From: Kaistella gelatinilytica
GTDB lineage: Bacteria > Bacteroidota > Bacteroidia > Flavobacteriales > Weeksellaceae
Direction: 5' to 3'
DNA: 64,000 nt
Assembly: GCF_015679325.1 (NCBI RefSeq)
Contig: NZ_JADPVI010000002.1
Span: forward strand, 672,798 to 736,797
Shown: piece by piece, positions 1-64,000 of the stretch
Layout of the letters: each line of letters starts with the position of its first letter
Numbering within the stretch: position 1 is the stretch's first letter
The notes under the pieces: generated by a model
The model's input: only the letters and a program-made list of their open reading frames with translations
Told to the model about the DNA's origin: nothing
The model's database searches: none
Made by a program: the position numbers and the translations under genes

Positions 1-729
1 TGTGTTGTTAAAATGTTTGACACCATCAGTCAACATCGTATTACAAAATGGACAACCTGTTGCAATGATATTCGGTTGCATACTCAAAGCTTCTTCCGTT
101 CTTTCGATATTGATGTCTTTGTCCCCTTTTTCAGGTTCTTTGAACATTTGAGCGCCACCTGCACCACAACATAAGCCGTTTGATTTGCAGCGTTTCATTT
201 CTACCAGTTCCGCATCTAATTTCTCCAGAAGTTGACGTGGAGCTTCGTACTCGCCGTTTCCTCTTCCGAGATAACATGGATCGTGGAAAGTAATTTTTTT
301 ACCTTTGAAAGTTCCGCCTTCAATTTTCAAGCGGCCTTCTTCCATCAGTTTTCTTAAAAACTGGGTATGATGAAGAACTTCGTAATTCCCACCTAATCCC
401 GGATATTCATTTTTGATAATATTGAAACAATGCGGACAAGCCGTAACGATCTTCTTTACGCCATAACCATTCATAATTTCGATGTTGGTCAAAGCCATCA
501 TTTGGAAAACGAATTCGTTCCCGGCGCGTTTTGCAGGATCACCGTTACAAGATTCTTCCTGACCCAAAACTGCGAATTCAACACCAACTTTATGTAAAAT
601 TTTACATAAGGCTTTCGTAATTTTCTTTGCTCTATCGTCGAAACTTCCGGCGCAACCGACGAAAAATAAAACTTCGGGTGCTTTTCCTTCGGCAGCATAT
701 TCTGCCATTGTTTTTATAGTGAAATCCAT
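1..729 (-). CDS. (Fe-S)-binding protein, CCG cysteine-rich domain type (C-terminus outside window)
   Basis: The minus-strand reading frame starts at the ATG at 729 and stays open to the window edge, giving 243 visible residues without a stop. It has the paired cysteine-rich (CCG) domains of heterodisulfide reductase subunit B, LutA and GlpC-type proteins. Visible motifs are VGCAGSFD near residue 25, CPHCFN near 98, HDPCYLGR near 150, LCCGAGG near 186 and CPFCN near 225. Such proteins bind [4Fe-4S] clusters and pass electrons from flavoenzymes toward the quinone pool. It lies 69 bp downstream of a membrane iron-sulfur protein and is probably its partner. The substrate is unknown. Only the last residues are missing, judging from the family length of about 260. 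Confidence 0.9.
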   Translation of the reverse strand, partial: MDFTIKTMAEYAAEGKAPEVLFFVGCAGSFDDRAKKITKALCKILHKVGVEFAVLGQEESCNGDPAKRAGNEFVFQMMALTNIEIMNGYGVKKIVTACPHCFNIIKNEYPGLGGNYEVLHHTQFLRKLMEEGRLKIEGGTFKGKKITFHDPCYLGRGNGEYEAPRQLLEKLDAELVEMKRCKSNGLCCGAGGAQMFKEPEKGDKDINIERTEEALSMQPNIIATGCPFCNTMLTDGVKHFNNT

Positions 730-798
730 TTTATATTTATAGATATGTCAATGTAACCTTTTACCAATGGCGGTTATATTGCTAGAATTATTATTACA

Positions 799-2163
799 TT
801 AATTTTCGTTGGCCCAGTTCAAGCGATCAGCTTGATTATACGCCCATGGAGCAGCATTATTTTCCACATTTGCCATCATTGTGTTCAATTCACTTGGCGC
901 GGAAGATTGTTCCATGACCAGGAATCTGCGCATTTCAACAATGATTGAAAGTGGATCGATCAACACCGGACAAGCTTCTACACATGCATTACAAGTCGTA
1001 CATGCCCAAAGTTCTTCTCTCTGAATATGATCGTCTAATAATTTTTTGCCATCATCAACAAATTTTCCATTTTTGTTAATGTTTTTACCAACTTCCTCTA
1101 TTCTATCACGTGTATCCATCATGATTTTTCGGGGAGATAATTTTTTGCCAGTCATATTTGCGGGACAAACCGCGGTACATCTTCCACATTCCGTACATGA
1201 ATAAGCATTTAACAACTGAACTTGATTTAAATCAAAAATATCACTTGCGCCGAATTTATCCGGAACTTCATTGGGATCAACTTCTGGTGCAGCTGCGTAA
1301 GGGTCTGCATTGGGATCCATCATCAGTTTAATTTCTTTCGTAACTGAATCTAAATTATTGAATTGTCCTTTTGGTTTTAAATTAGAGAACCACGTATTTG
1401 GAAAGGCTAAAATAATATGCAAATGTTTCGAGTAGTACAGGTAATTCATGAAGAACAGAATTCCTAAAAAATGAAACCACCAAGCAGACTTTTCTATGAT
1501 ATGAAGCGATGAATCACTGAAATTATTTAAGAAAGGCAGAAGATGAATTGAAACGGGGAAATTAGCTCCAGATAAAAAGTCGTTTTCCATTCCGGGAACC
1601 ATCTCGATCATCTGCAGCTTGTGCAGATCCATATAATAATCAGAAGCATTCATGGTCAAAAAAGCGACCATCAAAGCAAACTCAATAATTAGAATCCAGT
1701 TTGCGTCACGTTTCGGCCACCCAAATAATTCTTTCATCTGAAATCTTTTGATTCCGTAGAAATTACGTCGGATGAAAAAAGCTACCACAGCGATTAACAC
1801 TAGAAGCGCTAAAATTTCCAAAGTCGCAGTAAAGAAACTGTAGAAACCTGATCCTAATATTCCAAATAAGAAACGGTGAGTTCCGAAAATACCATCAATT
1901 ATAATTTCTAATAATTCAAAATTGATAATGATGAAACCAACATAAACGATTACATGTAGAAATCCCGCAATTGGCTTTTTCACCATTTTGCTTTGACCCA
2001 ATGCAACTCTGCCCATGATTTTCCAGCGAACAGAAGGTTGATCTGATCGGACAATTTTCTTACCGAGTTTTATGTTTCGGTAAATTTCTTTAAAACTTTT
2101 AAAAAAAATTCCAAACCCTATAACCAGGGCGATAAAGAAAATAATATTGTCAATATACTGCAT
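799..2163 (-). CDS. Membrane-anchored (Fe-S)-binding oxidoreductase subunit
   Basis: This 454-residue protein has about five hydrophobic segments in its first 250 residues, resembling the cytochrome-b-like NarI/HdrE membrane domain. A soluble domain follows with two [4Fe-4S] ferredoxin motifs: CTECGRCTAVCP near residue 322 and CTTCNACVEACP near 388. Proteins of this build link a soluble Fe-S partner (the CCG protein just downstream) to membrane quinones. It follows the MlaD gene by 11 bp, so the three genes look like one transcription unit. The electron donor cannot be told from the sequence. Confidence 0.88.
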   Translation of the reverse strand: MQYIDNIIFFIALVIGFGIFFKSFKEIYRNIKLGKKIVRSDQPSVRWKIMGRVALGQSKMVKKPIAGFLHVIVYVGFIIINFELLEIIIDGIFGTHRFLFGILGSGFYSFFTATLEILALLVLIAVVAFFIRRNFYGIKRFQMKELFGWPKRDANWILIIEFALMVAFLTMNASDYYMDLHKLQMIEMVPGMENDFLSGANFPVSIHLLPFLNNFSDSSLHIIEKSAWWFHFLGILFFMNYLYYSKHLHIILAFPNTWFSNLKPKGQFNNLDSVTKEIKLMMDPNADPYAAAPEVDPNEVPDKFGASDIFDLNQVQLLNAYSCTECGRCTAVCPANMTGKKLSPRKIMMDTRDRIEEVGKNINKNGKFVDDGKKLLDDHIQREELWACTTCNACVEACPVLIDPLSIIVEMRRFLVMEQSSAPSELNTMMANVENNAAPWAYNQADRLNWANEN

Positions 2164-2174
2164 ACTGAAAAAGT

Positions 2175-3125
2175 TTAGTCTTTAGTATTTTTCCCAAAAA
2201 CCGAAAAATTCAGGTATCGTTTTGGATTGGCCTTTAAGTCTTCAATCAATTTATTGAGATTGTCGGAGGCGGTATTTAAATTATTATACAACTGGTCATC
2301 TTTGGTCAATTTCCCAAGACTTCCTTCGCCATTTTGAACGCCGGAAATCACGCTGCTCAGTTTATCTGAAGTTACGCTCAGTTTTTCAATGGTGTTATTT
2401 AAGGACTTTACGTCAACCTGTTCTGCAACTTTTCCGTACTTATCAATTGCTGACCGCGCACTTATCGTAGCAAGATTTGCATTATCAAGCACTTTTTGAA
2501 TTTTAGGATCTGAGTTCGCCAGTAAAGTATTCGTTTGTCTGGAAGTTCCTTCAAACGCTGAAACCGTTTTATTCAGATTGATCAGCAAAGCTTTGATCTC
2601 AGCTTTATTTTGATCATTCAAAATTTGATTGGCATTCGTCGTCAATGAGTCTACTCTTCTCAAAACAATTTGAAGCTGATCTTTAACAGGGCCAACTTGT
2701 GAAGAAATATTGTTCAACATCGAAAGTGTGAATGCTCCTTTTAAAGTATCACCATCTTTTGCAAAAGGTGCTCCATACGCAAGATTAATTCTCATCTGCT
2801 TTCCAGACATTAATCCTGGTTCGTAAATTTCTAAAGTTGACTGTTTTGAAAATTCATAATTTTCATCAACTGTAACCTTTACAACGAAATGGATCTTGCC
2901 ATCGGCGTCTGTTTGAGGAATAATTTTGTCAACCTGACCAACTTTTAACCCATTGATTGAAACGGGATTAGAAGCAGAAAGACCTTCAACATTATCAAAC
3001 TTGGCATAAAAAATATTATCGGTGGTGAAGAGACTTTTGCCCTTCATGAACTGGAATAGAATTACAAATCCTATAATCGCTAAAAGTGCGATTAAACCTG
3101 CCTTTATTTCTTTTGTGAATTTCAC
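2175..3125 (-). CDS. MlaD family (MCE domain) lipid-transport protein
   Basis: This 316-residue protein has one N-terminal membrane anchor (about residues 8-27). An MCE domain follows at about 38-115 (FDNVEGLSASNPVSINGLKVGQV and the PGLMSGKQ turn), then a long helical region with heptad-like spacing. It matches the MlaD subunit that forms a periplasmic ring and moves phospholipids between the membranes with an MlaE permease and MlaF ATPase. Those two partners are encoded about 18 kb away at 20916-22486 on the other strand. Here the gene instead leads an operon with two iron-sulfur proteins. A TATATTTG -7 box sits 22 bp upstream. Confidence 0.9.
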   Translation of the reverse strand: MKFTKEIKAGLIALLAIIGFVILFQFMKGKSLFTTDNIFYAKFDNVEGLSASNPVSINGLKVGQVDKIIPQTDADGKIHFVVKVTVDENYEFSKQSTLEIYEPGLMSGKQMRINLAYGAPFAKDGDTLKGAFTLSMLNNISSQVGPVKDQLQIVLRRVDSLTTNANQILNDQNKAEIKALLINLNKTVSAFEGTSRQTNTLLANSDPKIQKVLDNANLATISARSAIDKYGKVAEQVDVKSLNNTIEKLSVTSDKLSSVISGVQNGEGSLGKLTKDDQLYNNLNTASDNLNKLIEDLKANPKRYLNFSVFGKNTKD

Positions 3126-3146
3126 TTTTCTTTAATTTTTAATCAA

Positions 3147-3154
3147 CAAATATA
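3147..3154 (-). promoter_or_regulatory. Bacteroidota -7 box (TATATTTG) for the mlaD-FeS operon
   Basis: On the minus strand the site reads TATATTTG, an exact match to TAnnTTTG. It lies 22 nt upstream of the mlaD start, which puts the transcription start about 15 nt before the ATG. No clear -33 TTTG is visible. Confidence 0.6.
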
Positions 3155-3198
3155 ATACATTTTATATAAACACCATCTAATTTTGTTCAGTCAAGGTC

Positions 3199-3230
3199 CA
3201 AAAAAAGCGACTTAAAAAAGTCGCTTTTGA
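3199..3230 (-). terminator. Rho-independent terminator after the PpiD/SurA-like gene
   Basis: An 11-bp perfect stem (AAAAGCGACTT/AAGTCGCTTTT, 4-nt loop) lies just past the stop codon at 3247 and is followed on the minus strand by a run of T. It separates this gene from the mlaD operon promoter. Confidence 0.85.
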
Positions 3231-3246
3231 TATAAATAATTGTTAA

Positions 3247-5406
3247 TTATTGTTGTTGTTGTTGTGAAGCTCTGTTATAAACTTCGATCCGGTAATCTTT
3301 GATGTTGGCATTGTCTTGAAGACTTTTCAACAATGACTGTCCGAACTGTTGTGAATTCTGTCCTGCAATAGCCTGCGTGATCTGTTTGATGTCTCCAGGT
3401 TGTTTATTAATTGTTTCAGATTTTTTAACCAAAACATAAACTCCGGTCATACCTTCTACAGGATTAGAAAGCTTTCCTTTTGCTACACCAAATGCCGCAC
3501 CTGCAACTCTTGGTTCCATTGCTCCTGCAATTTGAGGACTCAACATATTTGCCTGCGCAGATTGTTTCGCAGCACCAAATAATTTAGAGATCTGATCTAA
3601 ACTTGTTGCTTTAGCAGCAGTAATTTTATCTGAAATTTGTTTCGCTAAAATTTTGTTTTTAACAAGTGGCTCCAGTTGATCTCTCACCGCTTCCGGATCT
3701 GCTGTTCCAGCATCCTGAACACCGTTTAAGAAAGCAACAATTCTATCGCCTGTTCCATCTACAGTAAAAATATCAGTATCGCCTTTATTTCTTTTTTTGT
3801 TGAAAGCCCATGCAATAATTTCTTCATCTTTATCTGTTCCTAAACCTGGCAATTGTCCCTGGAAACGGCCAACTTCTTTTGGATTAGAGAAAAGATAACT
3901 TCCTTTCTTCGCAATGTTAGAAAAATCATTGAAAGATTTCCCCTGAACTTGCTGAATAAATTTGGTTGCTTTTGTGTAGATCTCGTTTTCAGTCTTATCA
4001 GAAGGCTTGATGGCTTTAACCAAATTCGCCACTTTATAAGTCATGGCTCCAGATTTTTTATCCTCAATATTGATGATGTGATATCCGAATTGTGTTTCAA
4101 CTACCGCCGTTGCACCTTTTCCGTTATCTGCTAAGAATTTCAAATATTCCGGTACAAATGGTGTTGCAGGAGTCGTCCAACCTACACTTCCACCTTGAGC
4201 AGCGGAACCTGGATCAGATGAATATTTCAGAAATTCTGTAAATTTAGCAGGATCAGCTTTTAAAATTGTTCCGATCGAGTCTGCTAATTTTTTAGCCTGC
4301 TCTTTCGTTCTTGTTTCATTGGCTCCGGCTTGATTTCCTTTGTATGATACTAGGATATGACGCGAAAGTGTAGAATCTGAAGGTTTTTTATCCAGTAATT
4401 TAGTTACCACATAAAAGTTCTGCTCTTTGTATGGGCCGAAAGTAGCTCCTACACTTGCTGTAGCTACTTTATCTTTAATCGCTACCGGTAATTGTGCCTG
4501 AGAAAAATACTGTGGATTAAAAGGCATATCAGAATTCAATGCAATAAACATAGAATCATTCGTAGTATTCTGGAAATTTTCTTTTCCGCCACTTACATCA
4601 CTTCCCTGGGAAAACAATTTGTTGATCTCTGTTTCAGTGGATTTATCATCTTCAGTACTTGGAGCTGCCGGGAAATATACCAAACCGATATTTCTGCTTG
4701 CGTCTCTCTTATACATTACAGGATGTTTCTTAATATAATCTGCCAAATCCTGCGTTGTAACTTTCACGGGATTTTTCTGAGCGTAAGTATTGTAATCAAC
4801 TTTTACAAAATCGATATCTGCAACCTGATCTCTCTGCTTCATCATTTCTTCAGCTTCTTTTTTACCAACGGTAATTCCTGTAGAAACATTAGCAAAAAGT
4901 TGTCTCGCCATCATTCTGTATTCAATCGATTTTTTAGTTTTCAACCAATTATTATACATTTCTGCATTGCCACCTTTTTGCAGTTCTTCGATCTGTTTTT
5001 TGATCTCCTGAACTTTGAAATTACCTTTTGCATCAAAATTTTCTTTGTTTTGTGCAAACATTGGATCAAATTGTAATTGGTTCCAGAACATATCGTTGGT
5101 TAGCGTAAGTCCCATTTTCTCAAACTGCTGTTTGATCAATTTTGACTGCACTACCAATTGCCATGCCTGCTCTTCCAATCCTTTTGAAGGTTGACCTTTT
5201 TGTTGTGCCTGTTGTTGAAGCATAAAAAGTTGATCATCATAATCTTCTTTTGTAATTTCGTCACCATTCACTTTTCCGTAAACTCCAGCTTTTGCACCAA
5301 ATAATTTTTCCAAACTATCTGGATTAACGACAAACGCTAACATTGCAATTGCGATGATTCCCATCAAAAGCCACGGTCTGTTTCTAATCTCTCCTAAAAC
5401 TGCCAT
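3247..5406 (-). CDS. Periplasmic peptidylprolyl isomerase / chaperone (SurA/PpiD type)
   Basis: This 719-residue protein has one N-terminal membrane helix (about 12-30, followed by the family-typical NPDSLEKLFG), a SurA_N-like helical chaperone region, and a parvulin (PPIC) domain at about 347-452. The parvulin signatures SRHILVSYKG, GGSVGWTTP and QFGYHIINIEDKK are visible. It ends in a glutamine run. The single anchor and large size fit the PpiD/SurA group that helps outer-membrane and secreted proteins fold in the periplasm. It has its own terminator and is divergent from lon. A TATTTTCG element at 5433-5440 (minus) may be a variant -7 box. Confidence 0.9.
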   Translation of the reverse strand: MAVLGEIRNRPWLLMGIIAIAMLAFVVNPDSLEKLFGAKAGVYGKVNGDEITKEDYDDQLFMLQQQAQQKGQPSKGLEEQAWQLVVQSKLIKQQFEKMGLTLTNDMFWNQLQFDPMFAQNKENFDAKGNFKVQEIKKQIEELQKGGNAEMYNNWLKTKKSIEYRMMARQLFANVSTGITVGKKEAEEMMKQRDQVADIDFVKVDYNTYAQKNPVKVTTQDLADYIKKHPVMYKRDASRNIGLVYFPAAPSTEDDKSTETEINKLFSQGSDVSGGKENFQNTTNDSMFIALNSDMPFNPQYFSQAQLPVAIKDKVATASVGATFGPYKEQNFYVVTKLLDKKPSDSTLSRHILVSYKGNQAGANETRTKEQAKKLADSIGTILKADPAKFTEFLKYSSDPGSAAQGGSVGWTTPATPFVPEYLKFLADNGKGATAVVETQFGYHIINIEDKKSGAMTYKVANLVKAIKPSDKTENEIYTKATKFIQQVQGKSFNDFSNIAKKGSYLFSNPKEVGRFQGQLPGLGTDKDEEIIAWAFNKKRNKGDTDIFTVDGTGDRIVAFLNGVQDAGTADPEAVRDQLEPLVKNKILAKQISDKITAAKATSLDQISKLFGAAKQSAQANMLSPQIAGAMEPRVAGAAFGVAKGKLSNPVEGMTGVYVLVKKSETINKQPGDIKQITQAIAGQNSQQFGQSLLKSLQDNANIKDYRIEVYNRASQQQQQ

Positions 5407-5613
5407 TTTTTGTATAATTTTATCAGTTTGCGAAAATACACATTTTTAAGAGATTGAGAAAAAATTTGAAGCTTTAAAAACGATTTATTTACAGATAATG
5501 GAAAATTTGTCTAAATTTTCTCTTGGCATAGTGCTTGTGAAATTAAAAAGAACTTTTTATTAAAGGCTCTTTTAAAGCAAATCATCGCATTTGATGAGTA
5601 ACTATTTAAATTA

Positions 5614-5630
5614 AATGACAATTTGTCATT
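5614..5630. promoter_or_regulatory. Perfect inverted repeat just upstream of lon
   Basis: AATGACAA and TTGTCATT flank a single central T. This 17-bp dyad ends 11 nt before the lon ATG at 5642. It could be a protein-binding site or a 5'-UTR hairpin that masks the start region. No regulator can be assigned. Confidence 0.4.
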
Positions 5631-5641
5631 CCAAAAATATT

Positions 5642-8047
5642 ATGACAGAATTTGAAGATATAGCATTCGATGAAATTATGGACGATGGTTTCAGTATTGT
5701 AACTGAAGAAATAAACATTTCCGAAATTATGGATGTTTCTAAAAACAAAGAACAGAAGATTTTTCCCATTTTGCCGGTAAGAAATATGGTAATGTTTCCA
5801 AAAGTGGTCATTCCCATTACAGCAGGAAGGGAAATGTCGATCCAGCTTTTAGAAGAAGCTCAGAAAAACAATGAATTTATTGGGATTTTGAGTCAGAATA
5901 ATTCATCCATCGAAAATCCTACGCAAAAAGATCTTTATCAAACGGGAACTTTAGCGAAGATCATTAAGATCATTAAACTTCCGGAAGGTAATGTTACCGC
6001 AATCACGAGAGGATTTCAAAGGTTTAAGATAAAAACATTTACTTCCGCAAAACCTTATTTTAAGGCGGAGATCACGAAACTAAAAGATGTTTCTTCCAAA
6101 AAAACGGAAGAGTATAATGCGCTTCTGGAAAACATTAAAGATCTAGCAGTGAAAATTATTGAGCTCGATCCAAACATTCCAAATGCGGCTAATTTTGCCA
6201 TCAAAAACATGAGTGATCCTGAAGATCTGCTCAATTTTATTTGCACAAATGCTAATTTCACTTCTTTCGATAAACAAAAATTGCTGGAAGAAAAAAGCTT
6301 GTTGATCCGTGCGCAAAAATGTTACGAACTGATGCATGATGATTTCCGGAAACTGGAACTCAGAAATCAAATTCATCAGAAAACCAATAAAGAATTAGAC
6401 AAAAGCCAGAGAGAATATTTCCTTAATCAGCAGATGCGAACCATTCAGGATGAATTAGGAGGTGGCCCCGAATCTGATGTTGAGGAACTTTTAGAAAAAG
6501 CCAAAAAGATCAAATGGAACGATGAAGTAGAGGAACATTTCAAAAAAGAAATCAACCGTCTTCAACGACAAAATCCAAATTCTCCCGATTACAATGTTCA
6601 AAGAAATTACCTCGATTTCTTTACTGATCTGCCTTGGGAAAAATACTCCAAAGATATTTTTGACATCCACAAAGCTGAACGGGTTTTAGATAAAGCGCAT
6701 TTTGGTTTGGAAGACATCAAGAAAAGGATCTTGGAACATATGGCGGTTCTGAAACTGAAAAATAATATGAAATCCCCGATTTTATGTTTAGTTGGTCCTC
6801 CCGGAGTTGGAAAAACTTCTCTTGGGAAATCAATTGCTGATGCATTGGGAAGAAAATATGTGAGAGTTTCTTTAGGCGGTCTGCACGATGAATCTGAAAT
6901 TCGCGGACACCGAAAAACTTATATTGGTGCGATGGCGGGAAGAATTTTACAGTCCATTAAAAAATCAGGAACCTCGAATCCGGTGATTGTTTTAGATGAA
7001 ATTGATAAAATTGCAAGTGGAATTCATGGCGACCCAAGTTCAGCTTTATTAGAAGTTTTAGATCCTGAGCAAAACAATTCTTTCTACGATAATTTCTTAG
7101 AAATGGGTTACGATCTTTCGAAAGTAATGTTTATTGCCACGGCAAATTCGCTTTCTACTGTTCAAAGACCACTTCTTGACAGAATGGAAATCATCGAAAT
7201 TGCCGGTTATACTTTAGAGGAGAAGGTTGAAATCGCAAAACGTCACCTCATCAAAAAACAACAGGAAGAAAACGGCTTAGATGCAAAATCTTTTAAACTG
7301 GGAAATGCCGAATTGAAACATATTGTGGATGCCCATACTTCCGAAAGCGGCGTTCGTGGTTTAGAAAAGCAAATCGCTTCAGTTGCAAGATGGATCGCTT
7401 TACAAACCGCGATGGAAAAATCCTACGACCCGAAAATTTCTATCGAAAAAATTGATGAAATTCTCGGTGTTCCAAGAATGAAAAGTTTATCAGAAATTAC
7501 CGGTGTTCCGGGAGTTGTGACAGGTTTAGCGTGGACGCAAGTTGGTGGTGATATTCTTTTTATAGAAAGTATTTTAAGTGAAGGAAAAGGTAATCTGACG
7601 ATGACCGGAAACCTCGGAAACGTAATGAAAGAATCGGCGACGATCGCGCTGGAATATATTAAAGCCAAACATAAAGAACTGGGGATTTCTTCTGAAGACA
7701 TTCAGAAAAATAATATTCACGTTCACGTTCCGGAAGGCGCAACGCCGAAAGATGGACCATCTGCGGGAATTGCGATGTTGACTTCAATCGTTTCAAGTTT
7801 CAAAAATAAAAAAGTAAAATCACATCTTGCTATGACGGGAGAAATTACTTTGCGTGGAAAAGTTCTTCCAGTTGGTGGAATCAAAGAAAAATTACTCGCG
7901 GCAGCTCGTGCCGGAATCAAGGAAATTATTCTTTGTGAGGCGAATCGAAAAGATGTAGAGGAAATCAAAAAAGATTATCTGAAAAATTTGAAAGTCAATT
8001 ATGTAAGCCGGATGAGCGAAGTGATTGATCTCGCTATTGAAAAATAA
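5642..8047 (+). CDS. lon: ATP-dependent protease Lon (endopeptidase La)
   Basis: The 801-residue enzyme has the full Lon layout. The N-terminal substrate domain (from about residue 45, FPILPVRNMVMFP) is followed by a helical linker. The AAA+ module has Walker A GPPGVGKTS at about 385-393 and Walker B VIVLDEIDKI. The C-terminal serine-lysine protease domain has DGPSAG, with catalytic Ser near 707, and GGIKEK, with catalytic Lys near 750. It degrades misfolded and regulatory proteins in the cytoplasm. The ATG at 5642 is preferred over one at 5615, because the extra nine residues would come from the palindrome just upstream. Transcription ends at a strong hairpin. Confidence 0.97.
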   Translation: MTEFEDIAFDEIMDDGFSIVTEEINISEIMDVSKNKEQKIFPILPVRNMVMFPKVVIPITAGREMSIQLLEEAQKNNEFIGILSQNNSSIENPTQKDLYQTGTLAKIIKIIKLPEGNVTAITRGFQRFKIKTFTSAKPYFKAEITKLKDVSSKKTEEYNALLENIKDLAVKIIELDPNIPNAANFAIKNMSDPEDLLNFICTNANFTSFDKQKLLEEKSLLIRAQKCYELMHDDFRKLELRNQIHQKTNKELDKSQREYFLNQQMRTIQDELGGGPESDVEELLEKAKKIKWNDEVEEHFKKEINRLQRQNPNSPDYNVQRNYLDFFTDLPWEKYSKDIFDIHKAERVLDKAHFGLEDIKKRILEHMAVLKLKNNMKSPILCLVGPPGVGKTSLGKSIADALGRKYVRVSLGGLHDESEIRGHRKTYIGAMAGRILQSIKKSGTSNPVIVLDEIDKIASGIHGDPSSALLEVLDPEQNNSFYDNFLEMGYDLSKVMFIATANSLSTVQRPLLDRMEIIEIAGYTLEEKVEIAKRHLIKKQQEENGLDAKSFKLGNAELKHIVDAHTSESGVRGLEKQIASVARWIALQTAMEKSYDPKISIEKIDEILGVPRMKSLSEITGVPGVVTGLAWTQVGGDILFIESILSEGKGNLTMTGNLGNVMKESATIALEYIKAKHKELGISSEDIQKNNIHVHVPEGATPKDGPSAGIAMLTSIVSSFKNKKVKSHLAMTGEITLRGKVLPVGGIKEKLLAAARAGIKEIILCEANRKDVEEIKKDYLKNLKVNYVSRMSEVIDLAIEK

Positions 8048-8052
8048 AAGAT

Positions 8053-8090
8053 AAAAAACCCTTTCTGAAATATTGCAGAAAGGGTTTTTT
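8053..8090. terminator. Bidirectional terminator between lon and the T9SS protein
   Basis: A 15-bp perfect stem (8053-8067 with 8076-8090) is flanked by A and T runs on both sides, so it can end lon (+) and the converging secreted-protein gene (-). Confidence 0.9.
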
Positions 8091-8102
8091 TTGTTGAAGT
8101 TT

Positions 8103-11100
8103 TTACCTTCTAATTATTTTTTTAGTAACTTTTTGGTTGTGGTCATTTTGAACAACTAAAACATAGATCCCTTTTGGTAAGTTAACCGTCGAAATTTTTT
8201 GATCAACGACCTTACCACTTTTAACTAATTTTCCTGAGACATCAAATAATTGGTATTCAAATTTTCCGACCTGCTTTATGTTTATAAAATCATCAACAGG
8301 ATTCGGATAGATCTCGAGATCATTGAAGGTATTTTGTTCGTAGGCATTTAATGGACCCGCGGGACACTGAATTGGCGCAATCTCTATCATTCCGTTATCA
8401 CCTCTATAAACATCCAGTTGTTTTGCACAGCGAACATTCATGGCAAATTGAGGTTTAAAAGATTGTGAATGATCTGAGGTGAAATCCACAATAGTCCCGG
8501 AATACATATTATCTCCATTGATAACCATCGCTTTTGCCTCGCCTCTCTGAAATATTTCTGGTGCTGCAGACCATAATGCCGTGTAATTAATTCCCGCCAG
8601 CAAAGAATTATCAGTTACATTTAATGCCTTGCTGTTCGGATAATTACCGATAACGTAACCATTGGTATTATTGGCAAAATTCCATCCGAAAACCTCACCT
8701 GCTGTTTTCATTATTTTACTTCCTCCATATATTGTAGAAACATTATAGGGTAAAGATTGTGGAACTCCAAAAAACGCTGTTTTAATCTCCGAAATATTTG
8801 TGGTTCCTACTGCTGATAAAAGTGCAGAATTAAAGGCAAATGTAGTAGAACTTGTTCCATTGGCAAAGTACCAAGGAGAAGTTCCTCTTACTTCGGTATC
8901 TTGTCCAGCAACTGCAAAATTTTGTCTTAATGAGTTAAAATTCAGAAAACTAAAATCGGGAATTCGCCAACCTTCCGGACAAGGGTCGAAAACAGATTTT
9001 GTATCAGCATGTCCCCATCTTTCAGAGTACAATCCATTGATAGACGATAGCCAGTCGTTCGTCGCAGTCTCGACAAGCATTGAAGTTGGATTCTGCGCAG
9101 AGAAATTAAGCATTTTCGCTATTTTTTCTGCTTTTTTTAAGCTTGACGCATGCACTGCCGTTGCTTCATTGGTAATTTGACTTATTGAAGTAATGTCGGG
9201 ATCCCAGGAAATAATTTCACCATACGTTGAAGTTGCTTCATTAAAGTCTATAACAGGTTTGTAAATACTGTAATTTTCCGCATTTCCAGCATATTGAAAT
9301 GAGTTGAGCGGATCTTTTCGACCCCACTGATAAAACAATCCAATAGATTTTTTAGCCTTATTGATGAGTATTAGATCTATAGATAAATTGGTTATATCCG
9401 AAGGAAAACTGTAGACTGCTCCAAGATTTCTATCCATGAACTGAGTTGTTAATGGTGAAGCTCCACTATTTGTATATCCAATGGTATTAAGCATTGGCCG
9501 TTCTGTTTCTGTGGTGTAAGTAAAAGCTGCGGCGGTGGGATCTTCATTTGGAACCCAAATATGCCAACTCCAGTATATTTCGCCTGTAACTGCATTTTCT
9601 ATACTTACCAAAGCATTGCCGGTAGCTCCGGCTTTTCTTTTCAATTTAATATAGGCACGTTTCAGATCTCCGCAAGAGTTATCTAATTTAATATTCTGAA
9701 TTAGATCTTTATTGGAGGTCCATAAAACATTAGCTCTTAAATTACCGGGAACCGTTTGATGATCCGTAAGATATTGATTATAAACCGCTAAACCTTTTAG
9801 TATTGGAAAATTAAAATCTGATCCATCTGGTGCTAAAATATAAGAGTTGGGTAGATGTAGACCTTCTTTGATTTCTGTAACCGCAGCATTGTCAAAAAAC
9901 TCCGTCGGGAAATCATAATTTTGGACGGGTGCGCCGGAGATTGTGGTTAACTGATAATTAAAATCTTTCACACATTTTACATTTGATCCAGAGGTTCCCA
10001 CTGTTACATGAGAATATAAGGCAAATGCACCCTTCCCATTATTGGCATCAAATCTACCAACATCATTTATAAAGGACATTGTTCGAGATTGTCCTGCGGT
10101 AGACATCGTGGCGCTAAATAAATCGACTTCAGATTGTATATCCTGCGAATAAAACTGAGTTGCAGGTGGATTTGTTTTATAATAAACATACTTTCCATTT
10201 GTGGCAAATGTTCCAAAAGTTCTTCCTGTAGAATTACGAAAATCAACACCCAAACCAGGGTAAAATTTAACCTGATCGGCACGTGGACTGGTTACATTAG
10301 GGTTTATCAAGTCTATAACTAAGGTCGACCCACCGCTTCCATTCCAACCCCATGGTGAACTGAAGTTTTGTGTAACCCGTTGATTTACGAACGAAGGAAC
10401 CCTCCAGCCATTAGGACATGGATCATAGGGCGACTTCAGTTTCATTTTTTTATTATTTGCAAGAGAAGTACTGTTTGATCCACCCATATTGTCTGCCCAT
10501 AAATCATGCGTGACATCATCGGTATCTGTTGGAGTATTGCTACCCGTTTTAAATGGCAAATTAGAGTACCACGGCTCATTGGTTACCGACGGACTGGGTA
10601 AAATAGGCGCAACGGGATTATTTACGCTGTATTTTATCAGATCATTTACCAAATCTGTAGGGTAAGCTGCTCCTCCTCTTATATAATTAGGATAGACTGA
10701 AGAATATCCTGGGGATTGGGCAAAATATGGATGTCTTAAAGCCTGTGATTCCGAACCGGCTTCATAATAACTAAGGTCTTTATAGATAAAAACAGGAAAA
10801 GGATCTTTTCTGCCGTACTGATAGCTTAATCCAGAGGACTTATTCCATTCATTCCCTAAAAAACTATTACTCGAGGCTCCCAGTGTGCGGTCCATAAATG
10901 TGAGCGTATATTTAGAAGTGCCATTGATGTCCTGTATTTCATAAAAAGGACTGAAGACGTTATCAAAACTTGAATTTCCCGGCTCATCGACAACCCAAAT
11001 ATGCCAACTCCAGTACGTGATGTCATCAACCTTGTAATCTACAACTGCATTACCTTTACCTTTTGCACGATTGATCTCCACTTCAATTTTTGCTGCATTT

Positions 11101-11387
11101 CCAGCACCCGTTATTGATAAATTCCTGATTAAACCGGGATTGTCTTCCCATACCAGTGTACTTGTTGCAATTCCCGCGGGAATAGTTGTACCCACGCCGC
11201 CCGTCGATAAATATTCTGCCTGTTCCCACATTTTATATGCTTTTATTACCGGGATCAGCAAACCTTTTCTATCAATTGGTGAGTTGATATCAAAAATGTA
11301 GGAATTGGGTGCTTTTTTGTAATCTTGGGCTACAAAATACTTTGCAGATAAGACGGACAGTAAAATAGTAAAAATTAATTTTCTCAT
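8103..11387 (-). CDS. Large secreted protein with T9SS type A sorting domain and duplicated FISUMP-like units
   Basis: This 1094-residue protein has a signal peptide (cleavage near SAKYFVAQ) and a C-terminal Por secretion tail (about 1020-1094: IYPNPVDDFINI, GIYVLVVQ, KKIIRR). The tail directs export by the type IX system to the cell surface. Between them are two homologous units of about 490 residues. Each carries, in order, YWSWHIWV, MDRxLGA, a GLxYQxGRKDP motif and DPCPxGWRxP. The last motif is typical of Fibrobacter-major-paralog (FISUMP) domains. The function is unknown; a surface or adhesin-like role is an inference. It converges on lon, with a shared terminator. Confidence 0.88.
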   Translation of the reverse strand: MRKLIFTILLSVLSAKYFVAQDYKKAPNSYIFDINSPIDRKGLLIPVIKAYKMWEQAEYLSTGGVGTTIPAGIATSTLVWEDNPGLIRNLSITGAGNAAKIEVEINRAKGKGNAVVDYKVDDITYWSWHIWVVDEPGNSSFDNVFSPFYEIQDINGTSKYTLTFMDRTLGASSNSFLGNEWNKSSGLSYQYGRKDPFPVFIYKDLSYYEAGSESQALRHPYFAQSPGYSSVYPNYIRGGAAYPTDLVNDLIKYSVNNPVAPILPSPSVTNEPWYSNLPFKTGSNTPTDTDDVTHDLWADNMGGSNSTSLANNKKMKLKSPYDPCPNGWRVPSFVNQRVTQNFSSPWGWNGSGGSTLVIDLINPNVTSPRADQVKFYPGLGVDFRNSTGRTFGTFATNGKYVYYKTNPPATQFYSQDIQSEVDLFSATMSTAGQSRTMSFINDVGRFDANNGKGAFALYSHVTVGTSGSNVKCVKDFNYQLTTISGAPVQNYDFPTEFFDNAAVTEIKEGLHLPNSYILAPDGSDFNFPILKGLAVYNQYLTDHQTVPGNLRANVLWTSNKDLIQNIKLDNSCGDLKRAYIKLKRKAGATGNALVSIENAVTGEIYWSWHIWVPNEDPTAAAFTYTTETERPMLNTIGYTNSGASPLTTQFMDRNLGAVYSFPSDITNLSIDLILINKAKKSIGLFYQWGRKDPLNSFQYAGNAENYSIYKPVIDFNEATSTYGEIISWDPDITSISQITNEATAVHASSLKKAEKIAKMLNFSAQNPTSMLVETATNDWLSSINGLYSERWGHADTKSVFDPCPEGWRIPDFSFLNFNSLRQNFAVAGQDTEVRGTSPWYFANGTSSTTFAFNSALLSAVGTTNISEIKTAFFGVPQSLPYNVSTIYGGSKIMKTAGEVFGWNFANNTNGYVIGNYPNSKALNVTDNSLLAGINYTALWSAAPEIFQRGEAKAMVINGDNMYSGTIVDFTSDHSQSFKPQFAMNVRCAKQLDVYRGDNGMIEIAPIQCPAGPLNAYEQNTFNDLEIYPNPVDDFINIKQVGKFEYQLFDVSGKLVKSGKVVDQKISTVNLPKGIYVLVVQNDHNQKVTKKIIRR

Positions 11388-11559
11388 TGTGTTTCGTTTT
11401 ATTGTGTCTTACAATATAAAACTAAAATTTATAAAAAAGGAGCATTGTTCTGTATTTCAGTTCTTAACGGGTGAAAATAGGGTGTTTTAACCCACGAATT
11501 AAGTTTTATTTCTACATTAAAGATAATTTTATTCCTATTAAAATTTCCAAATAAAGAAA

Positions 11560-11567
11560 TATATTTG
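11560..11567 (+). promoter_or_regulatory. Bacteroidota -7 box (TATATTTG) for the AI-2E family gene
   Basis: An exact TAnnTTTG match lies 22 nt before the ATG at 11590. The rest of the 202-bp divergent gap (11388-11589) is AT-rich, and I see no other feature in it. Confidence 0.6.
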
Positions 11568-11589
11568 TTTATTAAAAGTTCTTTGTTTT

Positions 11590-12699
11590 ATGAAAGAAAT
11601 CAAACTTCCTTTTGTTCTCAAACTTGCCTTAATTCTGGTGAGTATTTTAGCTATGGGTTATCTGGCAAAAATAGGAAAAGCTGTTTTGGCTCCCCTTTTC
11701 TTTTCCTTTTTGATGGCACTTTTGTTTTTACCTTTTGCCAATTTTCTAGAGCGAAGAGCGAAATTTTCCCGCACTATTTCTACATTTTCTTCTTTGCTGG
11801 TGATGTTGATCTTTCTTTCTGGACTCATTTATTTTTTCACCATACAACTCGGCGATTTTGCAAATGATTTTCCGGTTTTAAAATCGCAGGTATCAAAATC
11901 TTTTGGAGAACTTCAGGTGTGGGTTTCTCACAACTTTCATTTGAACTTTACGAAGCAGATGAGTTACATCAATCAAGCACTGGAAAAAGTGCTTTCTTCA
12001 ACTGGTGTTATTTTGGGCTTCACATTTTCTATGTTTTCATCTACGATGGCATTTTTCGTATTTAGTGCTTTATTTTTCATTTTTCTGTTGAACTATCGCC
12101 GTATTTTATATGGTTTTATCATTTCCGTTTTCAATGAAAAACATTATTCTAAAGTGAACGAAGCGATCCTTGAAATTCAAAAAATAATTAAGGTTTATAT
12201 TTCAGGGCTTTTAATTCAGATCCTCATCGTTAGTATTTTAACAACGCTTTTATTATCAATCTTGGGAGTGAAATATGCAATCTTACTGGGTGTTTTAACA
12301 GGACTTCTAAACGTAATTCCTTACATCGGAATTTTAGTTTCAGGGTTTATGGCGTGTTTAATTTCTTTCGCGACTGGTGGAAACCATACTTTTTTAGTTC
12401 TGTTCGGATACATTGCGATTCACTTAATTGATTCCAATATTACTTTACCTTTAGTCGTAGGTTCAAAAGTAAAGATCAATGCACTTTTTACTTTCATAGG
12501 ACTTTTAGTGGGCGAAGAATTGTGGGGAATTTCGGGGATGTTTCTGAGTATTCCATTCTTAGCTATTTTAAAAATTGTATTTGAACGCACAGAAGGAATG
12601 GAACCCTGGGGAAAACTTCTCGGCGAAGAAAGTAGAATTAATAAAATCCGAAGAAAATACAAAATCACGAAGAAAATCATACTCGAAGAAAAAGAGTAA
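11590..12699 (+). CDS. AI-2E family transporter (permease)
   Basis: This 369-residue integral membrane protein has a helical pair at the N-terminus, a soluble amphipathic stretch (about 85-145), then about six more helices. It includes the family motif GLLNVIPYIGIL (about residue 239) and a conserved GSKVKINALFTFIGLLVG segment. It ends in a basic cytoplasmic tail. Members of this family (TqsA, PerM, YdiK) have been linked to export of signal molecules or to ion/proton exchange, so the substrate is open. It has its own -7 box and appears to be a single-gene unit. Confidence 0.85.
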   Translation: MKEIKLPFVLKLALILVSILAMGYLAKIGKAVLAPLFFSFLMALLFLPFANFLERRAKFSRTISTFSSLLVMLIFLSGLIYFFTIQLGDFANDFPVLKSQVSKSFGELQVWVSHNFHLNFTKQMSYINQALEKVLSSTGVILGFTFSMFSSTMAFFVFSALFFIFLLNYRRILYGFIISVFNEKHYSKVNEAILEIQKIIKVYISGLLIQILIVSILTTLLLSILGVKYAILLGVLTGLLNVIPYIGILVSGFMACLISFATGGNHTFLVLFGYIAIHLIDSNITLPLVVGSKVKINALFTFIGLLVGEELWGISGMFLSIPFLAILKIVFERTEGMEPWGKLLGEESRINKIRRKYKITKKIILEEKE

Positions 12700-12833
12700 A
12701 ACACTTAACTTCCTCATTCGCAATTAACTGCAATTCCAAATTAGTTTTACAAGAACTAAAAAACGCATTTACAAGCTTTACAAAAAATTCAGACGGAGAT
12801 TTGTTTCAACAAAACCCTCAAAATTAATCCGTT

Positions 12834-13736
12834 ATGAAAACACCTATTTTAAACACTGCATGTACTTTACTTATTTTCGCAGCATTATCTTCCTGCAACA
12901 AAACCGGAACCGCAGAATCTGCTAAATACGAAGATACAGTTGCTCAATCTGATTCGTCATCACCTTCCGACAGCATTTCTTCGGTCGCCACCTTGCAGGT
13001 AAAAGACAAGCAGTTCATTAAATCTGCCGAAGTAAATATGGAAGTCAAAGATGTTTACGAGACTACCATTATTCTGGAAAAATCTCTGAAAGATCTGGGT
13101 GGATTCGTCACTTCCTCCAATTTGAATTCCAACATTCTATCTGAAAAAACTTTCTCGATTTCCGATGAGAAGGCAATGATGGTTCGCAAATTTCAAACTG
13201 AAAACAAGATGGAAGTTCGAATTCCTACGGAGAAGCTGGGTGATTTTCTACAGATCATTAACGAGAAAAAAGTATTTTTAAACTCCAGGATTATTCTAGC
13301 AGAAGACGTTACGTCTAATATCAAACTAGCGAAACTGGAAAAAGAAAGGAATAAAAATACGGAGAAAAACATTTCAAAACTTAATCTTAATAAGGACAAA
13401 TTCAAAATGACGGATGAAAATCAGAGCGAAAATAATTATCAACAGTTCGCTGATTTCGATATGAAAGATCAATTAGAATACAGCACGGTACAAATTTTCC
13501 TGACAGAACCTGAAGTTCGTGTGGCTCAAATTGCAGTTTCAAATACCCAAAATTTAGAAAACCAATCTAATTTCTTTTACGATCTCAAAAACGCGGTTTC
13601 AGATGGATTTAATTTAATTAAGAGGATCATCATTGGTCTTTTCGGCATTTGGCCTTTAATATTAATCAGTGTAACAGCGTTCTTTTTGTATAAAAGAAAA
13701 AAAACATTGAAAATTGTAACTGCAGACAAAAATTAA
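12834..13736 (+). CDS. DUF4349 domain lipoprotein
   Basis: This 300-residue protein has a lipoprotein signal (lipobox LSSC near residue 20) and a low-complexity linker. A DUF4349 region follows, with the typical IKSAEVNMEVKDV start near residue 63 and RIPTEKLGDFLQII near 130. Then come a charged coiled-coil-like segment (about 165-205) and a C-terminal membrane helix (about 265-285) before a basic tail. The family's function is not known. It probably spans the periplasm as a tethered protein. A 134-bp gap separates it from the upstream permease gene, and the next gene follows by 28 bp. Confidence 0.85.
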   Translation: MKTPILNTACTLLIFAALSSCNKTGTAESAKYEDTVAQSDSSSPSDSISSVATLQVKDKQFIKSAEVNMEVKDVYETTIILEKSLKDLGGFVTSSNLNSNILSEKTFSISDEKAMMVRKFQTENKMEVRIPTEKLGDFLQIINEKKVFLNSRIILAEDVTSNIKLAKLEKERNKNTEKNISKLNLNKDKFKMTDENQSENNYQQFADFDMKDQLEYSTVQIFLTEPEVRVAQIAVSNTQNLENQSNFFYDLKNAVSDGFNLIKRIIIGLFGIWPLILISVTAFFLYKRKKTLKIVTADKN

Positions 13737-13764
13737 CTGTAAATTTATCTTCAAATAAAAAAAC

Positions 13765-14190
13765 ATGAAAAAGTTATTTTTTTTAACCCTCTTATTTACA
13801 ACAGTCTATTCCTATGCTCAAGTTGTTGCAACTTCAAAAAGCAAGGATTTAAATGAAGTTTACAAAGGTGGGAATCAGGAATTTGTGAAAGATGTGCAGA
13901 ATAATTTCAACAATTTCTCTTCTGATTTTCAAGCAAATGGCATTTTTACTTTAATATTCGATCTGGATAACAAAGGAAACATCATTAATCCGAAAGTTTT
14001 GCCCGAAACAGACAATGATTTCACGCTTGCATTAATTAGATCTTTTAAAAGGGTCAAAAATAATTTTAGTACAAACACACCCAGAAAAAATATAGCGGTA
14101 TCGCTGGATTTCAGCACAAATTTTAAAAGTGATGATGGTCGTGACCGCTTTACGGCGACTCCAATGTCAAACGCTGCGAGACCAAATTAA
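13765..14190 (+). CDS. Small secreted protein with TonB-C-like fold
   Basis: This 141-residue protein has a clear signal peptide (cleavage after YSYAQ). The mature part contains the pattern FTLIFDLDNKGNIINPKVLP followed by an alpha helix (DFTLALIRSFKRVKNNF) and a final strand. This is the layout of the TonB C-terminal domain, but there is no membrane anchor or Pro-rich spacer. It is related in pattern to the array at 47651-50369 and to 52848-53357. Its role is unknown. Confidence 0.7.
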   Translation: MKKLFFLTLLFTTVYSYAQVVATSKSKDLNEVYKGGNQEFVKDVQNNFNNFSSDFQANGIFTLIFDLDNKGNIINPKVLPETDNDFTLALIRSFKRVKNNFSTNTPRKNIAVSLDFSTNFKSDDGRDRFTATPMSNAARPN

Positions 14191-14215
14191 AAATATCGAT
14201 CAAATAATTTTCCAG

Positions 14216-14250
14216 AAAACCTTCAGTATAATAATTCTGAAGGTTTTTTA
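14216..14250. terminator. Bidirectional terminator at converging gene ends
   Basis: An 11-bp stem (14216-14226 with 14237-14247) with a 10-nt loop and T run serves the plus-strand small protein. It abuts the stop codon (14248-14250) of the converging DUF3857 gene. Confidence 0.8.
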
Positions 14251-16083
14251 TTTGATCATTTTAATCACCGCAACCTCAGAAAAAACACTCTCCAGTTGCG
14301 TTATAAATTGTTGATATTCCTGAATTTCATTGTTCTGAAAAACAGTTTTATTGATGAGTAAAGACCAGGTTAAAAACCGTTCATCTTTATCAGATTTCAC
14401 TTCCTGTAAATATTGAAGACTCCCATTAAACGCTGATAGTTTTCTACTGAATTGATCAGTTTCCATCTTGTAATTTTGGGGTAATTTGGTACGAAACATG
14501 ATGGTTGCCAAATAAGGAAAATCTAATTCGATCGGATAATCTCTGTTTTTTTCAACCGTTAGATCTTTAAGAGTTTTTGTGAGCGGATTTTCAATAACGA
14601 ACAAAGAATTCGTTGGGTTTTCAAACTCAATGGTATGACTGCTCGATTTCGATTCCTCACCTTCCTTCTTTGTCTGTTCATTGGTTTTAATTCCTTGAAA
14701 AACGTTGAGCGGTCTTTGATTGATTGATTCTGAATTAAAGTAACCTTTGCTTCTGTTTTTCACTTCGAGCTCAGAATTAGTTTCTCCAATAATTAAATTT
14801 TGTTCCGAAATAAATTCGGAAAGTGACGGAGCAACAGTCGTGAAAACTTCGCCACGATCATCTAATCCCAAAACAATATAATTGAAATTATCCAGAGATA
14901 AAAAGCGTAGATTTTCCGGCTTCGAGGTGGCGCCATCGATCAACAGTTTTTCACCATCATCAACTTCTACTATATTCAGAAGGGTTTGCAATTTTGAAAA
15001 AGTAGGATACGCAACAATAATTCTTCCGTTGGATCGTGAACTATTGATGACCAGTTGAGCATTTATTTTCTTCGCCCTCAAAATTCCATTGAGCAGAATG
15101 TTAAAATCTGCAGCGTTTCCTGTTTTCTTCTGCAAAAATTCGCTTTGCATATTTGAAGCTTGAAACGCTAAATATCGATTCCATTTATAGAAATCCCTTA
15201 AATACTGCACACAATTTCTTAAGGTTTCAAATTTAGTAGGACCATTTTTAATTTTCGAGGCGATTTGTTGAAAATCAACCTTTTCACTGCTCTTTTCAAC
15301 ATCCTTAATGATCAAATTTTTGAAACCTTTCCAGGAGTTTTCAGAATAGTAAGATCCATAATATTTTCTGGCAGAAGTATATTGAAACATGATTCGTTCC
15401 CTGTAATCTTCGACATTGTACACATTTTTGAAAATGTTGTCACTTGGAATATTGATCAGTTCCCATTCTTTATTATTTTTATTTCTCTTATCAATATATT
15501 TTTTGTTGAGTTGTTGTCCTTTTAAAATGACTTTATAATCTGCAACCGTCGCCACTTTCAAAAATAGTTGAGAAGAAAGGGTAGGAATCGCATTTTGAAA
15601 ACGCCAGGGTGAAGCATAAAGATTACTCGTGCGGAAAATTTTTACTTTATATTCTATGATAGAACCCACGCGAACATTAGGAAAAGCGAATGCAATTTCT
15701 TCGATATCGCCATTTCTACTCACGATGATATCTTTTTTATCGAGCGGCGTTACAATTTCTTTCCCATCGACAAAATTAATAGTTTGCGCATCCTGCAAAA
15801 CAATATTATCATTATGAACAGCCGGTCTGTAACTCCATTTTTTTTGTGCATTTTCAAACCCGTTGATTGATAAGATCTTAGTTCTGCCGTATTCTAGAAG
15901 TTCATAACCATCATCTGTAATTTTTAAATGACCTATTTCTCCCAACTTCACGGCATCTGCGCCAGGTTCAAAAGAAACGTCGTCCAGCTCAATTTCTTTC
16001 TGAGAAATTTTCCCCCATTCCATATTTTGGCAGAAAGCCGTGTTGAAAAAGAGCAGAAATAAAAATTGTAAAAGTAATTTCAT
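14248..16083 (-). CDS. DUF3857 / transglutaminase-like secreted protein
   Basis: The 611-residue form starts at the ATG at 16083, where a good signal peptide begins (cleavage near NTAFCQ). The frame continues 40 codons upstream, but that stretch lacks export features. DUF3857 covers about residues 40-200, with the strand pattern around IEEIAFAFPNVRVGSIIEYKV. A transglutaminase-like region follows (about 265-400). The usual catalytic Cys position in this fold reads GNAADFNILLNGILR, so the domain may be inactive. The C-terminal third is beta-rich. The function is unknown; these proteins often sit in the periplasm or outer membrane of Bacteroidota. Confidence 0.82.
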   Translation of the reverse strand: MKLLLQFLFLLFFNTAFCQNMEWGKISQKEIELDDVSFEPGADAVKLGEIGHLKITDDGYELLEYGRTKILSINGFENAQKKWSYRPAVHNDNIVLQDAQTINFVDGKEIVTPLDKKDIIVSRNGDIEEIAFAFPNVRVGSIIEYKVKIFRTSNLYASPWRFQNAIPTLSSQLFLKVATVADYKVILKGQQLNKKYIDKRNKNNKEWELINIPSDNIFKNVYNVEDYRERIMFQYTSARKYYGSYYSENSWKGFKNLIIKDVEKSSEKVDFQQIASKIKNGPTKFETLRNCVQYLRDFYKWNRYLAFQASNMQSEFLQKKTGNAADFNILLNGILRAKKINAQLVINSSRSNGRIIVAYPTFSKLQTLLNIVEVDDGEKLLIDGATSKPENLRFLSLDNFNYIVLGLDDRGEVFTTVAPSLSEFISEQNLIIGETNSELEVKNRSKGYFNSESINQRPLNVFQGIKTNEQTKKEGEESKSSSHTIEFENPTNSLFVIENPLTKTLKDLTVEKNRDYPIELDFPYLATIMFRTKLPQNYKMETDQFSRKLSAFNGSLQYLQEVKSDKDERFLTWSLLINKTVFQNNEIQEYQQFITQLESVFSEVAVIKMIK

Positions 16084-16228
16084 AAAAATCAGAATTGGGT
16101 TGAAGGGAGAGCAATTGGAATTTTCGTTCTGTTTAAAAATTGAGCAGATAAACAGTTGGAAAATCGCTTCCAAACAAAAATAATCATTTCTTATAAACCG
16201 CAAAATTCTCTATCCACTCATTTTTCCG

Positions 16229-16236
16229 TAAATTTG
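16229..16236 (+). promoter_or_regulatory. Bacteroidota -7 box (TAAATTTG) for pgi
   Basis: An exact TAnnTTTG match lies 53 nt before the pgi ATG, in the divergent gap with the DUF3857 gene. It implies a leader of about 45 nt. Confidence 0.6.
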
Positions 16237-16289
16237 CAACGGCTTTTAAAAAAAGAAAAATTTAAAATCTCTAATTTAAAATTTCTAAA

Positions 16290-17930
16290 ATGTTACCTAA
16301 AATAAATCCTACTCAAACAGCCGCTTGGAAAGCACTTACCGCACATTTTGCACAAAATGATTTCGAACTTCGGACTCTTTTTCAATATAATCCAGAACGA
16401 TTTAACCAATTTTCGGTTCAACGAAAAGATTATCTTTTTGATTATTCTAAAAACTTAATTGATTCAAGAACTTTCGACCTTTTACAGGATTTAGCAGAAG
16501 AATGTGAAGTTAAATCGGCAATTGAAAAAATGTTTTCCGGGGATAAAATCAATGAGACTGAAGGAAGAGCAGTTTTGCACACCGCATTACGCGATTTTTC
16601 TGATAAAGAAATTCTGGTCGATGGTGAAAACATTAAACCAGGAATTAAAAGAGTTTTAAACCAAATGAAAACTTTTTCAGAAAAAATTATTTCTGGCGAA
16701 CACAAAGGTTTTTCCGGCAAAGAAATTACCGATATCGTAAATATTGGCATTGGTGGCTCCGATCTAGGACCGGTCATGGTTTGTTCAGCTTTGAAACATT
16801 TTAAAACCAGACTTGATGTCCATTTTGTTTCTAATGTAGACGGAAATCACATTGCGGAAGTTTTGAAAGATCTGAATCCTGAAACTACGCTTTTCATTAT
16901 TGCCTCAAAAACTTTTACCACTCAGGAAACCATGACAAATGCTGCATCTGCAAAAGACTGGTTTTTTAAAAGTGGTACACAGCAAGATGTCGAAAAACAT
17001 TTCGTAGCACTTTCTACAAATACGGAAGCCGTAAAAAAATTCGGAATTGCCGAAGAAAATATTTTTGAATTCTGGGATTGGGTCGGTGGACGATATTCTC
17101 TTTGGAGTGCAATCGGTTTAAGCATCGTTCTTTTTATTGGTTATGAAAATTTTGAACAATTATTGAAAGGTGCGAATGAAACCGATATTCATTTTAAAAC
17201 CGCTGATTTCAGAGAAAACGTTCCTGTGATCATGGCACTTACTGGAATCTGGTACAGAAACTTTTTTGATGCCGGAACGTATGCAATTCTTCCCTACTCC
17301 CAATATCTGGATCGTTTTCCGGCATATTTGCAACAAGGCGATATGGAAAGCAACGGAAAATGTGTAGACAGAAATGGTCATTTTGTTGAGTATGAAACGG
17401 GGCCGATCATTTGGGGAGAACCCGGGACAAACGGTCAACACGCGTTTTATCAGTTAATTCATCAGGGAACTGAATTAATTCCTGCAGATTTTATTGCTTA
17501 TGTAGAATCTTGCAATGTGGTTTCTGATCATCAGGAAAAATTACTGGCGAACTTTTTTGCACAAACAGAAGCGTTGGCTTTTGGAAAAACCGAAGAAGAA
17601 GCAAGAGCTGATTTGGAAAAATCCGGATTCTCAGCGGAAGAAGTTAAAAGATTGACGAACTATAAAGTTTTCCATGGAAATACGCCTACCAACTCTATCT
17701 TTTTCAATGAATTAACTCCTTTTTCATTGGGACAGCTGATCGCGTTGTACGAACATAAGATTTTTGTACAGGGTGTAATCTGGAACATTTTCAGTTTCGA
17801 TCAGTTTGGAGTAGAATTAGGTAAAGTCCTGGCGGGGAAAATTCTGGCACAACTGGAAAATACCGAGAAGATTGAATCTCACGATTCTTCCACCAATGGT
17901 TTGATGAATTATTATAAAGAGAAAAAGTAA
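16290..17930 (+). CDS. pgi: Glucose-6-phosphate isomerase
   Basis: This 546-residue enzyme interconverts glucose-6-phosphate and fructose-6-phosphate in glycolysis and gluconeogenesis. It has the SIS-type phosphosugar-binding motif [11 protein letters not shown] near residue 153 and both PGI signatures: [14 protein letters not shown] near 265 and [20 protein letters not shown] near 492. The length is that of the long bacterial/eukaryotic type. It is followed after 32 bp by folD; a direct repeat spans that junction. Confidence 0.97.
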
Positions 17931-17962
17931 AAAGTAAATAAATCTAAAAAGTAAAAAGTAAA
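17922..17962 (+). repeat. Two copies of a 17-bp direct repeat across the pgi-folD junction
   Basis: AAAAAGTAAAAAGTAAA occurs at 17922-17938, overlapping the pgi stop codon, and again at 17946-17962, ending directly before the folD ATG. The unit is itself a tandem of AAAAAGT. It may simply be slippage-generated low-complexity sequence. Confidence 0.7.
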
Positions 17963-18847
17963 ATGGCTCAAATTCTAGACGGACTGAAAGTTTCGAAAGA
18001 AATCAAAGAGGAAATTCGCATTGATGTTGATAAGATCATTGCCGGTCACCGGAGACCACCGCATTTAGTGGCAATATTGGTTGGAAGCAACGGTGCAAGT
18101 ATGACTTATGTGAACAACAAAATTAAAGACTGCAAAGAAGTTGGGTTTAAATCTTCGTTAATTAAATTTCCGAGTACCGTTTCGGAAGCTGAACTTTTAG
18201 AAACGATCGGCGAACTCAATCATTCCAAAGATGTGGATGGATTCATTGTGCAACTGCCTTTACCAAAACAGATCGATCAGGAGAAAATCATTATGGCGAT
18301 CGATCCGAGAAAAGATGTAGACGGTTTTCACCCGGAAAATTTTGGGAAAATGGCGTTGGAAATGGATACTTTTTTACCAGCAACTCCGTTTGGGATTTTA
18401 ACATTGCTAGAAAGATATCAAATTGATACAAAAGGAAAACACTGCGTAATTATCGGACGAAGCAGAATTGTCGGAAAACCGATGAGTATTTTGATGGGAA
18501 GAAAAGATTTCCCCGGAAATTCGACGGTGACCTTAACGCACTCCTACACGCCACATATTGAAGATTTTACCAGGAATGCAGATATCGTAATAACGGCGCT
18601 TGGTGATCCCAACTTTTTGAAAGGCGATATGATTAAAAAGGGTGCAGTAGTGATTGATGTGGGAATTACGAGAGTAGAAGACAACACAGAAAAAGGATAT
18701 AAACTAATGGGCGACGTTGATTTTGAAAGTTGCAAGGAAATCGCCTCTGCAATTACTCCGGTTCCTGGTGGAGTCGGACCAATGACAAGAGCAATGCTCA
18801 TGAAAAATACACTTTTGGCTTATAAAACTTCAGTATACAATGACTAA
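17963..18847 (+). CDS. folD: Bifunctional methylenetetrahydrofolate dehydrogenase / methenyltetrahydrofolate cyclohydrolase
   Basis: This 294-residue protein oxidises 5,10-methylene-THF to methenyl-THF with NADP and hydrolyses it to 10-formyl-THF for purine and formyl-Met synthesis. The catalytic Tyr/Lys pair is visible as Y49 and K53 (TYVNNKIKDC). QLPLPKQI is near 94, the NADP-binding GRSRIVGKPM near 165 and the C-terminal signature TPVPGGVGPMT near 262. It overlaps queE by 8 bp, so translation of the two is probably coupled. Confidence 0.97.
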   Translation: MAQILDGLKVSKEIKEEIRIDVDKIIAGHRRPPHLVAILVGSNGASMTYVNNKIKDCKEVGFKSSLIKFPSTVSEAELLETIGELNHSKDVDGFIVQLPLPKQIDQEKIIMAIDPRKDVDGFHPENFGKMALEMDTFLPATPFGILTLLERYQIDTKGKHCVIIGRSRIVGKPMSILMGRKDFPGNSTVTLTHSYTPHIEDFTRNADIVITALGDPNFLKGDMIKKGAVVIDVGITRVEDNTEKGYKLMGDVDFESCKEIASAITPVPGGVGPMTRAMLMKNTLLAYKTSVYND

Positions 18848-19472
18848 AGAGGAAGAAAATATTTTATTAAAAGAAGGTAAAATGCTCCCAGTGATGGAGC
18901 ATTTTTACACGATACAGGGAGAAGGAGCACATACAGGAAAAGCTGCCTACTTTATAAGACTGGGTGGTTGCGATGTCGGTTGCCATTGGTGTGATGTGAA
19001 AGAAAGTTGGGATCCCAATCTTCATCCGTTGCTTTCTGCAGAAGAAATTGCACACACTGCAGCGAAACATTGTAAAACCATCGTTTTAACAGGAGGAGAA
19101 CCCTTGATGTGGAATTTAGATTTTTTAACTTCGAAATTAAAAGAACTGGGTTGCGAAATTCATATCGAAACTTCCGGCGCTTATGAAATGAGTGGAACAC
19201 TTGATTGGATCACCCTTTCACCAAAGAAAACAGGATTGCCAAAACCTGCTATTTATGCGAAAGCCAGTGAACTGAAAATGATCATTTTCAACAATAATGA
19301 TTTTAAATTCGCCGAAGAACAGGCTGCAAAAGTTTCAGAAAACTGCAAACTTTATCTTCAAAGCGAATGGAGTAAAAGAGAAGAGATCTATCCGAAAATT
19401 ACCGATTTTATATTAGCAAATCCAAAATGGCAGGCGTCTGTACAAACGCATAAATATTTGAATATTCCGTAA
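18840..19472 (+). CDS. queE: 7-carboxy-7-deazaguanine synthase
   Basis: This 210-residue radical-SAM enzyme converts 6-carboxytetrahydropterin to 7-carboxy-7-deazaguanine in queuosine (tRNA) synthesis. The cluster-binding cysteines are C44, C48 and C51 (CDVGCHWC, CxxxCxxC), with GEGAHTGKAA just before and the SAM-binding GGEPLM near 87. The length is normal for the short family. It overlaps folD by 8 bp. The rest of the queuosine pathway is not in the window. Confidence 0.95.
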   Translation: MTKEEENILLKEGKMLPVMEHFYTIQGEGAHTGKAAYFIRLGGCDVGCHWCDVKESWDPNLHPLLSAEEIAHTAAKHCKTIVLTGGEPLMWNLDFLTSKLKELGCEIHIETSGAYEMSGTLDWITLSPKKTGLPKPAIYAKASELKMIIFNNNDFKFAEEQAAKVSENCKLYLQSEWSKREEIYPKITDFILANPKWQASVQTHKYLNIP

Positions 19473-19508
19473 ATTATGTTAAATTTACTTTTTATATAAT
19501 TCGGCTTT

Positions 19509-20876
19509 ATGCAAAAAATTCGATATTCTAGATATTTCAAAGCCACTTTTATTTTGCTTGACGTTCTGGTTATTGCTGGAGTCTTTCTGCTGTTTTTTAT
19601 TAGAAATAATGATTTCAAATACGATAAAGAAATTTGGGAGCAGAACACCCTGTCTCTGATTCTGCTTACTCTTTTCTGGATTTTGCTTAGTGGAAGAACC
19701 AAATTATATTCAATTGCCAGAAATCTCACGTACACCATTTATCTGGAACGTCTTGTCACGCATATTTTTATATTTATTTTCGGCGTCATTTTACTGGCTA
19801 AAGTGAGCAACAATGATTTTTTGAAACAGGATCGTTTTCTTATTGCTATTTCCTTGTTCCTGTTGCTTTTTATCATTAAATCTCTGGTATTTTTTACTCT
19901 GAAATATGTGCGGACCTTAGGGATCAATTATAGAAACATTATGTTTTTGTACGAAGATTCTTCTACCGAATTACTCAAAAATATTTTAACGGAAAGAAAA
20001 GATTACGGATTTAAAATTTTCGAATATCCATCTGAAGAAAAATTTAACCCAGAGAATTTAATCAAATACTGGAAAGAAAATGGTATTCACACGATGTATC
20101 TTTCTTCTGACCGTTTTGAAAACGACCATGAACAGGACGTTTATCGTCTCGCGGAAATACATAAAGTTCGAATTTCTTTGATTCCCAGCATTGCTAAGAA
20201 TAATTTTTTCCGTTATGATTTAGGATATATTGAAATGCAACCCGTTTTGGTTCGCTCAAAATTTCCGCTGGATTATCTGACCAACATTACGATGAAAAGA
20301 GCGGTAGACATCCTGTTTTCCAGCATCGTTCTTATCTTCATTTGCTCCTGGCTTTTTCCTTTGATCGCAATTTTAATAAAGCTGGATAATCCTGGATCGA
20401 TCTTTTTTTTACAAAAAAGATATGGGTACCACGACAAAGTATTTAACTGCTTTAAATTTCGAACGATGTACGTCAACGACGATTGTACCAAACAAACAAC
20501 GACAGAAAACGATAAACGAATTACCAAAATAGGCAGATTTCTCAGAAAAACAAGTTTAGATGAGATGCCGCAGTTTTTAAATGTTTTAAAAGGCGATATG
20601 TCCGTTGTTGGTCCGAGACCACACATGCTTTTGGTTGATGATTTTTACAAATTAAAAATTGGTCGATATTCCATCAGAAGTCTTGTAAAACCGGGCATTA
20701 CAGGATTAGCACAGGTAAACGGACTTCGTGGAGATTCGGGAGACCGGGATATTCAAATGCAGAAAAGAATTTTGGCCGATGCTTTTTACGTAAAAAACTG
20801 GAGTTTAAGCCTCGATTTTATCATCATTTTAAAAACCATCTTTTTAGTTATTAATGGTGATAAAAATGCCAATTAA
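19509..20876 (+). CDS. Polyprenyl-phosphate sugar-1-phosphate transferase (exopolysaccharide initiating enzyme)
   Basis: This 455-residue protein has four N-terminal membrane helices, a CoA-binding-like Rossmann region (about 140-240) and a fifth helix (about 265-290). The catalytic bacterial sugar transferase domain follows, with GSIFFLQKRYGYHDK, FKFRTMYVN, LRKTSLDEMPQ, GDMSVVGPRPH and PGITGLAQVNGLRGD. It loads the first sugar phosphate onto undecaprenyl phosphate for polysaccharide or O-antigen synthesis. It stands alone, without other glycan genes nearby. Confidence 0.92.
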   Translation: MQKIRYSRYFKATFILLDVLVIAGVFLLFFIRNNDFKYDKEIWEQNTLSLILLTLFWILLSGRTKLYSIARNLTYTIYLERLVTHIFIFIFGVILLAKVSNNDFLKQDRFLIAISLFLLLFIIKSLVFFTLKYVRTLGINYRNIMFLYEDSSTELLKNILTERKDYGFKIFEYPSEEKFNPENLIKYWKENGIHTMYLSSDRFENDHEQDVYRLAEIHKVRISLIPSIAKNNFFRYDLGYIEMQPVLVRSKFPLDYLTNITMKRAVDILFSSIVLIFICSWLFPLIAILIKLDNPGSIFFLQKRYGYHDKVFNCFKFRTMYVNDDCTKQTTTENDKRITKIGRFLRKTSLDEMPQFLNVLKGDMSVVGPRPHMLLVDDFYKLKIGRYSIRSLVKPGITGLAQVNGLRGDSGDRDIQMQKRILADAFYVKNWSLSLDFIIILKTIFLVINGDKNAN

Positions 20877-20915
20877 AAAAATTCAGAAAAAAAATAAAAA
20901 CACTAATTTAGCAGA

Positions 20916-21668
20916 ATGTTAAAAAGATTTTTGAGTGAGATAGGAGCATACTTCCTTTTATTATCTAAAACTTTAAAAAGACCGCAGAAAGCCGCAATAT
21001 TTGGCAAACTTTTTATGCGCGAGGTTTACGATTTAGGGGTTAATTCTTTTGGATTAGTACTTTTTACTTCCACGTTTGTGGGTGCAGTTGTGGCGATTCA
21101 AATGTTTAATAATTTCAGTGCTTCCTCTTTTCCAGTTCCTAATTCATTCGTGGGTTATGCAACCAAAGTGGTATTGATCCTGGAATTTGCGCCGACAATT
21201 ATTTCAGTAGTTCTTGCGGGTAAAGTAGGATCTTATATCGCATCGAGTATTGGCACAATGAGGGTTACAGAACAAATAGATGCTCTGGATATTATGGGTG
21301 TTAATTCTCCAAATTTTTTGATCCTTCCCAAAATTTTAGCCAGCATCATTTTTAATCCTTTACTCATCGCGATCAGTATCGTTTTCGGAATTTGGGGTGG
21401 TTATCTTGCCGGAATTGCGACAGGAAGCTGGAGCAAAGCTGATTATATTACTGGAGTTCAAATGTATATGCCGCAACATTTTATTTGGTACGCTTTTCTT
21501 AAAACTGCAGTTTTTGCATTTTTAATTGCGACCATTCCGGCTTATTTTGGATACAATGTTAAAGGTGGTTCCCTGGAAGTTGGCCGTGCAAGTACACAGG
21601 CAGTAGTTTGGACGATCGTGTCGATCATTATCATGAACTTAATATTAACTCAAATGTTCCTAAGCTAA
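20916..21668 (+). CDS. mlaE: MlaE family ABC transporter permease
   Basis: This 250-residue membrane protein has the MlaE layout: about five helices, the conserved TSTFVGAVVAIQ start, a central LEFAPTIISVVLAGKVGS segment and an EQIDALDIMGVNSPNFLILPK coupling helix. It forms the inner-membrane channel for phospholipid movement with MlaF and MlaD. The stop codon shares one base with the mlaF start (TAATG). The MlaD gene is elsewhere, at 2175-3125. Confidence 0.93.
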   Translation: MLKRFLSEIGAYFLLLSKTLKRPQKAAIFGKLFMREVYDLGVNSFGLVLFTSTFVGAVVAIQMFNNFSASSFPVPNSFVGYATKVVLILEFAPTIISVVLAGKVGSYIASSIGTMRVTEQIDALDIMGVNSPNFLILPKILASIIFNPLLIAISIVFGIWGGYLAGIATGSWSKADYITGVQMYMPQHFIWYAFLKTAVFAFLIATIPAYFGYNVKGGSLEVGRASTQAVVWTIVSIIIMNLILTQMFLS

Positions 21669-22486
21669 TGATAGAAATTAAAGATCTTAAGAAAAGTTTT
21701 GATACCATGGAAGTTCTGAAAGGAATTACCACCACATTTGAAACCGGAAAAGTAAACCTCATCATCGGACAAAGTGGTTCGGGAAAAACTGTTTTTCTGA
21801 AAAGTTTGCTCAATGTTTATCAGCCAACTTCAGGAGAAATATTATTTGACGGTAGAGACATCAATAAAATGGGTCGCGATGACAAGCAACAGCTGAGGTC
21901 AGAAATCGGCACCGTCTTTCAGGGCAGTGCACTTTTCGACTCGATGACCGTCGAGGAAAATATTACTTTTCCGCTGGATATGTTTACGAATTTAACTTTT
22001 AGAGAAAAGAAAAGACGGGCATTTGAAGTTATTGGCCGCGTTCATTTAGAAAAAGCCAACCGGAAATATCCTTCAGAAATTTCGGGCGGAATGCAAAAAA
22101 GGGTTGCGATCGCGAGAGCGATCGTGAATAATCCAAAATATTTATTTTGCGATGAGCCTAATTCAGGACTCGATCCGTATACTTCTAATATTATTGATGA
22201 TCTACTATTAGAGATCACCAAGGAATACAATACGACAACGATTATCAACTCCCATGATATGAACTCTGTGATGACCATCGGTGAAAAAATAATTTATTTG
22301 CGCGATGGGATTAAAGAATGGGAAGGTGACAAAGATATCCTCATCAATGCAGGCAATAAAAACCTCATCGATTTCGTTTATTCATCAGAGTTATTTAAGG
22401 AATTACGGGAATATTTTCTGGAAACCAACAAGACATCTATTGACAACATTATAACAAAACCCCCATCAAATGAAGAAAATTCTTAG
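21668..22486 (+). CDS. mlaF: MlaF family ABC transporter ATP-binding protein
   Basis: This 272-residue ATPase starts at the ATG at 21668, coupled to mlaE through TAATG. An upstream in-frame extension to 21608 lies inside mlaE and is not used. Walker A is GQSGSGKT at 34-41, the ABC signature is SGGMQKR near 138 and Walker B is LFCDEPNSGLD near 158. It drives lipid transport at the outer-membrane boundary. The C-terminal extension after residue 235 is a family feature. Its 3' end overlaps the next gene by 17 bp. Confidence 0.94.
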   Translation: MIEIKDLKKSFDTMEVLKGITTTFETGKVNLIIGQSGSGKTVFLKSLLNVYQPTSGEILFDGRDINKMGRDDKQQLRSEIGTVFQGSALFDSMTVEENITFPLDMFTNLTFREKKRRAFEVIGRVHLEKANRKYPSEISGGMQKRVAIARAIVNNPKYLFCDEPNSGLDPYTSNIIDDLLLEITKEYNTTTIINSHDMNSVMTIGEKIIYLRDGIKEWEGDKDILINAGNKNLIDFVYSSELFKELREYFLETNKTSIDNIITKPPSNEENS

Positions 22487-23108
22487 TATAGTTTTACTTT
22501 CCAGCGCAGTTTGTGCTTCTGCTCAACTTTCTTTTGCTGCAAAAGCAAATGTCTTGATCCCTACAAGTTCAGCAACCTGGCAAAATTTAAAAACTGCTGC
22601 TTCGACTGCATTTACGGAGAGTGGAAAAAACATTATTGGTTTCAACGCAGGTTTGTCGATGAAAGTAAATTTGCCAACCTCATTTTACGTAATGCCGGAA
22701 ATTTATTACACCAATTTCAGCAACGAAGTTACAGTCGCAAATGATGTAAACGCTCAGTCAACAACCATCAAAGCGAAAACAAGCCGAATTGATATCCCTG
22801 TTTTGCTGGGTTATAATCTTTTAGGTAATACTTTGAGTGCTTATGTTGGACCTGTTGCCAGTTTTAATCTTGCGAAAGACGAAAATTATGACAGTTTCTC
22901 TCAAAAAGTGAATGCCAAAGAATTTTCAGTAGGTTACCAAATCGGAGTACAGAGCGAGATCTCAAAATTGATTCTTTCTGCAAAATACGAAGGAGCTTTC
23001 TCCAGCGATCAGAGAAAATTCATTAATACTGTTGCAGGATCAAGTCAGGAAATAAATTATGATAACAGATCAAGTGTTTTCATGTTAGGTTTGGGTTACA
23101 AATTCTAA
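22470..23108 (+). CDS. Outer-membrane beta-barrel protein (PorT-like)
   Basis: This 212-residue protein has a signal peptide (cleavage after CASAQ) and alternating beta strands of an outer-membrane-beta-barrel type, ending in an aromatic residue (VFMLGLGYKF). Strands such as GFNAGLSMKVNL, FYVMPEIYYTNF and VGYQIGVQSEI are visible. It begins inside the mlaF 3' end, so it belongs to the mlaEF unit and may sit at the outer-membrane end of lipid transport. That link is inferred from position only. Confidence 0.8.
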   Translation: MKKILSIVLLSSAVCASAQLSFAAKANVLIPTSSATWQNLKTAASTAFTESGKNIIGFNAGLSMKVNLPTSFYVMPEIYYTNFSNEVTVANDVNAQSTTIKAKTSRIDIPVLLGYNLLGNTLSAYVGPVASFNLAKDENYDSFSQKVNAKEFSVGYQIGVQSEISKLILSAKYEGAFSSDQRKFINTVAGSSQEINYDNRSSVFMLGLGYKF

Positions 23109-23130
23109 AATAAAAATTACTTTAAATAAA

Positions 23131-23163
23131 AAAATCCTCAGAATTAATAGTTCTGAGGATTTT
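23131..23163. terminator. Bidirectional terminator overlapping a gene's last codons
   Basis: A 12-bp stem (23132-23143 with 23151-23163) has a loop that contains the stop codon of the minus-strand gene. Its right arm encodes that protein's last residues (NPQN). It serves both converging genes. Confidence 0.8.
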
Positions 23164-23467
23164 GATTTTCGTCTGGTACATAAGTTACAGTTTGTTGCCT
23201 TGCCAATTCTGCAGCCTGCTTTTCCAGATCTTCTTTTTCTTTTCTAAGTTGTTTCAGTTCTTGTTTTTTTTGCTCGTTGCGAACAGCAGATCCTTTACTT
23301 GCATAACCCACAATTCCACCTATAATTAATCCAATACCAATTCCTGCGAGAATTCCCATTAAGGTCATGGGTTCAAAAAGCTTTACTGCGGAAAACTGAG
23401 GCTGTAGATAATACAGGAGAAATGCCAATCCTAAAAGTAGAAAACCTATAAATATTAAATTTTTCAT
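23144..23467 (-). CDS. Small membrane protein with C-terminal coiled coil
   Basis: This 107-residue protein is of unknown function. Two hydrophobic segments (about 3-22 and 33-57, the second rich in glycine: GILAGIGIGLIIGGIVG) are followed by a charged helix with heptad pattern (about 62-90) and a polar tail. This hairpin-plus-coiled-coil layout is common in small envelope proteins. Its stop codon lies inside the shared terminator. It follows the M48 protease gene on the same strand, but a hairpin lies between them. Confidence 0.7.
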   Translation of the reverse strand: MKNLIFIGFLLLGLAFLLYYLQPQFSAVKLFEPMTLMGILAGIGIGLIIGGIVGYASKGSAVRNEQKKQELKQLRKEKEDLEKQAAELARQQTVTYVPDENQNPQNY

Positions 23468-23481
23468 AGTTGTATAATTAA

Positions 23482-23519
23482 AAAAACCTTCCCAAATTTA
23501 AGAATTTTTTAGGAAGGTT
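23482..23519 (-). terminator. Terminator after the M48 protease gene
   Basis: On the minus strand AACCTTCC pairs with GGAAGGTT (8 bp, 19-nt AT loop) and is followed by a T run. Confidence 0.65.
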
Positions 23520-23541
23520 GATGTTTTTATATTGAATTGGT

Positions 23542-24351
23542 CTATACTTTACCGCCTGATGCTTTGTAATACTGTAAAGCTTTTGCCATATGCGAATCTA
23601 AATCTGCTCTTCTGGTATCAGGATTTGGGTGGGTAGAAAGAAATTCCGGTTGTCTGTTTCCAGTGGAAGCCGCTTCCATTCTTTGCCAGAAAGGTTGAGC
23701 CTCTCTTGGGTCGTAACCCGCCATTGACATTAAATAAAGTCCCATTTCATCTGCTTCAAGCTCTTGACTTCTGCCATATTTCAATAATGCAACCTGCGCT
23801 CCAATCGGATAAACTTGTTGGAAAATTGCCGCCATTTGTCCGTTTGAAATTGTACTTCCTAAAATTGCTCCACCATATTGTGCGATCATTGATTGAGAAA
23901 TTCTTTCGTTACCATGCCCTGCAAGTGCGTGAGAGATCTCGTGACCCAAAACTACTGCTAAACCCGCATCAGTTTTCGTAATAGGCAAAATACCGCTGTA
24001 AACTGCAACTTTTCCGCCCGGCATACACCACGCATTTATTTGCTTATCGTCGATAAGATTAAATTCCCATTTGTAATCTGCTAAATCTCCTTCTCTTCCA
24101 ATATTTTTGTAATAGTTGTTGGCTGCGTTCTTAATTCTCATCCCAACATTTTGAATACTTCTCGCGGCAGTAGTGCCGGTAATTACTTTAGATTGAGACA
24201 AAGTCTGTCTGTATTGCTGTAGTGCCATTGCAGAAATTTCCTGATTGTTGGCGAGCTGTAAAGATTGTCGTCCTGTTATTGGATTGGTCGTACAAGTGAT
24301 CATCGTGAAAGATAATGCACAAGCTCCTAATAGTTGAGTAAATGTTTTCAT
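23542..24351 (-). CDS. M48 family metalloprotease, lipoprotein (LoiP/YcaL/BepA type)
   Basis: This 269-residue protein has a lipoprotein signal (lipobox ending at C20, followed by TTNPITGRQ, typical of the family) and a zinc protease domain with HEISH at 137-141. The third ligand is probably the Glu in ELEADEMG near 198. It ends with the STHPNPDTR loop. Relatives degrade or help assemble outer-membrane proteins in the periplasm. It is divergent from a DUF4251 lipoprotein gene. Confidence 0.92.
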   Translation of the reverse strand: MKTFTQLLGACALSFTMITCTTNPITGRQSLQLANNQEISAMALQQYRQTLSQSKVITGTTAARSIQNVGMRIKNAANNYYKNIGREGDLADYKWEFNLIDDKQINAWCMPGGKVAVYSGILPITKTDAGLAVVLGHEISHALAGHGNERISQSMIAQYGGAILGSTISNGQMAAIFQQVYPIGAQVALLKYGRSQELEADEMGLYLMSMAGYDPREAQPFWQRMEAASTGNRQPEFLSTHPNPDTRRADLDSHMAKALQYYKASGGKV

Positions 24352-24454
24352 ATTTGTAGTATTACAATTTTGGTTCCGAAATCAATTTTTATTCCAAATA
24401 AAAAACAACTTCATCCGATAGCACAATTATTGCAGCGGTTATGGGAAAAAGAAG

Positions 24455-24988
24455 ATGAAAAATTTACATAAAATACTGATGATGGGATTAGTGATGATTC
24501 TCACGAATTCCTGTGATACTCAAAGCAATATGAGTTCTGAAAAAGTAACTTCATTACTACAGTCTACCGAATTTACTTTTTTGGCCGAACATGCAAATCC
24601 TACGAGTTACGAGGTGGTCAACGTACTGAATTCGCTTCCGAACTCAAGTTCTTCTAATATTCTGAATTTAGAGTACGGTTACACCGTGGAGATTAAAAAA
24701 GACGAAATAAAAGTTGACTTGCCTTATTTTGGAAAAATGTACACGCCGAATTTTGACAGTGAAAAGAATTCGTTCCGCTTCACGTCAAAAGATTTTAAGA
24801 TCAATAAAACCGCCGGAAAAAAAGGAAGTTTAATCTATTCGATCCAACCAAAAGATCAGCAGAACATTAATAATATCATATTGGAAGTTTATAAAAACGG
24901 CAAAGCTTATCTTTCAATCCGCGCAAATGACCGACAGTCAATTTCTTATGACGGTTATATCATGGCAAATAAGACTGTTAAAAAATAA
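24455..24988 (+). CDS. DUF4251 domain lipoprotein
   Basis: This 177-residue protein has a lipobox (LTNSC, Cys 20) and a beta-rich DUF4251 domain. Typical segments are FTFLAEHANP, VDLPYFGKMYTP and the C-terminal AYLSIRANDRQSISYDGYI. The function is unknown; it is probably attached to a periplasm-facing membrane. Its last base directly adjoins the last base of the converging meaB gene, so no intergenic space exists. Confidence 0.85.
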   Translation: MKNLHKILMMGLVMILTNSCDTQSNMSSEKVTSLLQSTEFTFLAEHANPTSYEVVNVLNSLPNSSSSNILNLEYGYTVEIKKDEIKVDLPYFGKMYTPNFDSEKNSFRFTSKDFKINKTAGKKGSLIYSIQPKDQQNINNIILEVYKNGKAYLSIRANDRQSISYDGYIMANKTVKK

Positions 24989-25972
24989 TTACTTTTTCAA
25001 TAACTTTTCGACAAATATTTTCGCTTCCGAACTTGGATTTGATTTCAGTTCGGAAGCATTTTTTTTGTGCAATTCATAAAAACTTTCTACAGATTTTTCT
25101 TCTTTTGTTTTTTGAATAATATATTCCTGAACCCAATAATCAAAGCGTTTCTCTGCCTGAGATTGCCGCACTTTTTCAAAAGTATTATTCTTTAATTTTA
25201 AAGAAATAAATTCCTCTACCTTTAGATAAACTTCCTCCAAACCAATATTTTTTAAAGCAGAACCTAGCAAAACCGGAACTTTCCAATTCTTTTCCTTTGA
25301 AGGTAAAAAATGAAGCGCCCGCAGTAATTCTACTTTGGTATTTTTTGCTTTAATGGTATTTTCTTCCTCGACTTTATTAATGAAAATCACATCGACCATT
25401 TCCATAATTCCGCGTTTAATTCCCTGAAGTTCGTCTCCACCACCGATAATTTTCAAAAACAAAAAAACATCTGTAATATCAGAAACCAAAACTTCGCTCT
25501 GTCCTACTCCCACGGTTTCAATCAAAATGCTGTCATAACCAGCCGCTTCACAGATCATCATCGTCTCGAAAGTCGTATTCGCGACACCACCCAAAAACCC
25601 TGAAGTTGGTGAAGGCCGAATAAATGCGTTCTCTTCTTTCGAAAGTTCTTCCATTCTGGTTTTATCGCCCAATATTGAACCTTTGTTCAGAGAAGAACTC
25701 GGGTCGATCGCCAAAACTGCGACCTTCTTACCTTTGCTGATAAGGAGTTTTCCGAAATTTTCAATAAAAGTCGATTTTCCGGCACCCGGAACTCCAGTAA
25801 TTCCTATTCGAATAGACTTTCCAGTCAAAGGCATTATCTCTTTTAATAATTCTTCGGCTTGAGTGCGATGTTCAGGCTTTTTACTTTCAACTAAAGTGAT
25901 GGCTTTACCAATCAAGCGTTTATTACCCGATTTAATTCCGTTTATCAATTCTTTAGTAGAAAGATTTTCCAT
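24989..25972 (-). CDS. meaB: Methylmalonyl-CoA mutase-associated GTPase MeaB
   Basis: This 327-residue P-loop GTPase loads or protects the adenosylcobalamin of methylmalonyl-CoA mutase. Motifs are Walker A GVPGAGKST (60-68), AIDPSSSLNKGSILGDKTRM, RPSPTSGFLGG and ETVGVGQSE. The base-recognition motif reads INKVEEENT in place of the usual NKAD. The C-terminal dimerisation helices are present. The mutase itself is not in the window. A free-standing meaB is common in this group. Confidence 0.93.
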   Translation of the reverse strand: MENLSTKELINGIKSGNKRLIGKAITLVESKKPEHRTQAEELLKEIMPLTGKSIRIGITGVPGAGKSTFIENFGKLLISKGKKVAVLAIDPSSSLNKGSILGDKTRMEELSKEENAFIRPSPTSGFLGGVANTTFETMMICEAAGYDSILIETVGVGQSEVLVSDITDVFLFLKIIGGGDELQGIKRGIMEMVDVIFINKVEEENTIKAKNTKVELLRALHFLPSKEKNWKVPVLLGSALKNIGLEEVYLKVEEFISLKLKNNTFEKVRQSQAEKRFDYWVQEYIIQKTKEEKSVESFYELHKKNASELKSNPSSEAKIFVEKLLKK

Positions 25973-26113
25973 GAACTCAAAAATACAAATGTTTTTCTTA
26001 AATCAATTCAATTCATCAATATCAATTCAGTTTTTACTTTTTTTTTGGCCGAGATTTCATCTCTAAATTTTAAATATCGCAGAGACAAAAACTTTTATAA
26101 GCAGAAATTTGTT

Positions 26114-26121
26114 TATTTTTG
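26114..26121 (+). promoter_or_regulatory. Bacteroidota -7 box (TATTTTTG) for the cytochrome c gene
   Basis: An exact TAnnTTTG match lies 22 nt before the ATG at 26144. Confidence 0.55.
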
Positions 26122-26143
26122 AATGAAATAAAATATAAAATTA

Positions 26144-26473
26144 ATGAATTCTAAATTTCTTTATACTGACAAAAACACCTCAATACTAAGCAAAACATCA
26201 ATTTTCTCCGCAATCGCCGTTGTAGGAATTTTAGCTTCCTGTACTCCACAACCAGCCGTTGTAAAAGGTTCAAAAATGAATACGGTTGAAACACTTGCTC
26301 TGGGAAAAACAGTTTATGAAAACTCCTGCGCAAAATGCCACGACTTACCAAATCCGACCGATCATTCCGCACAGGACTGGGTTGGACTTATGAATTCAAT
26401 GGCGCCAAAAGCAAAATTGAATGACCAACAACATGAAATGGTGTACGATTATATCGTTTCTGTGAAGAAATAA
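26144..26473 (+). CDS. Small c-type cytochrome lipoprotein
   Basis: This 109-residue protein has an unusually long polar N-terminus before a hydrophobic segment and lipobox (LASC, Cys 33). It is followed by one heme c site, CAKCH at 62-66. A Met near 85 (NSMAPKAKL) is the likely sixth iron ligand. It would carry electrons in the periplasm while tethered to a membrane. The CsaA-like gene follows 13 bp later, but no functional link is obvious. Confidence 0.88.
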   Translation: MNSKFLYTDKNTSILSKTSIFSAIAVVGILASCTPQPAVVKGSKMNTVETLALGKTVYENSCAKCHDLPNPTDHSAQDWVGLMNSMAPKAKLNDQQHEMVYDYIVSVKK

Positions 26474-26486
26474 ATTTTATTTTCAA

Positions 26487-26831
26487 ATGACTATCAAACC
26501 GGAAATATCCTGGCTGGATTTCGAAAAAATCGATATGAGAAGCGGAACGATCATTTCCGTTTCAGATTTCCCGGAAGCCAGAAAGCCGTCCTATCAATTA
26601 GAAATCGACTTCGGAGTTTTGGGCATTAAAAAATCATCAGCTCAGATCACAGATCTCTATCAAAAAGAAGAACTTTTAGGAAAGCAAATTGTAGCCGTCG
26701 TCAACTTTCCGAAAAAACAAATCGCTAATTTTATGAGTGAATGTTTAATTCTTGGAATTTACGGAGAGAACAAAGAAGTTACCCTTTTAAGTCCCACCAT
26801 TGCAGTGGAAAACGGTTTTCAAGTTGGTTAA
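26487..26831 (+). CDS. CsaA-like tRNA-binding domain protein
   Basis: This 114-residue protein is a single OB-fold tRNA-binding domain of the CsaA type. It starts SWLDFEKIDMRSGTI and contains SSAQITDLYQKEELLGKQIVAVVNFPKKQIANF and the closing ENGFQVG. CsaA has been described as a secretion-related chaperone in Bacillus; the OB fold itself binds tRNA-like structures. The length is typical. Confidence 0.9.
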   Translation: MTIKPEISWLDFEKIDMRSGTIISVSDFPEARKPSYQLEIDFGVLGIKKSSAQITDLYQKEELLGKQIVAVVNFPKKQIANFMSECLILGIYGENKEVTLLSPTIAVENGFQVG

Positions 26832-26888
26832 TTTTGATCATAAATTTTTAAAATTGTAGGTTCGTTTATAAAATTAAATTCAAAAATC

Positions 26889-27584
26889 ATGTTACAAACA
26901 ATTCCAATTGAAAAAGTTTTATTTCTGGATATCGAAACCGTTCCTCAAGTTGGGAATTGGGAAGCATTAGATGAATCGACGCAAAAGCTTTGGGATAAGA
27001 AAACGCGTTTGCAACGGAAAGATGATTTCACTGCTGAAGAATTTTATACCGAACGAGGAGGAATTATGGCAGAATTCGGCAAGATCATCTGCATCTCTGT
27101 TGGGATCATGGAAAAAAATGAAAAGATAATGATCAAGAGTTTTTATGGGGACGATGAAAAAAAACTTTTAGAGGAATTTGGAGAAATTTTTAACCGACCA
27201 AAACTTCGCGATGTGATTCTTTGCGCACACAATGGAAAGGAATTCGATTTTCCCTGGATCGCGCGGCGATTTTTAATTAATGGAATGCATCCACCAAAAC
27301 CTTTTCAGCTATTTGGTAAAAAACCCTGGGAAATTCAACACCTCGATACGATGGAATTGTGGAAATTCGGTGATTACAAATCTTATGTTTCGTTAGAATT
27401 ACTGGCTCATGTTTTTGGGATTCCCACGCCGAAAGATGATATCGACGGCTCAATGGTAGCATCGATTTACTATATAGAAAAAGACTTATTTAGAATTGTT
27501 ACATATTGTGAAAAAGATGTCTTAACTTTGGCAAACGTTTTTCGGCGCATGCGTCAGGAAGATATAATACTAAAAAGCGACTAG
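26889..27584 (+). CDS. PolB-like 3'-5' exonuclease (RNase H fold)
   Basis: This 231-residue protein belongs to the predicted exonuclease family related to the proofreading domain of family-B DNA polymerases. Acidic active-site residues are visible as D14 and E16 (FLDIETVPQ), a second motif AHNGKEFDFPW near 114-124 and YCEKDVLTL near 205-213. There is no polymerase domain. A role in DNA repair or RNA trimming is inferred from the fold alone. Confidence 0.88.
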   Translation: MLQTIPIEKVLFLDIETVPQVGNWEALDESTQKLWDKKTRLQRKDDFTAEEFYTERGGIMAEFGKIICISVGIMEKNEKIMIKSFYGDDEKKLLEEFGEIFNRPKLRDVILCAHNGKEFDFPWIARRFLINGMHPPKPFQLFGKKPWEIQHLDTMELWKFGDYKSYVSLELLAHVFGIPTPKDDIDGSMVASIYYIEKDLFRIVTYCEKDVLTLANVFRRMRQEDIILKSD

Positions 27585-27679
27585 AAAATTTGATTTCGCT
27601 TTAAAAATTTAAACGATAAAACTGCTGAGAATTTGGCGAATATCAGAATTTTTAAGATGAAAATCTCCAATATTTAATT

Positions 27680-28006
27680 ATGGCATACACAGACGAACAA
27701 ATTGCTGATATCGGCGAAAATATTATAACCTCTTTAAAAACAGTTTACGATCCCGAAATTCCTGTTGACATCTATGAGCTTGGCCTCATCTACGATGTAC
27801 AGATCTCTGATGAAGGTGCGGTGAAAGTAATAATGACTTTGACGACCCCAAATTGTCCCGTAGCAGAAAGTTTACCCGCGGAAGTTCGCGAAAAAGTTTC
27901 CGAAACGGAAGGTGTAAAAGAAGTCGATCTGGAACTCACCTTTGAACCCTCCTGGAACAAGGACATGATGAGCGAAGAAGCCCGTTTTGAATTAGGAATG
28001 TTCTAA
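27680..28006 (+). CDS. DUF59 / MIP18-family iron-sulfur assembly protein (SufT-like)
   Basis: This 108-residue DUF59 protein has the conserved YDPEIPVDIYELGLIYDV segment and the TPNCP motif, whose Cys is important in SufT and MIP18 proteins for maturing Fe-S proteins. The C-terminal FEPSWNKDMMSEEARFELG is also family-typical. In this group the gene often lies with suf genes, but none are seen here. Confidence 0.9.
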   Translation: MAYTDEQIADIGENIITSLKTVYDPEIPVDIYELGLIYDVQISDEGAVKVIMTLTTPNCPVAESLPAEVREKVSETEGVKEVDLELTFEPSWNKDMMSEEARFELGMF

Positions 28007-28007
28007 A

Positions 28008-28035
28008 AAAAATGCCGCTTAATTGCGGCATTTTT
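28008..28035. terminator. Bidirectional terminator between the sufT-like gene and osmC
   Basis: An 11-bp perfect stem (AAAAATGCCGC/GCGGCATTTTT, 6-nt loop) lies between converging genes, with A and T runs on both sides. Confidence 0.88.
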
Positions 28036-28052
28036 AATTATAATAACTTTTA

Positions 28053-28454
28053 TCACTCAAATTCAAACATTACCGTTTTCTGAATGTCTGGATGTATTGA
28101 TAAAGCGACTGGACAATTCAGGGCAGTTTCCTCAATAAATTTCTTTTCTTCATCGGTAAATTTTCCAGGGATTCGCACGATACAAAATATAGTCCCGATT
28201 CTTTTTGGTTCCGGATGCGTTGATTTTTTTAATTCACAGGTTGCACCCGTAATATCGATCCCTTTATGCTTCCCTAAAACAGCAACCGCCATCAACATTG
28301 ACTGGCCATAAGAAATTCCGAAAATATCGGATGGCGAGAAAAGTTCAGATGTTCCACCTTCGCGCAATGGCGCACAGGTAATAATTTCTGCACCGGATTT
28401 TTCATGTTGTGAAACAATTTTAAAATCTCCTAAGTAAGTAATTGTTGATGTCAT
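28053..28454 (-). CDS. OsmC family protein
   Basis: This 133-residue protein has the OsmC fold: paired N-terminal strands, a central helix (SYGQSMLMAVAVLG) and the C-terminal NCPVALSIHPDI motif. Classic OsmC/Ohr peroxidases need two cysteines. Here the first, in the central helix, is replaced (QS), while the NCPV cysteine and another at TCELKK remain. It may therefore not be a standard organic hydroperoxide reductase. A TATCTTTA element at about 28473-28480 (minus) could be its -7 box. Confidence 0.88.
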   Translation of the reverse strand: MTSTITYLGDFKIVSQHEKSGAEIITCAPLREGGTSELFSPSDIFGISYGQSMLMAVAVLGKHKGIDITGATCELKKSTHPEPKRIGTIFCIVRIPGKFTDEEKKFIEETALNCPVALSIHPDIQKTVMFEFE

Positions 28455-28601
28455 AGTTATGTGTTTATTTAATGTTAAAGATAACGATTAAAATCAACAA
28501 CTTAACATGACTTTAAGTGTATGAAAAACACCGAAGATTTTGCTGAAGGAAGAATAATGCAGGTTAAGTTTCTCACTTGTATAAATCCAGATTTCTCTTT
28601 C

Positions 28602-29450
28602 TTAAAAATGAAAAATATCTTTTGCACGATTATAAGAACTTTCGAAATTCAATAGGTTCAGAGAATGTTCGATCTTTTCTAGAGCCATAAAATTGATCAC
28701 CTGTTCTGTAGGCATATTTCCCACCAGATCATCTTTCGCCATGGGACAACCGCCAATTCCTTTGATCGCGGAATCGAATCTGCGACAACCGTTATCATAG
28801 GCTGCTTTCAGTTTCTTGTAAGAATCTTCGTATCGGTTATGAAAGTGTGCTCCAAAATCAATATTTGGATATTTAGAAGGAATTTTATCAAATAGAAGTT
28901 CAATTTGTTTTAAGGTTCCAGTTCCCGTCGTGTCAGAAAGCAGTATATTCTTAACGCCGATTTCATCAAATCTTTTTGCCCAGAAATCAACATCTTCCCA
29001 CTTCCACATTTCCCCATATGGATTACCGAATGCCATTGAAAAATATACATTCAAAACTCTGCCGTCGGTTTTTAACAGTTCGTTAATTTTCTGAATGTCG
29101 GAAAATGCTTCTTCCTGGCTTTTATTCGTATTCCGGTGTTGAAAAGTTTCTGAAATCGAAAACGGAAATCCTAAAATATCAACTTGATCATGTTTCAAAG
29201 CTTTCTCAGCGCCGCGATAATTGGCAACGATGACCGATAATTTTGTGTTAGAAATTCCTTTGTCAATTTCATCAAGGACCTGTCCTGAATCTGACATCTG
29301 AGGAATTGATTTTGGCGAGACAAAGCTGCCACAGTCAAGAACATCAAAACCAACTGCCATCAATGAATTAATGTAATCAATTTTCTGGGTGGTGGGAATA
29401 AATTCTCCCCATCCTTGCATCGCATCTCGTGAACATTCAGTTAAAAACAT
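28602..29450 (-). CDS. Hydroxymethylglutaryl-CoA lyase
   Basis: This 282-residue TIM-barrel enzyme of the HMGL-like family splits HMG-CoA into acetyl-CoA and acetoacetate in leucine breakdown. Visible motifs are TECSRDAMQG near the start (family R-D pair), LSDTTGTG, the metal-binding HFHNRY, and GGCPMAKDDLVGNMPTE with the catalytic loop Cys. The start matches the family. A TATATTTG -7 box lies 18 nt upstream. Confidence 0.92.
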   Translation of the reverse strand: MFLTECSRDAMQGWGEFIPTTQKIDYINSLMAVGFDVLDCGSFVSPKSIPQMSDSGQVLDEIDKGISNTKLSVIVANYRGAEKALKHDQVDILGFPFSISETFQHRNTNKSQEEAFSDIQKINELLKTDGRVLNVYFSMAFGNPYGEMWKWEDVDFWAKRFDEIGVKNILLSDTTGTGTLKQIELLFDKIPSKYPNIDFGAHFHNRYEDSYKKLKAAYDNGCRRFDSAIKGIGGCPMAKDDLVGNMPTEQVINFMALEKIEHSLNLLNFESSYNRAKDIFHF

Positions 29451-29467
29451 TTTAATTTTGGCTTTTT

Positions 29468-29475
29468 CAAATATA
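29468..29475 (-). promoter_or_regulatory. Bacteroidota -7 box (TATATTTG) for HMG-CoA lyase
   Basis: On the minus strand an exact TAnnTTTG match lies 18 nt before the ATG. Confidence 0.55.
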
Positions 29476-29599
29476 ACAAAACTTTAAAAAAAATTAGAAA
29501 ATAATTAAATAATTGACAGTCATTATTTTAAGAAATAATTACTGATCAATGTCTGAAAAATATTTACGGAATCGTTGCCTTATCCTCAACGTAAACTTT

Positions 29600-29607
29600 T
29601 AACTTTG
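29600..29607 (+). promoter_or_regulatory. Promoter for pepT: TTG -33 and TAACTTTG -7
   Basis: An exact TAnnTTTG match sits 17 nt before the pepT ATG. A TTG at 29575-29577 lies 22 nt upstream of it, close to the usual -33 spacing. Confidence 0.6.
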
Positions 29608-29623
29608 TTGAAAATACTACTTT

Positions 29624-30883
29624 ATGATTACCATAGATTTTAATCTTGACTGGAAACTAAAATTACAAAATCGCTTTCTAACTTACGTGAAAATTTATTC
29701 TACTAGTGATCCTGAAAGCGAAACGACACCCTCAACACCGCAACAGTGGGATATTGCAAAATATCTTTTCGAAGAATTAAAAACGCTGGGTTTAAGTGAT
29801 GTTTCGATGGATGAAAACGGATATATCTATGCTTATGTTCCTTCCAATTTAGAAAATGACAATGAACCGGTTGTTGGATTTATTTCGCATTACGACACTT
29901 CTCCTGATTTTAATGGTAAAGATGTAAACCCTCAAATCTGGGACGATTATGATGGAAAAGACTTGGTGTTGAATGCTAAAACTGGATTTACGCTTTCTCC
30001 TTCAAAATTTGAAACTTTAAAAGATTATATCGGAAAAACATTAATTACAACCGACGGAACGAGTTTATTAGGAGCTGATGATAAAGCGGGAGTTGCAGAA
30101 ATTGTAACGGCTGCAGAATTTCTACTGGCGAATCCCGATATCAAACATGGCAGAATTGCAATCGGATTTACTCCAGATGAAGAAATAGGAAGAGGCGCTC
30201 ACAAATTCGATGTGAAAAAATTCGGTGCAGAATGGGCCTATACAATGGATGGAAGCGAAGTTGGCGAACTGGAATATGAAAATTTCAACGCAGCCGGAGC
30301 GGTTGTGCAAATACATGGTTTAAGCGTACATCCCGGTTATGCTTATGGAAAAATGGTGAATGCGAGTTTACTGGCTGCAGAATTCATCAAAATGCTGCCG
30401 GAAAACGAAACTCCCTCTACAACAAAGGGATTTGAAGGATTTTATCATTTGACCGATTTAAAATCTGATGTTTCAGAAGCGAAGATCCAATACATCATTC
30501 GTGATCACGATAATGAAAAATTTGAAAATCGAAAAAAATTCATCACTGATAAAGTGACAGAATTTAATAAAAAATTCGGTGAAGGAACCGCTGAGATTGA
30601 GATTAAAGAACAGTATCGCAATATGAAGCAGCAATTTGAAGGTAAAATGCATATTGTTGATATTGCAGAGCAAGCTTTGAAAGACGCCAATATTGAGCCT
30701 AAAATCAAAGCGATCCGCGGTGGAACTGATGGTGCACAGCTTTCTTATATGGGATTACCTTGTCCGAACATTTTTGCGGGTGGAATAAATTTCCATGGAC
30801 CGTATGAATATGTTTGTTTAGAATCAATGGAGAAAGCAGTGAAGGTGATCATCAATATTGCGAAAGCAGTGAAGAAAAGATAA
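29624..30883 (+). CDS. pepT: Peptidase T (tripeptide aminopeptidase)
   Basis: This 419-residue M20B zinc aminopeptidase removes the N-terminal residue of tripeptides in the cytoplasm. Metal and catalytic motifs are in order: GFISHYDTSPDF, GADDKAGVAEI, FTPDEEIGRGA, TMDGSEVGELEYENFNAA and IRGGTDGAQLSYMGLPCPNI, with the final zinc His in NFHGPYE. The dimerisation insert is present. The length is normal for the family. Confidence 0.96.
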   Translation: MITIDFNLDWKLKLQNRFLTYVKIYSTSDPESETTPSTPQQWDIAKYLFEELKTLGLSDVSMDENGYIYAYVPSNLENDNEPVVGFISHYDTSPDFNGKDVNPQIWDDYDGKDLVLNAKTGFTLSPSKFETLKDYIGKTLITTDGTSLLGADDKAGVAEIVTAAEFLLANPDIKHGRIAIGFTPDEEIGRGAHKFDVKKFGAEWAYTMDGSEVGELEYENFNAAGAVVQIHGLSVHPGYAYGKMVNASLLAAEFIKMLPENETPSTTKGFEGFYHLTDLKSDVSEAKIQYIIRDHDNEKFENRKKFITDKVTEFNKKFGEGTAEIEIKEQYRNMKQQFEGKMHIVDIAEQALKDANIEPKIKAIRGGTDGAQLSYMGLPCPNIFAGGINFHGPYEYVCLESMEKAVKVIINIAKAVKKR

Positions 30884-30902
30884 ATCAAAAAATATTTTAT
30901 TT

Positions 30903-30936
30903 AAAACCATCTCTTTAATTAGTGGTGGTTTTTTTT
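30903..30936 (+). terminator. Probable terminator after pepT
   Basis: AAAACCA pairs with TGGTTTT across a 16-nt loop and is followed by a T8 run. The long loop lowers confidence. The rest of 30937-31033 shows nothing I can assign. Confidence 0.5.
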
Positions 30937-31033
30937 ACGATTCACCGCTATTAATACCAGATAATTTTCTAATTGACTGACTTTCAAAAGGGAGCAATTT
31001 AGCTAAAAAATAAAACCTCAGAATTATAAACAC

Positions 31034-31064
31034 AAAAAAACCACCACATTTCTGTGATGGTTTT
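31034..31064 (-). terminator. Terminator directly after tRNA-Asn
   Basis: On the minus strand a 12-bp stem with one G-U pair is closed by a GAAA tetraloop and followed by a T run. It starts two nucleotides after the tRNA 3' end. Confidence 0.8.
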
Positions 31065-31065
31065 G

Positions 31066-31139
31066 CTCCTCTTCTTGGGCTCGAACCAAGGACCCTCTGA
31101 TTAACAGTCAGATGCTCTAACCAACTGAGCTAAAGAGGA
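31066..31139 (-). tRNA. tRNA-Asn (anticodon GTT)
   Basis: On the minus strand a complete cloverleaf can be folded: acceptor TCCTCTT/AAGAGGA, D arm GCTC/GAGC, anticodon stem TCTGA/TCAGA around the loop CTGTTAA, and T arm CTTGG/CCAAG with TTCGAGC. The anticodon is GTT. The discriminator base is G, and CCA is not encoded. Length is 74 nt. It has a well-spaced promoter and its own terminator, so it is a stand-alone unit. Confidence 0.97.
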
Positions 31140-31165
31140 GTGTTGCTCTTTGCGCTAAGCGTCTG

Positions 31166-31196
31166 CAAATATAAAAACTTTTTTAGTTTTGCCAAA
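31166..31196 (-). promoter_or_regulatory. Promoter of tRNA-Asn: TTTG -33, 19-nt spacer, TATATTTG -7
   Basis: On the minus strand TTTG (31193-31196) and TATATTTG (31166-31173) are 19 nt apart, the ideal Bacteroidota spacing. The tRNA 5' end is 26 nt downstream of the -7 box. Confidence 0.8.
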
Positions 31197-31213
31197 ACTT
31201 TTATGAGAAAATT

Positions 31214-32551
31214 TTAAAATTTTCCCGTAATCCATTTCAGGATGTCATTTCCGAAGATCAGGACCATTAATCCTAACAAAAATATAACGCCGATCATTTG
31301 TGCATTTTCCAGAACTTTTTGCGGCACAGGTTTTCCTGTAATCATTTCCCAAAGTGTGAAAACAACGTGTCCACCGTCTAATCCCGGAATCGGAATTAAA
31401 TTAAGGAAAGCCAACCATACCGAAAACATCGCCGTGAAACTCCAGAAAAACTCCCAGTTGATTTCTTTTGGCATTTGCTTGATAATTCCAATTGGTCCCG
31501 AAACTTTCTTATAACCTTGCGTTTTGGTGTTGAAAACAATTTTAAATTGTTTGATCTGCATTGTTAAAACATCAACAGTTCTCGTTAATCCTCTTGGGAT
31601 TGCTCCTAAAAATGAATATTGCTTCGTTACCTCTGTTTTTTCAAACTCTTTTTGCGCTACTGCAGTATTTGGGGAAAATCCTACTTTGCCTTTATCATCA
31701 ACTTTAACGTCGACTTTTTCAGGCATGTTATTTCTTTCAATATCGAAAACGACATTTTGATTTTTCTGTTGAGAAAGTTCAGTTCCCAATTCATCGAAAT
31801 ACTGAATTTTCTTTCCGTTTATTCCTACGATCTTATCGCCTTTCAACAAACCTGCAGCTTTTGCAGTGCCGGTTGGAACAAGACTGTCAATAACCACCGG
31901 AAAACGCGGACTGAAATACAGCTTGGCTTCATTTTCAGCCAGAACCGCAGCAACGCCGTCTTCATTTACAGGAAAAGTAATTTCGTTGCCTCCTCTAAGA
32001 ACCGTTACCTGATTGGCAAAAAGCATATTAATGGTAGAAGTTTCCATTCTCTCTGCGGGTTTCCCGTCAATCTTCAGAATTTTATCTCCGCTTTGAAGTC
32101 CCATTTTCCTGCCTGCTTCAGAAACTGCAATTCCATTTTCAAATTTAGCAAGGTCGTGGTAAGTTTCCCCTTTAAAATAACTTAGAGAAGAATAGATCAA
32201 CCAAGCTAAAAAGAAGTTTACGGTAACACCACCCATCATGATGATCAATCGTTGCCAAGCTGGTTTACTACGGAATTCCCACGGTTGGGCAGGCTGTTTT
32301 AATTGCTCAGTATCCATACTTTCGTCAACCATTCCGGCGATTTTTACATATCCGCCGAAAGGCAACCACCCAATTCCATATTCGGTATCACCAATTTTCT
32401 TTTTTGCAATTGAAAACCATGGATCGAAGAAGAGATAAAATTTCTCAACCTTTGTTTTGAAGAGTTTAGCGGGTATGAAATGCCCCAGTTCGTGCAGAAT
32501 TACAAGGATAGAGATGCTCAATATAAATTGAAATAACTGTATTAATGTCAT
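31214..32551 (-). CDS. rseP: RIP metalloprotease RseP (site-2 protease)
   Basis: This 445-residue intramembrane zinc protease has HELGH at 20-24 in the first helix and the second metal motif LNLIPIPGLDGGH near 385. Two PDZ domains lie between them (about 140-200 and 225-290). It cuts membrane-bound anti-sigma factors or signal-peptide remnants. The Bacteroidota type is similar in size to E. coli RseP. The usual neighbour dxr is not present. A 109-bp gap, holding the next gene's terminator, lies upstream. Confidence 0.94.
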   Translation of the reverse strand: MTLIQLFQFILSISILVILHELGHFIPAKLFKTKVEKFYLFFDPWFSIAKKKIGDTEYGIGWLPFGGYVKIAGMVDESMDTEQLKQPAQPWEFRSKPAWQRLIIMMGGVTVNFFLAWLIYSSLSYFKGETYHDLAKFENGIAVSEAGRKMGLQSGDKILKIDGKPAERMETSTINMLFANQVTVLRGGNEITFPVNEDGVAAVLAENEAKLYFSPRFPVVIDSLVPTGTAKAAGLLKGDKIVGINGKKIQYFDELGTELSQQKNQNVVFDIERNNMPEKVDVKVDDKGKVGFSPNTAVAQKEFEKTEVTKQYSFLGAIPRGLTRTVDVLTMQIKQFKIVFNTKTQGYKKVSGPIGIIKQMPKEINWEFFWSFTAMFSVWLAFLNLIPIPGLDGGHVVFTLWEMITGKPVPQKVLENAQMIGVIFLLGLMVLIFGNDILKWITGKF

Positions 32552-32611
32552 TGAAAATGTTTAAATTATTTAAGATTTGCGAAGATACAAATTATCAAAA
32601 GCTTGTCAAAT

Positions 32612-32638
32612 AAAAAAGGCTCTCAAAATGAGAACCTT
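32612..32638 (-). terminator. Terminator after the small outer-membrane protein
   Basis: On the minus strand AAGGTTCTCA pairs with TGAGAGCCTT (one G-U pair, 3-nt loop), followed by a T run. Confidence 0.75.
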
Positions 32639-32660
32639 CTGTCTTATATTTTGTAAAGTC

Positions 32661-33104
32661 TTACAAATTGAATGAAACACCAACGCTTCCGTTGTTACCT
32701 GCTTCAAGATAAATACCAATATTGTTGTTGAAGAAATATCTTACCCCTACGTGAGCACCGAAATAAGTTCCGCTTTTACCCAGAATACCTAAATCAACAC
32801 CTGGATAAATATCCCATTTTGAAGGAAGTCCTAATGGATCCTGTAAGTGAAAATTTAATCTACCGAATATTCCAAAGTTGTCATTTTCATATTTAGAATC
32901 GTTGTGTGCGAAATAAAAATTCGCTCCTGCACCAATCGAAATAATTTTAGACAAACCATAGTCATAAGTTCCTGTAATACCAGTTCCGTAACCCCAACCA
33001 TTGAAACCAACCTGTATTTTTTGATCTCCTTTTCCTTGCCAAGCTTGCGCGAATGCCATTTGTCCAAAAAGGAACATTGCACATACTACCAGTAGTTTTT
33101 TCAT
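32661..33104 (-). CDS. Small outer-membrane protein (DUF6646-like)
   Basis: This 147-residue protein has a signal peptide (cleavage after AFAQ) and a set of short glycine-rich beta strands (FNGWGYGTGITGTYDYGL, FGAHVGVRYFF, VGVSFNL). It probably forms a small beta barrel. I recall the DUF6646 family for such proteins in Flavobacteriia but cannot check it. The function is unknown. It has its own -7 box and terminator. Confidence 0.72.
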   Translation of the reverse strand: MKKLLVVCAMFLFGQMAFAQAWQGKGDQKIQVGFNGWGYGTGITGTYDYGLSKIISIGAGANFYFAHNDSKYENDNFGIFGRLNFHLQDPLGLPSKWDIYPGVDLGILGKSGTYFGAHVGVRYFFNNNIGIYLEAGNNGSVGVSFNL

Positions 33105-33140
33105 AACTTTAAATTAAATTTTTAATAGGTTTATGCTAAT

Positions 33141-33148
33141 CAAAAATA
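33141..33148 (-). promoter_or_regulatory. Bacteroidota -7 box (TATTTTTG) for the small outer-membrane protein
   Basis: On the minus strand an exact TAnnTTTG match lies 36 nt before the ATG at 33104. Confidence 0.5.
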
Positions 33149-33220
33149 GTACCAAATTTCATATAAAAGTCACGTTTTAAAATAATATTTTGTACATTTA
33201 ATCGAAGTTATAGAAGAATC

Positions 33221-33982
33221 ATGAATAACAATTTGAAGGTAAGCGGATTAAATTTTGAAATCGCCTGGAAAGATAAAGCAGAAAATTTCAAGAAAATTGA
33301 GCAATCATTACAGAATACACGATCTGACCTGTTTATTCTGCCAGAAATGTTTACGACCGGATTTTATATGAAGCCCGAAGAAATTGCAGATCGAAATTAC
33401 GAAACACTGGAATGGATGATAGGTTTTGCAAAAAAATCCACCACTGCAATTTGCGGAAGTGCTTCTGTATATGAAAATAATAAATTCTATAACCGCTTTT
33501 ACTTTGTACTTCCGGATGGAAAACACTATCAATACGACAAAAGACACTTATTTTCTTTTACGGGAGAAGACCATAAATTTTCCGCAGGAACAGAAAGGGT
33601 TATTGTGAACTACAAAGGTTGGCGCATTTTATTGCAAGTTTGTTACGATCTGCGTTTCCCGGTTTTTACAAGAAATAACGATGATTATGACGCTGTTTTA
33701 TATGTGGCAAACTGGCCGGAAAAAAGAATTGATGCCTGGAATACTTTATTAAAAGCTCGTGCAATCGAAAATCAAGCCTACGTTTTCGGACTTAACAGGG
33801 TTGGAATCGACGGTAATAACCTGAGTTATCCTGAAAGTTCTTATTGCTTTTTTGCTGATGGAAGTATTGTCTCAGAAGTTAAAAACGATATTGTTTCAGC
33901 AGAATTCAATGTTGAAAAACTGAAGCACTTTCGGGAAACTTTTCAATTTTTGAATGACAGAGATTCTTTTGAAATCAAATAA
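33221..33982 (+). CDS. Nitrilase-family amidohydrolase (omega-amidase, YafV-like)
   Basis: This 253-residue carbon-nitrogen hydrolase has the Glu-Lys-Cys catalytic set visible as E42 (LPEMFTTGF), K107 (YDKRHLF) and C141 (QVCYDLRFP). The FTTGFYM and DLRFPVF context is that of omega-amidase/YafV, which hydrolyses alpha-ketoglutaramate or alpha-keto-methylthiobutyramate in metabolite repair and the methionine cycle. The gene ends 3 bp from the converging thioredoxin gene. Confidence 0.93.
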   Translation: MNNNLKVSGLNFEIAWKDKAENFKKIEQSLQNTRSDLFILPEMFTTGFYMKPEEIADRNYETLEWMIGFAKKSTTAICGSASVYENNKFYNRFYFVLPDGKHYQYDKRHLFSFTGEDHKFSAGTERVIVNYKGWRILLQVCYDLRFPVFTRNNDDYDAVLYVANWPEKRIDAWNTLLKARAIENQAYVFGLNRVGIDGNNLSYPESSYCFFADGSIVSEVKNDIVSAEFNVEKLKHFRETFQFLNDRDSFEIK

Positions 33983-33985
33983 ATC

Positions 33986-34291
33986 TTAAGATTTAGAAAA
34001 ATCCTGCAATAGATTGGTTAAAGTATTCACATCATGAACGCCACTTTCTTTCCAAAGCAATTCGCTATTTTTAAATACGATTAAAGTTGGAACTCCGCGA
34101 ACTCCGTATTCTGCGGCGATTGCTGGATATTGATCGATATCAATCTTGATAATTCTTGCCAGATCACCAATATTTTCTTTCACAGTATTCAAAACAGAAG
34201 ACTGCACTTTGCATGGACCACACCACGTTGCAAAAAAATCAACTAAAACAGGTCGTTCAGAATTAATGAGTTCTTGAAATTTTTGAGACAT
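33986..34291 (-). CDS. Thioredoxin-like protein
   Basis: This 101-residue single-domain thioredoxin has the active site WCGPC (C24, C27) and the conserved cis-Pro segment RGVPTLIVF. No signal peptide is seen, so it acts in the cytoplasm. It is the last gene of the minus-strand sulfur locus and would fit as the reductant for protein persulfides or for rhodanese and thiosulfate products. It lies 39 bp after its upstream neighbour. Confidence 0.94.
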   Translation of the reverse strand: MSQKFQELINSERPVLVDFFATWCGPCKVQSSVLNTVKENIGDLARIIKIDIDQYPAIAAEYGVRGVPTLIVFKNSELLWKESGVHDVNTLTNLLQDFSKS

Positions 34292-34330
34292 ACTATTAAA
34301 TTTTTGAATTAAAATTATATAACTAAAAAA

Positions 34331-34540
34331 TTAGTTTTGAGTTTTGACATCCTCTTTAGAAAATGGAACTTCGCAATTTCCGGTAGCGCAACCAAATCTG
34401 AAAACAGCCATTGAAATAAAATAAAGTCCAAATGGAATCATCCACCAAGATCGGTCGTTAACTGCAACCAATACAAAGAAAACCCCACCAATTAAGTAAA
34501 GTACTCTTCTTATATTCCAGTATTTTAACAAGGTATTCAT
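34331..34540 (-). CDS. Small membrane protein, DUF2892/YgaP-tail-like
   Basis: This 69-residue protein has two hydrophobic segments (about 13-27 and 31-47) and a Cys-containing end (FGCATGNCEV). It resembles the short membrane proteins that accompany rhodaneses in Bacteroidota. Its start overlaps the upstream rhodanese stop by 4 bp (ATGA), so the two are probably translated together. A role in anchoring a sulfur-handling rhodanese at the membrane is an inference. Confidence 0.75.
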   Translation of the reverse strand: MNTLLKYWNIRRVLYLIGGVFFVLVAVNDRSWWMIPFGLYFISMAVFRFGCATGNCEVPFSKEDVKTQN

Positions 34541-34848
34541 TTGTTTAATTTATTTTGAAGTGCACTCCAACCGCCGCCATTATAAGCTTCGAAACCATTT
34601 TGCTTGAGCATCGATTTTGCCGAAGCACTTCTCATTCCACTTACACAACAGGTAATTACAGGTTTCTTTAAATCTAATTTTTTCATCTCCGCTGCAAGAT
34701 TTTGCAAAGGAATATTTTTGGAATTTTTAATACTTCCATTACTGAATTCACTCGGCGTTCGAACATCGATAATTTGCGCGCCGTTTTTCATCAGTTCTTT
34801 ATAATCAACTGAATTATTCGAGAAAATATTTTTAATAAAATCAAACAT
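34537..34848 (-). CDS. Single-domain rhodanese (sulfurtransferase)
   Basis: This 103-residue cytoplasmic rhodanese has the substrate-side IDVRTPSEF motif near 27-35 and the active loop CVSGMRS with persulfide-forming C68, preceded by a second Cys (C67). It would move sulfane sulfur between thiosulfate, persulfides and thiols. It overlaps the DUF6132 gene by 8 bp and the small membrane protein gene by 4 bp. Confidence 0.92.
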   Translation of the reverse strand: MFDFIKNIFSNNSVDYKELMKNGAQIIDVRTPSEFSNGSIKNSKNIPLQNLAAEMKKLDLKKPVITCCVSGMRSASAKSMLKQNGFEAYNGGGWSALQNKLNK

Positions 34849-35056
34849 CTTGTATTGTTTTTTTAGATTTTTGAAACATTGAGAAAACCAAATATCCCAT
34901 CACCATTCCATAAATTGAAGAATTGAGAGGTTTTGAAGTAATTGCACACGTCCCAGATTCGCAACCGATAAAATGATAGTAAGCGTAACCTAAAATTCCG
35001 CCCAAAAAAATACCGAAAATCCCTAACTGGTGTTTTTTAAAAAACTGCATCATCAT
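34841..35056 (-). CDS. DUF6132-like small membrane protein
   Basis: This protein of about 71 residues has two membrane segments (about 12-30 and 47-63). Between them is a short loop with two cysteines (GCESGTC). The start could be any of three consecutive ATG codons. It follows the methyltransferase fusion by 5 bp and overlaps the rhodanese by 8 bp. Its Cys-bearing loop and position suggest a role in thiol or sulfur handling, but the function is unknown. Confidence 0.75.
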   Translation of the reverse strand: MMMQFFKKHQLGIFGIFLGGILGYAYYHFIGCESGTCAITSKPLNSSIYGMVMGYLVFSMFQKSKKTIQDV

Positions 35057-35061
35057 AAAAT

Positions 35062-35886
35062 TTAATTTTTCTTACACGTATTCATTCCCAATAAGCGATA
35101 AAGCGGACAAAAACCTATAAAACTTGTTAAAGCAAAAACTACGGCTACCACAACAAGAACGATTCCGAATACCCCTGAAATGTAATGGATGTAAAATAGA
35201 TAAGCGATAATTGCTGCAATTAGTAATCGTATAATGCGGTCGAAACTTCCCATATTTGCTTTCATCTTATTTTTTTTGAGGTTAATGAAGATCTCACTTC
35301 CTTTTCTTGCTTCGATACTATTATAACATTCTTCCATTTTCTGAATTTCAAAATATTTCTTAAAAATAAATTGATATTCTGGAATACTTCCACCAAAAGG
35401 CGGACCTTTCTTTTCAAAATTTCTGTTGAACATGACGCCGATAATTCTTCCATTCTCATTGAGAAGTTCGTGCATTTTAGATGCATATTGATTCCTCAGC
35501 AAAGTCGGGATCGCACAGAAAAAAGTCTGTTCAATAACTAGCTCATAATTCCCTTCATGCTGAAAGAAGTCTTCGCAAATCACAGAAATTCCTACTTTGT
35601 CTTTGTACTTATTTTCTAAAATTTCTACCGCATTTGGCGCAATATCTAGAACTGTAATATTTCTAAAACCAAGATTCCATAAAAACTCGGCTTCATAACC
35701 ATTTCCACATCCGGGAATCAAAATTTTCGCTTCCTTATTTGGATATTGTAAAATATACTCCTCGATTGCAGGAGAAGAGTAACCAATGTCCCAACCGGTT
35801 TCCTTTTTCTGCCACTGATTGTCCCAATAATTTTGATCGAGATTGGTTTGGCAGGAAACGGTTCCGCAAGAAAGCTCCTCTTTCAT
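35062..35886 (-). CDS. TPMT-family methyltransferase fused to a DUF2892 membrane domain
   Basis: The 274-residue fusion has a thiopurine-methyltransferase-type SAM domain (about 14-205; SAM-binding ILIPGCGNGYEAEF at 55-68, TVLDIAP at 78-84). It then runs into a DUF2892 domain (208-274; NMGSFDRIIRLL, two helices, GFCPLYRLLGMNTC). The junction lies at an A8 tract (35270-35277). One extra A would end the methyltransferase at TAA and free the ATG of M208 one base later. The N-terminus carries two extra cysteines (C7, C12). The substrate is unknown; a thiol is plausible from the sulfur neighbours. Its start shares one base with the cupin stop (TAATG). Confidence 0.85.
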   Translation of the reverse strand: MKEELSCGTVSCQTNLDQNYWDNQWQKKETGWDIGYSSPAIEEYILQYPNKEAKILIPGCGNGYEAEFLWNLGFRNITVLDIAPNAVEILENKYKDKVGISVICEDFFQHEGNYELVIEQTFFCAIPTLLRNQYASKMHELLNENGRIIGVMFNRNFEKKGPPFGGSIPEYQFIFKKYFEIQKMEECYNSIEARKGSEIFINLKKNKMKANMGSFDRIIRLLIAAIIAYLFYIHYISGVFGIVLVVVAVVFALTSFIGFCPLYRLLGMNTCKKN

Positions 35887-36182
35887 TACAATTCCTGTGC
35901 TACTGAAAATAAATTTTCCTCGGAAACTCCTACGACTTCATGCTCTACGTTTACGGGAATTTCGTAAACATCGAATTGTTTCATATTGATGGTTTCACCC
36001 TGAATCAGAAAATTAATTTCTCCCTTTAAAACAACCAATGTTGCTGGAACGGGAGCAGTATGTTTTTTCAACATCGCATCTTTTCCTAATGCAACGGCGA
36101 AATATTTAATTTTATCACTTTTTTTAATGGAAAACACATTCGCCTTTTCAGTGCTGAATGTGATATTTTCTACTATATTCAT
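35886..36182 (-). CDS. Small cupin-domain protein
   Basis: This 98-residue protein is a single cupin barrel (strands around PATLVVLKGEINFLIQGETINMKQFDVYEIPVNVEHEV). The usual first metal motif is not complete; the His in KKHTAPVPA and the one in VEHEV could still bind metal. It lies between a rhodanese lipoprotein (4 bp gap) and the methyltransferase fusion (1-bp overlap). It may sense or process a sulfur compound. That is inferred from position only. Confidence 0.8.
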   Translation of the reverse strand: MNIVENITFSTEKANVFSIKKSDKIKYFAVALGKDAMLKKHTAPVPATLVVLKGEINFLIQGETINMKQFDVYEIPVNVEHEVVGVSEENLFSVAQEL

Positions 36183-36186
36183 TGTA

Positions 36187-36558
36187 CTATTTTTCGTTTT
36201 GTATTGCTTCTACATTGTTGAGCGTTTTGCCGAAATAGACATTTTCAACGCCGTTTTTCTTTAGAATATCTAAAGCCTGTTGTGCCTGAATTCCTCGGTT
36301 ACAGAAGAGAACTACTTTTTTCTGCTTTTTGAAAAAATCGATATTGTCTTCGATTTTTGCTAAAGGAATATTCACCGCGCCTTTCGCTGTTTTTTCATTG
36401 AACTGTTCTGGAATTCTAACATCAACAATCGTTGTTTCCGGATCGTTTACAATTTCTTTCAAGTTTGCAGGATTCGTCGTTGCTACAGGAACTTTTGCCG
36501 CGCAAGAGAACAACAATATTGCAGCGATTCCCAGATTTAAAAAATATTTCAATTTCAT
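36187..36558 (-). CDS. Rhodanese-domain lipoprotein
   Basis: This 123-residue protein has a lipobox (LFSC, Cys 19) and one rhodanese domain with VDVRIPEQFN near 45 and the active loop FCNRGIQAQ, with C86 as persulfide carrier. It is exported, unlike the rhodanese at 34537, so sulfur transfer would occur on the periplasmic side. Its start codon shares one base with the stop of the CstB-like gene (TAATG). Confidence 0.9.
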   Translation of the reverse strand: MKLKYFLNLGIAAILLFSCAAKVPVATTNPANLKEIVNDPETTIVDVRIPEQFNEKTAKGAVNIPLAKIEDNIDFFKKQKKVVLFCNRGIQAQQALDILKKNGVENVYFGKTLNNVEAIQNEK

Positions 36559-37967
36559 TATTTTAAAGATTTACTTTGACACATAAAATTACTTTTCGGA
36601 ACAGCAGTTTCTTTTATTTTATTGAAACCACCTTCAATTTCGGTAAAGTTCCTGATTCCTCGGGAATTTAAAATGCTTGATGCGATCATACTTCTGTAAC
36701 CTCCTGCACAATGAATGAAGAAATGTTCGTTCTTATCGATCAAATTTGCCCATTCATTAATTTTAGCTAAAGGTCTCTGATAAGCTTCAGCAACATGTTC
36801 GGCTTCGTATTCACTTTCTTTTCTTACATCAAAAACTTTTGAATTTTCGTTGAATTGTTTTTCAAATTCTTCAGCAGAAATTCTATTTACCGTATCGATT
36901 TCTTTCCCTGAATTTTTCCAGGATTCAAAACCACCTTCTAAAAATCCTAAAACCTCATCAAAACCAACACGCGAAAGTCTTGTGATCACTTCTTCTTCGG
37001 ATCCTAAATCTGCAACCAACACGATCGGTTGTTTTACGTCAACGATCATCGCTCCGACCCAAGGTGCGAAATCACCTTTCAAACCGATATTGATCGCATT
37101 TGGAATATAACCTTTGTGAAAATCTGCAGCATCTCTTGTATCTAAAATCAAGGCTCCTGCATGTTCTACGATCTCTTCAAAATTATCGGGTGACAATGGT
37201 TTGTTTCCCTGTTTCATAACCTCGTCGAAACTTAAAATCCCTCCTTTATTCATGGCGACATTCATTCCAAAATATTTGGGTGGCGCGGAAAGTCCATCTA
37301 AAACTTCATGAACAAAAGATTCTTTATCCGGTTGATTCAAAGCATAATTCGTCTTTTTCTGATTTCCCAAAGTATCTACCGTTTCTTTCTGCATATTTTT
37401 TCCACAGGCGGAACCGGCGCCGTGAGCGGGATAAACCGTGATATCATCAGCAAGAGGCATAATTTTATTTTGTAAACTTTCGTAAAGCAAACCAGCCAAT
37501 TCTTCCTGCGTCATGTGTGCGGATTTCTGCGCTAAATCTGGTCTTCCAACATCTCCTAAAAACAAAGTGTCTCCGGAGAAAATTGCGGTTTCTTTACCAT
37601 TTTCATCGATGAGCAAATACGTAGAACTTTCCATGGTATGACCCGGAGTATGCAATACTTTAATTTTAATTTTCCCAACCTCAAAAATCTGATTATCTTC
37701 TGCTATGATCGCTTCAAAATCCGGATTTGCAGTAGGTCCATACACAATCGCAGCTCCCGTTTTTTTGGACAGATCTACGTGCCCTGAAACGAAATCCGCA
37801 TGAAAGTGGGTTTCAAAAATATATTTGAGCTTTACCTGATCTTTTTCTAACCGATCCATATACGGTTTTGTTTCGCGGAGTGGATCAATTATTACCGCCT
37901 CATTTTCCGAGACAATGTAATAAGCTCCCTGCGCAAGACAACCTGTATATATTTGTTCTATTTTCAT
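36558..37967 (-). CDS. CstB-like persulfide dioxygenase-rhodanese fusion
   Basis: This 469-residue protein has an ETHE1-type metallo-beta-lactamase domain (about 1-240) with iron ligands H54, H56, D58 and H63 (THFHADFVSGH), then TPGHTMESS and FSGDTLFLGDVGRPDL. A rhodanese-like domain without a catalytic Cys follows (about 255-355; LVADLGSEEE at the active-loop position). The last is an active rhodanese with C420 (HCAGGYRS). This order matches CstB of Staphylococcus, which oxidises persulfides and makes thiosulfate to remove excess sulfide. It has its own -7 box, with a dyad over the predicted start site. Confidence 0.93.
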   Translation of the reverse strand: MKIEQIYTGCLAQGAYYIVSENEAVIIDPLRETKPYMDRLEKDQVKLKYIFETHFHADFVSGHVDLSKKTGAAIVYGPTANPDFEAIIAEDNQIFEVGKIKIKVLHTPGHTMESSTYLLIDENGKETAIFSGDTLFLGDVGRPDLAQKSAHMTQEELAGLLYESLQNKIMPLADDITVYPAHGAGSACGKNMQKETVDTLGNQKKTNYALNQPDKESFVHEVLDGLSAPPKYFGMNVAMNKGGILSFDEVMKQGNKPLSPDNFEEIVEHAGALILDTRDAADFHKGYIPNAINIGLKGDFAPWVGAMIVDVKQPIVLVADLGSEEEVITRLSRVGFDEVLGFLEGGFESWKNSGKEIDTVNRISAEEFEKQFNENSKVFDVRKESEYEAEHVAEAYQRPLAKINEWANLIDKNEHFFIHCAGGYRSMIASSILNSRGIRNFTEIEGGFNKIKETAVPKSNFMCQSKSLK

Positions 37968-37997
37968 TTTTTTTATTTTAAAATTCTCAAATTTCGC

Positions 37998-38014
37998 CCC
38001 TGAAATTTATAGGG
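37998..38014. promoter_or_regulatory. Operator-like imperfect dyad over the predicted start of the cstB-like transcript
   Basis: CCCTGAAATTTATAGGG spans the transcription start implied by the -7 box at 38016-38023. Six of eight half-site positions are symmetric. A repressor site is possible but unproven. Confidence 0.35.
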
Positions 38015-38015
38015 T

Positions 38016-38023
38016 CAAAATTA
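38016..38023 (-). promoter_or_regulatory. Bacteroidota -7 box (TAATTTTG) for the cstB-like gene
   Basis: On the minus strand an exact TAnnTTTG match lies 48 nt before the ATG at 37967. It is identical to the box before the TauE gene. Confidence 0.55.
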
Positions 38024-38045
38024 ATCATTTATCAACGCTTCGATC

Positions 38046-38411
38046 TTATTTGTATTCTGAGGAATTTCCATCTTTATCGGTCAGCTTTCCTGCTTTTCCT
38101 TCCTGGGTCATTTCCCACATGAAATTCTGATTGGTGAAGATGGGATTTCCATTTTCATTACTCGTTTTTGCGGAAAGCTTCTCTTCTTTTGCACCGGTTT
38201 TCTGAATTTTTACCGCAACTGCATCACCTTCTGCAAAATAAACGACGCTCACTTCTTCGCCTTTGCTATTTTTGAGTTTGATAGGTTCCTGAACTTGACT
38301 TACTTCTGTGGACGGCGTTTTCTTACGTTCAACAGTTGAAGAATTTTGCTCGCTTTTGGAACAAGAACTCAAGAAAAATAAGGCGAAAATCGCGATGTAT
38401 ATGTTTTTCAT
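38046..38411 (-). CDS. Small lipoprotein, possibly MliC-like
   Basis: This 121-residue protein has a lipobox (LSSC, Cys 17), a Ser/Lys-rich linker and a small beta domain ending FMWEMTQEGKAGKLTDKDGN. The ending resembles the MliC lysozyme-inhibitor pattern, but without its disulfide cysteines. It starts 2 bp after the TauE-type gene stop, so it is cotranscribed with it. The function is uncertain. Confidence 0.65.
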   Translation of the reverse strand: MKNIYIAIFALFFLSSCSKSEQNSSTVERKKTPSTEVSQVQEPIKLKNSKGEEVSVVYFAEGDAVAVKIQKTGAKEEKLSAKTSNENGNPIFTNQNFMWEMTQEGKAGKLTDKDGNSSEYK

Positions 38412-38413
38412 AA

Positions 38414-39214
38414 TTATATTAGTTGTTTTAAAAATATTTCTTTAAAGATAATGAAAAGGCCCATTAACAAAACGAACCACCCAAATATCGGTTTTAGTTT
38501 CCGGCCATCAATTTTTTTGGCGATTAGAATTCCGATAAAGATTCCCACTACTGACAAAGCAGTGAACTTCAACAAAAATCCCCAATCCTGATCGAACATT
38601 TGTAAAGTACTCAAAAAACCAAATACTGAATTCATTGCGATAATAAAAAGTGAGGTCGCAACTGCCTTCTTCATATTTAATCCTAACAGCATTACTAAAG
38701 CGGGGACAATCAAAAATCCACCACCTGCTCCTATTAATCCTGTAATTATTCCTACCAAAAGTCCCTGTGAAATGAGTAATGTATAATTCGTTTCCTGCTC
38801 TTTTCTAAGTCTTGGTCTGTCGTCTTTGCGAATCATTTTATAAGATGCGATCAACATTAAAATCGAAAAAAGAAGCAGCAAGAACATGTCTTTGGTCAAT
38901 GCAATTCCCCATCGGTTAATAATATAATCAGGCAAATTAGGGAGCACCAGTCTTCGGGAAAATAAAACGCCCAAAATAGAGGGAATCCCAAAAATAAAAG
39001 CAGTTTTAAAATCGATCTGTTTCTGTCTGATAAATCCTGCAGAACCTACTAAACTCGTAATTCCTACTACAAAAAGAGAAAGTCCGGTTGCAGTAACAGC
39101 ATCAAACTTAAAAATATATACAAAAACCGGCACGCTTAAAATACTTCCGCCGCCGCCGATAAGCCCCAAAACGAGACCAATAACGACTGCAAAAAAGTAT
39201 CCTAATATTTCCAT
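38414..39214 (-). CDS. TauE/SafE-type sulfite/organosulfur exporter family protein
   Basis: This 266-residue membrane protein has about eight helices arranged as two repeats. Each repeat starts with a glycine-rich motif: GLIGGGGSILSVPVF near 18 and GLIGAGGGFLIVPAL near 157. TauE/SafE proteins move sulfite, sulfoacetate or related sulfur compounds across the inner membrane. As first gene of the sulfur locus it would export the sulfite or thiosulfate produced downstream. A -7 box and a Crp/Fnr-like dyad lie upstream. Confidence 0.9.
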   Translation of the reverse strand: MEILGYFFAVVIGLVLGLIGGGGSILSVPVFVYIFKFDAVTATGLSLFVVGITSLVGSAGFIRQKQIDFKTAFIFGIPSILGVLFSRRLVLPNLPDYIINRWGIALTKDMFLLLLFSILMLIASYKMIRKDDRPRLRKEQETNYTLLISQGLLVGIITGLIGAGGGFLIVPALVMLLGLNMKKAVATSLFIIAMNSVFGFLSTLQMFDQDWGFLLKFTALSVVGIFIGILIAKKIDGRKLKPIFGWFVLLMGLFIIFKEIFLKQLI

Positions 39215-39228
39215 CTCTTTATTTATGG

Positions 39229-39236
39229 CAAAATTA
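39229..39236 (-). promoter_or_regulatory. Bacteroidota -7 box (TAATTTTG) for the TauE-type gene
   Basis: On the minus strand an exact TAnnTTTG match lies 14 nt before the ATG at 39214, giving a predicted start near 39222. Confidence 0.6.
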
Positions 39237-39257
39237 GCCCTTTAAATGGAGTATGAA

Positions 39258-39273
39258 CGTGATCGAAGTCACA
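39258..39273. promoter_or_regulatory. Crp/Fnr-type palindrome upstream of the sulfur locus
   Basis: The minus strand reads TGTGA-N6-TCACG, nearly the TGTGA-N6-TCACA consensus bound by Crp/Fnr-family regulators. Its centre (39265.5) lies about 43 bp upstream of the predicted start, the usual class II activator position. No such regulator is encoded in the window. Confidence 0.55.
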
Positions 39274-39295
39274 TAACCACAACTCTTTTTTGAAA

Positions 39296-39739
39296 TTAAT
39301 TTATCGCTACGATTTTCAAGGTATCATCACCAATTTTCACAGAATCACCAACGTTTTTGCCTTTGATCTCTAAGAAAACAGGTGCTTTTTCAGAGAATGA
39401 AAGAACTTCTTTATCTTCCATTGAGAAAACAGGTACAGAAATCCCAATGAACAAGAAGTTTTTGTCAGTCTCTATTAAACTTCCGTTCTCGATTTCTGTA
39501 TGAATGATCTCTATTTCCTTTTCAAGAAAATTGAGATTTTGAACTGCTTCGGTCATCATTTTTTCAAACCGCAACTGCATATCTTTTGCAATGGATTGAT
39601 TGGTAAAATCTTCTGAATCGTGCGTGCTTTCTTCATCCATATCTGAAGCGGTTTTGTACTGATCTACAGATTGTTGCAGACTAGCGATCACCTTATTCTG
39701 TTCCTGAATGATTTTGTTTAGAATATTTTTTCTGTTCAT
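39296..39739 (-). CDS. GreA/GreB-like protein with N-terminal coiled coil
   Basis: This 147-residue protein has a helical, coiled-coil-prone N-terminus (about 1-80). A C-terminal beta domain (about 85-147) ends VFLEIKGKNVGDSVKIGDDTLKIVAIN, like the FKBP-type C-terminal domain of Gre factors. Gre proteins enter the RNA polymerase secondary channel to rescue stalled complexes. A role as a Gre-like or Rnk-like polymerase-binding factor is likely but not proven. It is a single-gene unit. Confidence 0.7.
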   Translation of the reverse strand: MNRKNILNKIIQEQNKVIASLQQSVDQYKTASDMDEESTHDSEDFTNQSIAKDMQLRFEKMMTEAVQNLNFLEKEIEIIHTEIENGSLIETDKNFLFIGISVPVFSMEDKEVLSFSEKAPVFLEIKGKNVGDSVKIGDDTLKIVAIN

Positions 39740-39761
39740 GATTATCTATTTAAGTATTACA

Positions 39762-39769
39762 CAAATTTA
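39762..39769 (-). promoter_or_regulatory. Bacteroidota -7 box (TAAATTTG) for the Gre-like gene
   Basis: On the minus strand an exact TAnnTTTG match lies 22 nt before the ATG at 39739. Confidence 0.55.
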
Positions 39770-39831
39770 CTGAAAATTTACTGGAGTATTTCTTTCGAAT
39801 ACTACCATTTCACATTAACCTCAACGCTTGA

Positions 39832-41823
39832 TTACCAGTTAAAATTCAAATTCAAATAGAAATTCCTGCCCGGTCTCGGAATTTTATTCCAGTCAGAATA
39901 AGTCGTGTAAAAGCGGTCGAAAAGATTTTCAACACCAACTCTTGCGAGAATTTTACTGCTGTTCACATTGAAGAGATAACCTGCACTCGCATTCATGATA
40001 AAATAGTCGGGAGTTACAGACTCGCCATATATTGCGGCAAAATCCTGATGTTTTGAATTTCCTAAAACAGACAGATCGGAAGAGAATTTATTTTTCTCAA
40101 ATTTTAAAGAAGTTTGATAACTAAAAGGACTCATAAAAGGAAGATTCCCGTTCTGATGGTCTTTTCCGCGCGTGTAAACAAATTGTGTACTCCATTTTAG
40201 AGGTTCAGCAATTTGTAATTCCGTTGATAAACTTACATTAAAAATCGTGGCATAATCCAAAGCGGTATAACTTTTCACGCCATTTGCACCAATGGTCATG
40301 GGAACGAGATTATCGAGAATTTTCCCCACGATATAGTCAGAGATATGAAAATAAGAAGAAGAAATCTTCGCGTTAAATTTTTCTTTTTTCATTCCCACAA
40401 AAGCGTTTGCCTCTAAGGACGATTCGTTTTTCAAATAAGGATTTCCGATGTAATCATACTTTTCGAAACTGTTGAATAAATAAAATCCATAACCTTCAGA
40501 AACGGATGGCGCTCTATCGCCATATCCCAAACCAAATCCAGCCTGAAATGCATTTTTATTAAATTCATAATTAGCGGCAAAACTTTTTAAAATTCTGGAC
40601 TTTTCCGCCTTCATTTCAGGATAAAAAATCTGTAAACTGTTTAAGCCAAATTCACTATCGACTTTATTTTGATGCATCGTTAAAGAAGCCGATAATTTTA
40701 AACTGGAATTTTGATTAAAATTAATTTGATCTTCCAGATAAACTCCCTGCGCAAGGGTTCTCACATCGGGCCAGGTTAACATGAACATTAATTTTTCAGA
40801 TCGATCTGCAGGATACATGGTCATTTCTGCACGCGATTTATTGTAAAATCCATTAATATTAAGCAAAAAATGATGGTTATTTAGATCAGCTTTTAAGTGA
40901 GAATAATAGCCAAAAGTTTTACTCCAACCCGGCATATCCATGTGAATTGGGACGTTTGGTCTTTTGGTGTCATCCATTCTGTGCATGATGGTGTTGAAAT
41001 AAATTTTTGTTTCCCAGCTTTTTAAATAATCACTTTTGGGCAACATTTGAAATTTCAAAGAAGTGATCAACGCTTCTGCCAAAGAAACATCCATCGGTAA
41101 AGCAGGATAACCAACATCACTCGCTTTGTCGTAAATAACTGAAGCTTCTAATAATTTATTTTCGCCCAATTTCACGCCGGAAATTCCAGAAACATTGATC
41201 TTTTTAAATTGTGAATAAGGGATCTCGATATTATTTCCCGCTTTGTAATTGTCGGCATCACGCATCATAAAATTAACATCGGTATAGAATTTTTCTGTTT
41301 TAAAGTTTGTTCCGGACCCAAAAATCTTTTGATTATTCACGGTTTCAAATCCGCTGTTGACATTAAAGTTCCATTTTGTTTGACCAAACATCATTTTATT
41401 TCTTTTCAAATCGATGGCTCCTCCAATCGTATTTCCATGACAGGAACCTTCCTGACCAGAACTTACGGTTGCTTCCTTGAGATTAGAAACTTCGATATAA
41501 GAAGTGATCGGATCCATTTTGTCGGTGCAGGCTCCGAAAATTCTCATTCCGTCGATGGTCACCAAAGTTCTTTCGGTCGGCATACTGTTGATGAGCGGTT
41601 CCCAGGCATAAGCACCACGTTTGATCATATCGACTTTCGCAGATTTTTGCAAATACTCATCGATTGAGCCTAAAGGTTTATTTTCTTTGGTCGAAATTTT
41701 GGAAGTTCCGATCACAATAACTTCCTGAATATGTTGGGATTGAAGAGAATCTTTTGAAATCTTCTGTGCATTACTATTCGAAAATAGAAGCATTAGAAAA
41801 CTCACGAGGATAATTCGTTTCAT
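39832..41823 (-). CDS. TonB-dependent receptor, probably for a metal (copper)
   Basis: This 663-residue outer-membrane receptor has a signal peptide (cleavage near SNAQ), a TonB-box region near QEVIVIG, a plug domain (about 50-155) and a 22-strand-type barrel ending in the aromatic FYLNLNFNW. The plug carries the unusual GMRIFGACTDKMDPITSYIE segment and GSCHGNTIGG. I associate the first of these with copper-receptor relatives of OprC. Length is typical. Its upstream neighbours are a lipoprotein and a small protein rich in Met, His and Cys, which supports a copper-type substrate. The substrate itself is an inference. Confidence 0.85.
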   Translation of the reverse strand: MKRIILVSFLMLLFSNSNAQKISKDSLQSQHIQEVIVIGTSKISTKENKPLGSIDEYLQKSAKVDMIKRGAYAWEPLINSMPTERTLVTIDGMRIFGACTDKMDPITSYIEVSNLKEATVSSGQEGSCHGNTIGGAIDLKRNKMMFGQTKWNFNVNSGFETVNNQKIFGSGTNFKTEKFYTDVNFMMRDADNYKAGNNIEIPYSQFKKINVSGISGVKLGENKLLEASVIYDKASDVGYPALPMDVSLAEALITSLKFQMLPKSDYLKSWETKIYFNTIMHRMDDTKRPNVPIHMDMPGWSKTFGYYSHLKADLNNHHFLLNINGFYNKSRAEMTMYPADRSEKLMFMLTWPDVRTLAQGVYLEDQINFNQNSSLKLSASLTMHQNKVDSEFGLNSLQIFYPEMKAEKSRILKSFAANYEFNKNAFQAGFGLGYGDRAPSVSEGYGFYLFNSFEKYDYIGNPYLKNESSLEANAFVGMKKEKFNAKISSSYFHISDYIVGKILDNLVPMTIGANGVKSYTALDYATIFNVSLSTELQIAEPLKWSTQFVYTRGKDHQNGNLPFMSPFSYQTSLKFEKNKFSSDLSVLGNSKHQDFAAIYGESVTPDYFIMNASAGYLFNVNSSKILARVGVENLFDRFYTTYSDWNKIPRPGRNFYLNLNFNW

Positions 41824-41850
41824 TGTAAAGCATTTTAGATATTGAGGTTG

Positions 41851-41877
41851 AATTAATCTTCCAATAAAAGATTAATT
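41851..41877. repeat. 10-bp inverted repeat in the leader of the TonB receptor gene
   Basis: AATTAATCTT and AAGATTAATT are perfect complements, separated by 7 bp, and end 28 bp upstream of the receptor ATG. No T run follows, so it is not a terminator. It could be an operator or a leader-RNA hairpin. Confidence 0.5.
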
Positions 41878-41892
41878 GCAACTGAAAAAGAA

Positions 41893-41939
41893 AAAATCAA
41901 AGCTAATTCAAGATCAGACTTTCAAATAGCTTTGATTTT
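41893..41939 (-). terminator. Terminator between the lipoprotein and TonB receptor genes
   Basis: A 13-bp perfect stem (41893-41905 with 41927-41939) has a T run on the minus strand, 14 bp past the lipoprotein stop. It means the receptor is reached by read-through or has its own promoter. Confidence 0.8.
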
Positions 41940-41952
41940 AGTTGAATAAAAA

Positions 41953-42819
41953 TTAGAAATCGAGTTCGAAAAATAAACTGCTTGTAAGATTGGTGCTGGT
42001 AATTTCTTCACCACCCAGAACAGTTCCGTCGGCTTTGGCGAGCTGAAGATTAACTTTCCAGTATCCAGTCATGGTTAAAGAAAGTTTTCCGTTGTATAAT
42101 TTCCCCGCAGCAGTTTGTGTTGGGTTTACATTATTGGGCGAACTGTGATTTCCCATTCCCGGCATTCTTGGATCCACTTTCACGGTATAACCATCTGCAA
42201 CAGGGAAAGTCATCATATCCTGCATTTTCCAAACGCCCACTATCATATCATTGATGGCAACTTTCGGAGATTTTGGATCGATGTATGCAACAACATATTT
42301 CACATTATCACTTCCCAAAAATGAATTAACTGTTTTTTTGGCTTCAACAGGAACATTAATAAAAGTTGTTGCAGTGTATGTAGTTCCAGCAATCGTATAA
42401 TCAATTTTCAAATCCCAGTATTCTGTAGCATTTCCAGGCATCGTGAAAACGATATATCCGGAATAAAGTGTTCCATCAGTTGTCACTTTTTCTACGTTCG
42501 AATTTGGGCAAGAATGAGACATCATTGTCATGTGCATCACCGGTTTCCAGGAAACTGAAGCATTTTTTTCGTACTGATTCGTTGCTTTATTTTTGATCCT
42601 TAATTTAAGATCATTGTATCCCAAATTAGTTGATCCCGATTTTGAATAAAGTTCGATAACATGAGTATCGTTCGTAATTTCTTTAATTTTTGTCAGTCCT
42701 TCAATTTCGGTATTTGGATTGGTTGTAGTAAGTGGTTCGTCGCTATCTGAAGTTCTGCATGACACGATAAGGAAAGCCATTGCCAAAAAGGCAAGTATAG
42801 TTTTGAATGAAAATTTCAT
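41953..42819 (-). CDS. Lipoprotein with two YtkA/FixH-like domains
   Basis: This 288-residue protein has a lipobox (LIVSC, Cys 21) and two beta-sandwich domains of YtkA type. The first (about 40-155) contains the metal-ligand-like MHMTMMSHSCP. The second (about 165-288) contains DPRMPGMGNHSSPNN and the closing LTMTGYWKVNLQL. YtkA/FixH domains occur with copper-handling proteins, and the clustered Met/His residues would suit copper. It is predicted to be membrane-tethered and possibly surface-exposed, feeding the TonB receptor downstream. Confidence 0.8.
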   Translation of the reverse strand: MKFSFKTILAFLAMAFLIVSCRTSDSDEPLTTTNPNTEIEGLTKIKEITNDTHVIELYSKSGSTNLGYNDLKLRIKNKATNQYEKNASVSWKPVMHMTMMSHSCPNSNVEKVTTDGTLYSGYIVFTMPGNATEYWDLKIDYTIAGTTYTATTFINVPVEAKKTVNSFLGSDNVKYVVAYIDPKSPKVAINDMIVGVWKMQDMMTFPVADGYTVKVDPRMPGMGNHSSPNNVNPTQTAAGKLYNGKLSLTMTGYWKVNLQLAKADGTVLGGEEITSTNLTSSLFFELDF

Positions 42820-42931
42820 TGTATTTATTTTAAATTATAACTTGAAAATAGGTTCTCAATCTTTGTAAAAAAGATCAAAGCATCACTTCAATTTCAGAAA
42901 GAAAATGAAGAAATACTGCAAAAAAGTCAAG

Positions 42932-43294
42932 TTAAATTTGGGGCGGATTCGGCAGAATATCGAGAAAAATCTCAGAAATATTCCGATCTTGATACGTATA
43001 AGTTGTAGAATCAAAAGCTAAAGGCTCATTGATCTTAAAAGAAAATTCTGCAGGTTTTGAGGGCAGAATATTAAATTCAAAAGAATATTTTACCAAATTA
43101 AAAGGATTCGAAGATTTCTCGCTTTCCTTCTGCATCTGACATTTCCCGTGACAATTCATCTCAGGTTTCGCTTTATTGATACAGTGAATCTCGTAAAAAT
43201 TTCGGTTGATTTGATAATCAATCATAAACAACGAGTTTTGAAAACTGACTGTAAAAATAATTGTGGACAATATGATTGATAAAATGGCCTTCAT
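42932..43294 (-). CDS. Small exported Cys/His/Met protein of the metal-uptake locus
   Basis: This 120-residue protein starts at the ATG at 43294; a TTG-led extension upstream has no support. An N-terminal hydrophobic segment (about 3-20) is followed by a cluster of soft-metal ligands: C38, M46, C48, H49, C52 and M54 (EMNCHGKCQM). The rest is unremarkable. I know no function. Position at the head of the lipoprotein-receptor cluster suggests a periplasmic metal chaperone or sensor. Confidence 0.72.
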   Translation of the reverse strand: MKAILSIILSTIIFTVSFQNSLFMIDYQINRNFYEIHCINKAKPEMNCHGKCQMQKESEKSSNPFNLVKYSFEFNILPSKPAEFSFKINEPLAFDSTTYTYQDRNISEIFLDILPNPPQI

Positions 43295-43300
43295 TTGATA

Positions 43301-43334
43301 TTTCAAAATTAAGACTTTTTTATCTTAATTGAAA
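43301..43334. promoter_or_regulatory. Imperfect palindrome upstream of the Cys/His/Met protein gene
   Basis: AATTAAGA (43307-43314) and TCTTAATT (43323-43330) form a perfect 8-bp dyad with an 8-bp spacer. Symmetry extends to TTTCA/TGAAA with a 2-nt offset. It ends only a few bases before the gene, an operator position. Confidence 0.45.
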
Positions 43335-43428
43335 ATGACTTTCATCATTTTATTTAAAAATTATTTTGGTCATAAAATTAATAATAGTTCAATATTATTT
43401 ATCTTTAACGCCTTAAATCATTTTCAAC

Positions 43429-44952
43429 ATGGCAGATAAAGCGAAATTCATCGAGGAACTTTCTACGAAATATGCACCGAAAGGCGACTTCATTACTTTA
43501 GGTAAAGGAATGCTTGACGGAGAAGTTGTAACAGAAGTTGACGTAACAATTCCCCTGAAAACCATCAACCGACACGGATTAATTGCCGGTGCGACAGGAA
43601 CCGGGAAAACGAAAACGCTACAGGTTTTTGCCGAACAATTATCACACAAAGGAATTCCGTCTCTGGTTCTCGACATTAAAGGAGATTTCTCCGGAATTGC
43701 AGAACCAGGCTCAGAAAATGCAATTATTACAGAGAGATACGCCAAAACAAAATTACCTTACGCACCACAACCTTTCCCCGTAGAATTGATGTCGATTTCC
43801 GGAGAAAAAGGCGTAAAATTAAGAGCAACTGTCACCGAATTTGGTCCTCTTTTACTGTCTAAAATTTTAGATCTGAATGACACGCAGCAAAGCATCATGT
43901 CCATCGTTTTTAAATATTGCGATGACAAAGGTTTGCCGTTGATCGATTTAGATGATTTGAAAAAAGTTTTGCAATATGTAACCGATAACGCGCAGGGTAA
44001 AGCTGATTTATCCAACAATTATGGTTCAATTTCTCCCGCTTCTTTAGGCGCAATTCTTCGCTCAATCGTTGCACTTGAACAACAGGGAGCCTCACAATTT
44101 TTTGGAGAACCAAGTTTTGACGTTACCGATTTATTGAAACAAAGAGACGGAAAAGGCGTTGTAAATATTTTGAGAGTTGCTAATATTCAAAGCAAACCAC
44201 AATTGTTTTCGACTTTTATGCTTTCGTTGTTCGCTGAAATTTATATGACTTTCCCTGAAGAAGGAGATTCCGGAAAACCGAAATTGGTTTTGTTTATTGA
44301 TGAAGCGCACTTAATTTTTAATGAAGCCAGCAAAACTTTATTAAATCAAATTGAAACCATGGTAAAACTGATCCGTTCCAAAGGAGTCGGAATTTATTTT
44401 ATCACTCAAATTCCGGGCGATGTTCCGGAAAATGTCTTATCTCAATTAGGTTTGAAAATCCAGCACGCTCTTCGTGGATTCACCGCAAAAGACAAAAAAG
44501 AAATTTCGAAAGCTGTAGAAAATTATCCGACCACAGAATATTATAAAGCCAGCGAACTGATTCAAAATATGGGAATTGGAGAAGCGTTTATCACGGCTTT
44601 GGACGAAAAAGGAATTCCAACACCTTTGGTTCATACCTATTTAATTTCGCCGGAATCAAGAATGGATATTTTAACAGACGCCGAAGTTGAAGACTTAACA
44701 AGTCGTTCTGCAATGGTTGCGAAATATGAACAACCGATGAATAAAGATTCTGCCTACGAAATGTTGACGAGCAGAATGGAGCAGGCAGTTCAAAATGCTG
44801 CACCAACGGTAAAAACTAAAGCGGTAAAAGAAGAACCCGGCGTTTTCGAAAGTGTCATGAAATCGAGCGCAGGAAGGACCTTCACCACCACATTGGCAAG
44901 AGAGGGCGCAAAATTTGTATTGGGAATGTTTGGTTTGGGCGGAAGAAAATAA
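43429..44952 (+). CDS. HerA-like ATPase (DUF853 family)
   Basis: This 507-residue FtsK/HerA-superfamily ATPase has Walker A GATGTGKT at 54-61, a Walker B-like LVLFIDEAHLIF near 285, and the DUF853 C-terminal segments (KIQHALRGFTAKDKK, SRMDILTDAEVEDL). HerA-type enzymes pump or translocate DNA. The role of this short DUF853 form is not established. No NurA partner is nearby. A small hairpin (44954-44973) without a T run follows the gene. Confidence 0.88.
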   Translation: MADKAKFIEELSTKYAPKGDFITLGKGMLDGEVVTEVDVTIPLKTINRHGLIAGATGTGKTKTLQVFAEQLSHKGIPSLVLDIKGDFSGIAEPGSENAIITERYAKTKLPYAPQPFPVELMSISGEKGVKLRATVTEFGPLLLSKILDLNDTQQSIMSIVFKYCDDKGLPLIDLDDLKKVLQYVTDNAQGKADLSNNYGSISPASLGAILRSIVALEQQGASQFFGEPSFDVTDLLKQRDGKGVVNILRVANIQSKPQLFSTFMLSLFAEIYMTFPEEGDSGKPKLVLFIDEAHLIFNEASKTLLNQIETMVKLIRSKGVGIYFITQIPGDVPENVLSQLGLKIQHALRGFTAKDKKEISKAVENYPTTEYYKASELIQNMGIGEAFITALDEKGIPTPLVHTYLISPESRMDILTDAEVEDLTSRSAMVAKYEQPMNKDSAYEMLTSRMEQAVQNAAPTVKTKAVKEEPGVFESVMKSSAGRTFTTTLAREGAKFVLGMFGLGGRK

Positions 44953-45003
44953 TTGCACATTATCTTTTGTGCAGATGAAGATGGTTAGATAGAAAAAGAA
45001 AAA

Positions 45004-46230
45004 ATGTATTCAGTAGTAGATATAGAAAGCAACGGAGCAGGTTTCAGGAAAGAAAGTATCATTGAGATCGCGATATATAAGTATGATGGTCATGAAATTG
45101 TAGATCAGTTTATTACTTTGGTCAACCCAGAAAGTGAGATCACTCCTTTTGTTCAGAAATTAACGAACATTTCTCAGAGAATGGTGCGGTCTGCACCTCA
45201 TTTTCACGAAATTGCTAAAAGAGTTGTAGAAATAACCGAAAACACCACTCTGGTCGGTCATAATATTGAATTCGATTACCGAATGTTGCGACAGGAATTC
45301 AAAAGACTGGGTTATGAATTTAAGATCAACACGATAGATACAATTCCTTTGGCGAAGAAGCTTATTCCCGAGGCGGAAAGTTTTTCTCTGGGGAAACTCG
45401 TAAAATCACTGGGAATTCCTTTAGTTGATCAGCACAGAGCTTCCGGAGATGCAAGAGCCACTTTGGAACTTTTTAAATTACTGATGTTCAAGGACAAAGA
45501 TTCCGAGATCATTCAGCAACATCATGAAGAACTCAATGCGAATACGTATCTGAATAAGATAAAACAACTCACGCAGGACCTGCCTTTTGAGAGAGGAATT
45601 ATTTATTTTCAGAATGCTGAAGGAAAAATTATTTTCTTTGATTTTGTGGATGATTTAAGCAAATTTTCAAAAATTCTTTTCAACTCAAAATCCAAGCGCT
45701 GGAAACAGATTCAGGATGATGTGGCGCAAATTCATTATGATCTGACCGGGAACGACATTCTGGCGAAACTCATCATCAAGACAAAAGGTTTGCAGAAACG
45801 CGACAACCTTCAGTTCGGACTGTATCATAAAAACGGAAAATATTTTGCAGAGCGGATCAGCAATATCAAAGAAGAACAACCTTTGCTTCGGTTTAAATCT
45901 TTTACCCAGGGATTAAAAGCGGTGAGTTTCATTAAAACCCGATCACAGTTTGAGGATCTTGAAGAATTTAAAAACACAATCAATTTAAAAGGCAGAAATG
46001 AACTCTGGCTTTCTGATGGAAGAACGCTCGGTGAAAAATCGTTTTTGATCTTTCAAAAAGGAAAGTTGACCGCCTTTGGTTTTCACGAACTTCATACGCA
46101 GATCAATTCGTGGGAGAAACTTTCAAAATTAAAGATCGATCTCAACTCTTTTCCACCCGATCTGCAGAACGATTTACAACTCGCTCTTTTAAGAAGTGAT
46201 TTTGAAATAATTCCACTGCCGTCAAAATAA
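45004..46230 (+). CDS. DnaQ-type 3'-5' exonuclease with a decayed GIY-YIG-like C-terminal half
   Basis: This 408-residue protein has an N-terminal DEDDh exonuclease (about 1-165) with D6, E8, D91, H144 and D149 all present. The C-terminal half begins GIIYFQNAEGKIIFFDF at 198. This aligns with the GIY-YIG start of UvrC/Cho-like fusions, but both the GIY tyrosine and the YIG motif are gone. The later helix QIHYDLTGNDILAKLIIK matches the same domain. The exonuclease is probably active; the nuclease half probably only binds DNA or a partner. Confidence 0.88.
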   Translation: MYSVVDIESNGAGFRKESIIEIAIYKYDGHEIVDQFITLVNPESEITPFVQKLTNISQRMVRSAPHFHEIAKRVVEITENTTLVGHNIEFDYRMLRQEFKRLGYEFKINTIDTIPLAKKLIPEAESFSLGKLVKSLGIPLVDQHRASGDARATLELFKLLMFKDKDSEIIQQHHEELNANTYLNKIKQLTQDLPFERGIIYFQNAEGKIIFFDFVDDLSKFSKILFNSKSKRWKQIQDDVAQIHYDLTGNDILAKLIIKTKGLQKRDNLQFGLYHKNGKYFAERISNIKEEQPLLRFKSFTQGLKAVSFIKTRSQFEDLEEFKNTINLKGRNELWLSDGRTLGEKSFLIFQKGKLTAFGFHELHTQINSWEKLSKLKIDLNSFPPDLQNDLQLALLRSDFEIIPLPSK

Positions 46231-46256
46231 ATCACGCAGAATTAAATAAAAAAAAT

Positions 46257-46264
46257 TACTTTTG
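46257..46264 (+). promoter_or_regulatory. Bacteroidota -7 box (TACTTTTG) for the lysA leader transcript
   Basis: An exact TAnnTTTG match predicts a start near 46271, 22 nt before the leader ORF and about 180 nt before lysA. No -33 TTTG is visible. Confidence 0.6.
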
Positions 46265-46292
46265 AAAAAAATTTCGAAGAGAAAATAAAAAT

Positions 46293-46370
46293 ATGATCAT
46301 CTCAAAATCTATAAAACAAGTTGCTTCTAAGGGAAAAAAGTTTTTCTCTGAGGATAATTTCGTGGATTAA
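46293..46370 (+). CDS. Putative 25-residue lysine-rich leader peptide of lysA
   Basis: The short ORF encodes MIISKSIKQVASKGKKFFSEDNFVD, with five lysines in 25 residues and three clustered at positions 13, 15 and 16. It lies between a predicted promoter and a terminator hairpin, directly upstream of the last gene of lysine synthesis. The bases AAGAGC (46369-46374, over the stop codon) can pair with GCTCTT (46405-46410) in the terminator stem and loop. That gives the alternative fold needed for attenuation. It could still be a chance ORF in AT-rich DNA. Confidence 0.5.
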   Translation: MIISKSIKQVASKGKKFFSEDNFVD

Positions 46371-46398
46371 GAGCTGTAATCTTAGATAATCAACAATC

Positions 46399-46428
46399 AA
46401 GCATGCTCTTTCCGAGTGTGCTTTTTTT
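46399..46428 (+). terminator. Terminator hairpin in the lysA leader (attenuator)
   Basis: AAGCATGCTC pairs with GAGTGTGCTT (10 bp including two G-U pairs, 5-nt loop) and runs into T7. It lies between the leader ORF and the lysA ATG at 46450. Confidence 0.7.
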
Positions 46429-46449
46429 AATTTTAAAACAAATAATAAG

Positions 46450-47649
46450 ATGACCGATAAAGATTTACTGAAAATTGCCCACCAATTTGGCACGCCAACT
46501 TACGTTTACGATGCTGAATCGATTAAAACGCAGTACGAAAAACTAACTTCTTCATTTCATAAAAGCACCCGTTTTTTTTATGCGTGTAAAGCACTTTCCA
46601 ACATCAATATTTTAAAATTTGTGAACCGACTGGGTGGAAGTTTAGATTGCGTTTCCATTAATGAAGTAAAACTGGGAATTAAAGCAGGTTTCGAATCAAA
46701 AAGGATACTTTTCACGCCAAATTGCGTTGATCTGGCCGAAATTGAAGAAGCAATGTCTTTAAAAGTTCACATCAATATTGACAACATTTCGATCCTGGAA
46801 CAGTTTGGAAACAAGTACGGAAATTCTTATCCGATTTTTGTCAGAATTAATCCCCACATTTTTGCTGGCGGAAATTATAAGATCTCAACCGGTCATATCG
46901 ATTCTAAATTCGGAATTTCTATTCACCAGCTTCGTCACATCGAACGCGTGATGAATTCAACCAACATCAATGTTGAAGGACTTCACATGCATACGGGAAG
47001 CGAAATTAAAGATCCCGATGTTTTTCTGCAGGGTTTAGATATCATGTTTGAACTGGCAGAAAAATTTCCGAATTTAAAATATCTGGACATGGGAAGTGGT
47101 TTCAAAGTCCCTTACCAGGAAGGCGATCTGGAAACCGATGTGAAAGTTTTGGGTAAAAAAGTGGAGAAAGCCGTTGCAGAATTTTCTAAAATTTCCCGGA
47201 AAAAGTTTGAACTCTGGTTTGAACCGGGTAAGTTTTTAGTAAGTAAAAGCGGTCATCTTCTTGTAAAAACAAATGTCATCAAACACACGACTGCCACAAC
47301 TTTCGCCGGAATTAATTCGGGTTTTAATCATATGATCCGACCGATGTTTTACGATTCTTATCATATTATCGAAAATCTTTCAAACCCAAAAGGTAACGAA
47401 AGAATTTACACGGTTGTGGGAAACATCTGTGAAACCGACACTTTCGCGTGGGACAGAAAATTAAATGAAGTGCATGAAGGCGATATTTTGGTATTTCGGA
47501 ACGCGGGAGCTTATGGCTATGAGATGAGTTCAAACTTTAACTCAAGATTGAAACCTGCAGAAGTTCTGTTTATCGACGGAAAAGCGCATTTGATAAGAAC
47601 ACGCGATGAGTTTGAAGATCTGTTGAGAAACCAAATTGAAGTCTTGTAA
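46450..47649 (+). CDS. lysA: Diaminopimelate decarboxylase
   Basis: This 399-residue PLP enzyme removes CO2 from meso-diaminopimelate to make lysine. The PLP lysine is K47 (FFYACKALSN). Also visible are the phosphate-binding GGSLDCVS and MGSGFKVPY segments, the EPGKFLV motif, and the substrate Cys in GNICETDTFA, with GAYGYEMSSNFNSR near the end. Length is typical of the Bacteroidota type. It lies behind a putative attenuator and is followed one base later by the first TonB-C-like gene. Confidence 0.95.
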   Translation: MTDKDLLKIAHQFGTPTYVYDAESIKTQYEKLTSSFHKSTRFFYACKALSNINILKFVNRLGGSLDCVSINEVKLGIKAGFESKRILFTPNCVDLAEIEEAMSLKVHINIDNISILEQFGNKYGNSYPIFVRINPHIFAGGNYKISTGHIDSKFGISIHQLRHIERVMNSTNINVEGLHMHTGSEIKDPDVFLQGLDIMFELAEKFPNLKYLDMGSGFKVPYQEGDLETDVKVLGKKVEKAVAEFSKISRKKFELWFEPGKFLVSKSGHLLVKTNVIKHTTATTFAGINSGFNHMIRPMFYDSYHIIENLSNPKGNERIYTVVGNICETDTFAWDRKLNEVHEGDILVFRNAGAYGYEMSSNFNSRLKPAEVLFIDGKAHLIRTRDEFEDLLRNQIEVL

Positions 47650-47650
47650 A

Positions 47651-48067
47651 ATGATCAGAAAATTTTGCCTTTTATTTCTTATTATTTCTTCTTTTGCATT
47701 CGGTCAAACAGAAAATAAAACGGAACAACCCAAAATGATTTACACCGAAAAAGCTAAGTTTCCCGGCGGTGAAGAAGATTTTCGCGCAGAATTTCATAAA
47801 ATGGTAAACGGTTACATCGATTTGCGAAAATATGCCGTGAACGGAACATTTTATTTTACATTTAATATCGATGTTAATGGGAAAATTAAAGATCTCAACA
47901 TTGTTCCCAAAGTTAAAAATAGTAACATGTTCATTGATGATATGATGTTTGCGATGAAGAAAATAAAAACCAAGTGGAAACCGGCTTTGCAAAATGATCA
48001 GCCTGTAGAATCCCGATACATTTTAAGTGTAAATTTCATTACTGATCATTTTGATCATGGCGATTAA
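47651..48067 (+). CDS. TonB-C-like secreted protein, array copy 1
   Basis: This 138-residue protein starts at the ATG one base after the lysA stop. A signal peptide (cleavage after FAFGQ) is followed by a TonB-C-type fold: FPGGEEDFRAEF, a TFYFTFNIDVNGKIKDLNIVPKV hairpin, a helix (FIDDMMFAMKKIK) and KWKPALQNDQPVESRYILSVNF. There is no anchor or Pro-rich region, so it is not an energy transducer itself. It would be free in the periplasm or secreted. The role is unknown. Confidence 0.78.
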   Translation: MIRKFCLLFLIISSFAFGQTENKTEQPKMIYTEKAKFPGGEEDFRAEFHKMVNGYIDLRKYAVNGTFYFTFNIDVNGKIKDLNIVPKVKNSNMFIDDMMFAMKKIKTKWKPALQNDQPVESRYILSVNFITDHFDHGD

Positions 48068-48129
48068 AAACGCCTGCAACGCTTTCTTTTTAAATCAAAA
48101 TTGAGTAACTTTATTGAAAATTCTGTACA

Positions 48130-48612
48130 ATGAAAAAGATCTTTCTATTTTTAATTTTTGCCTTTACTTATAGCAATGCTCAATATTTAGTTGAAGACAA
48201 CGACATTTCTGACAACACGAAAGAAGTCGGCAGACAAACGGTTTCCTACGATTTAAACAACCCGCTGGAATTCTATCGTTTAAAATGTTATAATGCAATT
48301 TATGCACAATTTCCCGGGGGCGAAAATGCTTTCAAGCAAAAACTTTTTCTCAATATGAAAAGTGATCTTGATAACAGCTTTTATTCGGTTAATGGAACTT
48401 TTGAATTGATCATCACCATCAATAAATCCGGAAATATGCAAAGCTTTAAGCTTAATCCAGAAGTACAAAACAGCAATTTATTGAAACGCGATCTGGAACT
48501 GGCTTTGCGGAAAATGAATCCAAAATTTACGCCTGCTACTTGCGACGGAGTTCCCATAGAATCTAAAATCAGGCAGAAAATAAATTTCCGAACAGACAAT
48601 TTTGATATTTAA
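48130..48612 (+). CDS. TonB-C-like secreted protein, array copy 2
   Basis: This 160-residue paralog of the preceding gene has a signal peptide (cleavage after YSNAQ). Matching blocks are FPGGENAFKQKL, the FYSVNGTFELIITINKSGNMQSF hairpin, a helix (LKRDLELALRKM) and FTPATCDGVPIESKIRQKINF. A strong terminator follows at 48626, so copies 1-2 and copies 3-4 are probably separate transcripts. Confidence 0.78.
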   Translation: MKKIFLFLIFAFTYSNAQYLVEDNDISDNTKEVGRQTVSYDLNNPLEFYRLKCYNAIYAQFPGGENAFKQKLFLNMKSDLDNSFYSVNGTFELIITINKSGNMQSFKLNPEVQNSNLLKRDLELALRKMNPKFTPATCDGVPIESKIRQKINFRTDNFDI

Positions 48613-48625
48613 TACTCATAAAATT

Positions 48626-48655
48626 AAAACTTTGTAAAATCTACAAAGTTTTTTT
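48626..48655 (+). terminator. Terminator inside the TonB-C-like array
   Basis: AAAACTTTGTA pairs with TACAAAGTTTT (11 bp, 5-nt loop) followed by a T run, between copies 2 and 3. Confidence 0.85.
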
Positions 48656-48673
48656 ATATTTAGAAAAAAATTG

Positions 48674-49387
48674 ATGAGGTTTCTTTACATTCTATTATTT
48701 CTAAATATTTTCGTTAATGGGCAGAAATTCGCAGTGTTCCCTGCTAATCAACATAGTTACTTAGGTGGCGACGAAATGTTCTACAAAGATTTTCAGAAAA
48801 TTTTAATTGCGAAAAACATGAAACCTTGCGAGAATAAAAAAGAACTTTTTCGTGCGTTAATTTTAGTAAATGAAGATGAAACTGCATCACTTTACGAATC
48901 AGAAAATTTCCCGGAACAGATCAGCAAATGCAGTGAAGAACTTACCAAAGAAGTTCTAAAAAACATGAATGGTTTTATCGCCGCAAAAATTAATGGAGAG
49001 TTAAAAGCTGCAGTCGCTCATTATTATATTTTCCCAGACGCTTTTTTTGAAAATTTTAAAGAAGGTTACACTCCAGAAAAATTTACAGAACTTCCTGTTT
49101 TTGAAGGCGGAATAAATGGTTTCAGAAATGAAGTATCTAAAAAAATTGATACTTCCGGTTTTTACGTGAAAGGTTCGGGAAAAGCAACATTAATTGTTCG
49201 ATTCCTTGTCAATGAAGAAGGCGAAATAGTTAATGTAAATCTGGAAAATACATCTGGACTTAAAGAATACGATGAGATGGTTATCTCATCCATTCAATCC
49301 CTCAAGAAGAAATGGATACCCGCAAAAGTTCATGGAATACCAGTTAAATACAGGTTTAGAATGCCGATCAGTTTGATGAAAGATTAA
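48674..49387 (+). CDS. TonB-C-like secreted protein with N-terminal extra domain, array copy 3
   Basis: This 237-residue protein starts at the ATG at 48674; a TTG one codon earlier is not needed. After a signal peptide (near IFVNGQ) come an extra domain of about 110 residues and then a TonB-C-type domain (about 140-237: FEGGINGFRNEV, ATLIVRFLVNEEGEIVNVNL, KKKWIPAKVHGIPVKYRFRMPI). It is a clear paralog of copy 4 over its full length. Both share YxGGxExxYKDF, a Cys near PCxNKxE and NEDxxxS. Confidence 0.78.
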   Translation: MRFLYILLFLNIFVNGQKFAVFPANQHSYLGGDEMFYKDFQKILIAKNMKPCENKKELFRALILVNEDETASLYESENFPEQISKCSEELTKEVLKNMNGFIAAKINGELKAAVAHYYIFPDAFFENFKEGYTPEKFTELPVFEGGINGFRNEVSKKIDTSGFYVKGSGKATLIVRFLVNEEGEIVNVNLENTSGLKEYDEMVISSIQSLKKKWIPAKVHGIPVKYRFRMPISLMKD

Positions 49388-49471
49388 GGTTTTATTAAAA
49401 TTGATGAAAAAGATCTAAAAAGATTTTCACGAAGTTTTTAAATTAAAAATTTCAAACTTGAACCAACAAAC

Positions 49472-49519
49472 ATGAAAGTTTCAGCTTTCTACTTGCTATT
49501 TATAACAGCAACACCTTGA
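49472..49519 (+). other. Possible signal-peptide remnant in the 256-bp gap between copies 3 and 4
   Basis: A 15-codon ORF (MKVSAFYLLFITATP, then stop) looks like the start of an exported protein. The rest of 49388-49643 is AT-rich, and I see no complete gene or strong hairpin. It may be debris of a lost array copy or chance. Confidence 0.25.
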
Positions 49520-49643
49520 AAAAGGCAAAACATAAAGCAACTGATTTTAAAGAATTTACATCCAAAAGTCCATCAAAAAAAAATTATTTTAGATTTACCC
49601 TTCCGTTAAGTTTTTTCAATATATAATTTGAAATTCCCTATTT

Positions 49644-50369
49644 ATGAAAAAAATTTATTTTCTAATTTTCTTTTTCCCTTTAATGATCTCTGCTCAAATA
49701 CTGGAGTATTTTCCTAATTATCAGGTTCCATATATTGGCGGTTACGAAGCATATTACAAAGATTTTCACGATATTATCGTTGAGAAAAATTTAGAACCTT
49801 GCTCAAATAAAGACGAGTTTTATCAGCTTAAATTGCTGATCAATGAAGATAAATCAGTGAGTTTTGTAAAAGACCACAATGAACAAAATATTGCGAAAAA
49901 TAAATGTGCTTATACACTCGCGAGAGAAGTTGCGAAGTCTCAGAAAAACTGGAATGCTGCAACTGTTGACGGCGTCCCAAAAGCTGCGGTTGCGACATTT
50001 ATAATTTTTCCCGCAGATCTTTTTGAAAATTATCAGGATGGATATCTTCCGAAATTTTCTTTCCCTTCTTACGGAAATTACAAAAATAATGGCGTCGCAG
50101 AATTTAGAAAAGGAATTGTAAACCGAATTGATGTTAGAGGTTTTGACTGGAATGATCGATTCAATATCATTGCTGAATTTATTATTACCAAAGAAGGAAA
50201 AATTGAAAATATTGTAATGCTCAAATCATCTTCTATGATCGAATTTGACAAACGAATCGTTTACGGAATTCAAAGTACAAAAAAGATGTGGAAATCTGCA
50301 ACTGTCAATGGAAAACCAGTGGATTACAGATATCGGTTAACTTTGAACGCGACTACAGATCAAGAATAA
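49644..50369 (+). CDS. TonB-C-like secreted protein with N-terminal extra domain, array copy 4
   Basis: This 241-residue protein is a full-length paralog of copy 3. It has a signal peptide (cleavage after MISAQ), the N-terminal domain with YIGGYEAYYKDF and PCSNKDE, and a TonB-C-type domain (FRKGIVNRIDVRGF, IIAEFIITKEGKIENIVML, KKMWKSATVNGKPVDYRYRL). The function is unknown. The paralogs differ widely in sequence, suggesting an old duplication with diversification. Confidence 0.78.
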   Translation: MKKIYFLIFFFPLMISAQILEYFPNYQVPYIGGYEAYYKDFHDIIVEKNLEPCSNKDEFYQLKLLINEDKSVSFVKDHNEQNIAKNKCAYTLAREVAKSQKNWNAATVDGVPKAAVATFIIFPADLFENYQDGYLPKFSFPSYGNYKNNGVAEFRKGIVNRIDVRGFDWNDRFNIIAEFIITKEGKIENIVMLKSSSMIEFDKRIVYGIQSTKKMWKSATVNGKPVDYRYRLTLNATTDQE

Positions 50370-50460
50370 TTCTAATTTTTTCTTGAAAAATTAACGGAAT
50401 TAGCTTTTATCTTTATAAGAAGAAAACAATACAACTCTGCCATTCTGTCACAGAAATTCA

Positions 50461-50468
50461 TATATTTG
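50461..50468 (+). promoter_or_regulatory. Bacteroidota -7 box (TATATTTG) for miaB
   Basis: An exact TAnnTTTG match predicts a start near 50474. That leaves room for the GTG start at 50521 but hardly for a TTG at 50479. Confidence 0.65.
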
Positions 50469-50520
50469 CACTCCCATTTTGAATTTAAAATCTAAAATTC
50501 AAAATCTAAAACTTATCGAC

Positions 50521-51954
50521 GTGCAAGAGAAATATATAGACGAAAACAAACAAGGCGAAGCAATCGCAACCGCTGAAAGACCAGATAACTCCAAGAAACT
50601 TTTTTTGGAAAGTTACGGTTGTCAAATGAACTTTTCAGATTCTGAGATCGTTGCTTCTATCTTAAATGAGCAAGGTTACAACACTACCCAAAATGTAGAA
50701 GAAGCAGATTTAATTTTGCTCAACACGTGCTCAATCCGGGAAAAAGCTGAACAAACGGTGAGAATGCGACTTTCTCAATTCAAAAATTTAAAGAAAGACA
50801 AACCAAGCTTAACCGTTGGTGTTTTAGGTTGCATGGCGGAACGTTTGAAAACTAAATTTTTAGAGGAAGAGCAACTCGTAGATTTGGTAGTTGGTCCCGA
50901 TGCTTACAGAGATTTACCCAATTTATTAAAAGAAACTGACGACGGAAGAGACGCCATCAACGTGATTCTTTCAAAAGAGGAAACGTATGCAGATATTAAT
51001 CCGGTTCGTTTAGGCGGAAACGGTGTTACTGCCTTCGTTACGATCACCCGTGGTTGCGATAATATGTGTACTTTTTGCGTAGTTCCATTTACGCGTGGTC
51101 GCGAGAGAAGTCGCGATCCGCATTCAATTATTGAAGAGTGTAAAAACTTATGGGAAAGTGGCTACAAAGAAATTACGCTTCTGGGTCAAAACGTAGATTC
51201 TTATCTTTGGTATGGAGGCGGCCCGAAAAAAGATTTCAAAAACGCTACCGAAATGCAGCGACTTACCGCTATTACTTTTTCTCAACTTCTTGATATGGTC
51301 GCTGTTGCAGTTCCAAAAATGCGAATTCGTTTTTCTACGAATAATCCGCACGAAATGACTGAAGAAGTTTTCCGCATGATTGCAAAACACGAAAATATTT
51401 GCAATTATGTGCATCTTCCGGTACAAAGTGGAAGTGATGCAATGCTGGTAAAAATGAACCGTCAACATACAAGACAGGAATATTTAGATTTAATTAAAAA
51501 AGGAAAAGAAATTGTTCCCGAAATTTCATTTTCGCAAGATATGATCATCGGTTTCTGTGGTGAAACGGAAGAAGATCACCAGCAAACTTTAAGCTTAATG
51601 CGCGAAGTTGAATACGATTACGGCTACATGTTCTCCTATTCTGAACGACCGGGAACGCCGGCTCATAAAAAAATGGAAGACGATATTCCTGCCGATGTAA
51701 AACAGCGAAGATTAGCAGAAGTGATCGCTTTACAAGGTGAACTTTCCCGAAAAAGGATGCAAGGTTATGTTGGTAGAAATCACGAAGTTTTAATAGAAGG
51801 AACCTCCAGAAAAAACGAAAATCAGTGGAAAGGAAGAAATTCCCAGAATGCAGTTTGTGTTTTCGATAAATTAGAAGGTCAGAAATTAGGCGACATTGTG
51901 ACTGTTTTTGTTCACGGAAACACACAGGGAACGCTTTTAGGGAAAACTGTTTAA
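50521..51954 (+). CDS. miaB: tRNA-2-methylthio-N6-dimethylallyladenosine synthase MiaB
   Basis: This 477-residue radical-SAM methylthiotransferase acts on i6A37 of tRNAs. N-terminal cluster cysteines are in ESYGCQMNFSDSE, LNTCSIREKAE and LGCMAERL. The radical-SAM motif is RGCDNMCTFCVVPFTRGRE, and the TRAM domain follows near the C-terminus. I place the start at the GTG at 50521, giving MQEKYIDENKQ. A TTG at 50479 would add 14 codons of a low-complexity repeat and lies too close to the predicted transcription start. Confidence 0.95.
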   Translation: MQEKYIDENKQGEAIATAERPDNSKKLFLESYGCQMNFSDSEIVASILNEQGYNTTQNVEEADLILLNTCSIREKAEQTVRMRLSQFKNLKKDKPSLTVGVLGCMAERLKTKFLEEEQLVDLVVGPDAYRDLPNLLKETDDGRDAINVILSKEETYADINPVRLGGNGVTAFVTITRGCDNMCTFCVVPFTRGRERSRDPHSIIEECKNLWESGYKEITLLGQNVDSYLWYGGGPKKDFKNATEMQRLTAITFSQLLDMVAVAVPKMRIRFSTNNPHEMTEEVFRMIAKHENICNYVHLPVQSGSDAMLVKMNRQHTRQEYLDLIKKGKEIVPEISFSQDMIIGFCGETEEDHQQTLSLMREVEYDYGYMFSYSERPGTPAHKKMEDDIPADVKQRRLAEVIALQGELSRKRMQGYVGRNHEVLIEGTSRKNENQWKGRNSQNAVCVFDKLEGQKLGDIVTVFVHGNTQGTLLGKTV

Positions 51955-51974
51955 GGTTTTTTGAGGCAGACTTT

Positions 51975-52040
51975 TCCGCCTTCCACTCCCTCCCGATTTT
52001 ACATCGGGATCCGTTCAAGTCGGGCTGCAGTGAGAGCGAA
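51975..52040. repeat. REP-like hairpin element between miaB and fic
   Basis: The segment is much richer in G+C than its surroundings. It holds a 7-bp hairpin TCCCGAT/ATCGGGA (51991-51997 with 52003-52009, 5-nt loop) and a second TCGGG near 52020. It has no T run. From memory similar elements recur between genes in Flavobacteriia. Only one copy is in this window, so the repeat status is inferred. Confidence 0.45.
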
Positions 52041-52071
52041 AAACAAAAGTATTTTTTATAGAAAATTTCGA

Positions 52072-52848
52072 ATGATCAATTTTAAATCCATAAAAACTGA
52101 ACTTTTTCCAGAATATTTTCCGGAAGCAGGAGATCAATTAAGAGGATTTGAAAATTTAAAAGATGCAGAAATTTCGACAGAGAATTTCAGTTTTTACACG
52201 TCCGTTTCTTCAGTTTACTCAAGTAAAATTGAGGGAGAAGAAGTTGATCTGGACAGTTACATCAAACATAAAAATCTGGGGATTGAATTTAAGCCCGATT
52301 ACACCAAAAAAATCGATGACCTTTACAATGCTTATGATTTTGCCAAAAAGAATATATTGAGTGAAGAAAATCTTCTGAAAGCACACCAGATTTTAACCGA
52401 AAATATTTTAAAACCACATCTTCAGGGAATTTACCGAAAAACGAAAATGTATGTTTTAACAGACAATGGACAAATTGAATATGTTGCAACTTCTCCTTTT
52501 GAAGTAGAGCGCGAAATGAATCAATTTTTCATAGAATTAAATGTTTTGCTCACAGAAAATTTAGAGATCGAAGAAGTTTTTTTTTATGCATCGCTACTCC
52601 ATCTGGTTTTTGTCAAAATTCATCCGATGAATGATGGCAACGGGAGATTAGCGCGACTTCTAGAGAAATGGTTTATTGCACAGAAGTTAGGTGCGAAAGC
52701 CTGGTTTTTACAGAGTGAGAAAATGTATTATCAAAATCATCAGATTTACTACCAAAATATTAGAAAATTAGGATTAGAATACGAAAACTTAAATTTTAAT
52801 AATTCATTAAATTTTATTCTAATGCTGCCAAAATCTTTAAATTATTAA
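52072..52848 (+). CDS. Fic family protein (class II, self-inhibited)
   Basis: This 258-residue protein starts at the ATG at 52072; codons upstream come from the hairpin element. The Fic motif HPMNDGNGRLAR (H184-R195) is intact, with Met for the usual Phe at the third place. The N-terminal inhibition motif SxxxEG is present at S50-G55 (SSKIEG), as in class II Fic AMPylators. It would transfer AMP from ATP to a target protein; the target is unknown. There is no HTH or separate antitoxin. Its stop overlaps the next start (TAATG). Confidence 0.9.
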   Translation: MINFKSIKTELFPEYFPEAGDQLRGFENLKDAEISTENFSFYTSVSSVYSSKIEGEEVDLDSYIKHKNLGIEFKPDYTKKIDDLYNAYDFAKKNILSEENLLKAHQILTENILKPHLQGIYRKTKMYVLTDNGQIEYVATSPFEVEREMNQFFIELNVLLTENLEIEEVFFYASLLHLVFVKIHPMNDGNGRLARLLEKWFIAQKLGAKAWFLQSEKMYYQNHQIYYQNIRKLGLEYENLNFNNSLNFILMLPKSLNY

Positions 52849-53357
52849 TGAGAAATTTACTGCTCATCTTATTCATGATTCCTCTACTTGCAAATTGTCA
52901 GTCAGAGAAAAATGCTCTATCCAAATATGCAGCAAACGTTGGAGACATTGCTTTTAATCAAGACACTGATGGTTCTGACTTTAAAAGATGTTTGTCAGAT
53001 GATTTTACCTTTCAATATTACAATGACTTAAAAGGTTTTCTGTATAAAGGCGAAAAAATTGAAATAGAAAGAAAATTAGCAGCACTTAAATTACAAGATG
53101 ATCGTACGGAAAATGGTTACATTACTATTCGTTTCATCGTTAATTGCGAGGGAAAAACTGGATTGTTTAGGGTTCAGCAGATGAATGAAAACTATCAGAA
53201 ATTTGCTTTTGACAAAAAGTTCGGTGATCAGCTTTTAAAATTCACTGAAAAACTAGACGGTTGGATTCCCAAAGAATATGAAGGGAGAAAATTAGATTAT
53301 TACCAATACTTAACCTTTAAAATTGAGAATGGAAAAGTTTCCGAAATACTTCCTTAG
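52848..53357 (+). CDS. TonB-C-like lipoprotein downstream of fic
   Basis: This 169-residue protein has a lipobox (LANC, Cys 17) and a C-terminal TonB-C-like pattern (YITIRFIVNCEGKTGLFRVQ, a helix, then WIPKEYEGRKLDYYQYLTFKI). It shares its first base with the fic stop, and its 3' end overlaps the next gene by 29 bp, so the three genes form one unit. The function is unknown. Confidence 0.72.
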   Translation: MRNLLLILFMIPLLANCQSEKNALSKYAANVGDIAFNQDTDGSDFKRCLSDDFTFQYYNDLKGFLYKGEKIEIERKLAALKLQDDRTENGYITIRFIVNCEGKTGLFRVQQMNENYQKFAFDKKFGDQLLKFTEKLDGWIPKEYEGRKLDYYQYLTFKIENGKVSEILP

Positions 53358-54126
53358 CCTTTTCATACTGGTTATCTACACTAATTTGCAGTCGCAGGTC
53401 AACTGCAACGCAATCGAAGGAGAAAACTGTAAAAAAGCGTGCGAAATTTATAACAATTCCGGTGCTCAAGGCTCCAGAAAGTCGCAGGAAAATTTTGATA
53501 AAGCAATTGCGTTATGCCCAACTTTCGCCGATGCTTATATGGAAAAATCAGTTCCGTATTTGAAAAGAGGAGATTTCGTCACATGGAAAAAGCTCATTGA
53601 CAAAGCAGTTCAATTAGATCCAAAAGCGCATCTCGGATATCGCGGTTGGTGCAAATTTCAATTTCTGCGCGATTACAAAGAAGCAATTTCCGATATTGAA
53701 GCTTTAGAAAAAATTTATCCAAGTGGTTATCTTGGTTATTCTGCAAATGGCGATTACGAATTACATATTGCAAAAGCAATTTGCTATTCGGCTTTAGGAC
53801 AAAAAGAAAAAGCAATTTCTATATTTGAAAAACAATTGCTGAAGGAAGACCACAATGTTGGTTTCTACGATTATTACCAGCTTGGCGTAACCTATTTTGA
53901 ACTGGGAAAATATGACAAAGCTTTAGAAAATTTCGAAAAACAAAGTAAGTATAACAATTTTGCTGAAAATATATATTATAAAAGCAAAGTTGCTAAGATT
54001 AGAAATAAGGATTATTTAGATTTAAAAAAGTTAGCCTTAAAAAGCTATGACGAGGGTAAAAACATGACAGACGGTTACACCCATCATTTCAACAAAGTTT
54101 ACAGAACGCAAATTGAAGAACTGTAA
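53329..54126 (+). CDS. Secreted tetratricopeptide-repeat protein
   Basis: This 265-residue protein starts at the ATG at 53329, inside the end of the preceding gene. A signal peptide (cleavage near LQSQ) is followed by three cysteines (NCNAIEGENCKKAC) and about five TPR-like helix pairs (e.g. FADAYMEKSVPYLKRGDF, AICYSALGQKEKAISIFEKQL, YYQLGVTYFELGKYDKALENFEKQ). It probably forms a protein-binding scaffold in the periplasm. The partner is unknown. Confidence 0.8.
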   Translation: MEKFPKYFLSLFILVIYTNLQSQVNCNAIEGENCKKACEIYNNSGAQGSRKSQENFDKAIALCPTFADAYMEKSVPYLKRGDFVTWKKLIDKAVQLDPKAHLGYRGWCKFQFLRDYKEAISDIEALEKIYPSGYLGYSANGDYELHIAKAICYSALGQKEKAISIFEKQLLKEDHNVGFYDYYQLGVTYFELGKYDKALENFEKQSKYNNFAENIYYKSKVAKIRNKDYLDLKKLALKSYDEGKNMTDGYTHHFNKVYRTQIEEL

Positions 54127-54159
54127 ATTTTATTCTTACTAATCTATAAATAAAACAAA

Positions 54160-55428
54160 ATGACAGACTTACAATCTATAAAAACACGCTTCGGGATTAT
54201 CGGAAATTTTCCGGTGTTGAATCGTGCGCTGCAAAAAGCAATTCAGGTAGCACCAACCGATATTTCTGTATTGGTAATGGGCGAAAGTGGCGTTGGAAAA
54301 GAATTTATTCCTAAAATAATCCACGCAGAATCCCGTAGAAAACATCAACCATATATCGTCGTAAACTGTGGCGCAATCCCAGAAGGAACAATTGATTCAG
54401 AACTTTTCGGACATGAAAAAGGCGCATTTACGGGTGCAACTTCTACCAGAAAAGGGTATTTTGAGGTTGCAGATGGCGGAACTATATTTTTAGATGAAGT
54501 GGGAGAATTGCCCGTACAAACGCAGGTTCGTTTGCTTCGTGTTTTAGAAAGCGGCGAGTTTATGAAAGTAGGTTCTTCTCAAATTCAAAAAACAAACGTG
54601 CGAATTGTCGCAGCAACAAACGTGAATATGTTGAATGCGATCAATGACGGAAGATTTCGGGAAGATCTATATTACCGTTTGAACACTGTACAGATCGACA
54701 TGCCGACTTTGAGAGATCGAAAAGGTGATATTCACTTGCTTTTCAGAAAATTTGCAATTGATTTCGCTGAAAAATACAGAATGCCCGAATTGGTTCTTAC
54801 CCAGGATGCAGTGAATTATTTAGAAAATTATCCTTTCCCCGGAAATATTCGTCAGCTGCGAAATTTAGTTGAACAAATGACAGTGGTTGAACAGGAAAGA
54901 ACAGTAAATTCTACAAAATTAAGTGAGTATATTCCTATGCAGTCGCAACTTCCGGCGGTTATTAAAAAAGGAAGCGGCATTTCTTCAAATGAATTTAATT
55001 CGGAGAGAGACATTATGTACAAAATCCTCTTCGACATGAGAAATGACCTTAATGATTTAAAATCCTTAACTTCGGAACTCATAAAAAACCGGGAAAACAG
55101 CGATTTCAGTAATCAGGAAAAAAATCTCATCAACAGAGTTTTCACGCCAGAAGCTCAAAATCAAAATGCCAATTCTTTGCTGTTTTTTGAAAATGGAAAT
55201 CAAAACTCGACAATCATTTCTAATCAAAATGAGGAGTATGAAGATGTAGAAGATATTGAAATTGAAGAGACAAAACCCGATTCTTTATCGCTTCAAAACA
55301 ACGAAAGAGAATTGATCGTGAAAGCATTAGACAAACACAAAGGCCGAAGAAATAAAGCCGCCGATGAACTTGGTATTTCGCAAAGAACACTGTACCGAAA
55401 AATAAAACAATATAACTTAGAAGACTAA
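54160..55428 (+). CDS. Sigma-54-dependent transcriptional activator without receiver domain
   Basis: This 422-residue protein starts directly with the AAA+ domain: Walker A GESGVGKE (41-48), GAFTGA (88-93, sigma-54 contact), Walker B GGTIFLDEVGELP and the arginine-finger region FREDLYYRLN. A Fis-type helix-turn-helix ends the protein (KAADELGISQRTLYRKIKQY). A variable acidic linker (about 285-375) lies between. With no sensory domain, its activity must be set by expression level or by a partner. It leads a tight cluster with lptE. Confidence 0.93.
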   Translation: MTDLQSIKTRFGIIGNFPVLNRALQKAIQVAPTDISVLVMGESGVGKEFIPKIIHAESRRKHQPYIVVNCGAIPEGTIDSELFGHEKGAFTGATSTRKGYFEVADGGTIFLDEVGELPVQTQVRLLRVLESGEFMKVGSSQIQKTNVRIVAATNVNMLNAINDGRFREDLYYRLNTVQIDMPTLRDRKGDIHLLFRKFAIDFAEKYRMPELVLTQDAVNYLENYPFPGNIRQLRNLVEQMTVVEQERTVNSTKLSEYIPMQSQLPAVIKKGSGISSNEFNSERDIMYKILFDMRNDLNDLKSLTSELIKNRENSDFSNQEKNLINRVFTPEAQNQNANSLLFFENGNQNSTIISNQNEEYEDVEDIEIEETKPDSLSLQNNERELIVKALDKHKGRRNKAADELGISQRTLYRKIKQYNLED

Positions 55429-55429
55429 C

Positions 55430-56122
55430 ATGGAAACAAAACTAAACCTAAAACCAATTGACTTTAAATTTAGCCAGTACCTGAGTCAGGGCTTTGAAAT
55501 TTTAAAGAAAGACTTCGGAAAATTTTTCTTGGGCTTTTTATTCACCATTATCATGTCGATCATTCCTTTTTGTGGTTTGATGGCTTTGGGAAATTTTTAT
55601 AAATTTAGCCGTAAAGTATTTAAAAGTGAACCTGCAGAAGCCTCAGAGATTTTTAATTTCGACGATTTTATGCCCTATTTTATTTTACAGTTGATCATTA
55701 TTGGAGCAATACTCGTTTTAGAAATTCCGATTATTATTGTCAGTGTTTTCGGGAGCCAGTTAGGAGATTCCTTCAGTTCTCTGGCCTTTTTAATTCCCAT
55801 CTACATGATCGGTTTATTGGTATTTCTTTTTTACTTTCTGATAAAAGGATTTTATATTCCTGCACTCATTTCTGTAGCGAGAGTAAAAGACCTTAAAACG
55901 GCGTGGAACATGTCAAAAGAAATGACCAACGGAATCGGCTGGAATATTCTACTTTTTGTGATCGTTGTAAGTTTTCTGAGTCAGCTCGGTATTATTCTTT
56001 GCGGAATTGGTATTTTCCTCACACTGCCGTATAATTATGTGACCCAATTTTTGGCGTACGAAGATGCGATGAATCAAATCACCTATGATGAAATTAAAGA
56101 AATAGGTTCAGAACAAATTTAA
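55430..56122 (+). CDS. Multi-pass membrane protein of unknown function
   Basis: This 230-residue protein has about four or five hydrophobic helices (about 33-53, 80-105, 120-145, 175-205) and short loops. It resembles DUF975-like membrane proteins in layout, but I cannot name a family with confidence. It begins 1 bp after the sigma-54 regulator and ends 1 bp before lptE, so it is part of that operon. Confidence 0.75.
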   Translation: METKLNLKPIDFKFSQYLSQGFEILKKDFGKFFLGFLFTIIMSIIPFCGLMALGNFYKFSRKVFKSEPAEASEIFNFDDFMPYFILQLIIIGAILVLEIPIIIVSVFGSQLGDSFSSLAFLIPIYMIGLLVFLFYFLIKGFYIPALISVARVKDLKTAWNMSKEMTNGIGWNILLFVIVVSFLSQLGIILCGIGIFLTLPYNYVTQFLAYEDAMNQITYDEIKEIGSEQI

Positions 56123-56123
56123 A

Positions 56124-56639
56124 ATGAAAAGACTTTTTGCTTTTACAATTTTTGCGTTATTGATATTAAATTCTTGCTATTCTTTTACCGGATCATCACT
56201 GAGCCCGGAAACGAAGACGATACAAATTAAAGAATTTCCGAATAATTCTGCCTTGATGAATCCGAATTTAGCGCAACAATTTTCTACAGATATTCAGAAC
56301 AGATTTCTGCAACGTACGACTCTGAAAGGAGCTACAGAGAAACCCGATATTTTAATCGAAGGTGAAATTATAGATTACACGATCACGCCGACCACGATTT
56401 CCACCGCTGTAAATGCGCCGGGAGGAAATATTCAGGCTGCGCAAAATAAATTAACGATCACTGTGAAAGTGCATTACGAAAATAAGATCGAGCCTAATAA
56501 AAGTTTCGACAGAACGTATTCTGATGAAGCCGTTTTCAGCAGCGATCTGGATATTAACACCATCGAAACTTCCCAGGTGAAAGTGGTGAATGAGAGAATC
56601 ATCAATAAAATTTTTAATGATATTGTAGCCAACTGGTAA
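56124..56639 (+). CDS. lptE: LptE-family LPS-assembly lipoprotein
   Basis: This 171-residue protein has a lipobox (LNSC, Cys 17) followed by YSFTGSSLSPETKTIQI. It then shows the LptE pattern of alternating strands and helices (LAQQFSTDIQNRFLQRT, DILIEGEIIDYTITPT, NKLTITVKVHY). It is the plug of the LptD/LptE translocon that inserts LPS into the outer membrane. Its gene sits one base from both neighbours. Confidence 0.88.
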   Translation: MKRLFAFTIFALLILNSCYSFTGSSLSPETKTIQIKEFPNNSALMNPNLAQQFSTDIQNRFLQRTTLKGATEKPDILIEGEIIDYTITPTTISTAVNAPGGNIQAAQNKLTITVKVHYENKIEPNKSFDRTYSDEAVFSSDLDINTIETSQVKVVNERIINKIFNDIVANW

Positions 56640-56640
56640 A

Positions 56641-58284
56641 ATGAACGCAAGAATTTTAGAATTAATCAAGAACCCCGAAATCATCCAAAATCAAGATTTA
56701 GATTTGCTAAATTCTGAGATAAAGCAACATCCTTATTTGCAGAATATCAGAGCGATACACTTGTTTGGAACCCATAAATTTGATACAGAAAATTATCAAA
56801 AAGAACTTTCTGTAACTGCAGCGTATACTACTGATAAAAAAATTCTTTATCAACTGATCAATAAAAAAACAGAGATAATTTCGGCGCCAGATCATACAGA
56901 GAATCCACCATTTGAAAAAGGATCTGCCGAAGAACTTCCCGAACCAAAAATCTATAATGATGTAATTATTATTGAAAAACCGACCGCAAAACCTGTTTTT
57001 GTAGAAGGCAATTTAAACCGAATTTTATTTGAAGGTGAAGAAGATTTTTTGGAAAGAGAAAATGAGAAGATTGATATTCAATCTACCTTAGAATCAGGGA
57101 AAATAGTGACGCAAAGCATTATAAAAGAGGAAGAAGAAAAAAGCATTTCAATTCCGTTAGAAAAAGCTGAATTTACAGAAACGGAAGATGCAGAAAGTTT
57201 CACACCTGAAACCATCATCAATGAACTTGCAATTTCTAAGGAAGAACCTGTAGTTGAAGATCTTTCTACGATAAGTTTTCATGGTTTGGAAGAATTTCTT
57301 CCGGATGTTAAAATAAAGGCCACTAATACTGAAGAGCATTATGTCGCGCCAAAACCGCAACTGAGCAAACAGGATCTAGAAATGCAGCTTTTAATTGCGG
57401 AAGTAGAAGCAAAAGTGAAAGCTTCAAAAAAAGAAAAGGTAGTAGAAATTGAACCGGATCACAACCATGACCTTAATTTTTCTGAAAGTCAAAAATTAGA
57501 AATCGCTCCTGTCAAAAGTGAAATTGTTCCGGAAAAATCACCGGAAGTTATTTTGGAAACAAAAACTCAGAATGAAGAGATATCGGAAGAAAAACCTTCA
57601 GTAAAAGAAGAAATCACGGAGAAACCTGGTTCAACAGAAAAATCCTCGTGGAAACCGATGCAGTTTTCAGGCAATATTCCGGATTCTTTAATTGACAAAA
57701 AACCGGAGATAAAAACAGAAGTGCAATCTGTTATCATCAAAAATAGTTTTGATGATAAAGAACTTTCTGAACCAAAAATTGAAGTTGAGCAATTAGAAGA
57801 AAGACCGGTTTTAAATGTTTCCTTTTTAACGCAAAAAGTTTCACCGATTGAATCTCCAAAACTTGAAAAAGCGGAGGAAGAAACTCAGAAAGTTGAAGAA
57901 ACAGAACCGATCACCGAAAGAAGCAATGTTACCAATTTCATAAATACCTGGCAAACCTGGTTGAAAATTGACCGAGAAGAAGAAATTAGCGAAGAAAAAC
58001 CGGTTATATCTAAAGTTGAAGTTAAGAATACAGTCATCGAAAAATTCATTGAAAAAGAACCGAAAATTTCTAAACTGAAGGAAGAATCTGATTTTGTCGT
58101 AAAAGAAAAAGGGACGAATATTTCACATTTAATGACGGAAACTTTAGCCAATCTTTACGTAGAGCAAAAACTCTATGCGAAAGCAATTAAAGCGTACGAA
58201 ACTTTAGCGACGAAACATCCACACAAAGAAGATCTATTCAAAGAGAAAATTCAGGAGATCAAAGAACTTCGAAAGAATCCATAA
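56641..58284 (+). CDS. Large acidic protein with C-terminal TPR-like helices
   Basis: This 547-residue protein has a short N-terminal helical region (about 1-80) and then a long low-complexity middle (about 85-470) dominated by Glu, Lys, Ser and Pro. The C-terminal TPR-like segment reads LMTETLANLYVEQKLYAKAIKAYETLATKHP. There is no signal peptide. In this bacterial group such a gene commonly follows lptE. The disordered middle suggests a flexible tether. The function is unknown. Confidence 0.75.
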   Translation: MNARILELIKNPEIIQNQDLDLLNSEIKQHPYLQNIRAIHLFGTHKFDTENYQKELSVTAAYTTDKKILYQLINKKTEIISAPDHTENPPFEKGSAEELPEPKIYNDVIIIEKPTAKPVFVEGNLNRILFEGEEDFLERENEKIDIQSTLESGKIVTQSIIKEEEEKSISIPLEKAEFTETEDAESFTPETIINELAISKEEPVVEDLSTISFHGLEEFLPDVKIKATNTEEHYVAPKPQLSKQDLEMQLLIAEVEAKVKASKKEKVVEIEPDHNHDLNFSESQKLEIAPVKSEIVPEKSPEVILETKTQNEEISEEKPSVKEEITEKPGSTEKSSWKPMQFSGNIPDSLIDKKPEIKTEVQSVIIKNSFDDKELSEPKIEVEQLEERPVLNVSFLTQKVSPIESPKLEKAEEETQKVEETEPITERSNVTNFINTWQTWLKIDREEEISEEKPVISKVEVKNTVIEKFIEKEPKISKLKEESDFVVKEKGTNISHLMTETLANLYVEQKLYAKAIKAYETLATKHPHKEDLFKEKIQEIKELRKNP

Positions 58285-58312
58285 AAAAAACGCTCGTTAA
58301 TGAGCGTTTTTT
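58285..58312. terminator. Bidirectional terminator ending the lptE cluster
   Basis: An 11-bp perfect stem (58285-58295 with 58302-58312), flanked by A and T runs, lies between converging genes. Confidence 0.88.
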
Positions 58313-58314
58313 GA

Positions 58315-58962
58315 TTATTCCAAATGCTTCCGATCTATCGATTCTACCTGGATTGTTTTCGTATTTCTATCAGAATTAAAATTCCTGAATTTTCGCCAAA
58401 GTTTTCGTCCTAAAACAAACACGGTGATTATCAAAATAATTGCAGCAATAAAAGCAATTACGGGTGCAGCGAGTGCTAAAAATGACATAATTCCGGCGCC
58501 TGCTGTTTCAGTGGTTGCGACGACAGAATTTCCAAATCCTCCTGTTGTCGCTGTAGAAGCCGCACGAGTTCCGGCAAATCCCGAGCTGATCGCCGCGGCT
58601 GTTCCTCCGCCCGCAATTAATGCTAAAGCCCATTGTGGAAATGTTCCAATATCTGCAAACTGACTTGCAAACATTACCGAACCTGCAACCGTTGCCAAAG
58701 GAATCGAAATGGTATCTAAAAGATGATCAACAAAGGGAATATAATATGCCAAGATCTCAACGATCATCGCAATTCCGGTTGTAATAAGTGTTGGTAAACC
58801 AGACAACCATTGAAAGTTTTCGTTTTGTGGAATCCAGCCCATGTACGATGCCAAACTTACGGCAAACATCGGTAAGAATACTCTAAAACCTGTTGCTGCA
58901 GCTAATCCTATACCGATAAAAGCGCTTATTAGATAAGGTAAATAAGGAATGTGATCTAACAT
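58315..58962 (-). CDS. DUF4126 membrane protein
   Basis: This 215-residue protein starts at the ATG at 58962; a TTG three codons earlier is less likely. It has several glycine/alanine-rich membrane helices with the DUF4126 pattern (GIGLAAATGFRVFLPMFAVS, LPTLITTGIAMIVEILAYYIPFVDHLLD, GGGTAAAISSGFAGTRAASTATTGG) and a basic C-terminal tail. Function unknown. Confidence 0.88.
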   Translation of the reverse strand: MLDHIPYLPYLISAFIGIGLAAATGFRVFLPMFAVSLASYMGWIPQNENFQWLSGLPTLITTGIAMIVEILAYYIPFVDHLLDTISIPLATVAGSVMFASQFADIGTFPQWALALIAGGGTAAAISSGFAGTRAASTATTGGFGNSVVATTETAGAGIMSFLALAAPVIAFIAAIILIITVFVLGRKLWRKFRNFNSDRNTKTIQVESIDRKHLE

Positions 58963-59025
58963 TGGTGACAAGTTTTAAATTATTGTTTTCCAAATTTACA
59001 AAAACCGAGATATGATTCCGAGATT

Positions 59026-59406
59026 TTATTTCACTGATTCACACAATTTTAAAAAATTTTCTTCTACAATTTTATAATGAGCGGGCTTTTCAGTAGAAAC
59101 CCAGAAAAGCATCGATATTGAATTTGTTCCGAATTTTTCCACAAAAAGTTCTTTATTCAAACGATAACATTCACGCAGCAACCTTTTAATTCTATTTCGG
59201 TGAACTGCTTTTTTAAAATGTCTTTTAGAAACAGAAACTCCCACTTTTTGTCGGTCAAAAGAGAAATCTTCCTGCGGTTTTTTATCTAAATTAAGGGTGA
59301 TAATTCTTAAATTGTCACAGGTTTTCCATTTACCCTTTTCAAAAAGCAAAGTGATGTCTTTTTTATGTTTCAACTTTTCCTCCTTCGGAAGTTTAAGATC
59401 ACTCAT
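59026..59406 (-). CDS. rnpA: Ribonuclease P protein component
   Basis: This 126-residue protein helps the RNase P RNA cut tRNA 5' leaders. It has the N-terminal LPKEEKLKHKKDITLLFEKGK and the RNR signature VSKRHFKKAVHRNRIKRLLRE near 75-95. The gene is not beside rpmH and dnaA as in many bacteria but overlaps tcdA by 8 bp, so it is translated from the tcdA transcript. Confidence 0.94.
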   Translation of the reverse strand: MSDLKLPKEEKLKHKKDITLLFEKGKWKTCDNLRIITLNLDKKPQEDFSFDRQKVGVSVSKRHFKKAVHRNRIKRLLRECYRLNKELFVEKFGTNSISMLFWVSTEKPAHYKIVEENFLKLCESVK

Positions 59407-60127
59407 CTTTTTCGATTATATAATTAATGACTTCTGCAGCTGCGTACAGACCGAAAATTGCCGGAATATAACTGATCGTTCCATAGAAAGACCGTTTATA
59501 ATTCGCGCCATCAGTCATTGCTAAACTTTCTTCACTCTGAATTTCGTTGGAAAAAACACACCGAATTCCTTTGTCGATATTCTCTTTTTTCAGACGTTTT
59601 CGAACTTGTTTTGCCAGAAAACAATTGTAAGTTTTGCTGATATCTCTCACCATCACTTTCGCAGGATCGATTTTTCCACCGGCTCCCATACAACTTACCA
59701 CTTTTATTTTTCGTCTTCTCGCCATGAGAAGCAAAGTAACCTTTGGCGTAACACTGTCAATACAGTCCAAAATATAATTAAATTTCTGAGAATCAATAAC
59801 TTCTTCCATCTTTTCCGGATTAAGAAATTCGTTGATCTTAAGCAGTTCTAATTTTGGATTGATATCTAAAAGCCGTTCTGCAACAATTTCTACTTTTGAT
59901 TTTCCGATCGTGGAATGAAGCGCAGGAAGTTGTCTGTTGATATTCGTGATGTCGACAATATCACCATCAACAATTGTCATTTTCCCAACACCTGCTCTTG
60001 CCAAAAATTCTGCCGCAAAAGAACCAACTCCACCCAAACCAACGATGAGCAGATTTGCATTTTGAAGTTTCTCAATGCCATTTTCTTTTATTAGAAGTTC
60101 TGTTCTTTCAAGCCAATTTTTCTGCAT
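59399..60127 (-). CDS. tcdA: tRNA threonylcarbamoyladenosine dehydratase
   Basis: This 242-residue E1-like enzyme cyclises the t6A37 modification to ct6A using ATP. The nucleotide-binding GLGGVGSFAAEFLARAGVG, VDGDIVDITNINRQ, and a CIDSVTPK motif are visible, as is a Cys in VSCMGAGGK. The length is at the short end of the family. It lies between rnpA and a TatD hydrolase gene, 2 bp from the latter. Confidence 0.92.
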   Translation of the reverse strand: MQKNWLERTELLIKENGIEKLQNANLLIVGLGGVGSFAAEFLARAGVGKMTIVDGDIVDITNINRQLPALHSTIGKSKVEIVAERLLDINPKLELLKINEFLNPEKMEEVIDSQKFNYILDCIDSVTPKVTLLLMARRRKIKVVSCMGAGGKIDPAKVMVRDISKTYNCFLAKQVRKRLKKENIDKGIRCVFSNEIQSEESLAMTDGANYKRSFYGTISYIPAIFGLYAAAEVINYIIEKDE

Positions 60128-60129
60128 TT

Positions 60130-60759
60130 TTATATTGAAATTTGTATGTTTTGGAGATTTCCTTTGATTATTTGAAGCAGCTCTTCTACTTCCAGATTTT
60201 TTATTGAAGCCACTTTTTGGTATAATTCTTCAATTTTAAAGTCTGCTGAATCCGTTTCAAGAAACAATTGGTCCAGGGGAAAATCTCTTAAAAATTCCTG
60301 CAAATTTACATTATACAAAACTGATTTTCCAAAACTTAAATAAAACTGATTTCTGAGCAGATCGTCGCCAATTGTTTTTCTTTTATTGAAACCGTGAACG
60401 ACCATGGGAACTTTCGATATTTTTCGGAAAGGAATTAATCGGGAGAATCTTCTTACACAATGAATAATTAAAGGTTTTTGAATTTCATTCGCGAGATAAA
60501 TCTGCCTTTCAAAAACTTCTTCCTGCAATTTTTCTTCAACTTCGATCAAACCATCTAAACCACACTCTCCGATCGCAACACACTTTTCTAACTTAGAAAT
60601 TTCTTTTAACCAATGAAATTCTTCCTCCATATTATCCGAAATTGAATTGGGGTGAATTCCTGCAGAAAAATAATTCTTGGGCAATTCTTCTTTAAATTTC
60701 AAATTATAAATACCGAATTCGCTGTTAAAATAATGATGGTGAAAATCAAAAAATTGCAT
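60130..60759 (-). CDS. TatD family hydrolase
   Basis: This 209-residue metal-dependent hydrolase starts at the ATG at 60759. FFDFHHHYF carries a first metal motif with HHH in place of the usual TH.H. The later motifs are IGECGLDG, IIHCVRR, VVHGFN and LFLETDSAD. TatD proteins act as 3'-5' DNases or D-aminoacyl-tRNA-type hydrolases. The protein is shorter than typical TatD (about 255), with reduced loops. It belongs to the tatD-tcdA-rnpA unit. Confidence 0.85.
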   Translation of the reverse strand: MQFFDFHHHYFNSEFGIYNLKFKEELPKNYFSAGIHPNSISDNMEEEFHWLKEISKLEKCVAIGECGLDGLIEVEEKLQEEVFERQIYLANEIQKPLIIHCVRRFSRLIPFRKISKVPMVVHGFNKRKTIGDDLLRNQFYLSFGKSVLYNVNLQEFLRDFPLDQLFLETDSADFKIEELYQKVASIKNLEVEELLQIIKGNLQNIQISI

Positions 60760-60849
60760 TCTCAAAAATACCGAAAAAACTAAACAAGTGACAAAATAGT
60801 AACATAAATTGTGTTAAAATTTCATTAACTTTACTCGAAATAAAACACC

Positions 60850-61476
60850 ATGAAGAAGAAATTTTCAGAAAAACAGATCCATATTTTGGATGTGGCTGAG
60901 AAATTAATTGCAAAAAAAGGCTTTGAGGGAACGTCGATCCGGGATATTTCTACTGAAGCAAAAATAAATGTTGCCATGATCTCATACTACTTTGGCTCCA
61001 AGGAAAAAATGATGTCGTATCTCTACCGCTACAGAGTTCAAAAAACCAGAGAAAGCTTTGCAGAATTTGCCGAAATTATAAAAGAAGGAAAACCGGAAAT
61101 GCAGATGAAAGAACTGGTGAAATATGTAGTCAATCAATTGTTTAAATATAATTATTTCCATGGCTTCGTAACACAGGAACTTCGTCATACCGAACATTTA
61201 AAAGATGATCTGCTCGAATTCTACACAACCTTTACCACAAAAATCGATGATGTTATTAAAAAAGGAGTTGCTTCCGGAGTTTTCACCAATGCTCCAAAAC
61301 CGGAAGATGTTTTGACACTGATCGTGGGATCTTCCCTTTTTGTAATTCGGAACAAAAATTTCTATGAACTGTATGTTTCGGGTAAAGAAGAAAATTATTT
61401 AGTGGAGGCAGAAAAAAAAATTCAGGCGAATCTTTTGATCACCGTTTTCTCCGTAATTGGATATCAAGCCTATTAA
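60850..61476 (+). CDS. TetR family transcriptional regulator
   Basis: This 208-residue protein has a TetR N-terminal HTH (about 8-55: ILDVAEKLIAKKGFEGTSIRDISTEAKINVAMISYYFGSKEKM) and an all-helical ligand domain. The ligand is unknown. It is divergent from tatD with an 90-bp gap. A partial dyad AACATAAATTGTGTT at about 60801-60815 might be its own operator. Confidence 0.92.
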   Translation: MKKKFSEKQIHILDVAEKLIAKKGFEGTSIRDISTEAKINVAMISYYFGSKEKMMSYLYRYRVQKTRESFAEFAEIIKEGKPEMQMKELVKYVVNQLFKYNYFHGFVTQELRHTEHLKDDLLEFYTTFTTKIDDVIKKGVASGVFTNAPKPEDVLTLIVGSSLFVIRNKNFYELYVSGKEENYLVEAEKKIQANLLITVFSVIGYQAY

Positions 61477-61563
61477 AAAGGTGTTTTTTTTGAAATTATG
61501 AATATTTACCGTTAAAATATTAGTTAAATAATCATAAAAGAAAATCTATTGATAAAAAAATGA

Positions 61564-61571
61564 TATTTTTG
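61564..61571 (+). promoter_or_regulatory. Bacteroidota -7 box (TATTTTTG) for bamD
   Basis: An exact TAnnTTTG match lies 51 nt before the bamD ATG, followed by GCAAACTTA, the same bases that follow the box before rpoZ. Confidence 0.6.
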
Positions 61572-61622
61572 CAAACTTAACCGCAGAAATCATTTAAAAT
61601 TATTTTCTGCTATAATAGATTT

Positions 61623-62597
61623 ATGAAAAAACATTTGATAGTACTTCTTGCATTTTTCGCATTGTCTGCGTGTAACAGACAGCAAGGTTTAGCGATGAAA
61701 AGTGCAGATAAAGATTTTATCCTGAAAGTTGCCAACGAAAAATTCGAAAAGAAAAAATGGAGCGATGCACTTGCTCTCTACGAAAGGTTATCTAATCTGG
61801 TTGCAGGAACCGATGATGCGCCAAACGTAGTGTACAATTCTGCATACGCGAATTATTACGATAAAAATTACAAATTAGCAGGACATCAGTTCAAAAATTT
61901 CGCGGTGACTTTTCCCCAGGATAAGCGGGCGGAAGATGCATCTTACATGTCTGCGTTATGTTTTTACGAAGGTTCAATGGACTACAATCTCGATCAGACC
62001 AACACTGATCTGGCGATCAACGAACTTCAGACTTTCCTCAACAATTATCCGAACTCTGACAAGTCAAAAAACATCAATGAACTTATCGATGAACTGACTT
62101 ATAAACTGGAATTCAAAGCGTATGAGAACGCAAAACAATATTATAAGATAGCAGATTACAAAGCTGCAAATGTTGCTTTCGACAATGTGTTAAATGATTT
62201 CCCAAGCACCAAACTTCGTCCGAAAATTTATGATTATATTTTGAGATCGAGATACGAGCTTGCAACGAACTCTGTTTACGATTTGAAAAAAGACAGAATC
62301 GAAAACGCTTTATCGTTTACAAAACAGGTTGAAAGAGAAATGCCGAACAGCGAAAATGCAAAAACAGCAGTGGACTTGAGAACGAAATTAAACAAAGCGA
62401 AAGAAGATTTCGTGGTGTTAGAGAAAAGAGTGGAAGACCGAAGAAAAGAACTTTTGGATAAACAGAAAGCAGAAGAGGTAAGAACAAACGCAGAGAAAGA
62501 TCTGAAAAGCGCAGAAAAGAACAGCGATCAGATCAGGAGAGACAGTGCGTCTCTTGCTACACCGGCTCCTGCTGCGACTTTCCAAATCCAAAAATAA
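61623..62597 (+). CDS. bamD: Outer-membrane assembly lipoprotein BamD
   Basis: This 324-residue protein has a lipobox (LSAC, Cys 17) and five TPR units (e.g. WSDALALYERLSNLV, YKLAGHQFKNFAVTFPQDKRAEDASYMSALCFYEGS). It ends in a Lys/Glu-rich C-terminal helix (about 262-310). It is the essential partner of BamA in inserting outer-membrane barrels. The C-terminal extension is longer than in E. coli but usual in Bacteroidota. bamD, rpoZ and coaBC follow one another here as in many Flavobacteriia. Confidence 0.94.
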   Translation: MKKHLIVLLAFFALSACNRQQGLAMKSADKDFILKVANEKFEKKKWSDALALYERLSNLVAGTDDAPNVVYNSAYANYYDKNYKLAGHQFKNFAVTFPQDKRAEDASYMSALCFYEGSMDYNLDQTNTDLAINELQTFLNNYPNSDKSKNINELIDELTYKLEFKAYENAKQYYKIADYKAANVAFDNVLNDFPSTKLRPKIYDYILRSRYELATNSVYDLKKDRIENALSFTKQVEREMPNSENAKTAVDLRTKLNKAKEDFVVLEKRVEDRRKELLDKQKAEEVRTNAEKDLKSAEKNSDQIRRDSASLATPAPAATFQIQK

Positions 62598-62601
62598 CCC
62601 G

Positions 62602-62609
62602 TATATTTG
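62602..62609 (+). promoter_or_regulatory. Bacteroidota -7 box (TATATTTG) for rpoZ
   Basis: An exact TAnnTTTG match lies 30 nt before the rpoZ ATG and begins 4 bp after the bamD stop. Confidence 0.65.
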
Positions 62610-62639
62610 CAAACTTATTAATATAATAATTCACTGAAT

Positions 62640-62963
62640 ATGAGCGTAAAAGATTCTAAAGCCGAATTAAGTACAATAACTTACGACAAAGATAAAATCG
62701 AGGAAAAAGTGGGCTCTATCTATGAAGCCATCGTAATTATGGGGAAAAGAGCAGAGCAGATCAATGCTGAGATCCGCACTGAACTTCACAGTAAATTAGA
62801 CGAATTTGCAGTGCATAATTCAACATTGGAAGAAGTTTTCGAAAACAGAGAGCAGATTGAGATCTCTAAACATTACGAAAAACTTCCTAAACCTACATCC
62901 ATCGCGATCAGAGAATGGTTAGATGGTGAAATTTATTTTAGAAATACAGACGAAAGAAACTAA
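62640..62963 (+). CDS. rpoZ: DNA-directed RNA polymerase omega subunit
   Basis: This 107-residue omega subunit of the Bacteroidota type stabilises the beta' subunit of RNA polymerase. The conserved region GSIYEAIVIMGKRAEQI lies near 26-42. It has its own -7 box after bamD, and a hairpin follows. Confidence 0.9.
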   Translation: MSVKDSKAELSTITYDKDKIEEKVGSIYEAIVIMGKRAEQINAEIRTELHSKLDEFAVHNSTLEEVFENREQIEISKHYEKLPKPTSIAIREWLDGEIYFRNTDERN

Positions 62964-62987
62964 TTTCTGGTTTTTTCCAAATACAAT

Positions 62988-63022
62988 AAAAGTCACAAAA
63001 GATCTATGCTTTTGTGACTTTT
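62988..63022 (+). terminator. Terminator after rpoZ
   Basis: A 14-bp perfect stem (62988-63001 with 63009-63022, 7-nt loop) ends in a short T run, before coaBC. Confidence 0.75.
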
Positions 63023-63117
63023 GCTATTTCTAAAGTACATATTTCGCTACATCATTCCTCCAAATTTCTATTTCTAAAAATTTAAGTAAATTCGTTCCAC
63101 TATAAACGGTCACTGAA

Positions 63118-64000
63118 ATGAACATTAAAGGTAAAAAAATTCTCATCTGTATTTGCGGCGGAATTGCTGCTTACAAAATAACTTACCTCGTGCGAAACCT
63201 CATTAAAAAAGGTGCAGAAGTTCAAATTTTAATGACTCCTTCAGCGGAAAATTTCGTTTCGAAACTCACGCTTTCTACCCTTTCAAAAAATCCTGTTTTC
63301 TCCGACTTTTATTCTGAAAATGGAACGTGGAATAATCATGTGGAATTTGCACTTTGGGCAGATCTGATCGTAGTTGCTCCCTGTACTGCAAATACTCTGG
63401 CTAAAATGGTTCACGGAATTTGCGATAATTTAGTGATTGCCACTTATATGTCGGCGAAATGCCCCGTCTTTATTGTTCCTGCAATGGATCTGGATATGTA
63501 TAAACATCCGTCGACGCGACAAAATTTAGAAATGGCAGAAGATTTCGGACATTTTATTATTCCCGCAGAAATAGGTGAATTAGCCAGCGGATTATCCGGA
63601 CAAGGTCGAATGGCCGAACCTGAAACTATCGTCGAAAAAATAGAAGAATTTTTTAATACAACGTCTCAATCCAAAACCTGGGTCGGAAAAACAGTATTGA
63701 TTACAGCTGGACCAACTTACGAAGCGATTGATCCTGTTCGATTTATAGGAAATCATTCTTCCGGAAAAATGGGTTTCTCACTGGCAGATGTTGCTGCTGA
63801 TCGCGGCGCGAACGTGATCTTAATTTCCGGGCCAAGTTCTCAGACTACCAATCATCCCAATATAAAAGTTCACCGCGTTACTTCTGCAAAAGAGATGTTT
63901 GAGGAAGTTTTCAAACATTACGAAAATTGCGATGTTGCGATTGCAAGTGCTGCGGTTGCCGATTACTCTCCGAAAGAAATAGCCAAAGAGAAAATTAAAA
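63118..64000 (+). CDS. coaBC: Phosphopantothenoylcysteine decarboxylase / phosphopantothenate-cysteine ligase (C-terminus outside window)
   Basis: The bifunctional coenzyme A synthesis enzyme is visible for 294 codons to the window edge. The N-terminal flavodoxin-like decarboxylase half has CICGGIAAYK at 11-20, the catalytic His in NNHVEFALWADL, VVAPCTANTLAKM and PAMDLDMY. The ligase half starts near 190 with ITAGPTYEAIDPVRFIGNHS and continues through SAAVADYSP. About 100 residues are missing, judging from the usual length near 400. Confidence 0.95.
   Translation, partial: MNIKGKKILICICGGIAAYKITYLVRNLIKKGAEVQILMTPSAENFVSKLTLSTLSKNPVFSDFYSENGTWNNHVEFALWADLIVVAPCTANTLAKMVHGICDNLVIATYMSAKCPVFIVPAMDLDMYKHPSTRQNLEMAEDFGHFIIPAEIGELASGLSGQGRMAEPETIVEKIEEFFNTTSQSKTWVGKTVLITAGPTYEAIDPVRFIGNHSSGKMGFSLADVAADRGANVILISGPSSQTTNHPNIKVHRVTSAKEMFEEVFKHYENCDVAIASAAVADYSPKEIAKEKIK

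Follow-up and report, generated by a model that had tools for sequence, protein, structure and literature searches.

Transcription attenuation by leader peptides has been described in the open-licence literature for Trp, His, Leu/Ile/Val, Thr, and Phe, with candidates for Cys. In the classic attenuators (trpL, hisL, thrL, leuL, ilv, and pheL), a short ORF carries many codons for the pathway product and has its stop codon beside the antiterminator arm; the 1:2, 2:3, and 3:4 helices exclude one another, and an intrinsic terminator closely precedes the biosynthetic gene. For lysine genes, the textbook mode of control is a riboswitch, the L-box. In Actinobacteria, a comparative study assigned lysine to L-box riboswitches, and assigned histidine, threonine, and phenylalanine to attenuators (PMC1262725). 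No attenuator or leader peptide for lysine turned up in a search of the open-licence literature, in line with a preliminary description of the locus reported here, whose author knew of no such attenuator in Bacteroidota. To our knowledge, mRNA-level regulation in this phylum has been little studied.

We analyzed a window of 64 000 nucleotides (the whole stretch of DNA under study) from Kaistella gelatinilytica (Weeksellaceae), in which lysA (diaminopimelate decarboxylase; 46450–47649, + strand; TIGR01048, E = 1.8e-109, 366 bits against a cut-off of 297.9) follows a leader that shares the features of the classic attenuators listed above, although its 1:2 helix is only partly supported. This leader is, very probably, a leader-peptide attenuator of transcription, mediated by the ribosome, through which the supply of charged lysyl-tRNA governs how much lysA is transcribed. 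Unlike the classic attenuators, it is specific for lysine, occurs in Bacteroidota, has a single gene as its target, carries its Lys codons spread out rather than in one run, and has a candidate 1:2 helix that reaches the start of the ORF; it has no sequence match to the Rfam families Trp_leader, His_leader, Leu_leader, or Thr_leader. Lysine specificity is probably new for a leader-peptide attenuator. It would add an amino acid to this mode of control and extend the mechanism in Bacteroidota, with a predicted family of ∼130 genomes. As a sole target lysA is sensible, because the step its product catalyzes is the only one in the diaminopimelate pathway devoted to lysine alone, diaminopimelate itself being required for the cell wall.

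All features of the leader lie on the + strand, downstream of a gene for a DnaQ-type exonuclease; the nearest relative of the window's lysA is that of Kaistella jeonii (98% identical). The leader begins with a -7 promoter box of the Bacteroidota type (TAnnTTTG; TACTTTTG, 46257–46264), and 45 of 46 unique leaders have such a box 16–29 nt 5′ of their start, compared with 2% of shuffles. A scan for sigma-70-type promoters gave no excess over shuffles, and this promoter type was rejected as the wrong one. The ORF MIISKSIKQVASKGKKFFSEDNFVD (46293–46370) has 25 codons, with Lys at positions 5, 8, 13, 15, and 16, and its TAA stop codon (46368–46370) falls in the region of the AAGAGC motif (46369–46374). 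Segment 1, AAUCUAU (codons 5–7; 46306–46312), is the 5′ arm of a putative competing 1:2 helix whose 3′ arm, GUGGAUU (46362–46368), ends on the U that opens the stop codon. Between these arms, an internal hairpin, P1 (AGGGAAAA...UUUUCUCU; 46330–46349), covers codons 13–19 and thus spans Lys codons 13–16. Segment 2, AAGAGC plus UGU (AAGAGCUGU; 46369–46377), starts inside the stop codon and is the 5′ arm of the antiterminator; its partner, segment 3, GCA(U)GCUCUU (46401–46410), is also the 5′ arm of the intrinsic terminator (46399–46428; z = −2.45), which consists of a 10-bp hairpin with some G-U pairs (46399–46423) and a T7 tract (46422–46428). The order given in the preliminary description (-7 box, 25-residue ORF with five Lys, 10-bp terminator with T7, lysA) is thus present throughout, as is the pairing of AAGAGC over the leader stop codon with GCUCUU in the terminator: the window's 2:3 duplex reaches −10.2 kcal/mol compared with −5.8 ± 2.3 kcal/mol in shuffles, of which a fraction of 0.045 do as well.

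With this layout, transcription would start just 3′ of the -7 box, and a ribosome would load on the 25-codon leader. When lysine is ample, the ribosome would reach the stop codon and cover segment 2, the terminator hairpin could form, and RNA polymerase would halt before lysA. When lysine is scarce, the ribosome would stall on a Lys codon (codons 5–16 here, up to 20 in relatives) and open the helix at the ORF start, so that segment 2 could pair with GCUCUU of segment 3 and the terminator could not form; lysA would then be transcribed. Translation, stalling, termination, and the response to lysine are predictions from sequence. The amino acid whose codons are enriched in the ORF is also the one that the lysA product makes.

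The upstream regions of 110 lysA loci, drawn from genomes of the genus and from named genomes, were compared. In 46 unique leader peptides, Lys makes up 27% of residues, and AAA or AAG accounts for 0.269 of triplets in frame compared with 0.139 and 0.167 off frame. Among codons with a single difference between similar ORFs, 370 of 667 changes (55%) are synonymous in frame, compared with 156 of 691 (23%) and 63 of 773 (8%) in the other two frames. By this substitution pattern, the leader ORF is coding. Lysine is retained at fixed places: the 23 Kaistella-type ORFs have it at codons 8 (22 ORFs), 13 (22), 15 (23), 16 (23), and 20 (22). Each of these codons is AAA in some ORFs and AAG in others, and residues 2–4 and 21–25 vary freely. 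Among the Kaistella-type ORFs, that of the window alone has Glu in place of Lys at codon 20, which leaves it with slightly less Lys than its relatives.

Leaders of Kaistella run to 25 codons with the shared core KGKKxFSK, and those of Chryseobacterium and Epilithonimonas have 23 codons that read MQNFKQxKTGKKGAVKFSKVWNI or a close variant. In 39 unique ORFs of the latter type, G10, K11, K12, G13, F17, K19, V20, W21, and N22 are invariant, and at the codon level (L056–L110) GTT, TGG, and AAT for V20, W21, and N22, as well as AAG at 12 and 19, are invariant or nearly so. The invariance of V20, W21, and N22 is more than codon counting alone needs. Conservation that extends so far past Lys speaks for an arrest-peptide switch similar to TnaC, in which the nascent Lys-rich peptide would sense, inside the ribosome, lysine, diaminopimelate, or some other metabolite and cause a stall at a defined site, with the terminator and antiterminator reading the stall. 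We regard such a switch as improbable: Lys persists across genera whose peptides differ freely at the N-terminus and in the last residues, and the RNA helices can account for part of the C-terminal conservation. A combination, in which one peptide would carry control codons and also, as a nascent-chain sensor of lysine, diaminopimelate, or the lysyl-tRNA state, halt the ribosome at a set site, seems to us similarly doubtful; if true, lysine control here would join codon-based attenuation and arrest peptide.

The alternative structures of the proposed attenuator covary across relatives. In alignment A1, which comprises 25 leaders, the terminator (3:4) keeps all eight consensus pairs in 25 of 25 leaders, with both-sided changes in two pairs, and its covariation (0.420) exceeds that of shuffles (0.246; 0 of 500 as high). 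The antiterminator (2:3) is paired in 89.4% of cells compared with 86.9 ± 0.6% in shuffles, and its covariation is 0.205 compared with 0.166 (again 0 of 500 as high). Because the shuffles leave sequence relatedness in for both helices, these covariation values, like the energies given here, are not to be read as probabilities. Shifting the antiterminator partner by 1–3 columns lowers pairing to 34–62%, and one covarying 2:3 pair is C-G in Kaistella and U-A or U-G in Chryseobacterium. Across 48 leaders, the 2:3 duplex averages −10.7 kcal/mol compared with −6.7 kcal/mol in shuffles (mean z = −2.05), and the 1:2 helix, which is weak at equilibrium, averages −10.0 compared with −7.5 kcal/mol (mean z = −1.14). 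In Kaistella, the 1:2 helix joins AAUCUAU (ORF nt 14–20) to GUGGAUU (nt 70–76), and one leader (L023) carries a compensatory change from A15-U75 to U15-A75, through Lys5 to Asn and Asp25 to Glu. The Epilithonimonas helix brings together AUGCAA, at the start codon, and UUGCGU, 3′ of the stop codon, and both sides have changed in L171, from AUGCAA:UUGCGU to AUGCCA:UGGCGU. Classic attenuation logic with lysine specificity, as put forward in the preliminary description, is therefore supported by the conservation of Lys codons, the synonymous swaps among them, and compensatory changes in the stems.

Hairpin P1 has five consensus pairs, three of them with both-sided changes, and in Chryseobacterium and Epilithonimonas leaders an AAGG lies on either side of it. 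Conserved RNA with a covarying internal hairpin is also what would be expected if the leader bound lysine or another metabolite directly and the ORF were incidental, and lysine genes are known L-box targets that, like the lysA leader, place the choice between terminator and antiterminator in the mRNA leader. However, an aptamer would need neither the frame-specific codon evolution nor the Lys codon swaps, and this leader has no match to the L-box model and carries a coding ORF with conserved Lys codons in place of an aptamer. An Rfam search of the leader returned no family at the gathering threshold and no lysine riboswitch (RF00168) at either the gathering or the relaxed threshold; the relaxed matches (MicC, 6A, rimP leader, L20 leader, and others) scored far below gathering, at chance level, and were rejected. 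We therefore consider a riboswitch very unlikely. As a speculation within the attenuator reading, P1 may pause the polymerase or the ribosome.

We modeled the predicted switch with a partition function in which a ribosome masks ∼30 nt, an equilibrium treatment that ignores kinetics. The probability of 2:3 pairing, P(2:3), averages 0.62–0.98 over 20 Kaistella-type leaders with the A site on codons 2–22 and 0.25–0.55 on the last four positions; for 21 Chryseobacterium-type leaders, the mean is 0.83–0.98 up to codon 20 and 0.21–0.46 beyond. Since 4 or 5 codons remain between the last Lys codon and the stop codon in 45 of 48 leaders, the Lys codons lie in the zone of predicted antitermination and the Lys-free tail in that of predicted termination. 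The antiterminator is predicted to be exclusive with the terminator, and a ribosome that has reached the stop codon to mask its 5′ arm; this holds only partially in two divergent leaders (L152 and L153), for which the model gives 2:3 pairing solely while the first codons are occupied, and in the window leader. In the latter, P(2:3) recovers at the last two ribosome positions (0.85 and 0.90), so its full-translation state is not cleanly off. The ribosome-free model still favors the antiterminator in many leaders (mean 0.70–0.88), and the 1:2 protector is therefore weak at equilibrium. The switch had been noted as a stall on the Lys codons at 46329–46340 that frees AAGAGC, which a ribosome at the stop codon would cover; the fold model agrees with both states, but the control zone is wider than those codons, taking in every Lys codon as far as codon 20, and a putative third helix (1:2) would compete by joining the start of the ORF to the region of the stop codon.

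A covariance model (R1) built on alignment A1 was searched against 246 Weeksellaceae genomes, and matched 131 of them at E ≤ 0.01, weak matches included. The weak matches (E = 8e-4 to 1e-2; L141–L149) are terminators behind unrelated genes and were rejected as leaders. Strong matches (E below 1e-6) lie 13–22 nt 5′ of lysA wherever lysA coordinates were at hand, as judged by eye, the lone exception being a match that ends at a contig border (G166). Nearly all lysA transcripts must therefore cross the terminator. This near-fixed distance, seen in ∼90 genomes, also bears on whether the ORF, which is conserved as a protein, could be an independent small protein gene whose own terminator merely happens to precede lysA, or a constitutive leader without a regulatory role. 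Either is highly improbable, given that the terminator leaves no room for a second promoter before lysA and that the covarying antiterminator overlaps the stop codon.

The attenuator inferred here is confined to some Weeksellaceae. At least eight genera of the family retain its ORF, Lys codons, antiterminator, and terminator immediately 5′ of lysA. The alignment of leaders from relatives proposed in the preliminary description thus yields a conserved Lys-rich ORF with compensatory stem changes, where loss of the ORF or its Lys codons would have counted against the idea. Divergent genera (L151, L152, L153, L154, and L169) follow the same plan with very different peptides, among them MKTVYASKKGMKKGSKKFSKKPV (9 Lys), MPTLSSKQIKISKKGIKPFSKDFVLS, MSAVVTFKKVSAKGKKQFSKGISVA, and MNAILKIKSTSSKGKKHFPKAKKWSYSKELQ. 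In the upstream lysA regions examined, the leader is missing from 13 of 36 Kaistella, some Chryseobacterium, and many other Weeksellaceae genera, and none was found in the lysA upstream regions sampled from other families of the order (L203–L218). Several of the leaderless relatives (including L004, L005, L006, and L011, as well as L079, L082, and L089) have a TAnnTTTG-like box shortly before lysA, suggesting that control was lost or replaced repeatedly. On the lysA gene tree, leader presence and absence are clustered and require ∼16 changes, at least five of them by well-supported branches, counts that are off by one as the window locus (L114) was labelled leaderless under a rule that required Lys at codon 20. 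Repeated loss is thus part of the distribution of the attenuator. In one Chryseobacterium genome (G286; L189 and L190), the lysA match is in two pieces, with in-frame TAG codons in the second, although the leader is intact.

A second candidate leader of this kind occurs in the same genome. On contig C1 (L219:1324–1368), a His leader peptide (MKNTIALFHHHHLI) and a terminator (AAACCGTCTGAACAGAGACGGTTTTTTTTT) stand directly before hisG (∼386602), in what looks like a histidine attenuator; the hisG leader has no Rfam match at the gathering level. Like the lysA leader, it combines a TAnnTTTG-type promoter, a short ORF with codons for the product, and an intrinsic terminator before a biosynthetic gene, but its ORF is shorter and its four His codons form one compact run. 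Its presence suggests that leaders with product codons are probably used in this lineage. As a further operon to set beside that of hisG as a control, ilvD (TIGR00110) was rejected, as the gene is absent from this genome (99.9% complete), and branched-chain amino acid synthesis is therefore probably missing. Despite lacking ilvD, the genome keeps its lysine and histidine genes. Directly after lysA, at 47636–50369 on the + strand, lie four tandem ORFs (143, 160, 238, and 241 aa) with similar C-termini (KKKWxPA..GxPV.xR), which are possibly paralogous TonB C-terminal-like proteins.
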